From positions 1 to 32,503 of the IMG/VR virus record IMGVR_UViG_3300020204_000217: a stretch of 32,503 bases of DNA, one strand, 5' to 3'. This DNA comes from a virus. Below the pieces are notes generated by a model. The model saw only the letters and a program-made list of their open reading frames with translations. It had not been told where the DNA came from and made no database searches. This document shows positions 1-32,503 of the stretch, piece by piece. The position numbers and the translations under genes were made by a program. Within the stretch, counting starts at the first letter, position 1. The number at the start of each line of letters is the position of its first letter.

Positions 1-152
1 CCAGTGAGATCAACACGAGCATTACCAGCGCGGAGGGTCAAACGAGAAGCCTTCTTAGCCTTTGGAAATGGAGTAGAGAGATAAATCTCAACGCCAGTGC
101 TGTTATGGCCGACGAAGTTAGTCTTGTTACGAGCATTCTTACGAGTATACAT
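1..152 (-). CDS. Unknown small basic protein, 3' end outside window
   Basis: The first 50 codons of a minus-strand gene whose end lies beyond the left edge. The protein begins MYTRKNARNKTNF and is rich in Lys and Arg. I do not recognise the family. The start at 152 follows a purine-rich leader (AAAGAAAG) that could act as a weak ribosome binding site. A sigma70-like promoter (221-249) and a palindrome (195-212) lie upstream, so it seems to start its own transcript, separate from the uvdE-like gene behind it. That the stretch is coding rests on an uninterrupted frame, a plausible composition and the promoter placement. Confidence 0.6.
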   Translation of the reverse strand, partial: MYTRKNARNKTNFVGHNSTGVEIYLSTPFPKAKKASRLTLRAGNARVDLT

Positions 153-194
153 ATTTATGTTTTCTTTCTTTTTTTGTTTGTTTGTTTTTGTTTC

Positions 195-212
195 GTTAGT
201 TACGTCACTAAC
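195..212. promoter_or_regulatory. Palindrome just downstream of predicted transcription start (possible operator)
   Basis: GTTAGT, a 6-nt centre, then ACTAAC: perfect 6-bp arms whose centre is itself nearly palindromic (TACGTC). It would occupy about +2 to +19 relative to the promoter at 221-249, a place where a repressor could block transcription, or it could form a small hairpin in the leader. Confidence 0.35.
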
Positions 213-220
213 TTAAATTT

Positions 221-249
221 ATATTACACCATCTTTATCAATCCGTCAA
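221..249 (-). promoter_or_regulatory. Sigma70-like promoter for the leftmost gene
   Basis: On the minus strand TTGACG (244-249) is followed after 17 nt by TAATAT (221-226). Predicted start of transcription is near 214, giving a leader of about 60 nt before the ATG at 152. Confidence 0.55.
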
Positions 250-260
250 CATCTTTTTCA

Positions 261-1172
261 TTAAATTTTATATTCAGTCTCAAATCGTTCAATTGCATAG
301 TCTTTTGCCTTGAACTCAAATTCAAAATCAACATCTAAATTTAGATATTCACTAGGTAGTTCACGAACATAATCACTGTGTGCTCTAGGATTGTGATTAC
401 TTGGGTCATTGTCACTAAAGTGAAACAACGGTCGATAATTTTGCCAAGTGCTACAAGCTAGGTTTACAGCCTCTTTAGCCGTTAACTTGCCACTATTACA
501 ACGAAAATGAAGATTGTCGTAAGTAATAGGAATACCAGTCTTACAGTAAATAATATCATACAATTCTTGAACATTCCAACTATTAGGTTTGTCTTCGTTC
601 TCAAGTACTAGCCTAGACCTCACATTGTGTGAAAGTGTGTTATATACATCAATAAAGCGCAAGGCGATGTCTTTTACATTACCTTTATAACAGTTAATGT
701 GAATATTAATAGGAGCTTCATAACTTTGAGGTAGTTCCAACATATCCATCATTTTAGCATGCATGTTCAATTCCTCAATAGATTTATTAACTACAGTAGG
801 ATTTGCACTTGCAGGTACAACAAATTGGTCAGGATGAGTGCTACACCGTATTTTGTTTTGTTTAATAATTTTAGCACACAAACCAAACTCATTTTGTATT
901 GCTTTATAATTGTATGTGTTTTCTAACAACAAATTAGCTTCAGGAAGCGTTTCTAGTGGCATCATACCACTTGTTACTCGGTAGTTCCATTTACGTAAAG
1001 CGCAAAACTCCAGCGTTTTACGAGTAACATATACGTTATTTAGTGTTCTATCAGCTACAATTTTTTCAGCTTCTTTACGATTAAGTGATAAAAATCGAGT
1101 CTTTGTCATTGTGGACGCTTTAATACCCTGTTCTTGCAACTTAAGAGAAATACAACAAAGAGATTTATTCAT
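261..1172 (-). CDS. uvdE: UV damage endonuclease (UvdE/UvsE family)
   Basis: A 303-residue protein of the UvdE family, metal-dependent TIM-barrel endonucleases that nick DNA 5' of UV photoproducts and start an alternative excision repair path. The length equals that of stand-alone bacterial enzymes (about 300 aa). Visible metal-site motifs in family order: HPDQ (113-116), H158 in INIHIN, E191 in RLVLENED, DNLH (219-222), HFS (H251), AHSDY (H265) and an acidic EFKAKD segment (about 286-291). The start is set by the N-terminal strand MNKSLCCISLKL, which fits the family N-terminus; no Shine-Dalgarno lies before it, and a consensus promoter places the transcript start on the ATG itself. In a phage it would repair host or viral DNA in sunlit water. 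Family assignment is firm; activity is inferred. Confidence 0.93.
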   Translation of the reverse strand: MNKSLCCISLKLQEQGIKASTMTKTRFLSLNRKEAEKIVADRTLNNVYVTRKTLEFCALRKWNYRVTSGMMPLETLPEANLLLENTYNYKAIQNEFGLCAKIIKQNKIRCSTHPDQFVVPASANPTVVNKSIEELNMHAKMMDMLELPQSYEAPINIHINCYKGNVKDIALRFIDVYNTLSHNVRSRLVLENEDKPNSWNVQELYDIIYCKTGIPITYDNLHFRCNSGKLTAKEAVNLACSTWQNYRPLFHFSDNDPSNHNPRAHSDYVRELPSEYLNLDVDFEFEFKAKDYAIERFETEYKI

Positions 1173-1178
1173 TTTTAT

Positions 1179-1206
1179 ATTATATTATTTATTTATAAAA
1201 TGTCAA
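1179..1206 (-). promoter_or_regulatory. Consensus sigma70 promoter, apparently leaderless, for uvdE
   Basis: On the minus strand TTGACA (1201-1206), 16 nt, TATAAT (1179-1184), then 6 nt and the ATG at 1172. Both hexamers match consensus exactly. Transcription normally starts about 7 nt after the -10, which is the A of the start codon. The spacer also contains TATAAATA (1190-1197), the T4 late consensus, which may be chance. Confidence 0.7.
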
Positions 1207-1210
1207 GTAG

Positions 1211-2395
1211 TTATCTTCCCACTTCATTAAAGTAAGCAGATTTAGCTTCATCATACGTCATACCTATCATTTTATTATAATAATGTATGTCAGGCTTTAA
1301 ATTGTCCTCATTCTTTAACTTTTTATACCTATCTACAGCTTTGGGTCTCCACCAATCCATTATTCCGTTTATATCACGTTTAAAAAGTTCTTTTATCCTC
1401 AAATCATTATCACCAATTTTATTTTGAAGATACTCTTTGGTGTTTTCATAAAAACAACTATAGTATACTCCTCTCTCATATCCATGTTGATAATGACTTT
1501 GTTTTAAATCACATTTACTAAACAACATAGATAATACTCTACTTTTAGCACCTGTAACTGGACCTGATACACCTTCTTTTTGAGTCATAGCGTTTTCATA
1601 CTTTTCTTTACATTCAACTTTCAACCAGTCATGCCAAATTTTGTAAATATCATCATCAGGTTTAATTGCAATTTTACCAGCGCTAGTACCACACTTATGC
1701 CACCACTTTAGACTATTATACATACTGTAACTACCATACAAACTAGTTGTTGTCATACCTACAAGAGTTTGATTGTATAGTTCTCTCCACTTATCTTGTA
1801 CACTTTTACTAACTACCATCGCAGCTGCTAACTTACCACCCAAGAAATTATAACCAAATGGTTGTGTACTAATAATACTACTACCAATTGCGCTATGTGC
1901 TAATTTCTTATCCTCAATCTTATTATTTTTATTCCAACCAATATAGTTATCACGATCAGTAATAGTAATAACATCGCTACTTACTGCTAGTACGCCAATA
2001 TAAGGAGTTTCTGGTTTACTTTTATCTATAACGAGAAATTTAAGAAATCTGCCAGGAGTTTGACTGAACTCAAATGTGCTTACAAATACTCTCAATAGAG
2101 TCCAATCTTCATTTTGTTGTTTAGTTTCTACATACAATAATTCAGGTTGACAGTTTTCTATTTCTTTTATTGTAAGTAATTCATCATTGATGTCGGTTGG
2201 AGTCCATATCTTAGCTTTAATAGTATTAAGTTTACTAGCTATATCTCTATAATTTTGTACTTCTAACCATTTCTTGTAGAAAGTCTGTTCTTCTACAGAC
2301 ATAGCTTTTAAGAAATTTAGATTATCAACTAATCTCTTTTTGTTAAAATCAAAATTAAATTTCTTCACTCCAAAAAATTTTTCTAATGGTTCCAT
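1211..2395 (-). CDS. DUF4338 / DruA-like protein
   Basis: A 394-residue protein whose middle part resembles the DUF4338 domain, known from DruA of Druantia defence and from stand-alone phage and transposon-linked proteins. The similarity is by motif order: RFLKFLVID...PYIGVLAVSSD, then RDNYIGW (near 148-154), a segment ending in GGKLAAAMVVSK, and a W-x-x-x-Y after it. The biochemical role of DUF4338 is not settled. A Cys/His-containing and Trp-rich C-terminal half (GVYYSCFYENTKEYL, DWWRPKAVDRYKKL) completes it. No Druantia helicase (DruE) neighbour is present, so this is not a Druantia operon. There is no Shine-Dalgarno; a promoter element (2402-2429) ends 6 nt before the ATG. The family call is from memory of the pattern and moderate. 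Confidence 0.6.
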   Translation of the reverse strand: MEPLEKFFGVKKFNFDFNKKRLVDNLNFLKAMSVEEQTFYKKWLEVQNYRDIASKLNTIKAKIWTPTDINDELLTIKEIENCQPELLYVETKQQNEDWTLLRVFVSTFEFSQTPGRFLKFLVIDKSKPETPYIGVLAVSSDVITITDRDNYIGWNKNNKIEDKKLAHSAIGSSIISTQPFGYNFLGGKLAAAMVVSKSVQDKWRELYNQTLVGMTTTSLYGSYSMYNSLKWWHKCGTSAGKIAIKPDDDIYKIWHDWLKVECKEKYENAMTQKEGVSGPVTGAKSRVLSMLFSKCDLKQSHYQHGYERGVYYSCFYENTKEYLQNKIGDNDLRIKELFKRDINGIMDWWRPKAVDRYKKLKNEDNLKPDIHYYNKMIGMTYDEAKSAYFNEVGR

Positions 2396-2401
2396 ATGTA
2401 T

Positions 2402-2429
2402 ACTATACCATGACTTTCAAGAAACTCAA
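2402..2429 (-). promoter_or_regulatory. Promoter with leaderless geometry for the DUF4338 gene
   Basis: TTGAGT (2424-2429), 16 nt, TATAGT (2402-2407), 6 nt, ATG at 2395. The spacing equals that at uvdE and the helicase gene. Confidence 0.5.
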
Positions 2430-2649
2430 TATAAAAGAGAATATATTCTACATATTAGAATTATCTACAACCGAATTTGTTATATATGATAATAAATTTG
2501 ATATTCCTATATATTATGGTAAATGGAATATGATTGAGGGTATAATTAAAAATATTAAACAATATAACAAGAACGCTTCAATTTACTATTATGTAAAAGA
2601 AAAAGGCGGTCCATTAACATTGAACCGCCAGTGGTCTTATAATATATAA
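2410..2649 (+). CDS. Small hypothetical protein on the plus strand (uncertain)
   Basis: An open frame of 79 codons from ATG 2410 (the frame opens at 2386, inside the start of the opposite gene), beginning MTFKKLNIKENIFYIL, Ile/Tyr/Lys-rich, ending in a Trp-containing tail. Composition is protein-like and the stretch would otherwise be a 260-bp gap, but there is no ribosome binding site, no clear promoter in this direction, and its 3' part holds the terminator of the opposing gene. It may be a real divergent gene or only a chance frame in AT-rich DNA. Confidence 0.35.
   Translation: MTFKKLNIKENIFYILELSTTEFVIYDNKFDIPIYYGKWNMIEGIIKNIKQYNKNASIYYYVKEKGGPLTLNRQWSYNI
2596..2628 (-). terminator. Rho-independent terminator after the 121-aa gene
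   Basis: Read on the minus strand: GGCGGT (with some weaker pairing inside), loop, ACCGCC, then TTTTTCTTTT. It lies about 30 nt past the stop at 2658 and separates this gene from the DUF4338 gene. Confidence 0.7.
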
Positions 2650-2657
2650 TTATATAC

Positions 2658-3023
2658 TTAAGCCGTAATCTTACTGTCTACATTCAGAACAATTACCTTA
2701 TCATTTGTAGATGGCTTAGTAGTATCAACTGCCAAAATATTGAAAGTCATACTATCTTTGAGAATAACTTCTCTAGACTTAGCCTCATCAATATGAGCCT
2801 GTGTCGGTGTACCATGTACAAACACAATTGTTGGACGACCCTTACCGTTGTGAAGTACTCCCATCTCATTAACCTCGCCAGTCTCGATAGCCTTCTTAAG
2901 GCGAACTCGTAGAGTAATCTCTACAAAGTCTGGATTAGCCTGATTCAACTCCTTAATTGTAAAAGCGTTGGTAGGCCACTTAACGGTTAGGTTGGTCTTG
3001 TTCTTACGATCAGTCTTTTTCAT
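2658..3023 (-). CDS. Hypothetical 121-aa protein, possible winged-helix fold
   Basis: I do not recognise this gene. It starts with a lysine-rich stretch, followed by WPTNAFTIKELNQANPDFVEITLRVRLKKAIETG, which reads like a helix-turn-helix (a start of 'FTIKEL', two helices and then a loop), and HNGKGRPTIVF, which resembles the wing strand of winged-helix proteins. A DNA-binding or regulatory role is a guess from that pattern. It has its own strong promoter (3082-3109), a 50-nt leader with a clear AAGGAG site 8 nt before the ATG, and its own terminator, so it is a single-gene unit that is likely well expressed. Confidence 0.75.
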   Translation of the reverse strand: MKKTDRKNKTNLTVKWPTNAFTIKELNQANPDFVEITLRVRLKKAIETGEVNEMGVLHNGKGRPTIVFVHGTPTQAHIDEAKSREVILKDSMTFNILAVDTTKPSTNDKVIVLNVDSKITA

Positions 3024-3081
3024 TTTTATTTCTCCTTATTATTTTTGTTTATGTTAATTGGTATACTATACCATAAATTAT

Positions 3082-3109
3082 ATTATATCATTGTTATATT
3101 ATATGTCAA
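3082..3109 (-). promoter_or_regulatory. Consensus sigma70 promoter of the 121-aa gene
   Basis: TTGACA (3104-3109), 16 nt, TATAAT (3082-3087): both hexamers perfect. It overlaps the stop codon of the VWA gene upstream. Transcription would start near 3075; the next 14 nt (3061-3074) repeat the element at 2398-2411. Confidence 0.7.
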
Positions 3110-5162
3110 GTGATTCCATCATCTTTTTATTAAGAGTATTGGCTATCTGTACATAGTTCTCTACATTGATATAATTTGCGTCAACTCCATACATAATCTT
3201 AAACAACTCTTTGCTGTTAGGATTAATGTAATGGTCTGTAATAAAATAACTGATTACAGTATAACCATTATTACGAATCTTTTTTACTTGGGTTTGAGTA
3301 TGTTTGGCAGCTTCCTCATTAGAATATGAAATAACGCTCTGATTATCAACATAAGCAGTAAAATATGGTTCGCCATCGCTCATATTCACAAAGTAACTAT
3401 TAGTATTATCGTCTGACACAGGTAGATACTTCATAATAGCCTCAAAACACAGTCCTTCGGGCGTAGTACCCCTAGCACTCAAATACGGAAACAAGTTACG
3501 AATCTTACTAAACTTATCTACCTTACTATTATAAGCAACAAGAATATATGGATTACGATTGGTAGTAGTTCTAAAACTAATAGTTAGATTAACATTGTCC
3601 AACATACTTGCAGCCTTAGCAAGAGATACACACAATTTAATAGCACGATTCCACTTGGACCCATGCATACTAGCACTAGCATCAACGCTAATGTGAAAAT
3701 TAATTTTCTTATACTTTTCGGTAAGAGTAGTATAAAAAATATTCTCGTCACTAAATCCGAGTTCATGAATCAAACGTTTATCTAACTTTCCAGTATATCT
3801 ACGAGAAAACTTGAAAGTATTAACTTCATTACGAATTTGTAGACGACGGCCAAGTTTAGTGCCCATAATAATACCTTGGTTGATGGAATCCAAATTCTTC
3901 TTGTAAGAAATGTCATTACCATCACCAATGTATAGAGGACACTGATCAGAAAAAAGCAAATCTTTAGTCATGTTTTTAACAACGATACATTCGATAGCAC
4001 CACCATTAAATTTTTTTGTATAGTCATGTGCAACATCAACCAATTCAACCTTGCTCTTTTCAAGAGTATCAAGAATCTGTTTCTCTTTCTTAGAAACTTT
4101 CTTTTTCTTAAGAGTTCCTTTGATAAAATCTTTTTGTCTATTAAAAGCCTTCTTAATCTTTTCCAACTTTGCTTTACTAATAGTACTATCTTGTCCGATA
4201 TTGGTAACAACATCATTGGTTGAATTAACCGCCGTTTGTTCTCCACCAAGAATATCTTCCACACTACCAGTAACAGCTACATTGTTTTCATCATTTTTAT
4301 TAGATTCTTGTAATTCACCATCGCCTTCACCGGATTTTTCGTCAACAGATTTAACAGTTTTGGTCTCATCTACTTCAGTAATATTTTTAAATAAAATCTC
4401 AGCAATAGTAAAAGCAACATTTAATCGATCTTCCGGCTTAGACAGACGAATAATGTTACTCAAATCCAAAGCCTTAGCAATATCGATCAAACCAGGCAAT
4501 GCTCGCAAATTTGTATTGGGATTCGTAAGATTAATGATACGAAACATATAAGACTCTACACCAGGCACCTTATATAGTTCACTGTCCAAAGCATCATTAA
4601 TAACTTTGGCATTAAAATACTTATCATATAAAGCATCGTAATAACCACGGTAACCAGGCGCATTTGTGTGTACCATGTAGTCAATATAACGATCCTCCAC
4701 ATAATTAAGAAGATCCTTACAAATATTGCTTACAACATTCTTACTAATATTAAGCGGTTCAGTTATATCGTAAATACTACGAGGAACTTTCATCCAAATA
4801 CTCTTGAACAATTCAAAATCGCTATACTTGATATGACTAGCCTCATGTAGAGAAAGTCCTACAGCAACATCAAAATTATCCTTTTTGGTGATATCACTAC
4901 TTAAGTAAACATGAGTTCCATCGGTACAATTAATATTGTTATCATTAAATGTAACCGGAATATTTTGATTAGTCAAAATACTAACATAGTTAGCAATCGC
5001 ACGACGAGCAGACGACAGCCTAATCAACTGACGAGTGTGTTCACTCTGACGAGTTTCAATCATTTCATCCGTTAAAGCAACAGCCTCATTATCAGCTTTT
5101 GCTTCTTCAATAAAATCCCACTCGTCATGTTCTGTTAGCCAGAAATCACTTAGACTACCCAT
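3099..5162 (-). CDS. Metallopeptidase-like protein with C-terminal VWA domain (MoxR partner)
   Basis: A 687-residue protein with two recognisable parts. N-terminal: HEASH at 106-110, followed by NYVEDRYID (153-161, E156 as likely third ligand), a gluzincin-type zinc site seen in metallopeptidase-like VWA proteins. C-terminal: a von Willebrand A domain with the MIDAS motif DASAS at 494-498 and a downstream SDGEP. A charged, low-complexity linker (about 260-370) joins them, including a Lys-rich stretch. VWA proteins of this kind, including CobT-like ones, work with a MoxR/CobS-type AAA+ ATPase, and that ATPase is the gene just upstream in the same operon (18-nt gap). Together they probably remodel or load a metal into a target protein; the target is unknown. 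Proteolytic activity is possible but not shown. Confidence 0.85.
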   Translation of the reverse strand: MGSLSDFWLTEHDEWDFIEEAKADNEAVALTDEMIETRQSEHTRQLIRLSSARRAIANYVSILTNQNIPVTFNDNNINCTDGTHVYLSSDITKKDNFDVAVGLSLHEASHIKYSDFELFKSIWMKVPRSIYDITEPLNISKNVVSNICKDLLNYVEDRYIDYMVHTNAPGYRGYYDALYDKYFNAKVINDALDSELYKVPGVESYMFRIINLTNPNTNLRALPGLIDIAKALDLSNIIRLSKPEDRLNVAFTIAEILFKNITEVDETKTVKSVDEKSGEGDGELQESNKNDENNVAVTGSVEDILGGEQTAVNSTNDVVTNIGQDSTISKAKLEKIKKAFNRQKDFIKGTLKKKKVSKKEKQILDTLEKSKVELVDVAHDYTKKFNGGAIECIVVKNMTKDLLFSDQCPLYIGDGNDISYKKNLDSINQGIIMGTKLGRRLQIRNEVNTFKFSRRYTGKLDKRLIHELGFSDENIFYTTLTEKYKKINFHISVDASASMHGSKWNRAIKLCVSLAKAASMLDNVNLTISFRTTTNRNPYILVAYNSKVDKFSKIRNLFPYLSARGTTPEGLCFEAIMKYLPVSDDNTNSYFVNMSDGEPYFTAYVDNQSVISYSNEEAAKHTQTQVKKIRNNGYTVISYFITDHYINPNSKELFKIMYGVDANYINVENYVQIANTLNKKMMESLDI

Positions 5163-5180
5163 AATAATATTTTGTTAAAA

Positions 5181-6155
5181 TTAGAACGGAGGTTGATCGC
5201 TCTTCAGAGGATCATTGAACAAATTCTCTTTACTTTCACTAGGTACATACTTTTGTACAAGCTGCTTCATATAGGTTCGTTCGCTATCAACACCGCCGTC
5301 CTCAGTGAAATTAGGATAGATGGTAGACTCAGCAATTTCAAGCAAATTAAATCCATCAACAATAAGTTCAGCGATTTCAACCGTACTACGAGTAGGAATA
5401 AAATTGGTCAACTTACTATCTTCTGTCTTGACTTGCTTACGAGTATGGTCAGCAATCTCACAAACACTCTTGAGAATTCCGAGTTGTTTATCATCGTTAA
5501 TATCAAAACGAGTTTTAAGCAAATTATATTCACTGTCAACATCAAGTGGACTCATCTCAATCTTAACTGGAAAACGACTGAGAAGAGCGCGGTCCATAAC
5601 TCTAGTTGCGGTATATTCATTACCAACATTAGCGGTAGCAATAAAAGTAACGCCTTCAGCAACCTTTACAATCTCACTGTCTTCCTTTTCATCCAATCGT
5701 AGATAACGTTGAAGATCATCAAGTACAGTCATCAAAATATTTACACCGTCATGATGAGCCCGGCTGATCTCATCAAGAAGAATAATTGCACTTGGAGTAC
5801 GAATTGCCTTGACAAAGCTAGATTCCTTAAAAAGTGTACCAGTACCCTTATCAAAGTGGGTATTACCAATTAGAGCACTACGAGCATCTTGTGTAGCACC
5901 GAGATTGAAATAATAAAAACTAGACTCTTTACCAAGCACCTTCGCAACTGTCTGAGCAGCAAGAGTCTTACCACATCCAGTAGGACCAAGAAGTAAAATG
6001 TTCTTACCGCGAATGGCGCTACGAACCATGTACTTCCATTTCAAATCACCCATAATCAATGAGGTAGGACGCAAACTAATACACTTGTCAAGATAATCCT
6101 TCATGTTGAAGTTCTTAGATGTGAGGAGGTTAATAGTAGTTTTATTGTTCTTCAT
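5181..6155 (-). CDS. MoxR/CobS-type AAA+ ATPase
   Basis: A 324-residue AAA+ ATPase. Walker A GPTGCGKT at 57-64, Walker B AIILLDE at 123-129, sensor-1 TANVG (174-178) and the arginine region TATRVMDRALLSRF (182-195), all typical of MoxR/CobS-like enzymes. These hexamers use ATP to remodel a partner that usually has a VWA domain; the next gene encodes such a protein. CobS-like genes are known in marine T4-like phages, where cobalt insertion into cobalamin has been proposed; a B12-dependent ribonucleotide reductase lies 1.5 kb away, but no CobN is present here, so that link is only suggestive. It has its own promoter (6182-6209) and heads the two-gene operon. Confidence 0.9.
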   Translation of the reverse strand: MKNNKTTINLLTSKNFNMKDYLDKCISLRPTSLIMGDLKWKYMVRSAIRGKNILLLGPTGCGKTLAAQTVAKVLGKESSFYYFNLGATQDARSALIGNTHFDKGTGTLFKESSFVKAIRTPSAIILLDEISRAHHDGVNILMTVLDDLQRYLRLDEKEDSEIVKVAEGVTFIATANVGNEYTATRVMDRALLSRFPVKIEMSPLDVDSEYNLLKTRFDINDDKQLGILKSVCEIADHTRKQVKTEDSKLTNFIPTRSTVEIAELIVDGFNLLEIAESTIYPNFTEDGGVDSERTYMKQLVQKYVPSESKENLFNDPLKSDQPPF

Positions 6156-6181
6156 ATTTATTATTTAATTGTTATAAGACA

Positions 6182-6209
6182 ATATTACCACACATTTAAA
6201 TAAAGTCAA
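6182..6209 (-). promoter_or_regulatory. Promoter of the ATPase/VWA operon
   Basis: TTGACT (6204-6209), 16 nt, TAATAT (6182-6187). Predicted leader is about 20 nt. It lies between the terminator at 6221-6253 and the ATG at 6155. Confidence 0.6.
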
Positions 6210-6220
6210 CCGTCAAAATA

Positions 6221-6253
6221 AAAAAAACCGCCAGTTTCCTAGCGGTTTTTTCG
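6221..6253. terminator. Bidirectional Rho-independent terminator
   Basis: A-run, AAACCGC, 10-nt loop, GCGGTTT, T-run. On the minus strand it ends transcription of the PVV-repeat protein gene (stop at 6270) and isolates the ATPase operon behind it. Confidence 0.8.
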
Positions 6254-6269
6254 TATAAGTTGTTGAAAT

Positions 6270-6659
6270 TCAACGGTTTCTACGTTGTACAACGGGACGA
6301 TGTACAACGGGACGATGACTACTTGATGCGCCGCCTACCCATACGGTGCCTGTCACTGGAGAACGATAACAATCTGGACGATAATAATTTACAACCGGTA
6401 CAGTACATACTGGTTGAGTAGAAACTACAGGCGGTGTATACACAACTGGTTGAGTGTAAACTATGTGGTGTACAACTGGTTGAGTATATACCACTGGCGT
6501 AGCACATACAACCGGCGCACAAACTACAGGAGGATAATATACAGGAGCACAAAATCCTCCTCCGAAGCCAAAAGATATTCCCCAACTAAAACTTCCCGCA
6601 TTTACATCAGTAAGTGAGAATACGAGTGTCAATATTGATAGAATTAATGATTTTTTCAT
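6270..6659 (-). CDS. Secreted PVV-repeat, cysteine-containing protein
   Basis: A 129-residue protein with a clear signal peptide (MKKSLILSILTLVFSLTDVNA, cleavage probably after residue 21 at VNA/GS). The mature part has a Gly/Phe stretch (SFSWGISFGFGGGF) and then many repeats of the type Y-T-Q-P-V-V / A-P-V-V-C / H-R-P-V-V with six Cys and many Tyr. No enzyme domain is visible. Such proline-valine repeats occur in secreted or envelope proteins of several bacterial groups; in a phage genome this suggests a gene taken from a host, acting in the periplasm or envelope. An extended -10 (TGTTATACT, 6680-6688) stands about 20 nt upstream. It ends with TGA, rare in this window. A 15-bp tandem repeat is present near 6285-6316. 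Confidence 0.75.
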   Translation of the reverse strand: MKKSLILSILTLVFSLTDVNAGSFSWGISFGFGGGFCAPVYYPPVVCAPVVCATPVVYTQPVVHHIVYTQPVVYTPPVVSTQPVCTVPVVNYYRPDCYRSPVTGTVWVGGASSSHRPVVHRPVVQRRNR

Positions 6660-6694
6660 ATATTTATTTAACTATTATTAGTATAACACATTTG

Positions 6695-6922
6695 TTATGA
6701 CTTGTCTCTAAAAAAGTAATTAAAGAAAAAAGTAGTTGCAGCTATAAGCCCCATAAATTGCCATTTAAATTGTTCTAATTTAGTAATTCTATTTTCTACT
6801 TGTACTATATTTTTATTTACACCATTTTCTATAACGGTGAGTCGCTGATTTATTGCATTTAGATTTGCATCAATTCTTGCAACTACAGCATTATAGTCAT
6901 TTGGATTGTAATCTGGCGACAT
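6695..6922 (-). CDS. XhlA-like coiled-coil protein with C-terminal membrane segment
   Basis: A 75-residue protein: an N-terminal coiled coil of polar heptads (about residues 10-50, DANLNAINQRLTVIENGV and KNIVQVENRITKLE), then one hydrophobic segment (about 54-70) and a short basic tail. This matches the layout of the XhlA (haemolysin) family, small phage or prophage proteins that assist holin/endolysin lysis. No endolysin or holin is visible next to it in the window. The gap to the preceding gene is only 11 nt, so they are likely co-transcribed. Confidence 0.7.
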   Translation of the reverse strand: MSPDYNPNDYNAVVARIDANLNAINQRLTVIENGVNKNIVQVENRITKLEQFKWQFMGLIAATTFFFNYFFRDKS

Positions 6923-6933
6923 AACAAGTTATA

Positions 6934-7563
6934 TTAACTTTTCTTAGACTTTCCGTTTTTTGTATATTTTACTACTAATTTTTGTAAATTTTTTGGTAGT
7001 TGAGGTGGTTTATAAACTGGTTTTTTACTCTTATGATCTATTTGTCTTTCAAACTTACCTACTTCTCTCATAGGTTGTGTAGGATCATCAACCTCTTTAT
7101 TCATTAATTCAGCTTTAATTTGTTTGGATGGTTTATTATCTTTTTCAGGATCAACCATACTTTCATCAGCTAATTTATCACCTTTCTTACCACCTTCTTT
7201 GTCTTTACTATTTTCTACATTTTTATTGTATGTACTATCAACATAATTTAGTTCTTTTTCGTCTAGATACTCTTTAACAAACTTTATTAAATCCTCATAC
7301 TTTACATACAGTTTCTTAGTTCTATCTGTACCATCCTTAAATGCTTGTACATCATATATGTTATGGGCAATTGGTCTAATATTAATATGCAATGGTTCAC
7401 AATCACAAACATTATAGTTACCCTTATCATCCAAAACAACTGGTTTCTTAATCTCTTTAGCTAATTCTTCCATCATATCCGCCCAAGATTCTTTAGCGTT
7501 TGTATATTTTTGTTCTAGAGTTTCTTTGACAAGTTTATTTACCAGTTTTTTTGAGTATATCAT
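6934..7563 (-). CDS. Hypothetical lysine-rich protein
   Basis: I do not recognise this 209-residue protein. The first 110 residues look folded (mixed helix and strand: KEYLDEKEL, KKPVVLDDKGNYNVCDCEPLHINIRPIAHNIYDVQAF); the region from about 115 to 175 is charged and low in complexity (many K, D, E), and the tail is basic (QKLVVKYTKNGKSKKS). A Cys-x-Cys near residue 53 is the only cysteine site. It is upstream of the XhlA-like gene and likely in the same transcript. The leader contains three copies of a TATAAATA-type octamer on the plus strand (7573-7600). A virion or assembly role is possible but not shown. Confidence 0.7.
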   Translation of the reverse strand: MIYSKKLVNKLVKETLEQKYTNAKESWADMMEELAKEIKKPVVLDDKGNYNVCDCEPLHINIRPIAHNIYDVQAFKDGTDRTKKLYVKYEDLIKFVKEYLDEKELNYVDSTYNKNVENSKDKEGGKKGDKLADESMVDPEKDNKPSKQIKAELMNKEVDDPTQPMREVGKFERQIDHKSKKPVYKPPQLPKNLQKLVVKYTKNGKSKKS

Positions 7564-7608
7564 AGTTCTTTATATAAATAGTGACTTATAAATAAATATA
7601 AATAAAAA

Positions 7609-7634
7609 CAAACACATCTTTAATAATGTGCTCA
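7609..7634. terminator. Terminator after the ribonucleotide reductase gene
   Basis: Minus strand: AGCACAT, 8-nt loop, ATGTGTT (7 bp with one wobble), then TGTTTTTATTT. The plus-strand reading also ends in a T-run, so it may work both ways. It is 21 nt past the stop at 7655. Confidence 0.6.
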
Positions 7635-7654
7635 TTTTTTATTATTAATAAATA

Positions 7655-9631
7655 TTACCTAATAGGACATATACCACCCTCACACTCAATACCTTGTAAT
7701 AATTCACCACTAGTACCAATACCAAGATTTGTAAGTGATTTAACCTTTTCTTTAGCCTTTAAATAGGTTTCTTTGTCAATTTCTTGATATGGAGCTTGTT
7801 TGAAACCATGTTTCTGTCTCAATAAGAAACTAACACTCTTAATATTATTCTTATAATTGTCTTTCAACCATTCTTTAAGAGTATTTAATTCGGATGGTTC
7901 ATAATATGCTGTAACACTCACCGCATTGTCACTCCACACTCGTTGAAGTTCTTTGACCATATCAAGTTGTTTAATAACACCCATATCGTTTGCTAAAACA
8001 GCTCCATCCGGAGTTTCACATGGGAAATACACAACTACAGTATCATGATTCTCGGTACCATCAAAATTCAACAAGAATTCAGTATGATAACCCAAGTCTT
8101 TACATATTTGTACCAACTTATCACTACTGCTCATACGAACGGTTCTCATATAATACTTACTATATGCTGGATGTACGCCTGGAGTAGCTCCCCCTAACAA
8201 ACTTAATGTACCACTTGGTTTAACGGTTGTAAGTTTAATACTTTCAGACCAACCACGTTCCTTACTCCATGCTCTATCAAACTTACGAAGTTCAACATAA
8301 CACTTATCTAACCATGGCAATTTATCAAGTGATTGACAAATGCCGGTGACACCCATACCAAGTCTCATATTCTTATGAACAATCTTATTGGTTTCTTCAT
8401 GAATAAACGGAAGTGCTGCAATAGCCTTTTGTGTCTTATATAATAATTTGGCACAATCATTTAGTTCTTCTTGTGAAGTAATATTGTTCAAATAAAGTTC
8501 ACAAAGATTACAACATTCATAATCACTCAAACTAATTTCTCCACACGGATTTGTACCAATAACATTATCAGTATCAGTTGGGTATAACTTGCTTTCCTTA
8601 AGAGGACCATCCTTTAAACGACCGTACTTTTGACTTAATGGTAAATTAAAGAAACCGTATGGTTCGCCGTTCGCGAATCCAGTATCTTTATTAATTTCGT
8701 AACCATTGGTCCAAAACTCATCAATAATGTGACTGTAATCATCAACATAAAGAGTATTGTTACTCATAGCACGCCAATTTGGCACATTGCCACTACTCCA
8801 ATTCTTAGCTCTTATATAAAGAATATCATCAGGATCACCCAAAGCAATTTCAGCACTTCTACGAACATTACCAGCAACAACTATGCTACCAATAATATTA
8901 CAAATATCAAGCACATCAATACTTCTAAGTTTCTTAGCTTCACGACTTTGGAAAATCTTTGTGATCTTTTCAATGCCATCAACCAAAATAGATGGACCGC
9001 TAGCTTTACCGCCGAAACCACTGATCTTTTCGCCAGCGCCTCGAATAAGAATGGTACTATATGTAAAACTTTTGCCAGTTACATAAAATGCTTCCAATAC
9101 ATTTGAAAGCAATTTTACCCAACCTTCTCTTGTATCAGGTACAATAAAATCAGCATCTTTAGTTGGTTGATGTGTTACATTTACATCCTTCTTAATTCTT
9201 GGAAGTTCATGTACATCTTCACGACGAATACTATATCCCACACCTCCACCCAACATTAGATTTTCAAACAAGAATAAAAATGCCTTAGGCTCTTTCATGC
9301 TTGTAAACCAACAATTTAGCAAACTATTTGCACCAAATCTATCAACGGTACTGGTACCAAGTTGCCACAACATTCTACCGGCAAAATTACACTTTAAATT
9401 AAAGACATAATCAAAAAGTCTTTCAGCTTCTTCTTTAGTGTATTGTGCACCAATCTTTTGCGCACCATTAATACATCTTTCAATGGTTTCATGCCATTCT
9501 TCTGTATTACCATCTTCTTTTAGTCTAGCATAGGTTCTTTTATAGACAATGTAACCTAAACCATTGAAACCCCAATTGGGTTGTTTTTTTGCATACTTCT
9601 TAACAAAATCTTTACTTAAAATATCACTCAT
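7655..9631 (-). CDS. nrdJ: Adenosylcobalamin-dependent ribonucleoside-triphosphate reductase (class II)
   Basis: A 658-residue monomeric class II ribonucleotide reductase of the Lactobacillus leichmannii RTPR type; it makes deoxynucleotides for phage replication using B12. Evidence: N-terminal PNWGFNGLGYIVYKRTYAR, NCWF (C107, first redox cysteine), NPCGEI at 361-366 (C363 thiyl-radical cysteine, E365), a second active-site cysteine among 373-377, PSGTLSLLGGATPGVHP (about 474-490), and the C-terminal reducing pair C650/C655 (Cys-x4-Cys) three residues from the end. The length is somewhat shorter than the L. leichmannii enzyme (739 aa), mostly in loops. A good AAAGG site precedes the ATG. No cobalamin riboswitch is apparent in the 117-nt upstream gap. 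The class and activity assignment are firm. Confidence 0.96.
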   Translation of the reverse strand: MSDILSKDFVKKYAKKQPNWGFNGLGYIVYKRTYARLKEDGNTEEWHETIERCINGAQKIGAQYTKEEAERLFDYVFNLKCNFAGRMLWQLGTSTVDRFGANSLLNCWFTSMKEPKAFLFLFENLMLGGGVGYSIRREDVHELPRIKKDVNVTHQPTKDADFIVPDTREGWVKLLSNVLEAFYVTGKSFTYSTILIRGAGEKISGFGGKASGPSILVDGIEKITKIFQSREAKKLRSIDVLDICNIIGSIVVAGNVRRSAEIALGDPDDILYIRAKNWSSGNVPNWRAMSNNTLYVDDYSHIIDEFWTNGYEINKDTGFANGEPYGFFNLPLSQKYGRLKDGPLKESKLYPTDTDNVIGTNPCGEISLSDYECCNLCELYLNNITSQEELNDCAKLLYKTQKAIAALPFIHEETNKIVHKNMRLGMGVTGICQSLDKLPWLDKCYVELRKFDRAWSKERGWSESIKLTTVKPSGTLSLLGGATPGVHPAYSKYYMRTVRMSSSDKLVQICKDLGYHTEFLLNFDGTENHDTVVVYFPCETPDGAVLANDMGVIKQLDMVKELQRVWSDNAVSVTAYYEPSELNTLKEWLKDNYKNNIKSVSFLLRQKHGFKQAPYQEIDKETYLKAKEKVKSLTNLGIGTSGELLQGIECEGGICPIR

Positions 9632-9748
9632 ACTGAAAACCTTTCTTTTGGGTAAAAAATAACTATCATTTAGAAAAATAAACTATTCTCACATTAATAA
9701 CATTTAAAAACTTTTTTTTATAACTTTTTAATTTTTGTTGACTATGAA

Positions 9749-11134
9749 TTATTCTTCATCTTCATCAACATTGTGAGCATTCCACTTGTTTTTAAGAACT
9801 TTCTTTACTTGATTCTCACCATCCATCATTTCATTCAGTACAGCAAGACCTTCACGACTATTCTCACCAAATATTTCAATCTGACCACAACCAGCATTCA
9901 TTTTGCTTGGAAATGTCAATCCATCTGGTCCGAAACGATTCTTGATTACATGAAATCGTGCAGTGTTAGCTTGTTTATCACCGACTTTACGACTTAAACT
10001 CAAAACAAAGTCAGCCGTCATAATCTTTCTATAACTGTCAGCAATGTTATTTGCCTGAATAATATCTTCCTCCATAGCAGCACGATTGCTTTGTGAAGCA
10101 CTCCAAATAGGAACTTGTAGTTCACCAGCGACTCCACGAAGTTCTTCATAAATACCACCAGCTTCACTATAACTATTACTGTTCTTCTCACTGTGTGCTG
10201 GACGAAGAATGTCAGCATAGTCAACAATGATCATATCTACTTTAGTACCAAGTACAGCAAGTCTTTCACAATGTGCCTTGAGACTATAAGCACTTACAGT
10301 CTTAATTGGAAAATATTTAATAACAAGTTTACCCGGAACTTCTGTAATCTTTTGTTTTACAATGTCAATGTTGTTTCGGATATTCTGGAAGTCAATACCA
10401 GTAAAACAACTATCATATCTCAAACCAACATAATTCTCATTCAACTCAAGTGTAAAATGTACAACATTCTTACCTTGTTTCATTGCTTCGGCACCCAACT
10501 TACTGAGTACCCAACTCTTACCACTACCAGCACAGGCAGTAATAATACCAAGTTCGCCGGGTCCAAGTCCACCATCCATAATCGTATCAATTTCTGTCCA
10601 ATTTGTTTTAACACAATTACGACTCATTACACTCATTCTTTTTTCAACATCTTCACTATATGCGTGACCGATGTTTCTTTCCATACCAGCTTTCATTGCG
10701 TGGTCAACAACACTCTTAATCTTTTCGTATTGACCGGTAGAAAGTAAGTCAGCGCTTTCAAAGATAGCATTCTTCAACTTCTGATTCTTACAGAACTCAA
10801 GAAATTGTTCCTTAATAAACTTCAAATCATTATCGTGTAACTTTTGATACACTAACTTTAGATTGTCAACAATAGACTTCTTAAGTACTTCATTTTCTAC
10901 ACTATCCAACTTAATCTTAAAGACAGTTAGAGTTGGTAGGTCTTTATATTGATTAAAATACTCAATACTTTCTTTGAGAATCCACTTGTGAGCATCACTC
11001 TCAAAGAATTCAGCTTCTACAATGTCATGAATCCGTTCAATAAAAGAACGATCAGACAGTAAACATGAAATACATTTAACTTGGAAGTCTAACCCGTATT
11101 TCTTAAGGTTATCAATAATTTGTTTATTCTCCAT
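9749..11134 (-). CDS. Replicative DNA helicase (DnaB / T4 gp41-like)
   Basis: A 461-residue RecA-fold helicase that unwinds DNA at the phage fork. An N-terminal helical domain (about 1-150) is followed by the core: Walker A ACAGSGKS (200-207), a conserved TLELNENYVGLRYD, Walker B MIIVDYADIL (301-310), SASQSNR (345-351) and a KNRFGPDG segment near 395-402. A charged tail ends in DEDEE. The size is like T4 gp41 (475 aa). The promoter at 11141-11168 ends 6 nt before the ATG and there is no Shine-Dalgarno, so the message may be leaderless. Its neighbours on the same strand (exonuclease, recombinase, SSB) form the replication module. No primase is seen in this window. Confidence 0.93.
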   Translation of the reverse strand: MENKQIIDNLKKYGLDFQVKCISCLLSDRSFIERIHDIVEAEFFESDAHKWILKESIEYFNQYKDLPTLTVFKIKLDSVENEVLKKSIVDNLKLVYQKLHDNDLKFIKEQFLEFCKNQKLKNAIFESADLLSTGQYEKIKSVVDHAMKAGMERNIGHAYSEDVEKRMSVMSRNCVKTNWTEIDTIMDGGLGPGELGIITACAGSGKSWVLSKLGAEAMKQGKNVVHFTLELNENYVGLRYDSCFTGIDFQNIRNNIDIVKQKITEVPGKLVIKYFPIKTVSAYSLKAHCERLAVLGTKVDMIIVDYADILRPAHSEKNSNSYSEAGGIYEELRGVAGELQVPIWSASQSNRAAMEEDIIQANNIADSYRKIMTADFVLSLSRKVGDKQANTARFHVIKNRFGPDGLTFPSKMNAGCGQIEIFGENSREGLAVLNEMMDGENQVKKVLKNKWNAHNVDEDEE

Positions 11135-11140
11135 AAAAAT

Positions 11141-11168
11141 AGTATAACTCTACACCGAAAATTTACAA
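11141..11168 (-). promoter_or_regulatory. Promoter with leaderless geometry for the helicase gene
   Basis: TTGTAA (11163-11168), 16 nt, TATACT (11141-11146), 6 nt, ATG at 11134. Confidence 0.5.
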
Positions 11169-11180
11169 CTTGTTATATGA

Positions 11181-12254
11181 TTATTGCACAAAACTATTAA
11201 GTTTTCCAAAACACTGATTTAACCAAATATGATAATTAGGGATATTTGCCCACATCTTGTCTTCTGTAATTAATTTGGTAAATCCCATCTTATCTATCTT
11301 TGGTACGGGCTTATTAATTATTTCTTCAATCCTTAACTGAGTAAAACTTTGTACTTGAGTGTTATGTAACTGCATTAATTCATAATTTCTTTCAAGCAAC
11401 AACTTACTGTTCAACACTCGTTCATAAATTTTATACTTGCTAATATTATTTTCAGCATAGTTATAAATTTGTTGTAAACACACTTGAGGTTCTTCTCCCA
11501 GAAATGGAAATGCTTGAATCACTCTCTTTAAGCCAACACCTTCCAAGCCGGGTATATTATCACTTGTATCACCTTCCATTATTCTATAGAAGATAAAGTT
11601 TTTGCAACTGATACCATACTCGTCTACGATTTCTTTACACCCAAAAATCTTTTTCTTTACCGGACTCCAAATACTAATCTTATCACTTGCTAATTGTAGA
11701 AAATCTTTATCAGTAGACATTATAGTAACGTTACTATCCTTAAATGTCTGCTTAGCAAGATAAGCAATAGTATCATCTGCTTCAACTTGATCCATTGACA
11801 TGACAGTGACAGGCAATACATCAAGATAATTTACTGTACGAATCAGTTCTTTCTTAAAATTCTGCGATTCTGTTAAACTATCGGATAGATCATCATAAGT
11901 TCTATTTAGTCTAATGTCAGTTTTTCTTCCATTCTTATAACCGGGATAAATCTTCCTTCTCTTTTGAGAACCACCTTTACCATCAAATACAATAATAACC
12001 CGTGTAGGATTTAATAGTTTAATTGCATATCCTACACTTTTGAGAAAACCGGCAATACCACCAGTATGAAGACCATCATCATTTAGTGATGGCACTGCCA
12101 TGAAACTACGAATATAGGTATTTAACTACAACCCGTCAACCAACAGGACATCGCTGTTAATCGACTTTTTAAGTCCTGTTGTGACGGAATCTCTTTCTAT
12201 ATTCTCAAATAAAGAGAATAGTTTCTTTCGTTCGTTTGGAGTAAAACCGTTCAT
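11181..12254 (-). CDS. 5'-3' exonuclease (FEN / T4 RNase H type) with in-frame TAG at codon 43
   Basis: A 5' nuclease that removes RNA primers and flaps. From ATG 12254 (2 nt after the recombinase stop) the frame reads 42 codons ending LLVDGL, then TAG (12126-12128), then TTA and NTYIRSFMAVPS without change of frame; the frame stays open to 11181. LLVDG carries the first catalytic Asp of the family and IRSF its conserved Arg. Further motifs: VIIVFDGKGGSQKRR, QVEADD, STDKDF and the H3TH loop DTSDNIPGLEGVGLK. Without recoding, only a restart at ATG 12101 (306 codons) would give protein, and it would lack the first Asp. A 6-nt bypass, readthrough, a natural mutation or a sequencing error are all possible; see findings. 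The family is certain, the expressed form is not. Confidence 0.85.
12123..12131 (-). other. Candidate translational bypass (or stop-readthrough) site: TTG TAG TTA
   Basis: Minus strand: Leu codon TTG (12129-12131), stop TAG (12126-12128), Leu codon TTA (12123-12125). One Leu tRNA (anticodon UAA) can pair with both Leu codons, so a peptidyl-tRNA could leave at TTG and land on TTA. That would give VDGLNTYIRSF, which restores the family spacing from Asp to Arg. Confidence 0.45.
12141..12181 (-). other. Perfect 9-bp hairpin upstream of the in-frame TAG
   Basis: Minus strand CAACAGGAC (12173-12181), 23-nt loop, GTCCTGTTG (12141-12149). The stem ends 9 nt before the TTG-TAG site, inside the coding sequence. 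It could be part of a recoding signal; in T4 gene 60 a 5' stem-loop helps bypassing. Confidence 0.5.
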
Positions 12255-12256
12255 TC

Positions 12257-13393
12257 TTATTCGTTACCAGCCGATTCTTCTTCAGTATCAACAGTAGCGT
12301 CTTCAACGATTTGACTATTTGGGTCTTTATATTTCATAACAACAGCATCACAAATCTTGAGATATAGTTCTTCTTTCAAAGCTGTATCAGATTGCATTGT
12401 GGATACGAAATCTTTGGATTGAAACTTCCATTCAGTACCATCATTTTTTCTGTAAGCGTAATAAGCGCCACCTTGTTTGATAATATTATTTTCTTTCAGT
12501 ACTTTGATCCAACTACTATAGTCAGCAATACCACTGTCAAAGTAGATTTCAAAGTTGGCCTGACGTTGAGGAGGCCCCATTCTGTTTTTGATAACAACCG
12601 CTTTACATTCATTACCAATAACTTCTTCAGCCTTTTTCAACTTACCAGTATTGTTCAAACGAACACGAACACTACAATGATACGCAAGTGCCTTACCACC
12701 ACTTACTACATACTTGTCACCAAATGCCATAGCATTTAGATTTTGACGAAGTTGGTTAGTAAATACAGTAAGAACCTTTTGACGACCAATCATGGTAGTA
12801 ATCTTACGCATCGCTTTACTGATAATAATACTCTTACCGGTTGCGAATCCATCCTTACCATGATCACTCTCTAGTTCCACCTTAGTTGATGCGGCTGCTA
12901 CAGAGTCAACAATAATTGTAAGGATACGATCCTTGTTGCTCTTACGAACAATTGCAATCATCTTTTCCATCTGAGCAAAAATATCTTCAACGGTTTCACA
13001 TTGAACATACAGCAACTTAGATAAATTTACACCAAGACTCTTCCAGAACTCAGGAGCTGCTGCATTTTCAGTGTCAATTACTACTGCAACTCCGCCTTTC
13101 TTTTGAGTATCAGCAACAACGTGAGCGGATACCAAACTCTTACCGGTACCTTCCAGTCCGTTGAATTCAACCATCTTACCAACAGGCAATCCTCCGTGAG
13201 GACGATTGCTAATTGCCAAATCTAAAATTGATGAACCGGTACTAATCCAATCAGTAATTTCGGCTGGATTTTCTTGTTCATCCAAGAAATAAGCAATCTT
13301 ACCACCATCTTTATTTGCTTTGTTCAACTCATCTGCTAACAATTCAATGAGTTCATCTCTCTGATTTTCTTTATTATTTTGTTTCTTTGCCAT
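12257..13393 (-). CDS. uvsX: RecA/UvsX-type recombinase
   Basis: Strand-exchange recombinase of the RecA family, about 378 residues from MAKKQNNKEN. Motifs: DWISTGSSILDLAIS and LPVGKMVEFNGLEGTGKS (Walker A), VVIDTENAA, LTIIVDSVAAAS (Walker B), LTVFTNQLRQN (L2 region). The acidic tail (DTEEESAGNE) resembles that of UvsX. The frame is open to a GTG at 13435, but that start lies inside a strong hairpin and would add a hydrophobic leader (EFLYFTGFLVIIV); ATG 13393 is preferred although no Shine-Dalgarno precedes it. TATAAT lies 4 nt before the ATG but has no fitting -35. It follows the SSB gene and precedes the exonuclease with a 2-nt gap, so these are one module. Confidence 0.93.
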   Translation of the reverse strand: MAKKQNNKENQRDELIELLADELNKANKDGGKIAYFLDEQENPAEITDWISTGSSILDLAISNRPHGGLPVGKMVEFNGLEGTGKSLVSAHVVADTQKKGGVAVVIDTENAAAPEFWKSLGVNLSKLLYVQCETVEDIFAQMEKMIAIVRKSNKDRILTIIVDSVAAASTKVELESDHGKDGFATGKSIIISKAMRKITTMIGRQKVLTVFTNQLRQNLNAMAFGDKYVVSGGKALAYHCSVRVRLNNTGKLKKAEEVIGNECKAVVIKNRMGPPQRQANFEIYFDSGIADYSSWIKVLKENNIIKQGGAYYAYRKNDGTEWKFQSKDFVSTMQSDTALKEELYLKICDAVVMKYKDPNSQIVEDATVDTEEESAGNE

Positions 13394-13410
13394 AACGATT
13401 ATAACTAGAA

Positions 13411-13440
13411 AGCCGGTGAAGTATAAAAACTCCACCGGCT
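13411..13440. terminator. Strong hairpin between the SSB and recombinase genes
   Basis: AGCCGGTG ... CACCGGCT, extended to 11 bp with one wobble, loop of 8 nt. The plus-strand reading is followed by a long T-rich run (13441-13454); the minus-strand reading has only TTTCTAGTT. For the minus-strand genes it is therefore a weak or partial terminator, or an end-protecting/processing hairpin that would let SSB be made in excess over the recombinase. Confidence 0.55.
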
Positions 13441-13452
13441 TATTTTTATTTT

Positions 13453-14295
13453 TTAGGAGTTAAACAAATCATCAAATGCTTGTGTAACATCGTCAGTTGC
13501 AGCTGACTTTGCTTTAACAGCACTTGGTGAAACAGCAGTCTTAACTGCCGGTGGCTTTGCCGCCACAGGTGTTGCAACTGCTTCAGACAGTTCAGTGTCA
13601 TCTTCAGCAACAACAGAAGTTGATTCCGTTTCAGCAGCTGGCTCTGGATTCAACCACTTGTCCATTACATCCTTGAGTTCATCGTAACTAAACTCAGGAA
13701 AAAGATCCAAAATGTTGACTTGACTCTTGAGTGCTTCAAGTAACTCAGCATTCTTTGGATCAACTGCGAGACTTACATTAGGCTTAACACGAATGTTGGT
13801 TTCTGGGAAACTCTTACCAGATTCATCTCCAGTCTTGAACTCAACAACGATATCACGACCACTTGTCAAATCAGTAATATCACCGAAATCGGGATCGCTG
13901 ATAATTGAAAGTAGTTCTTGATAAACCTGCTTACCAAATCCCCAGAACTTGACACCTTCATTTTCCTCACCACGAACGATGACAGGAGCAAATGTACGCA
14001 TCTTGGGTTCCATCTTACGACCCATCTTCCAATCTTCCTTATCACCAGTCTTCTTAAGACGGTTACTAAACTCAACGATTGGATCTGGACGACCAAAACT
14101 ATCAGGACTCAAATAAGTCTTTCCATTGATGTTATAATGAAACTTAAGTTCAATAAAAGGATTCTCAGGAACATACTTATAGGGAACAATACGAACAACT
14201 TGCTTACCCGGCTTGGGCTTCCAAATGAGATTGGACTTTTGATTTGTGTTTGAAAGAGAGCTCAAACGACTCTTTAATTTACTAATGTCTAGCAT
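13453..14295 (-). CDS. gp32-like single-stranded DNA-binding protein
   Basis: A 280-residue SSB of the T4 gp32 type, which coats ssDNA and coordinates replication and recombination. N-terminal basic/Ser segment LKSRLSSLS (like the LAST motif used for cooperativity in gp32), then an OB-fold core starting IWKPKPGKQVVRIVPYKYVPENPF, with FWGFGKQVYQELLSII and a long DNA-binding part; an Ala/Pro/Val-rich linker (about 215-265) leads to an acidic tip ending FDDLFNS for protein contacts. It has no Cys at all, so the zinc site of T4 gp32 is missing. It has a promoter (14381-14409) and a 79-nt leader made almost only of A and T with repeats (see 14296-14362), suggesting self-regulation as in T4. Confidence 0.88.
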   Translation of the reverse strand: MLDISKLKSRLSSLSNTNQKSNLIWKPKPGKQVVRIVPYKYVPENPFIELKFHYNINGKTYLSPDSFGRPDPIVEFSNRLKKTGDKEDWKMGRKMEPKMRTFAPVIVRGEENEGVKFWGFGKQVYQELLSIISDPDFGDITDLTSGRDIVVEFKTGDESGKSFPETNIRVKPNVSLAVDPKNAELLEALKSQVNILDLFPEFSYDELKDVMDKWLNPEPAAETESTSVVAEDDTELSEAVATPVAAKPPAVKTAVSPSAVKAKSAATDDVTQAFDDLFNS

Positions 14296-14362
14296 ATTTT
14301 AATTTATTAATTGTTTAATTGTTAATTAGTTAATTGATAATTACTTAATTCACTTAAATTAA
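14296..14362 (-). promoter_or_regulatory. A/T-only repeat leader of the gp32-like gene (possible translational operator)
   Basis: The leader is nearly all A and T and repeats AATTAA-type units about every 8 nt (seven or so copies, for example AATTAAG, CAATTAAC, TAATTAAC, CAATTAAAC). A perfect 7-bp inverted repeat, CTTAATT and AATTAAG, lies at its 5' end. T4 gp32 represses its own mRNA by binding an unstructured U/A-rich leader with a 5' pseudoknot; this leader has the same character. Confidence 0.45.
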
Positions 14363-14380
14363 GAATAACCAACTTCACTC

Positions 14381-14409
14381 AGTGTACCTTATGAGTATCA
14401 AAGTGTCAA
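14381..14409 (-). promoter_or_regulatory. Promoter of the gp32-like gene
   Basis: TTGACA (14404-14409), 17 nt, TACACT (14381-14386). Predicted start near 14374. Confidence 0.6.
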
Positions 14410-14426
14410 GTGGTTAATAATATATA

Positions 14427-14822
14427 TCAAGCTGATACTATAGAAAACAGTTTTAAAGGCACTACTTTTATCCCAATTTCATTGGTTAAAATAATACAAT
14501 CTTTATATAAATCCCATTGCAATTGATATGATTTATCGTATACTCCACCATTTTCTTCAGCTATGAGTTTGTTCATAGCATTCAGTGTATAAAGCGTATT
14601 TGTTTGCTTTTTACGATGTATACTGATTGTACCTTTATAACGATTATTTGGTTGACCTTTTAATATATTAAATGTGAGATACAACTCTTTTAGATTCTTT
14701 TCATTTACAAAAACAAATAATTTCCGGTCAACTAAATCATATTGACTTTTAACATCCTCTATAATTTGATTATAATTTAAGCTGTTAGCAAATGTACACA
14801 GCAATTGTTTTTGTTGTATCAT
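14427..14822 (-). CDS. Hypothetical 131-aa protein
   Basis: I do not recognise this gene. The protein is a mixed alpha/beta domain without cysteine motifs beyond one early Cys; RYKGTISIHRKKQTNTLYTLNAMNKLIAEENGG is the most distinctive part and looks like two strands followed by a helix. No signal or membrane segment. It starts 4 nt after the stop of the large gene upstream (14826), so the two are translated from one message. It ends with TGA. Small proteins of similar style accompany replication genes in marine T4-like phages, but I cannot name a function. Confidence 0.75.
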   Translation of the reverse strand: MIQQKQLLCTFANSLNYNQIIEDVKSQYDLVDRKLFVFVNEKNLKELYLTFNILKGQPNNRYKGTISIHRKKQTNTLYTLNAMNKLIAEENGGVYDKSYQLQWDLYKDCIILTNEIGIKVVPLKLFSIVSA

Positions 14823-14825
14823 GAT

Positions 14826-17123
14826 TTATTTCAATTTAGATTTTATTTCATTATGTGAAACAACGCCGTTCATTTCTATATTAAAAGCAAATTTACTTCC
14901 ACTACCAACAGTAAATGCAATTTCGCTATACATAGGACTCAAAGTTAGTTCATCTCCGTCCAAATCAAAAAGCAAATACATATAAACTTGAAAATGCAAT
15001 GCGTCTTCTTTAAGTGTTGGATAAATGTTTATGTATCCAAGATTTATATCTTTAATATCCAACTTTTTAAACTGTTCTCTTTTTTTAGTAATATAACTTT
15101 GTTTATTTCCTAAATCAATTAATTGACTGCCTGTAAATTTAAAAAGAGGCAATGTGTTGTTATCACCAAAAACTGCTTCTGCACTTAAAGTAGCAGCTAA
15201 TGATGGTAAATCTTTCACATCAATTTCGGTAGATTTACTATTATTTTGAACACTTTTTATTAGTTCGTCTATTTTTCTTAACGCTATATGATTAGCTCTC
15301 AACTTTAAAGCAGGTTCTATTTGTTCTCTAGTAATATTTTTACCGGTGTAAATACATTCCTTAGCTTCATTTAATTCTTGTATTTTAAAAAAGTTTTTTG
15401 ATTTTGCGGCGGTATAAAATATATCATATATTTTTTTAATTGCTAAATCAATTTGATTGTAATGATTTTCATCTATTTTACCAATATGTAAAGAAAACCC
15501 ACCTGATTTTTCAAGTATTGACAAAATTTTATATTGTTGTATTAAATTTTTAAAACCTATTTTTTTATAAAAATCATAAAATTGTGTCATTGCTAAGTAA
15601 TTACAATTTGTTATAGGTATTTCATTGTCCGATAATTCTTTAATACTTTGATTAGAGTCAATATTTGATTGTTCTAACTCAGCTGTAAATTTCTCTAGAT
15701 TTTTATCCTCTTGTTCTATTTCGTTCATCGGTATAGAACGAAATATGGTTATAACACTTTCATAAAAGGCATTTATTTTTGAAGAAAACCAATTATAAAT
15801 ATTAGACATTTTTTTAGACAAATTTTGTCCGGCAGTATTAATTTTGTTTTTTAATCCCGTCAAAAAATCTGTAACAAGTCCTTCATTTATAATTTCTTTT
15901 ATCGGAGTTTCATTTGGTTTGTCTCCGATCATAGAAAAAAACTTCTTTGTAATTTTTCCTAATTTAGCATCTCCCTTTTTCAAAGAAACTTGTGAGAATT
16001 TTAAGCTAGGATTTTTTTTAAATGAAACTGTACCATCGTCGTTTATTAACAAATCTTGTTCACTTGTTATTTTTGATAAATTAGAAATCAAATCCTCTTT
16101 ACTACCACCATAAATTAATATAATATCAGATGTATTTGCTTTTGATTCATCATCTGTATTAGTTTTTTGTTTTAAAATTTTTCTATAGTTAATTATGTTT
16201 TTATGTATAAACGATGTGACTGGTTGATTCGTAATATTATTTAGAGTTTGTGAAGTACCTGCTGTCTGATTGTAAAAATCTATAAAACTATTTTTTGATT
16301 CTTCGTCATTTAAATTTGAAATAACCTTTTTAAGCCACATTTTACCTTTATCGGTAAAATCGTATTTATCTATATTACCACTTGTAACAAAATTTACCAA
16401 ATCTTGGTATGTATTAACACCAAAACATTTTAACAGTGGTAAAGTTTCTAATACTTCAGCATTTCTTTTTGTTTCATCAATTAATTTTAAAAAATTGGAA
16501 TTAATTTTTTTTGCAACGACTTTTGTACCGACTTTTTCATCAAATATTTGTTCGCCGATTAAATTACCTTCAGTATCATACCACAACATTCCTTTGTTAT
16601 AAAAGCCATATCTTTTAACTTCATCTACACTATAATTTACTAACGGTGTTTCGCCGGTTAATATAGCATCAACGGCTTGAGCATCAACTACTTTTTCTTT
16701 TGGAGTTCTATCTTCATAACCATCTTCTTTTTCATCTTCTAGATCTTTATCCAACTCAGTATCTACAGGTACACTTCCTTTTGGTTCTTCAGGTTGTATA
16801 TCAATCGGAGGTTGTGTAAATATATTAGCTTGAGCTTTCTTTGGATTTTCAGCAAAATGTGTACCCTTATTTATAGCTCTATCACGATATTCTTTGCTTG
16901 GAAATGTTACCAAAATACCATCTTTATTATAAGCCTGTCTTTCTGGAAATCTACCGGCTTCAAATAACTTAGCGGTTTTATCTACAATAGTTTCAATATC
17001 AAATCCTGCTTTTTCAAGATACTCTTGAAGCACAAAAACATGATCTTCATTCTTTAGATCTATTGTACCGTTTTTTATACGGGAATCACAACAAACGTCG
17101 TTTAATACGGATTTAAAATTCAT
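14826..17123 (-). CDS. Large protein of unknown function with nuclease-like signature
   Basis: A 765-residue protein. Residues 1-100 contain SKEYRDRAINKGTHFAENP; 105-150 are acidic and Pro-rich, probably a linker. Residues 331-340 (TSDIILIYGG) and 376-384 (FSQVSLKKG), with DDGTVSF between, have the spacing of a PD-(D/E)xK nuclease core (D333 and K382 as candidates); this is a pattern match only. The C-terminal third is mostly mixed helical/strand and ends in EIAFTVGSGSKFAFNIEMNG. No signal peptide. It could be a DNA-processing enzyme or a virion protein; its position between the polymerase and SSB favours DNA metabolism, and its Lys/Asn-rich make-up resembles the tail genes. Co-transcribed with the 131-aa gene. 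Confidence 0.8.
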   Translation of the reverse strand: MNFKSVLNDVCCDSRIKNGTIDLKNEDHVFVLQEYLEKAGFDIETIVDKTAKLFEAGRFPERQAYNKDGILVTFPSKEYRDRAINKGTHFAENPKKAQANIFTQPPIDIQPEEPKGSVPVDTELDKDLEDEKEDGYEDRTPKEKVVDAQAVDAILTGETPLVNYSVDEVKRYGFYNKGMLWYDTEGNLIGEQIFDEKVGTKVVAKKINSNFLKLIDETKRNAEVLETLPLLKCFGVNTYQDLVNFVTSGNIDKYDFTDKGKMWLKKVISNLNDEESKNSFIDFYNQTAGTSQTLNNITNQPVTSFIHKNIINYRKILKQKTNTDDESKANTSDIILIYGGSKEDLISNLSKITSEQDLLINDDGTVSFKKNPSLKFSQVSLKKGDAKLGKITKKFFSMIGDKPNETPIKEIINEGLVTDFLTGLKNKINTAGQNLSKKMSNIYNWFSSKINAFYESVITIFRSIPMNEIEQEDKNLEKFTAELEQSNIDSNQSIKELSDNEIPITNCNYLAMTQFYDFYKKIGFKNLIQQYKILSILEKSGGFSLHIGKIDENHYNQIDLAIKKIYDIFYTAAKSKNFFKIQELNEAKECIYTGKNITREQIEPALKLRANHIALRKIDELIKSVQNNSKSTEIDVKDLPSLAATLSAEAVFGDNNTLPLFKFTGSQLIDLGNKQSYITKKREQFKKLDIKDINLGYINIYPTLKEDALHFQVYMYLLFDLDGDELTLSPMYSEIAFTVGSGSKFAFNIEMNGVVSHNEIKSKLK

Positions 17124-17151
17124 TTAGTATAGTTAATAAATATAAATATAA

Positions 17152-18432
17152 TTAAACTATTACTAAATCATTGTAATTCTTACCTTTATAAACCTTTACT
17201 TTAAACCGTTTATTCTTGATTATGTTTATCAAATCATTTATTTCAGATTGTTCTACACTGCCCACATCAAACAATATAGCATCATAATTGTATAATATAG
17301 GTAATATCTCTTTACCACTTACATACTTTAAACAAGCGTTTAATCTGTCAATACCGTACTCAGTCTCAGTAGCCTGTATAATATATGCAAATAGTTTATT
17401 TTTATTTGCGTCTAATACATGTTTATTGGTTATCTTTCGTTTATAGATAGGAGTCGTTACATATCCTTTTGACTCAAACTTTTTCCAATATTCTTCTTTT
17501 AATTTTTCTACTTCAGCGAAATATGGTATATCACAATATTGTTTGGGTATCTGACCATATAGATTTACCATCGTCAATTTCTTGCTTTTTGCCAATAAAT
17601 CGGAAGTCACTCGATCTACATCATAATATTGTTTAGCTAAATGTTCATAAATCGTCTCATTTTCAGGCACTTTATAATCGATTAGATTGGCAACAATGTA
17701 TGGATGAAATCCGGTAAAGTCTACCATAAGTAGATAACCATCTTCGTATCTGGATACAAAACTGGCTCTAGAACCATCATCTTTCTTTAACGCTACATAA
17801 TTTATACCGTCATAACAATTACTTGGTCTACCAGTTGGATTGTATATGTGATAATCGGTATATACAAATCCGTTGGTAGTTCGTGCTTCAAAGTACTTGT
17901 TGTACACTTCGTTGTCAATCTTTATACCATTCTTTTCAACTTGATATAGAGTTTCACTGATAACATTATTAAAGAATTTATAACAATAGGTGTCAGTCTT
18001 TTCTTCACCCAACTCTTTTATTTGTTCTACTTCAGTATCAAAAACATTTTGATGTACTACATAAGGCACAATCAAATTAAAGTCTTTTAGATTATTATGT
18101 GATATTGAAAATGTATTTTTACAAGTATTATCTGGTTCCGATAGTGTTTCATTATTCTTGATAAAACCAAACAAATTGACATCATACAAATCACAATTTA
18201 ACCAATATTTATAAGTTTTTTTATTATTAACATAAACACTTTTACCACTCAATAATTTTTTGAATTTATCAAATGTTAAATCTTGAGGTAAATCTTTATG
18301 TTCAAAATTAAAATAATGTTTATCTCCCGAATGATAATCATATACAAATGCAGCGATAGGTTTATTACACACATTATGACGATTATTGTCTTGTGTAATA
18401 AACTTTAAATATATTTTGTTGGAAATCTGCAC
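17152..18432 (-). CDS. Short family A DNA polymerase-like protein
   Basis: A 426-residue protein with the family A polymerase palm and fingers. Motif A: LLMVDFTGFHPYIVANLI (D238), preceded by NPTGRPSN (198-205); motif B region: AKSKKLTMVNLYGQ (K285 to Y292); motif C: NYDAILFD (382-389, D384), with Tyr where the family usually has His. Only about 190 residues precede the palm; they may be a remnant of the exonuclease domain, but I see no catalytic acidic set. The protein is much shorter than Pol I or T7 gp5, so it may be an exonuclease-free replicative or repair polymerase. The start is GTG 18432, 8 nt after a TATATT -10, with no Shine-Dalgarno. Its stop leads to the 765-aa gene after 28 nt. 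Confidence 0.85.
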   Translation of the reverse strand: MQISNKIYLKFITQDNNRHNVCNKPIAAFVYDYHSGDKHYFNFEHKDLPQDLTFDKFKKLLSGKSVYVNNKKTYKYWLNCDLYDVNLFGFIKNNETLSEPDNTCKNTFSISHNNLKDFNLIVPYVVHQNVFDTEVEQIKELGEEKTDTYCYKFFNNVISETLYQVEKNGIKIDNEVYNKYFEARTTNGFVYTDYHIYNPTGRPSNCYDGINYVALKKDDGSRASFVSRYEDGYLLMVDFTGFHPYIVANLIDYKVPENETIYEHLAKQYYDVDRVTSDLLAKSKKLTMVNLYGQIPKQYCDIPYFAEVEKLKEEYWKKFESKGYVTTPIYKRKITNKHVLDANKNKLFAYIIQATETEYGIDRLNACLKYVSGKEILPILYNYDAILFDVGSVEQSEINDLINIIKNKRFKVKVYKGKNYNDLVIV

Positions 18433-18440
18433 ACCCTAAC

Positions 18441-18467
18441 AATATAACACTTTAGTAAGAAAGTCAA
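18441..18467 (-). promoter_or_regulatory. Promoter of the polymerase gene
   Basis: TTGACT (18462-18467), 15 nt, TATATT (18441-18446), 8 nt, GTG at 18432. It would give an almost leaderless message. It overlaps the end of the tail gene upstream and so marks the border between tail and replication units. Confidence 0.45.
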
Positions 18468-18854
18468 TTAATAACCTCGCCAAAACTGTCGAGGATTATT
18501 TAATACAGTTTCTATTCCTTTAATATATTGAGATGCTTGTTTAATTCTTTCAACGTTAAAATCTACAACACCTGTTGTTTGTAGAGTTTTACCTTGATAT
18601 ACATTATATTCGGATCCTGTTATCTTCCAATCTATAGAAGATTTTGTGTAAAATTTAGTATCTGCAAGTTGAAATCCCTTTGCATCTGTTTCTATACAAT
18701 TTAAATAATTTCTATTACTTACAAAATATCTTTTTATATAACCATTGTTATAATCGTCAGATGTAATGATTGGCGTGTGTGTATTGGGTTGATTATAGTT
18801 AAAAGAACCTAATCCCACTATGGATTTTACCTCGGTTGGTGTATCTTGTATCAT
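18468..18854 (-). CDS. Small tail/baseplate-region protein, unknown
   Basis: A 128-residue protein that I do not recognise. It has a Tyr/Asn-rich N-terminus (SFNYNQPNTHTPIITSDDYNNGYIKRYFVSNR) and a C-terminal helix with RIKQASQYIKGIETVLNNPRQFWRGY. Its ATG overlaps the stop of the 1035-aa hub gene (ATGA), so translation is coupled and both products are probably made in fixed ratio. That makes a baseplate part the best guess. Confidence 0.75.
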   Translation of the reverse strand: MIQDTPTEVKSIVGLGSFNYNQPNTHTPIITSDDYNNGYIKRYFVSNRNYLNCIETDAKGFQLADTKFYTKSSIDWKITGSEYNVYQGKTLQTTGVVDFNVERIKQASQYIKGIETVLNNPRQFWRGY

Positions 18855-21800
18855 ACAATTATATAATCTAATTTAGAACCGCCTATACATCTAACCAATG
18901 CTGTTGCAGTTGTTTTCCAAGATCCTCTTTCAATTGTATGTTCTACCTCAAGTATTTGAAATACAACATTTCCGGGCACATATGGTTTTGGTAAATTACT
19001 GATGGCGAAACATTGTAAATTTCTCAAAGCAAATATACCGTCAAAAGTAAGAGTTATTGTGAAATTATCAGCAACACCGCTGTATTTTGCTATGTTGTTT
19101 TTTAAATCATTATCATCCAACATTTGTCTTAGTTTACTTTTCATTCCCGTTGGTAAACATAAAAATTTATAGTTTTTAGGATTTTTTTCATCATCATATA
19201 TATCTTGACTAAATACATTTGCGGTTGATGGTATGTTTGTACCCAAACCGGGCCCTATACTGCCTCCTAAATTTACTCTAACAGTATTTAATGTATTACT
19301 ATCCGACATATTTTTAACAGTTATACACAATACACCACTTTTGGACTTATTGCCATATTTTTGTAAATCTGCAATATCATTATTTTCTTCATTCAATCCA
19401 GAAGCAGTACCGGGCGCCAATCCAGAATCTAAAGATCCGCTAATCGATTCTGCTATTTTTTTTAACTGATACTGATCAAGTCTATCATTGAATTTTAATA
19501 CAGGGGTGTTATTTATTAAATTTAAAGTTGCTGTATAATTTGTTTTTAATTCATTTGATAATTTTTCAGTTAAATTTCCAGAATTTGGTCCAGCAAATTG
19601 TACGTTGACAGATTGTTCGTTTGATAAACTAACATCAAAATTTATATTTCTAATTACATTGTTTGTTTTTGCTAATTCAAATGTATATATTTCTCTTAAA
19701 GCATCATAGTTAATCGTATTTTTATCTATAATTGACAATATAGTTTGTCCCGATTTATCTTTTGCTTCTTGAATTTCAAATTTCCAAAAATTATCAACAG
19801 CTTCATTTACAACATTTAATATAGCATTTAAAAATTGTTTATAATTTTTTGTTTCTTCCGATTCGGCAATTGATATTAATTTAGTTTTACTTATATAGAT
19901 GTGTTTTAAATAACCATAATAAAACGCTTTATATATAACAGTAGTTTGTTTTTCATCTTTTCCAGTTCGTAGTACTGATTCATCACTCGCAAAAGGAAAT
20001 GCTGCGGATCCGATTTTATTTCCAGATTGAGCAGCATTATGTTCGGTGCCGGATATATTATTAATATTATAATATAAGTAATTTATTATTACATCTAAAT
20101 TGTCTCTTAATTTTCCAGCAGTTTTAAATGTTTTTCTAGCTGCTTCACATGCTAAATAAAAACTTTCTTCAGGTTTTAAATTTATATAATCAAGGTTTCC
20201 TTTTTTTATTTTTTCATCTATCTCTGCATTCGGTTTTTCTACACGATCTGCTTTATTCGTATTTTCGCCGAAAAAAGGATTTTCTTCGGAGTATGATTTA
20301 CCACCGACGTTGGTACCTGGAAGTAAAGGTTGACCTTCTTTTGTTTTTAAGAAACCACCTTTTCCAGATACACCGGGTCTTGATATTATTCCTTTATTTA
20401 TTTTCGGAGCAACCGGATTTGGTATCAAAACATCTTGATCACATGATATTAAGTTTGGATGTGCGTTTATAATTACATCACTTATATCAACTTTAAATTG
20501 TTTTGTTTTTAAATTACACATAAACAAGTTTATCATTTCAAAAACAAAATCGAGTTGTAACCAAGCTTGATCCGATCCGTCTTTTGCATCAAAATCTGTT
20601 TGTTCATCTGCAAATGAAATCTGTTCATTCTTTGAATTAACATTTCCGTATTTTATTACTTCATTTGTCGTAGATGGAGATTTTGTTTTTTTATATATGT
20701 CTTGAATTCTGCCTGTGAAAACTCTGTCTTCAGATCTACCTTTATAGAAAAGAACATTTGACGAATTCAGGGTTTTTAATATTTCTTTAATCTTGCCGGT
20801 GGGAGTCGGAATAGGTTTCTTTAATGTTTCTTCATTCGCTTTAGCATCTTTTTGTTCTTTTGAATCAGCATCGATTTTTTGTTTTGCTAGAATAAAGTTA
20901 TAAAAATTAGCAGAATTGGTAGGTCCATTAACTTCTCTATCTTGTTTTAAAACCTCATTTATTGAAGGTAAATACAATTTTATAAATGTTTTTAAATCCA
21001 TGAAACTTTTTGTTTCTATTGAATCACTTGTATTAACTTCTAGTTTCGCATTGTTATCTGTACGCAGGCCTGCATATAGTCCTTGTCTAGAAATGGTTTC
21101 TACATTACATTCATAAACAAATCCGTCTTGTGTAGAAAAATTATATTTTGTGATTATACCTGTTATACATCCGTAATTACCGTTTGATAAAATTGATCTA
21201 TCTATAGCGGTTTGAGGTTTATCAATTATATCAAAACATTCATTTATACTGTTTAAATCTAACATGGATTTTTGATTAAACAAATTCCACCCAAATTCAA
21301 TAAACAAATTTATTCCAGGCGTTAAAAAAAACGGCGTTATATATTCAAGTTGTGCTAAACTGAAACATTTGAATTTAAAACTAGCATATGTAAGATATTC
21401 TTTACTTTGTTTTACATTTACACTTAATATCGCAGGTGGTGGCAATACAGAAGATACTTGATTGTTTTGTGGAAATTGATTATTCTGAATTGTAGTATTT
21501 GTTTCATAGTTTAATTGACTACGATATATATTATCAATATAATGTGGTTTTCCATTTGCTTGGTAACCTATTATAGCATTATTTGTATTGGGTGCACCAA
21601 AATTTTGACCGGGCGTATAACCATAAACATCATAAAATCCCTCGCCACCTTTTAATATAAATCCATCATAATCAACTTCTTGTTTATTTTTATTTAAATA
21701 CAAACTTCTGGGCACTAATCCATTTATGCCTTTACCTGTACTATTTGAAAAAATTCTAACCCAAGGCGTCATCGGCCCTTTATAGTTTTTTTGATTATTT

Positions 21801-21958
21801 TCAAAATTATAAGTAAAACTATTCAATGGTTGCGGCATAAACATGCCAATATTATTCGTATTGTTTCTTCTTCTTAATTCTCGTATAAGTTCAGTGGGGA
21901 TGTTTTGTATCTCCCACCATAATGGCGTATTATCTGTTACTTCAGTTTTTATTACCAT
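18851..21958 (-). CDS. Baseplate hub protein (gp27-like)
   Basis: A 1035-residue virion protein. The segment VKQSKEYLTYASFKFKCFSLAQLEYITPFFLTPGINLFIEFGWN (about 182-225), followed by GNYGCITGIITKYNFSTQDGFVYECNVETIS, is typical of hub proteins of T4-superfamily marine phages, and the C-terminus (VVFQILEVEHTIERGSWKTTATALVRC) has the feel of a gpD/gp27 barrel domain. The middle is long and low in complexity in places (inserted domains, Lys/Asn-rich). It lies between the LysM-like gene and the small tail gene. T4 gp27 is 391 residues, so this one carries large insertions or a fused partner; whether a gp5-type spike is included is not visible. Confidence 0.72.
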   Translation of the reverse strand: MVIKTEVTDNTPLWWEIQNIPTELIRELRRRNNTNNIGMFMPQPLNSFTYNFENNQKNYKGPMTPWVRIFSNSTGKGINGLVPRSLYLNKNKQEVDYDGFILKGGEGFYDVYGYTPGQNFGAPNTNNAIIGYQANGKPHYIDNIYRSQLNYETNTTIQNNQFPQNNQVSSVLPPPAILSVNVKQSKEYLTYASFKFKCFSLAQLEYITPFFLTPGINLFIEFGWNLFNQKSMLDLNSINECFDIIDKPQTAIDRSILSNGNYGCITGIITKYNFSTQDGFVYECNVETISRQGLYAGLRTDNNAKLEVNTSDSIETKSFMDLKTFIKLYLPSINEVLKQDREVNGPTNSANFYNFILAKQKIDADSKEQKDAKANEETLKKPIPTPTGKIKEILKTLNSSNVLFYKGRSEDRVFTGRIQDIYKKTKSPSTTNEVIKYGNVNSKNEQISFADEQTDFDAKDGSDQAWLQLDFVFEMINLFMCNLKTKQFKVDISDVIINAHPNLISCDQDVLIPNPVAPKINKGIISRPGVSGKGGFLKTKEGQPLLPGTNVGGKSYSEENPFFGENTNKADRVEKPNAEIDEKIKKGNLDYINLKPEESFYLACEAARKTFKTAGKLRDNLDVIINYLYYNINNISGTEHNAAQSGNKIGSAAFPFASDESVLRTGKDEKQTTVIYKAFYYGYLKHIYISKTKLISIAESEETKNYKQFLNAILNVVNEAVDNFWKFEIQEAKDKSGQTILSIIDKNTINYDALREIYTFELAKTNNVIRNINFDVSLSNEQSVNVQFAGPNSGNLTEKLSNELKTNYTATLNLINNTPVLKFNDRLDQYQLKKIAESISGSLDSGLAPGTASGLNEENNDIADLQKYGNKSKSGVLCITVKNMSDSNTLNTVRVNLGGSIGPGLGTNIPSTANVFSQDIYDDEKNPKNYKFLCLPTGMKSKLRQMLDDNDLKNNIAKYSGVADNFTITLTFDGIFALRNLQCFAISNLPKPYVPGNVVFQILEVEHTIERGSWKTTATALVRCIGGSKLDYIIV

Positions 21959-21962
21959 AACA

Positions 21963-22253
21963 TTAATTTAAATTTTTAAGTTGATTTAATATTTGAGAAA
22001 TATTTGCAGGTATTCTTATTAACTTATTAGTGTCTATACTCAATTTGTAACCGGGTAAATTATTGGCTCTTGCAATTACCCACCATAAACTTTCATCACC
22101 ATAATATTTTTTAGCCAAACTATCAAGATAATCAACTTCGCTTACTGTAATATAAAAATCGTCAATTGATTCTTGAATTTGAGGGTAATAAGTTGTTTTA
22201 TAGACATTTTTTCCATCAAATCTTTTTTCAGTTGGTGTAAATTGATATCTCAT
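21963..22253 (-). CDS. LysM-like baseplate protein (gp53 / tail protein X type)
   Basis: A 96-residue protein: DDFYITVSEVDYLDSLAKKYYGDESLWWVIARANNLPGYKLSIDTNKLIRIP has the LysM-like order (strand, D-x-L-A-x-x-Y-Y-G-D, W-W-x-I-A-x-A-N, then 'G...IRIP'). In phages this fold occurs in T4 gp53 (baseplate wedge) and P2 tail protein X. It stands 5 nt before and 4 nt after its neighbours, both large tail proteins, so a joint transcript is certain by layout. No signal peptide, so it acts in the cytoplasm during tail assembly. Confidence 0.82.
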   Translation of the reverse strand: MRYQFTPTEKRFDGKNVYKTTYYPQIQESIDDFYITVSEVDYLDSLAKKYYGDESLWWVIARANNLPGYKLSIDTNKLIRIPANISQILNQLKNLN

Positions 22254-22258
22254 AATAA

Positions 22259-24895
22259 TTAAGGTGTAACAACAGGTTCGGGCGTTGTTATATTAAAATT
22301 TAACGATTGTTGAGTTCTTGAATTTTGACCATTTACATTTTGACCTACAGAATTTTGTGCTGCACTATTTTGTGCAGATCCGTTTTGACCAGTTTTTGTT
22401 AAATCATTTCTTGAAAGTCCGGATATGTCTGTATCATATCTTATGCCAATCGAAAAATCTTTTCTGAAATCTACATCGTCTAAATTATCTATCGTGTAAA
22501 TACCGTCTTTAATTAAATTTTGTTTTCCACTGTCTTGCAATTTCGACGAAATTACATCTTCTTGTATTACAAAAGCATCGCCCCACATTGCTCTACCTGT
22601 TTTTGGTCTGTCTTTTTCAATAACACTCATTTGCATACTAATATCGGCGGTTCTGGGAAATTGTGCATATTTTCCGGATGAGTCTTTCCATTCATATGCT
22701 TTATTTGGGCCCCAGTACCAGTTTTCATTTAGATCTTCATGTAAAGTTTCCCAGGACGCTTCATCTGGAATTGTAACATTACAAGATTTTATAATTATAA
22801 AGTGATTTTTATAAAAATCTCCGAGAGATAATTGAACCATCGGCGGTATCATAAATCCGCCAAGTTGTCCTTGGGTATAATTGGAAGGTTTTGTTAAACC
22901 AACTAAATAATTGATTCTTTGCCACATAGGCATCAGTTCTTTAACACTATGAGCGTTAACTATAAAATTAAAAGTTATATCTCTTGTAAATCCTTTATAG
23001 TACCATTGTTTATCAGGCCTTCCTAAGTAATCTATTTGTTCCCATTCAGCTGAATTTGAATCTTGTATACTTTTAACCGTTGCTGCAAATGGTATATATT
23101 TTTTATTAACAATATCGTAAAAATAAAATTTGATTATATCCGGGCCATATTTTCCACCAAATTTATTTTCTTTTATGTTTCTGTAATTTTGATCAAATTC
23201 TTTATCGGTGAGAACTCCCAAACTATTAACATAATCGACATTATTTGTTGGTTTTATGAATCTTTCTGATTCGGATTTTCCGTTTCTTGTAGGTTGACCC
23301 TTATTGTCTTTGAATCTATTTAAATATTTTCCATCTTGACTATCGTTTTTAATTTCGTTAATCTTATTAAAACCGATTTTATCATTAGGAAATTGTTGTG
23401 AAATAAAATTTAATGTATCAAATTGCGCAGGTAAAATTGTCTTTATAGATTCTCTTCCGATTACAGAATATTTATTTCTAGGTTGATTTGTGCCTAAAAT
23501 CTTTTTAAGCGCTACAGATAAATCGGTTGCAGTGTCTTTTACAATTTGACTTTGTGGATCCGTAAATGTATCACTGAAATTCTTGGGTTGTTTTATTAAT
23601 GTGTCGTAATTTAAAAGTTGATCACTTTGTTCAGAATTTCCGTCTTGTGTTAAACCAACTAATTGACTATACTTTAATCCGTTTTGACCACCACTTATTT
23701 TAGCTGTAGTTATTGGTGATGTTTTATCAAGAGTTTTTACTCCGATTTCAGTAGTTTTAGTTGATGATATTAAATAATTGTTTAATCTGCTTACATTGAT
23801 TGTACGATTAAAATTAGGAGCATTAATTGAACTATTATAGAATCTTTGTGTGACTGCCAATGAATAATTAGCCTTTTTACCAAATCCTAATCCATTTAAT
23901 AAACCACTTAATATTCCACCGCCACCAACGCCTGTATTTGTGGGATCGAATAGTTTACCGGCATTTAAATATAAATCGTAAGTTTGTTCGTCAGCACGAT
24001 AATTAGCTGCCCACGGTTGTTTAGGAGGTAATATACCGCCTATTATAGTATTGTTTTGTAAAAATGTACCCGCTGCATTAAGCAGTCTACTAAAAAATCC
24101 ACCACCTGCATTATTTACTAATCTTGAATATCTTGTAGAATTATAAGCATTTGTAGCAGTTTGACCTCTTAATAAACCTTTTACATCAGGTCTGGCTAAT
24201 GGAGAAACAACTTGATCGGATCGGTCACCTCCACCAAGAAACGATGTAAATGTTGCTAATCCTAATCCTCTACTAGCTTCACTAGCAACACTACTTCTTG
24301 GTGGAGATGGTACAGGAGGACCACCGCCAAATAATCCACTTACGGTTCTAGCAATACTACCTAAACCAGCGGCGCCTATTAAACCACCTACTATATTGCT
24401 TGTATCTAATTGTCTATTTGGATAATCAGCCAATCCAAATGTTGCTAATCTATAAGCAGCTACAATGGGAGATGCTGGATTATATACTTTGGTTTCGTCA
24501 AATGGTTGTAAACCTTGTATAAGTAATTGATTTAATATAAATCTAGTACCTGCATTTGTACCCAAAAACTTCGTAACGAATCTACCATCCTTAACCGATG
24601 CTTGAAATTGAGTTCTTACTTTATTTTGTAAACCAGTGTTGATATCAACATAATCCAATCTTTCAGCTAATGGACCTTTAAGATATAAATTAGTTGGTTT
24701 ATTAGTTGTATATAAAACGGTTGAATTATTGGAATTATTAAATAATACCTCCAACTTACCAGGTGCTCTAGTATCAATAAAGTTGTTTGTAGGCGTTGGT
24801 AATTGTAATCCAGCACCTTGTATATTAGATAATGTTGTGACTTGTGCGCCACCATCACTGACATTACCTCCCATATATGTTTGACTATTAGCCAT
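22259..24895 (-). CDS. Large tail/baseplate protein (gp48/gp54-like C-terminal domain)
   Basis: An 878-residue protein just downstream of the tape measure. The N-terminal two-thirds is rich in Gly, Asn, Thr and Ser with Gly-rich stretches (VGGLIGAAGLGSIARTVSGLFGGG, LGLATFTSFLGGGDR), probably flexible. The C-terminal third (about 590-790) is a well-ordered domain: EWEQIDYLGRPDKQWYYKGFTRDITFNFIV, ELMPMWQRINYLVGLTKPS, GGFMIPPMVQLSLGDFYKNHFIIIKSCNV, then ENWYWGPN and PRTADISMQMSVIEKDRP. That resembles tail-tube-type folds of baseplate-tube connectors such as gp48/gp54. In T4 too, gp48 and gp54 follow the tape measure gene. The tail is Gln/Asn/Ser-rich with repeats of G-Q-N. Exact homology is inferred. 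Confidence 0.7.
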   Translation of the reverse strand: MANSQTYMGGNVSDGGAQVTTLSNIQGAGLQLPTPTNNFIDTRAPGKLEVLFNNSNNSTVLYTTNKPTNLYLKGPLAERLDYVDINTGLQNKVRTQFQASVKDGRFVTKFLGTNAGTRFILNQLLIQGLQPFDETKVYNPASPIVAAYRLATFGLADYPNRQLDTSNIVGGLIGAAGLGSIARTVSGLFGGGPPVPSPPRSSVASEASRGLGLATFTSFLGGGDRSDQVVSPLARPDVKGLLRGQTATNAYNSTRYSRLVNNAGGGFFSRLLNAAGTFLQNNTIIGGILPPKQPWAANYRADEQTYDLYLNAGKLFDPTNTGVGGGGILSGLLNGLGFGKKANYSLAVTQRFYNSSINAPNFNRTINVSRLNNYLISSTKTTEIGVKTLDKTSPITTAKISGGQNGLKYSQLVGLTQDGNSEQSDQLLNYDTLIKQPKNFSDTFTDPQSQIVKDTATDLSVALKKILGTNQPRNKYSVIGRESIKTILPAQFDTLNFISQQFPNDKIGFNKINEIKNDSQDGKYLNRFKDNKGQPTRNGKSESERFIKPTNNVDYVNSLGVLTDKEFDQNYRNIKENKFGGKYGPDIIKFYFYDIVNKKYIPFAATVKSIQDSNSAEWEQIDYLGRPDKQWYYKGFTRDITFNFIVNAHSVKELMPMWQRINYLVGLTKPSNYTQGQLGGFMIPPMVQLSLGDFYKNHFIIIKSCNVTIPDEASWETLHEDLNENWYWGPNKAYEWKDSSGKYAQFPRTADISMQMSVIEKDRPKTGRAMWGDAFVIQEDVISSKLQDSGKQNLIKDGIYTIDNLDDVDFRKDFSIGIRYDTDISGLSRNDLTKTGQNGSAQNSAAQNSVGQNVNGQNSRTQQSLNFNITTPEPVVTP

Positions 24896-24910
24896 TACTT
24901 ATAAATAGTA

Positions 24911-27900
24911 TTAAGCTCTAGTTGTTGATTGACCAAATCCGCCTGATCTATAAGCTGTTGTAGATAATGTTCTTGATACTAATTGTCCGTCAATATTCAC
25001 AGCGATACCACCATTTATCATAACATTAGCTAAATTGTCTATCTTCTGTGCAACCAATTCTAACCCCATCTTTAAATCGTCATTTTGTTTTTGTTTGCTT
25101 TCATTAAATTCTTTTAGCTTATCAACATTTTTTATGTCAACATCCAACTTTGGAAGTTCCATTCCTTGAATTTCTTTAAGTGTATCAACTACAATCTTGA
25201 CTCCGGTTGCAGAATTATTTATTGTACTTAATTGTTCACTAAATGTTAGTAGTGATTTATTAAATCCAAAATCAAGCTTTATATTAGCTAATTCTTGTAC
25301 TTTCTTTATATACAAATCCAATTCATCAAATCTTTTCTTGTCTATTTCTTTAATATTAAATTGAATATCTAATTTTTTCATATTAGAAAAATCTTTTAAT
25401 AATCCAAATAGAATATTAAGTTTCTGCGCAGATTTTCCAAGTTCAGTCATCACCGGCAATAAAGATCCAAAAGCCAAAACTGTTGGTAAAATATTTGAAA
25501 CAGGAGGCACTTTTGGAAATTCAAACTTCATGTTATTAAGTTTTTCCAACGCATCAGGTATTTTTTGAAGTCCGTTTCCTGCCAATGATAATAAACTTAA
25601 ACTCAGTGACATCTTTTGTAATTTTTCAACTGGAAGCAAAAACATACTGAGACTTAAAGGTATCAAAGATGCTGTTAATGCAGTAATACCCGTAGCAGCT
25701 ACAAATAAAAGTGGTGAAACCATTGCTAGTTTTATTAGAGGAGTAGCTACACCAGATATAACTTCAGGTAATTTAACAAAAGTATCGTACATTGTTTTAA
25801 ATGCATCTTTAACTACACTTCCAATTATATTTCCCAATCCTATTATTATTGTACCAATTTTATCAAGTGATGGTGTTACCATTTGTATAGCTTTAGCAAA
25901 TCCAATAGCAGCAAGTGATGTGATCGCCAATGCCCCAGCAAATATTAATAGACCCGCACCAAGTGGTGATGGTGGTGTCATCAACAATGCAATACCTGCT
26001 AATCCAGCTCCAAGAATTATCAATGCCGCTGTGAATGCTAATATTTGTGAAGCACTGGTTTGTCCCAACATGCTCATAGCATATCCCAAACCAATTGCTG
26101 CTCCAGTAATTAATACCAATAGCACTGCTAATTTTGCCATGTCACCCAAATTGAGTTTTCCGACAGCGGTTCCTAAAGCAGTAATTCCTTTTGATATACC
26201 CTCCAGACCTTTGCCCAATCCCTCGCCGGCAGATTGAGCGGCTTTACCAAACATGTTGCCAAGAAAGTCAAGCACCTTTGATAATCCGTATTTTAATGTA
26301 AAAAATGCGGTCAATATTACAGTTGCACCAATTGCGATAGCACCCAAAGCTTGTCCCACAGACGCTTTAAATGATAAAATAGCAGCGACAGCATTAAAGA
26401 AAAATGTTTGTATACTCATTATAGTAGCATACACTGGTTGTAAAATTTTACCCAAATTCAATAAAGCAGCTTCTTTAGCAGCGGCTAATTTAGCAGATTC
26501 TGCTTCTGCCGTCTTTTGTTTCATCATCAACTCAAGTTCTTGTTTTCTTGCTTCAGGACCTTTCTTTTGTAAAGCAGCTAATTCTTCTTGAGCTTTTTTC
26601 ATTTTAGCTGCTTCTTCTGGAAACATTCTTTCAGCTTCAAGCATATTTTTGCGTTGAGTCTGAATCTTTTGTAATTCTCCAAAATCTTTTCCTGTTACTT
26701 CTGCTAATGCTTTTCTTTGGAAAACATTTAATTTATCCAAATCACCTACTTTTTCCAACTCTCTTTGTAATGCTTTTTCTGCACCAATAATATCTCCAGC
26801 AAAAGCTAATCTACGAGACTCATTGAAATTAATATTTTTACCTAATAAAGCGCTTAATTTTAATTCATTACCTATAGATGATTCGAAATTCAAAAGTGCT
26901 TCAGCCGATTTAGCTGCTGAATCTAAACTCGTTCCTAATTTTCTAGCTTCAGCTGCTTGTTTTATTAATTCAGTAGTATTACCCTTAAAGAGAACTCTTA
27001 CATTGTTACTAGCATTTGCGACATCTTTCATCACCATACCCATTGGAACACCAGCAGCTTCAGCGGCTTTTGAAGCAATTGCTGCCATGTTTTCCTGAGC
27101 CATCATTGATGTTCCGCCAACTTCAGCTAATGTACTTTGAAACTTTACAGCTTCATCAACAGATAGACCTGTAAAACGACTAATATTTGCTGCTTGTTTA
27201 CCTACAGCAGCAAGTTGTGAATCAGTCATTGCATATTCTTTTCTTATAGCAGTGACCGCTTTTAAAATTTCTTGATTACTGGCTTGATTAGCAGTCAAAC
27301 CTGTATTTATTTTTTGAATTGCGTCGTATTGTCTATTTATTTCGTCTTTAGTAGTACCTTGCGTTTTTGCTTCATCACTCAACATCTTGTCATACTTCTC
27401 ACCAAGTGACATGATTGTTTTATAAATTGCTTGGATATTATTTAATGTTTTTTGTTGTTTTTCAAGAGATTTTACGTGTAGATCGGTTTCTACTTTAAGC
27501 TTCATTGCTTGAAAATATATTTTTTGATAATCATCAAAAGAATTAGATAGATTATCTCTTTGTGATTCAAGATACTGTAATCTTTTTTGTTCCGCCGGTA
27601 ATAAATTATTCATATTACCGTTCGATTTTTGTTGAAGATTTTGCATTTCTTCAAGTTGTTCGGTAATACTATACAATTGATTTTTAGATTTATCCATCGT
27701 CACTTCGTAGTCGTGAGATTTCTTTTGTAATGCAGATAATTCAACGCCCATCGAAGCTAATTTTTTATCCATTAATCCGGCCGGATCGACCCAATTTCCT
27801 ATTTTTGTACCTAATTCATCTGCAGACTTAGTAAGTGACTGTAACTTTTTTCTGCTTTCGTCAAGTTCTTTTTGAAACTTTTCGGTTATTCCAGAAGAAA

Positions 27901-27943
27901 GTTCTTTCTGTAGATTTCTAATATCTGATGCAAAATCTGCCAT
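24911..27943 (-). CDS. Tape measure protein
   Basis: A 1010-residue protein with the classic make-up of a tape measure: long coiled-coil N-terminus (about 1-210, many K/E/Q heptads), a conserved alpha-helical stretch with LGTSLDSAAKSAEALLNFESSIGNELKLSALLG (about 330-365), a Lys/Ala/Glu-rich coiled coil (about 430-500), and then several hydrophobic segments (about 505-720: AVAAILSFKASVGQAL, AAIGLGYAMSMLG, ILAFTAALIILGAGLAGIALL, LLIFAGALAITSLAAIGFAKA) that may insert in the host membrane during DNA entry. It sets tail length. It stands right after the gp26-like frameshift gene, the usual place. Start at 27943 with no clear Shine-Dalgarno; TAATAAATA lies on the plus strand 17 nt upstream. Confidence 0.92.
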   Translation of the reverse strand: MADFASDIRNLQKELSSGITEKFQKELDESRKKLQSLTKSADELGTKIGNWVDPAGLMDKKLASMGVELSALQKKSHDYEVTMDKSKNQLYSITEQLEEMQNLQQKSNGNMNNLLPAEQKRLQYLESQRDNLSNSFDDYQKIYFQAMKLKVETDLHVKSLEKQQKTLNNIQAIYKTIMSLGEKYDKMLSDEAKTQGTTKDEINRQYDAIQKINTGLTANQASNQEILKAVTAIRKEYAMTDSQLAAVGKQAANISRFTGLSVDEAVKFQSTLAEVGGTSMMAQENMAAIASKAAEAAGVPMGMVMKDVANASNNVRVLFKGNTTELIKQAAEARKLGTSLDSAAKSAEALLNFESSIGNELKLSALLGKNINFNESRRLAFAGDIIGAEKALQRELEKVGDLDKLNVFQRKALAEVTGKDFGELQKIQTQRKNMLEAERMFPEEAAKMKKAQEELAALQKKGPEARKQELELMMKQKTAEAESAKLAAAKEAALLNLGKILQPVYATIMSIQTFFFNAVAAILSFKASVGQALGAIAIGATVILTAFFTLKYGLSKVLDFLGNMFGKAAQSAGEGLGKGLEGISKGITALGTAVGKLNLGDMAKLAVLLVLITGAAIGLGYAMSMLGQTSASQILAFTAALIILGAGLAGIALLMTPPSPLGAGLLIFAGALAITSLAAIGFAKAIQMVTPSLDKIGTIIIGLGNIIGSVVKDAFKTMYDTFVKLPEVISGVATPLIKLAMVSPLLFVAATGITALTASLIPLSLSMFLLPVEKLQKMSLSLSLLSLAGNGLQKIPDALEKLNNMKFEFPKVPPVSNILPTVLAFGSLLPVMTELGKSAQKLNILFGLLKDFSNMKKLDIQFNIKEIDKKRFDELDLYIKKVQELANIKLDFGFNKSLLTFSEQLSTINNSATGVKIVVDTLKEIQGMELPKLDVDIKNVDKLKEFNESKQKQNDDLKMGLELVAQKIDNLANVMINGGIAVNIDGQLVSRTLSTTAYRSGGFGQSTTRA

Positions 27944-27973
27944 ATATTAATAGTATATATAATAAATATCTGA

Positions 27974-28198
27974 TTATCTAAAACCAGGTCTATCTATTTT
28001 ATTGGATTTTGGCGTTCTTGAAGCCTCTTTTTGTTGATCAGCTTCTTTTTCTTTTGCGTCTATTAACTTTTTGTAGTAAAAATTACGCAAATATACAGGC
28101 AATTCGTATAACTCAATTGGGGAAAATCCGCCGTTACCGTAATAACACAAATCAAAAATAACTTGTTGTATATATAACTTATACTCTGGAGTCAGGCC
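27974..28198 (-). CDS. Frameshift-encoded tail assembly chaperone domain (gp51/T-like)
   Basis: A 74-codon frame with no ATG, GTG or early TTG start, following a stop (TGA) upstream in the same frame. From the slip point it reads GLTPEYKLYIQQVIFDLCYYGNGGFSPIELYELPVYLRNFYYKKL and ends in a Lys/Glu-rich helix. The pattern of a Tyr/Phe-rich helix, a glycine turn, E-L-Y-x-L-P-x-x-L-R and Y-x-x-K-L fits the second part of phage tail assembly chaperones and T4-type gp51-like proteins. It is probably made as a C-terminal extension of the gp26-like protein by a +1 or -2 shift on the T run at 28199-28205. It sits between gp26-like and tape measure genes, where such fusions occur in other tailed phages. 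Confidence 0.75.
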   Translation of the reverse strand, partial: GLTPEYKLYIQQVIFDLCYYGNGGFSPIELYELPVYLRNFYYKKLIDAKEKEADQQKEASRTPKSNKIDRPGFR

Positions 28199-28994
28199 AA
28201 AAAAACTGAACCGTCATCGGCACGGCTGCCCTTTCTTCAGCACCACATTCTTTGCAACAAAAATCAAATGTAGAATCTACATCAGGTGTTATGGATCTAA
28301 CATGTTTTCTAAATTCGAGAGAATCACGACTTTGCATGTTTTCAACAAAAGTCTTTATTTTAGCAGGATTATCATCGCCGTCTACAGCGACTATTGTTTT
28401 TTTCAATCTAAGCGTAATTTCACTTGATCCGCCTTTATTGATTTTGTTCATCGCTGTATTTTCTCGTTCTATATCTTTTTCATCCGCATCAGTCAATAAT
28501 TTAAACTTAATGTTAGATTTTGAATATGGTAGTGTATAAGAAAATACATTTACACCTGGTTCATATTTGGTTTCGTCAAAGTCTTTTTGATTTAATTGAC
28601 TTAAATCTACATTTACTTGATTCGATGCTTGACATTTAGGACACTTTATTTCTACAGGTCCATAACTATCACCATACGCTAATCTGCGTACTGCAAAAAT
28701 AAGTGCGTTTTTATCTCCAATTAACAATTCACTCGGATTGATGTTTTTATCGATAATCAAAGAATCCAACAACTTATCAATAGCCATTCCTTTTTTAAGT
28801 AAATTTGGATTGGTTAAAATATCTTCCTCTTTTGCAGTCATCATCTTAATTTCAATTTGACCTGATGAAAGTATACTATTTTTAGGATAAAAATAACCTT
28901 TGCTGGGAAGATCAATGATTTCAGTAGGAAATGATTGTTTTTGAATTGATTGATTCGCTGGCGTAGTTCTGCTTATAATAATTTCATCACTCAT
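28179..28994 (-). CDS. gp26-like baseplate hub protein with zinc site (T4_baseplate family)
   Basis: A 271-residue protein of the T4 gp26 baseplate family. N-terminus with FPTEIIDLPSKGYFYP and KMMTAKEEDILT (the family hallmark), DSLIIDKNINPSELLIGDKNALIFAVRRLAYGDSY, and two Cys pairs, CPKC (118-121) and CKEC (247-250), that likely bind one zinc ion. T4 gp26 is 208 residues. It is needed for hub assembly, and in many phages this protein works as a chaperone partner of the tape measure. Just before the zero-frame end (VQFFWPDSRV) it contains a T7 run from which a frame shift would add a 75-codon tail. The gene is upstream of the tape measure gene and follows the nucleotidyltransferase-like gene. 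Confidence 0.9.
   Translation of the reverse strand: MSDEIIISRTTPANQSIQKQSFPTEIIDLPSKGYFYPKNSILSSGQIEIKMMTAKEEDILTNPNLLKKGMAIDKLLDSLIIDKNINPSELLIGDKNALIFAVRRLAYGDSYGPVEIKCPKCQASNQVNVDLSQLNQKDFDETKYEPGVNVFSYTLPYSKSNIKFKLLTDADEKDIERENTAMNKINKGGSSEITLRLKKTIVAVDGDDNPAKIKTFVENMQSRDSLEFRKHVRSITPDVDSTFDFCCKECGAEERAAVPMTVQFFWPDSRV
28197..28208 (-). other. Candidate programmed frameshift site CAG TTT TTT TGG
   Basis: Seven consecutive T on the minus strand (28199-28205) at codons 264-265 of the gp26-like protein, 5 codons from its stop. A slip of one Phe-tRNA by +1 or -2 on the run joins frame 0 to the frame of 27974-28198; the -1 frame instead meets TGA at once. Confidence 0.55.
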
Positions 28995-29043
28995 AACTTT
29001 ATAACAATATATAGTTCAAATTATAAATTTTTCTTTTTTATAA

Positions 29044-29952
29044 TTAAGTTTTAGCTTGCTGCTTAGCAGCATCTCTCATGGATTTTTTTGCATCCAATGT
29101 TTTTTTTGCACTGTCCAATGATGCCTGGGCTGTCGTTTTTTCTTCATCTGTATTTGCATTATCTACTTTTTCTTTTGCAACATTATACTTTTCTTGAGCA
29201 TCATCCAGTTCAGCTTGTCTTTGAACTACAAGAGCCAAATTGGCTTTATTTGTGGCATCTTTTACCTTAGCTTCATCTTCTTTCAAAATACCAGCAATAA
29301 TTCTTTTTAATGATTGTTTTTGTCTTTCACTAAGCTGATCTGCAATTGCACCCAGTTTAGTATCCATAATTTGTCTTACTTCATCGCTGTATTTACCAAA
29401 TAAATCTGTAATAAACAGTTTCTTTTGTTTTGGTGTAAGAGTGACATATTGTTTTCTTAACTCACTCGCACTTCTTGCTGGTTTACCTAATACAGTAAAA
29501 TCTGTAGTTGGTACTGTATCAATATAACCATGTTTAACAGCAGGTTCTAACTTATCTAACTTTTTAGGAAGTGGTTGTAAATAAGAAGGTGATCCATCTT
29601 TTTTAGTAAATTTACTGAATCTAGGATCTTCCGCCATATCTTTCTCACTTACAGCAAATATTAATGAATCTCTATCTATATCAATAGGTATTTGACCCAT
29701 TAAGTTATTTACATTGTAATTTGAAACAACTTTAATTATCTTAGCTAAAGGTATACCGGTAAGCAACATCATGCTAGCTTTTTCATCAAAGTTGAATGGC
29801 GACTTTGGTAATTCCACTTTATCAGTGGTTGTTATATAAACATCACTACCGCCATATTTTGTGCTTAAATAATCATATACACCTTTATGACCTTTGTGCC
29901 AGGGGTGAAATCTTCCTGCGAAAATTACAAATATTTTTTTATTTAATTGCAT
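29044..29952 (-). CDS. Nucleotidyltransferase (cytidylyltransferase-like) with C-terminal coiled coil
   Basis: A 302-residue protein. The N-terminal 200 residues have a nucleotidylyltransferase fold: FVIFAGRFHPWHKGHKGVYDYL carries the HxGH motif (H19-K-G-H22) that binds a nucleotide triphosphate, followed by NFDEKASMMLLTGIP, and KPARSASELRKQYVTL near 155-170 stands where such enzymes have their C-terminal ISSTxxR-like loop (here RSASELR). The C-terminal third is a long, Ala/Lys/Glu-rich coiled coil. Cytidylyltransferase-like genes occur among structural genes of many marine T4-like phages; the substrate is unknown. It lies between tail tube and gp26-like genes and after a terminator, so it starts a new transcript. 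Start at 29952. Confidence 0.82.
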   Translation of the reverse strand: MQLNKKIFVIFAGRFHPWHKGHKGVYDYLSTKYGGSDVYITTTDKVELPKSPFNFDEKASMMLLTGIPLAKIIKVVSNYNVNNLMGQIPIDIDRDSLIFAVSEKDMAEDPRFSKFTKKDGSPSYLQPLPKKLDKLEPAVKHGYIDTVPTTDFTVLGKPARSASELRKQYVTLTPKQKKLFITDLFGKYSDEVRQIMDTKLGAIADQLSERQKQSLKRIIAGILKEDEAKVKDATNKANLALVVQRQAELDDAQEKYNVAKEKVDNANTDEEKTTAQASLDSAKKTLDAKKSMRDAAKQQAKT

Positions 29953-29965
29953 ATAATAATAAATA

Positions 29966-29996
29966 GAAAAACCCCGCTAAAAGCGGGGTTGTTTTT
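29966..29996. terminator. Strong bidirectional terminator after the tail tube gene
   Basis: AACCCCGCT, 3-nt loop, AGCGGGGTT: a 9-bp stem, T-runs on both sides. It ends tail tube transcription (stop at 30010) and keeps that gene, needed in many copies, apart from the genes behind it. Confidence 0.88.
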
Positions 29997-30009
29997 GATA
30001 TGTTTAAGA

Positions 30010-30501
30010 TTAAAATTGTAAAATACAATAGTCTGGTTGAATCGTAAGACTGATTGTCAACGCTGCGCCGTCATCGCTCCAGTCCATATCTCCGAAAGTA
30101 GCTTCAGTGATGAAACATCCACGAAGACTCCATTCTTCAACTTTATCACCTACAGGACCAAGTACATTTACAGTAAGATCTTTTTTGTAAAAATCTTGAT
30201 AACCATCACGACCGGTTACAGATTCATGATGTAAACGTACCCATTCCATTACTGCTTGAGCACCACTTGGAACGATTGGATCATAAAGTTCCAAACTAAT
30301 CGATTGCCAAATACTCTTGCCCTTATAGAATGTACGAATATTGATGTGATCGAGTTCTTTAGAAGCTTGACTTAACTTTGGTCGAGAGGTCTTCTTGATT
30401 ATGAACGATGGTACACCATCACAATAAAGTATAAACCTATTCTTCACCTTTGGTTCAAATGCCGTTGTAAATATTTCGTTCGGATTTAATAGCTCTGCCA
30501 T
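30010..30501 (-). CDS. Tail tube protein (T4 gp19-like)
   Basis: A 163-residue protein, the same length as T4 gp19. Pattern: FEPKVKNRFILYCDGVPSFIIKKTSRPKL at the start, KSIWQSISLELYDPIVPSGAQAVMEWVRLHHES in the middle, VEEWSLRGCFITEATFGDMDWSDDGAALTISLTIQPDYCIL at the end, the standard order of myovirus tail tube proteins. It polymerises into the inner tube of the contractile tail. Good AAAGG ribosome site 8 nt before the ATG, and a TATAAATA octamer on the plus strand at 30521-30528. It is isolated by a terminator, as fits a high-copy protein. Assignment is firm. Confidence 0.94.
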   Translation of the reverse strand: MAELLNPNEIFTTAFEPKVKNRFILYCDGVPSFIIKKTSRPKLSQASKELDHINIRTFYKGKSIWQSISLELYDPIVPSGAQAVMEWVRLHHESVTGRDGYQDFYKKDLTVNVLGPVGDKVEEWSLRGCFITEATFGDMDWSDDGAALTISLTIQPDYCILQF

Positions 30502-30603
30502 AATTTTACCTTTCTTTAATTATAAATATAATATAAAATAAATTATTTTTACATTCTTATAAAAATTTTTAATAATTATCTATATACGAACCAAAAGTAA
30601 ATT

Positions 30604-32109
30604 ATGAGTAGACCGAAAAATAATCCTGATTGCATTGAAAAAGTGTGTAAAAATTGTAATACTACTTATAAAGTTTCTTTTTATAAGAGAAACAAATCGA
30701 CTTATTGTAGCAAAAAATGTTCAAATACAAATATTGATGTTTTAAACAAAATACGTGAATCTCAAAAGAAAACTCACATTCAAAAGTATAATGGTTTGCA
30801 TCCGATGCAAACAGAAAAAACAAAACAAAATTTTAAAAATGCTCTTATTAATAAATATGGTGTTGAAAGTTATAGCAAATTGTCCGAATACAAAGAGAAA
30901 GTTAAAAAAACTAAATTAGAAAGATATGGTGATGAAAATTATAATAATATATCACAAATAAAATCTACATGCCTTGAAAAATATGGAGTGGATAATATCC
31001 TTAAACATAAAAAAACAAGAGAAAAAATTAGTGATAAGAACAAATTAGAACGATTTGGTTTTATTAAAAATTATTGTGAAGCTAAAAATATTGTACCTTT
31101 ATTCTCAGAATCTGAATATGATGGTTATTCGTTTAAAAACAAATATAAATTTAGTTGTAATAAATGCAATAAAATATTTGAAACGGATGTATATAGATTA
31201 AATCATATTTTTTGTAATTATTGTAACCCATTGGATAAAACAACACTTGAAAATGAATTGTATCATTTTATAAAATCCATAATCGGCAATGATGTGATCG
31301 TTAAAAGAAAAGATAGAACTATATTGAATGGAAAAGAGTTAGATATTTATATTCCTTCAAATAATTTAGCTATAGAATTAAACGGATTATATTGGCACAG
31401 TGAAAATGGCAATGATATTAAAAAACTCTACCATTTAAATAAAAGTCGTAGTTGTATCTCAAAAGGAATAAAACTAATTCATATATTTGAAAATGAATGG
31501 CTTTATAAAAAAGAAATAGTAAAATCTATTATCAGTAATATTTTAAAATATAATGTAAATAAGATTTACGCACGAAATTGTGAAGTAAAAATGATTGATG
31601 ACATCAGTAAAAATATTTTCTTAGACAACAATCATCTTCAAGGCAAAGACAAATCTTCCATAAGATATGGATTGTTTTATAAGAATGAACTGGTTTCAGT
31701 AATGACATTTGTTAAATCTAGATTTGATAAAAAAATCCAGTATGAAATATATCGTTATAGTAATAAGTTAAATACAACCATATTAGGTGGTGCTTCAAAA
31801 CTTTTTAATCAATTTATAAGTGATTATTCACCTGAAAGTGTGGTAACTTATAGTGATAAAAGATATTTTGATGGTATCGTATATCAAAACTTAGGGTTCA
31901 ATTTTATTGAAAATACACCGCCTAATTATTGGTACATAAGTCCAGATTATAAAACTTCATATAATAGAATGACATTCCAGAAACATAAGCTTAGTAAGTT
32001 ACTTAAAAACTATGATATCAGTTTAACAGAATGGGAAAATATGACACAAAATGGTTACGATAGAATCTGGGACTGTGGAAATGGAAAATGGATATGGAAA
32101 AAAACTTAA
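30604..32109 (+). CDS. Free-standing homing endonuclease-like protein
   Basis: A 501-residue protein on the opposite strand to its neighbours. N-terminus: a zinc-finger-like C-x2-C ... C-x3-C (CKNC, CSKKC, residues 15-39). Then several repeats of the type K-x-x-L-E-(K/R)-Y-G-(V/D)-(E/D)-N (about 60-160), a DNA-binding module seen in phage mobile nucleases, a second zinc-binding region (CNKC, CNYC, 189-213) and the nuclease part: KELDIYIPSNNLAIELNGLYWHSE (about 246-269) resembling Vsr/EDxHD or PD-(D/E)xK homing nucleases, followed by LIHIFENEW. The C-terminal 190 residues hold an acyltransferase-like or unknown domain (SIRYGLFYKNELVSVMTFVKSRF). It lies between tail tube and the next gene, a common place for such inserts. 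It is probably a mobile gene. Confidence 0.85.
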   Translation: MSRPKNNPDCIEKVCKNCNTTYKVSFYKRNKSTYCSKKCSNTNIDVLNKIRESQKKTHIQKYNGLHPMQTEKTKQNFKNALINKYGVESYSKLSEYKEKVKKTKLERYGDENYNNISQIKSTCLEKYGVDNILKHKKTREKISDKNKLERFGFIKNYCEAKNIVPLFSESEYDGYSFKNKYKFSCNKCNKIFETDVYRLNHIFCNYCNPLDKTTLENELYHFIKSIIGNDVIVKRKDRTILNGKELDIYIPSNNLAIELNGLYWHSENGNDIKKLYHLNKSRSCISKGIKLIHIFENEWLYKKEIVKSIISNILKYNVNKIYARNCEVKMIDDISKNIFLDNNHLQGKDKSSIRYGLFYKNELVSVMTFVKSRFDKKIQYEIYRYSNKLNTTILGGASKLFNQFISDYSPESVVTYSDKRYFDGIVYQNLGFNFIENTPPNYWYISPDYKTSYNRMTFQKHKLSKLLKNYDISLTEWENMTQNGYDRIWDCGNGKWIWKKT

Positions 32110-32503
32110 GACTTACTTAAATTTTTATCGATAATGTTTTTAGCAGTATCTTTTATGCGGTTTAAATAACCTTTAGATCTTAATAACTTAAATACTAAAT
32201 TTTCAGTACTGTATTCGCCTACACTGTCTAATCCACTTTGACGCATATCGTACAATCTTTTCATTATGTTTTTAAGAGCATCACGATCTTCACTTGATAG
32301 TGCATTTTCTATTTGTTTTATAAGTTCTTTGTACTTCTTTTTAATTGCATCTTTATCAATCTCTATTTTTTCATATTCAGGTTTAAGTATCCATTTATTA
32401 TTGAGTACACTATAAATTGCTTGACTTTTATTTTTTTCATCTAAGTCTTGTATATAAACTTCAACTGGATGATTGCCTATTCTTATATGATGATTTTCAT
32501 TCC
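32106..32503 (-). CDS. 3' part of a phage protein of unknown function
   Basis: The last 131 codons of a minus-strand gene that begins beyond the right edge. It contains HIRIGNHPVEVYIQDLDE and AIYSVLNNKWILKPEYEKIEIDKDAIKKKYKEL, a pattern I associate with nucleotidyltransferase-like proteins common in the structural regions of marine phages, and ends in a helical, Lys-rich tail. Its stop (TAA, 32106-32108) overlaps that of the homing endonuclease gene on the other strand. The family idea is tentative. Confidence 0.7.
   Translation of the reverse strand, partial: NENHHIRIGNHPVEVYIQDLDEKNKSQAIYSVLNNKWILKPEYEKIEIDKDAIKKKYKELIKQIENALSSEDRDALKNIMKRLYDMRQSGLDSVGEYSTENLVFKLLRSKGYLNRIKDTAKNIIDKNLSKS

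Follow-up and report, generated by a model that had tools for sequence, protein, structure and literature searches.

The question here was how a DNA replication nuclease could be made from a gene carrying a stop codon at its catalytic site. The window, the whole 32,503-nucleotide (32.5-kb) stretch analysed (positions 1 to 32,503 of IMG/VR virus record IMGVR_UViG_3300020204_000217), is a phage contig in which a FEN-type exonuclease gene has TTG-TAG-TTA between LLVDGL, containing the catalytic Asp, and NTYIRSF. An earlier note had read this as a 6-nt translational bypass resembling that of T4 gene 60, a reading which our analysis supports by comparative sequence evidence only, in the absence of protein or ribosome-profiling data.

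The exonuclease gene of the window is interrupted by a stop codon

The gene runs on the minus strand from ATG 12254-12252 in the frame MNGFTPNERKK...LLVDGL*LNTYIRSFMAVPS... to TAA 11183-11181, with the following features:

11181..12254, minus strand, FEN-type 5'-3' exonuclease gene in two segments (codons 1-42, gap, then the rest)
12129..12254, minus strand, segment 1, 42 codons ending ...SDVLLVDGL and carrying the catalytic Asp
12129..12131, minus strand, take-off codon TTG (Leu)
12123..12128, minus strand, 6-nt gap, comprising stop TAG (12128-12126) and landing codon TTA (12125-12123)
11184..12122, minus strand, segment 2 coding sequence, NTYIRSFMAVPS... to the end
12132..12188, minus strand, predicted hairpin with lower stem 12188-12182/12138-12132 abutting the take-off codon, middle stem 12181-12173/12149-12141 and a partial inner stem
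12257..13435, minus strand, recA/uvsX-like gene directly upstream (Pfam RecA 7.9e-53), with no homing endonuclease between it and the exonuclease (spacer measure 137 nt)

The part of the gene from ATG 12101 matched Pfam 5_3_exonuc_N (4.3e-26), and the gene lies between the RecA/UvsX-like gene and a DnaB-like helicase. Clean homologues (those without the insertion) matched Taq Pol I, T5 FEN and T4 RNase H by sequence (locus L003; loci and contigs of relatives are given L numbers) and by predicted fold (L002). L003 aligned without a gap to Taq Pol I across the junction, and D40, N43 and R47 were invariant in the 24 clean proteins aligned, so that the spacing of 7 from catalytic Asp to Arg noted earlier holds. 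The insertion is not an assembly error, as the same allele (over the 200-odd nt compared) was found in two other contigs (L001 and L105), with diverged copies in L004 and L099. When ORFs of a 173-kb clean relative were searched against the window, three alignments held a stop; two of these lie on the plus strand where the genes run on the minus strand, and were taken to be antisense ORFs, whilst the third is this site.

Stop-containing gaps of 5 or 6 nt recur at the same site in relatives

To investigate whether the gap is conserved, a protein scan of viral contigs was carried out, keeping the best 80 of 356 relatives, and their junctions fell into three states: no insertion, +6 nt with a stop, and +5 nt TAGTG. 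Pattern scans allowing 0-20 nt of any letters after TAA, TAG, TGA or TGG gave 53 stretches, of which 48 were real alleles, all either +5 TAGTG or +6 stop plus YTN, and 5 were unrelated hits with TGG; two further +6 contigs (L340 and L341) were missed by the pattern and were found separately, and two cut rows (L368 and L382) were dropped. In total, 50 contigs besides the window were gapped, 32 with +5 (YTG.TAG.TG) and 18 with +6. By distinct 200-nt alleles there were 134 clean and 32 gapped, 16 with +5 and 16 with +6, and a stop codon directly followed the take-off codon in 32 of 32 distinct gap alleles, although the scans had asked for a stop or TGG there. Most relatives are clean, but the outcome that would have told against the earlier note, relatives all clean and without a hairpin, was not found. 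Among isolated phages, the three best relatives (LR756508, an uncultured phage; Mel-JY01; Flavobacterium immuto), the only ones whose junction was read among 963-1287 records, are clean, and a genome collection gave 0 matches to one narrow TAG pattern.

The distinct +6 alleles were TTG.TAG.TTA (3), CTC.TAA.CTT (1), CTT.TAG.CTT (4), CTT.TAG.CTC (1), CTT.TAA.CTC (1), CTT.TGA.CTC (1), CTT.TAA.CTG (1), CTT.TAG.CTA (1), CTG.TAG.CTG (2) and TTC.TAA.TTA (1). In 16 of 16 of these the codons before and after the stop share their first two bases (TT/TT in 4, CT/CT in 12), with both codons Leu in 15; the exception, L249 (TTC.TAA.TTA), pairs a Phe with a Leu codon. In the 16 distinct +5 alleles the landing codon GTG matches the take-off codon YTG in two of three positions. 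TAG, TAA and TGA all occur, within one group (L339 TAG, L334 TAA, L385 TGA). The +6 alleles are not 16 independent trials, as we judge there to be about six lineages (window type; L030; L238-L242; the L244 group with L246-L248 and L252; L340-L341; L249), without a tree over all of them. If Leu were needed after the stop for protein reasons, the codon usage of the window would give the same box in 62% (TT) or 38% (CT) of cases, so matching alone argues moderately; taken with the +5 alleles and three stops it argues strongly for re-pairing of one peptidyl-tRNA, as inferred from the codons.

ALTERNATIVES

Removing either gap length gives the junction of the clean relatives, and in 230 of 230 clean rows nothing is inserted there (DGL|N 220, DFM|N 7, DGM|N 2, DSM|N 1). 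The AlphaFold2 model of clean L002 (mean pLDDT 87.7) places D40 at the end of strand 35-40, to which segment 1 corresponds, and the junction (42/43) in the first turn of helix 41-51, with the predicted fold being that of T5 FEN, T4 RNase H and Taq. Stop-codon readthrough by a near-cognate or suppressor tRNA, giving VDGL-X-L-NTYIRSF, would keep the frame in +6 alleles, and the codon after the stop is Leu in 16 of 16 distinct +6 alleles, as would also be expected if that residue matters. However, readthrough cannot restore the frame in +5 alleles, all three stops occur, and two residues would be put between the invariant D40 and N43. No tRNA with anticodon CUA was reported by ARAGORN in the window or in six related gap contigs (G002, G004, G005, G007, G008 and 40 of 45 kb of G009), although contigs may be fragments. 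TAG ends some ORFs of 150 aa or more in relatives (3/76, 1/60, 1/37, 3/46, 36/211 and 6/116), though 0 of 19 in the window, and no other gene of the window was seen to be interrupted in comparison with one clean relative. A recoded TAG was rejected, and readthrough is considered very unlikely. ARAGORN also reported a tmRNA and 37 tRNA-like genes, including Leu tRNAs UAA, CAA, UAG, GAG and CAG, in a +5 phage contig (L216:12191-12571, and L216-L218, L221; the 303-kb contig of L088), and tRNA-like genes with 4-nt or 2-nt anticodons in contigs with +5 alleles (L193:9272-9347; L217:12769-12842; L218:10402-10473), which may be prediction noise.

Termination and reinitiation is a live rival for the +5 alleles, in which the stop overlaps a GTG start (TAGTG), so that a 42-aa ORF1 would end and an ORF2 (fMet-NTYIRSF...) would start, giving a two-piece exonuclease that assembles. 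The landing codon in the 16 distinct +6 alleles, which share the site, is TTA, CTT, CTC, CTA or CTG, none a usual start, and the split would separate the strand with catalytic D40 from the rest; reinitiation fits only +5 and is considered unlikely overall.

The gap alleles might also be dead or N-terminally truncated genes restarting at ATG 12101, from which the long ORF is intact. Restart would lose D40 and R47, and a dead gene does not fit the spread of the alleles, which are diverse with ORF1 open. In 13 pairs of gap alleles tested, ORF1 had fewer amino-acid changes than random placement (p<0.05) in 10, but not in L001/L004 (0.078), L334/L248 (0.05) or L255/L278 (0.06). In the 7 codons after the gap there were 0 non-synonymous changes in 10 pairs and 1 in 3, with the tests for L001/L004 and L248/L340 not significant; between the +6 alleles L001 and L030, 6 of these 7 codons differ, all synonymously. 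As the 5' cassette recombines, selection after the gap acted partly in the clean state. One FEN gene, with no second copy, was found in each of 13 records (which may be fragments), and we regard a dead or truncated gene as very improbable.

A predicted hairpin reaches the take-off codon but is not exclusive to gap alleles

The earlier note had described a 9-bp stem with a 23-nt loop ending 9 nt upstream of the take-off codon. This stem, CAACAGGAC (12181-12173) / GTCCTGTTG (12149-12141), is present, but it is the middle of a longer predicted hairpin whose lower stem TCCGTCA (12188-12182) / TGACGGG (12138-12132) abuts the take-off codon. In MFE folds of 75 nt the outermost pair of the largest stem-loop ended at -1 to -5 (the last nt of the take-off codon being -1) in 22 of 22 distinct gap alleles, but also in 61 of 112 clean ones, so the hairpin is not diagnostic of bypassing. 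In 11 alleles of the window's family 95.0% of pair cells were standard, with a covariation score of 0.202 against 0.124 shuffled (0/500) and double-change pairs 3 against 1.7 (28/500). In 16 alleles (15 distinct) including the L244 group and L340, the 7-bp lower stem had 98.1% and a score of 0.362 against 0.201 (0/500), with G-C to A-U exchange following GAC/GAT of the catalytic Asp codon, but two of five pair measures did not exceed shuffles (pairs with double change 355/500, pair types 414/500), and shuffles do not remove relatedness. A search for perfect stems ending 0-2 nt from the take-off codon (so that their place is partly set by the search) gave 20 of 22 gap alleles with the stem ending at the nucleotide before that codon and 2 one short, but the mean length was only 8.95 against 8.11 in 112 clean alleles; against synonymous-codon resampling it was 8.95 against 5.94, with per-allele p mostly 0.1-0.4.

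Clean alleles (for example L005, L124, L271 and L311) mostly have strong, very stable hairpins (z about -4 to -8) with covariation inside the coding sequence, within about 60 nt before the DGL/N junction, the function of which is unknown, while L026 and the outgroups L110-L112, L191 and L192 have none. This suggests that the hairpin is probably older than the gap and was co-opted. In T4, refolding of the 5' stem-loop behind the ribosome is held to promote forward movement (PMC5009743, PMC3014915, PMC11194080), and the place of the hairpin here would suit such a role. A KK at residues 10-11, 31-32 before take-off in the window, is in clean alleles too.

Many gap alleles have a homing endonuclease gene upstream

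The recA-to-junction distance was 128-142 nt in 104 of 111 clean rows of the window's family (the exceptions being L026/L180 at 230 and the outgroups L110-L112, L191 and L192), 137 nt in the 9 +6 rows, and 228-235, 742 or 1100-1213 nt in the +5 rows (recA was out of reach in 4 of 72 rows, whose contigs are covered by other rows). By contig, 20 of 32 +5 contigs hold an open full-length relative (60-100% identity) of an ORF found in L043, 2 (L096 and L103) hold a fragment, and 10 have no such match (L024 only weakly, at its separate recA-inserted one) but a spacer some 95 nt longer, which we read as a deletion scar. In L024 (2081-4752) recA itself appears split into a 244-aa ORF, a 344-aa ORF with a DUF559 hit, and a 282-aa ORF carrying the RecA C-terminal part. 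The L043 ORF has a Vsr-like nuclease region (MTES_1575 1.6e-7, below Pfam's cut-off), a weak NUMOD3 match and PHROG homing-endonuclease hits (phrog_559 2.4e-16, phrog_3339 3.9e-11). Its fold match to I-Bth0305I was not significant (E 0.16, low-confidence model), and the EDxHD label is our reading of the motif. In another lineage, L238-L242, an HNH-type endonuclease gene (phrog_655 9.4e-51 for L240) sits in the same place in 5 of 5 contigs. Some members of the two endonuclease kinds (L078 and L088 against L238, L241 and L242) share a central, NUMOD3-region segment at 37-47% identity, which could mean a shared DNA target.

Comparison of near-identical twins showed sharp exchange of a cassette that ends at the gap. 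L043 (+5) and L037 (clean) have identical recA over 1372 nt and over 99% identity after the gap, but the last 60 nt of exo before it are only 47-60% alike and L037 lacks the endonuclease; L078/L075 behave likewise. L240 (+6, 748 nt between recA and the junction) and clean L256 (98 nt) have recA 98.5% and exonuclease 98% identical. On a tree of 56 downstream sequences (of 91, with three short loci, L099, L100 and L105, and near-copies dropped) the gap state changes at least 14 times, no more clustered than shuffled labels. The endonuclease is not strictly linked, however. The window's own allele, L004, L099, L105, L030, the L244 group, L340-L341 and L249 have none, and a 45%-identical HNH gene stands between recA and exo beside clean alleles in L331-L333. 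L249, the most divergent gap allele, has an unexplained spacer of about 664 nt without a match, and comparison of the window's allele with clean L002 showed that mainly the last 60 nt before the gap are unlike (53-67%).

Taken together, we consider it likely that the exonuclease is made by programmed translational bypassing of a very short gap, a natural stop hop. In this reading the ribosome reads to the Leu codon with a stop codon in the A site, peptidyl-tRNA-Leu lets go, the mRNA slides 6 nt (5 nt in sister alleles), the tRNA re-pairs with the matching Leu codon (an imperfect GTG in the +5 alleles), and reading resumes at Asn, giving ...VDGL-NTYIRSF... as in the clean relatives, with the hairpin behind the ribosome possibly refolding to drive the forward slip. 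The hop itself and the role of the hairpin are inferred, as is endonuclease resistance. The gap interrupts the gene at its most conserved codons and most likely makes the allele resistant to, and spread by, homing endonucleases encoded just upstream. A broader reading, held a little less firmly but still probable, is that these are a family of 5- and 6-nt stop hops, arisen or spread repeatedly at the same catalytic codons of phage FEN exonucleases, each an endonuclease-resistant allele travelling with endonucleases of different nuclease type but a shared DNA-binding segment, and driven by a hairpin that zips up to the take-off codon; these would be the first natural stop hops, and a general route by which homing endonucleases create bypass genes.

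Comparison with known bypassing systems

T4 gene 60, with the mobA homing endonuclease, is the best-established phage bypass (PMC3014915, PMC5009743, PMC11194080). In common with it, the alleles described here have a take-off codon followed directly by a stop, a landing codon of the matching box in +6 alleles, a predicted hairpin 5' of take-off, a short ORF1 (42 codons here, 46 in T4), an upstream homing endonuclease gene in many alleles, and relatives without the gap. They differ in that the gap is 5-6 nt rather than 50, lies at the catalytic codons of a FEN exonuclease gene and recurs in several phage lineages, and an A-site stem-loop as in T4 was not identified. Synthetic stop hops of +5 and +6 (Weiss et al. 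1987) used matched codons flanking a stop, with 9 nt giving one amino acid, a description which fits the +6 alleles, and the 2016 review states that no natural occurrences of in-frame stop hopping are known (PMC5009743). Bypassing has been proposed, but not proven, in the mycobacteriophage Corndog tape-measure gene, whose gap holds an HNH gene, and in the Streptomyces phage Hau3 terminase (PMC4351075, PMC5009743), without repeated stop-hop alleles being described in the text consulted. The byp elements of Magnusiomyces capitatus mitochondria are likewise short non-coding inserts corrected by bypassing, but at 81 places in a mitochondrial genome and apparently independent of mRNA context, where here there is one site in one phage gene (PMC5009743). 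The endonucleases here are free-standing, between recA and exo, and linked with a coding gap. No paper on such a gap in a phage exonuclease was listed in searches limited to open-licence papers (those consulted being PMC5009743, PMC4351075, PMC2988022, PMC3014915 and PMC11194080). The alleles also warn that in-frame stops in metagenomic phage genes need not be errors or readthrough.

In L004 (9154-10239) a ribonucleotide reductase ORF begins with a match to the C-terminal part of an intein splicing domain (2.4e-7, below Pfam's cut-off). In Bacillus phage SPO1L4 (OQ921339.1, about 75226-76084) the exonuclease match falls in two pieces under two hypothetical proteins, so this gene may also be interrupted.

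Follow-up and report, generated by a model that had tools for sequence, protein, structure and literature searches.

Tail assembly chaperones, probably frameshifted, and their split form

T4 genes 26 and 51 reportedly encode a chaperone pair, gp26 (TAC-N) and gp51 (TAC-NC), as described by Vladimirov, Gautam and Davidson in 2022 (Virology 566:9-15). In phage lambda, the tail assembly chaperones gpG and gpGT arise by a -1 shift in a ratio of about 30:1. The two are alike in binding the tape measure protein, while the tube protein is bound by the T part of the longer one (PMC5009743). The shift used for such chaperones differs between phages and can be -1, -2 or +1 (PMC5009743). For T4-like phages, the passages of PMC10885494 and PMC12846349 on this subject attribute the identification of the chaperones to Vladimirov et al. 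2022; the former states that in some of them one short and one long gene replace frameshifting, and the latter that poly-T -1 signals are known in their TAC-N genes.

The locus described here lies on the minus strand of a 32.5-kb virus record, analysed as one stretch of 32,503 nt (the window). Its features had been listed in a first-pass annotation that left the strand unstated, and they were confirmed. As in lambda (PMC5009743), a short and a long chaperone would be encoded by one gene, with the frameshift just before the tape measure gene; the two are likened by arrangement, the shift of lambda is -1, unlike that favoured for the window, and the 30:1 ratio is that of lambda. We regard it as very probable that the locus produces a gp26-type TAC-N together with a minority, +1-frameshifted TAC-NC, forming a tail chaperone pair of the G/GT kind. 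The frame relation, the slip site, the selection acting on the second frame, the homology and the gene order were each established by comparison with relatives, and together they make this G/GT-like reading, already put forward in the first-pass annotation, the best explanation of the locus. What we infer is the chaperone function of the products, as well as the occurrence of frameshifting in living cells, with its +1 direction and its rate.

The expectation that such a gene would extend the known set stands only in part: the core reading appears right, and it is mostly not new, given that T4-like chaperones were published in 2022. The predicted frameshift belongs to this published kind. The +1 branch and its set of slip sites may be new, as the text of PMC5009743 and the relevant passages of PMC10885494 and PMC12846349 mention no +1 shift for this branch.

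The gp26-type gene and its startless second frame

ORF1, the zero-frame gene, is indeed gp26-like, as it had been called: it carries the Pfam T4_baseplate domain PF12322 (E 6e-16, 59.2 bits against a cut-off of 24.5, residues 42-266) and matches phrog_150, annotated as baseplate hub (E 3.8e-18). ORF1 and the second frame, ORF2, were modelled separately. The AlphaFold model of ORF1 (pLDDT 83.8) resembles predicted phage baseplate hub and T4-like hub assembly proteins, and the best two solved chains in the VIA second look at this model were YqbN (3klu, Z 5.2), which we take to be a member of the XkdN-like chaperone family, and the HK97 tail assembly chaperone (2ob9, Z 4.8), so that the match of the N-domain to a chaperone fold is modest (Z about 5). 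A search of solved structures by sequence returned no convincing match.

Features of the chaperone locus and its neighbours in the window
Feature	Position	Strand	Evidence
TAC-N gene, gp26-type, 271 aa, zero-frame product	28179..28994	-	PF12322, phrog_150, AF2 model
Slip site TTT TTT TGG (T7 run 28205..28199, then GG)	28197..28205	-	sequence; conserved in relatives
TAC-C region, +1 frame, 74 codons + stop, startless	27974..28198	-	frame, dN/dS, helical model
Presumed tape measure protein gene, 1010 aa	24911..27943	-	position, synteny with immuto (L081)
Tail tube gene, gp19 type	30010..30501	-	phrog_4542 tail tube, E 1e-26
Nucleotidyltransferase-like gene	29044..29952	-	phrog_395 cytidyltransferase, E 3e-5

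The 3' end of ORF1 reads CAG TTT TTT TGG CCT GAC TCC AGA GTA TAA in the zero frame, with its stop codon at 28181..28179. The ORF2 frame, which is +1 and equally -2 relative to ORF1, is open from 28213 and closes at 27976..27974, and exactly 74 of its codons (28198..27977) follow the shift. The two observations from which the frameshift had first been proposed are borne out: this 74-codon frame has neither an ATG nor a GTG start, its sole candidate being an internal TTG, and the -1 frame closes immediately after the run, where CCTGAC contains TGA. When ORF1 and ORF2 are read with one extra base at the run, a 339-aa fusion results.

ORF2 was also said to lie directly ahead of the tape measure gene, and only 30 nt separate its stop from the start of the 1010-aa ORF, which occupies the tape-measure position. 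In Flavobacterium phage immuto, a cultured relative in which the hub gene and then ORF2 come after the tail sheath gene and the tail completion/tube position and before the tape measure gene, the last of these is annotated as tail tape measure protein. The putative chaperone gene is short and has the tail tube gene on one side and the tape measure gene on the other, as expected for the G/GT type, with the tape measure call resting on position and synteny. One extra gene, nucleotidyltransferase-like, separates the tail tube and chaperone genes in the window; it is outside the frameshift mechanism. On the opposite strand, a 501-aa ORF (30604-32109, +) adjoins the tail tube gene and, by eye, looks like a free-standing homing endonuclease.

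The second frame had been described as conserved-looking, and in close, least saturated pairs the dN/dS of ORF2 is 0.10-0.17 (values rise in distant pairs, which are saturated), which is the signature of purifying selection at the sequence level. Its model is a helical hairpin (helices 9-26 and 40-65, pLDDT 81.7). Taken alone, ORF2 gave nothing significant in PHROG and Pfam scans or in a structure search, and its direct comparison with T4 gp51 is not significant (E 0.07-0.22); the link runs through the cyanophages. ORF2 matches the cyanophage gp51 domain (E 4.6e-5, probability 68%), which in turn matches T4 gp51 (E 2e-11). With hhalign, the +1 fusion family aligns end to end with the cyanophage -1 fusion of gp26 and gp51 (94%, E 1.5e-7), and the latter aligns with full-length T4 gp51 (99%, E 2e-19). 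The gp51-like call of the first-pass annotation is supported by this chain from the +1 fusion through the cyanophage fusion to T4 gp51, as well as by the name gp51 given to the equivalent in S-PM2. By homology, the product would be a TAC-N/TAC-NC pair composed of gp26 and a gp51-type C-domain.

Slip site, direction of the shift and competing explanations

In a first set of viral contigs, 79 of 79 testable relatives (56 unique junctions) carry the motif TT[TC]TTTTGGCCT in an unchanged frame, followed by ORF2 in +1. An enlarged set, composed of viral-contig, immuto-type, phage-record and bacterial-contig loci, has the slip site with ORF2 in the +1 frame at 162 of 164 loci (123 unique sequences); of the two exceptions, L083 has another site and L215 is unplaceable, its contig ending there. 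The only relative from bacterial genomes sits on a contig of 3 kb and carries the TTTTTTTGG site too. As unique sequences, the variants are TTT TTT TGG (87), TTT CTT TGG (29), TTC TTT TGG (3), TTT CTA TGG (3) and TTT CTT TAC (1). The T7 run is intact in the window and in 117 of the 162 placed relatives, and interrupted by C (TTTCTTT, TTCTTTT, TTTCTAT) in the other 45, where the longest T run is 3 or 4. In L018, L025 and L033 any shift would have to lie within a stretch that opens 2 nt ahead of the T run and closes 24 nt past the first base of the run. As in genes of the G/GT type, the C-domain is found in the other frame, startless, behind a conserved slip site.

These variants bear on every explanation in which the homopolymer itself is at fault. 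A sequencing or assembly error could have split a normal gene at the run, and RNA polymerase could slip on the T run and join the frames in the transcript rather than on the ribosome, for which the T7 run of the window and most placed relatives would be suitable. Both are disfavoured because the C-containing variants break the T run, and the 45 interrupted loci keep the same frame relation; we give transcriptional slippage very little credence. An error, moreover, cannot recur in 123 unique sequences, many of them without a long homopolymer, and the identical T run is present in the independent contig L001. The homopolymer artefact that had been named as a danger to the original proposal is thereby removed and, judged from the aligned loci, the frame relation is neither a sequencing error nor chance.

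ORF2 might instead be a separate gene translated from a weak internal codon. The record of Mel-JY01 annotates it as a CDS of its own, gp51 of S-PM2 has an ATG, and in some relatives a TTG follows about 9 codons into the frame. In most relatives, however, the first 15 codons hold no ATG, GTG or TTG, the conserved FFGLT stretch begins at the slip site itself, and the cyanophage ATG is not kept, L replacing M in many. In none of the relatives in these sets is the startless frame replaced by a separate gene with its own ATG, an outcome that would have told against the first reading. A separate gene, like a gene split by error, is highly improbable.

With regard to direction, the first-pass annotation had noted that only +1 or -2 joins the frames; both do reach the ORF2 frame, and the slip-site variants favour +1. 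A -2 shift, known for Mu (PMC5009743), would move the ribosome back two bases on the T run and add one extra Phe, and in the plain T7 run its re-pairing is perfect. In the interrupted variants, full -2 re-pairing is found in none: it drops to 2, 2 and 1 of 3 positions for TTC TTT TGG, TTT CTT TGG and TTT CTA TGG, whereas the frame and full +1 re-pairing are kept. The TTC variant, furthermore, occurs in three separate sequence clusters, each with near relatives carrying TTT. Every variant offers at least one P-site codon with full +1 re-pairing, although no one codon serves them all, since it is the first Phe codon that re-pairs in the CTT and CTA variants and the second in the TTC variants. 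The second Phe codon is TTT in 56 of 56 unique junctions, while TTC makes up 23% of Phe codons overall (623/2685); the corresponding log10 P of -7.4, valid if junctions are independent, is only indicative, since the junctions share ancestry and the +1 frame places its own constraint on that base. A -2 shift is therefore unlikely, and +1 slippage is favoured as the best explanation of the junction because the C-containing variants spoil -2 re-pairing. The two directions predict different junction peptides, VQFFGLTPEYK for +1 and VQFFFGLTPEYK for -2.

Under +1 slippage, translation would in most cases end at 28179 with TAC-N, the 271-aa gp26-type product. In a minority of cases the ribosome would slip on the Phe-Phe codons of UUU_UUU_UGG, with the P-site tRNA-Phe re-pairing one base downstream, and would go on to read GGC CUG ACU ..., adding the 74-residue helical gp51-type C-domain, for a TAC-NC of 339 aa. 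If lambda gpG/gpGT is a guide, the tape measure protein, whose gene comes next, would be covered by the short and the long form alike, tail tube subunits would be brought in through the C-domain of the rarer form, and the finished virion would contain neither form. The frameshift of E. coli RF2 (prfB) is also a +1 P-site slip, from CUU to UUU (PMC5009743), comparable to the CTT_TGG of the immuto branch; in RF2, however, a stop codon follows the slip codon, where the window has UGG, and a Shine-Dalgarno lies close upstream. GGAGG is present in part of the relatives about 20 nt upstream, by inspection too far for an RF2-style element, and with mean z values of -0.36 and -0.51 the RNA 3' of the slip site folds no more stably than shuffled sequences. 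Neither 3' RNA folding nor inspection for an upstream Shine-Dalgarno revealed a stimulatory element.

Cyanophages, T4 and other relatives

In cyanophage S-PM2, gp26 is followed at the matching position by a 57-aa ORF annotated gp51 (L109:3191-3364); T TTT TTC precedes it, its frame is -1, and its annotated ATG is Leu in many relatives. The -1 site U_UUU_UUC stands at the matching Phe-Phe position in 80 of 80 cyanophage loci, and the S-PM2 ORF is, on this comparison, better read as the -1 frameshifted C-domain of gp26 than as a separate gene. S-PM2 and its 80 viral-contig relatives share with the window the order of gp26, a short gp51 ORF and then a long ORF, and the slip site at the matching Phe-Phe position, but their frame relation is -1, with U_UUU_UUC, and that of the window is +1, with UUU_UUU_UGG and its variants. 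In T4, gp26 and gp51 both carry PF12322 (E 9e-64 and 4e-52), the N-domain family of the window, and gp51 has an extra C-domain, homologous to ORF2 via the cyanophages; unlike the one gene plus shift of the window, T4 has two separate genes, 26 and 51, and no frameshift.

A tree built on 39 N-domains unites the +1 phages in a single supported group (97/91), with the window, immuto, Mel-JY01, RM378 and the jumbo type of 484 kb as members, and places the cyanophage -1 group with the T4 gp26 and gp51 genes (100/99). Atu_ph07 and XaC1, both -1, fall just outside the +1 phages, and a -1 jumbo phage (L091) stands beside SP-15-type phages with weak support. The frame labels require 4 changes on this tree, the minimum being 3; branches are long, and deep placements are unsure. 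We lean towards the reading that a T4-like branch, with phages of Flavobacterium, Microcystis and Rhodothermus and many uncultured ones, switched its chaperone shift from -1 to +1, or the reverse, keeping the Phe-Phe position and using a family of undescribed +1 sites (UUU_UUU_UGG, UUU_CUU_UGG, UUU_CUA_UGG and UUC_UUU_UGG). The branch of the window would skip forward where the relatives compared here would slip backward. A known chaperone trick would extend to a large, mostly uncultured T4-like branch, in which annotation usually misses the second half of the gene. Since a single homologous position carries +1 sites in some phages and -1 sites in others, with a two-gene version in T4, these sites form a natural series, and the way in which phages change shift direction while keeping the two products becomes testable in reporters.

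T4-type gp26 and gp51 (L103-L106, and L092 of T4) group beside the -1 cyanophage form, which is where they would be expected had a frameshifted gene undergone duplication and then been split in the T4 line. The gp26 genes of Atu_ph07 (L089), XaC1 (L090) and a 595-kb phage (L091) have T TTT TTC with a startless -1 frame behind it, which is annotated as a small hypothetical ORF or is absent from the annotation. In SP-15 (L085), LIS04 (L086) and a Streptococcus phage (L084), ORF2 is in +1 and the slip site appears to be different, with CC CGA TT common near the end of ORF1.
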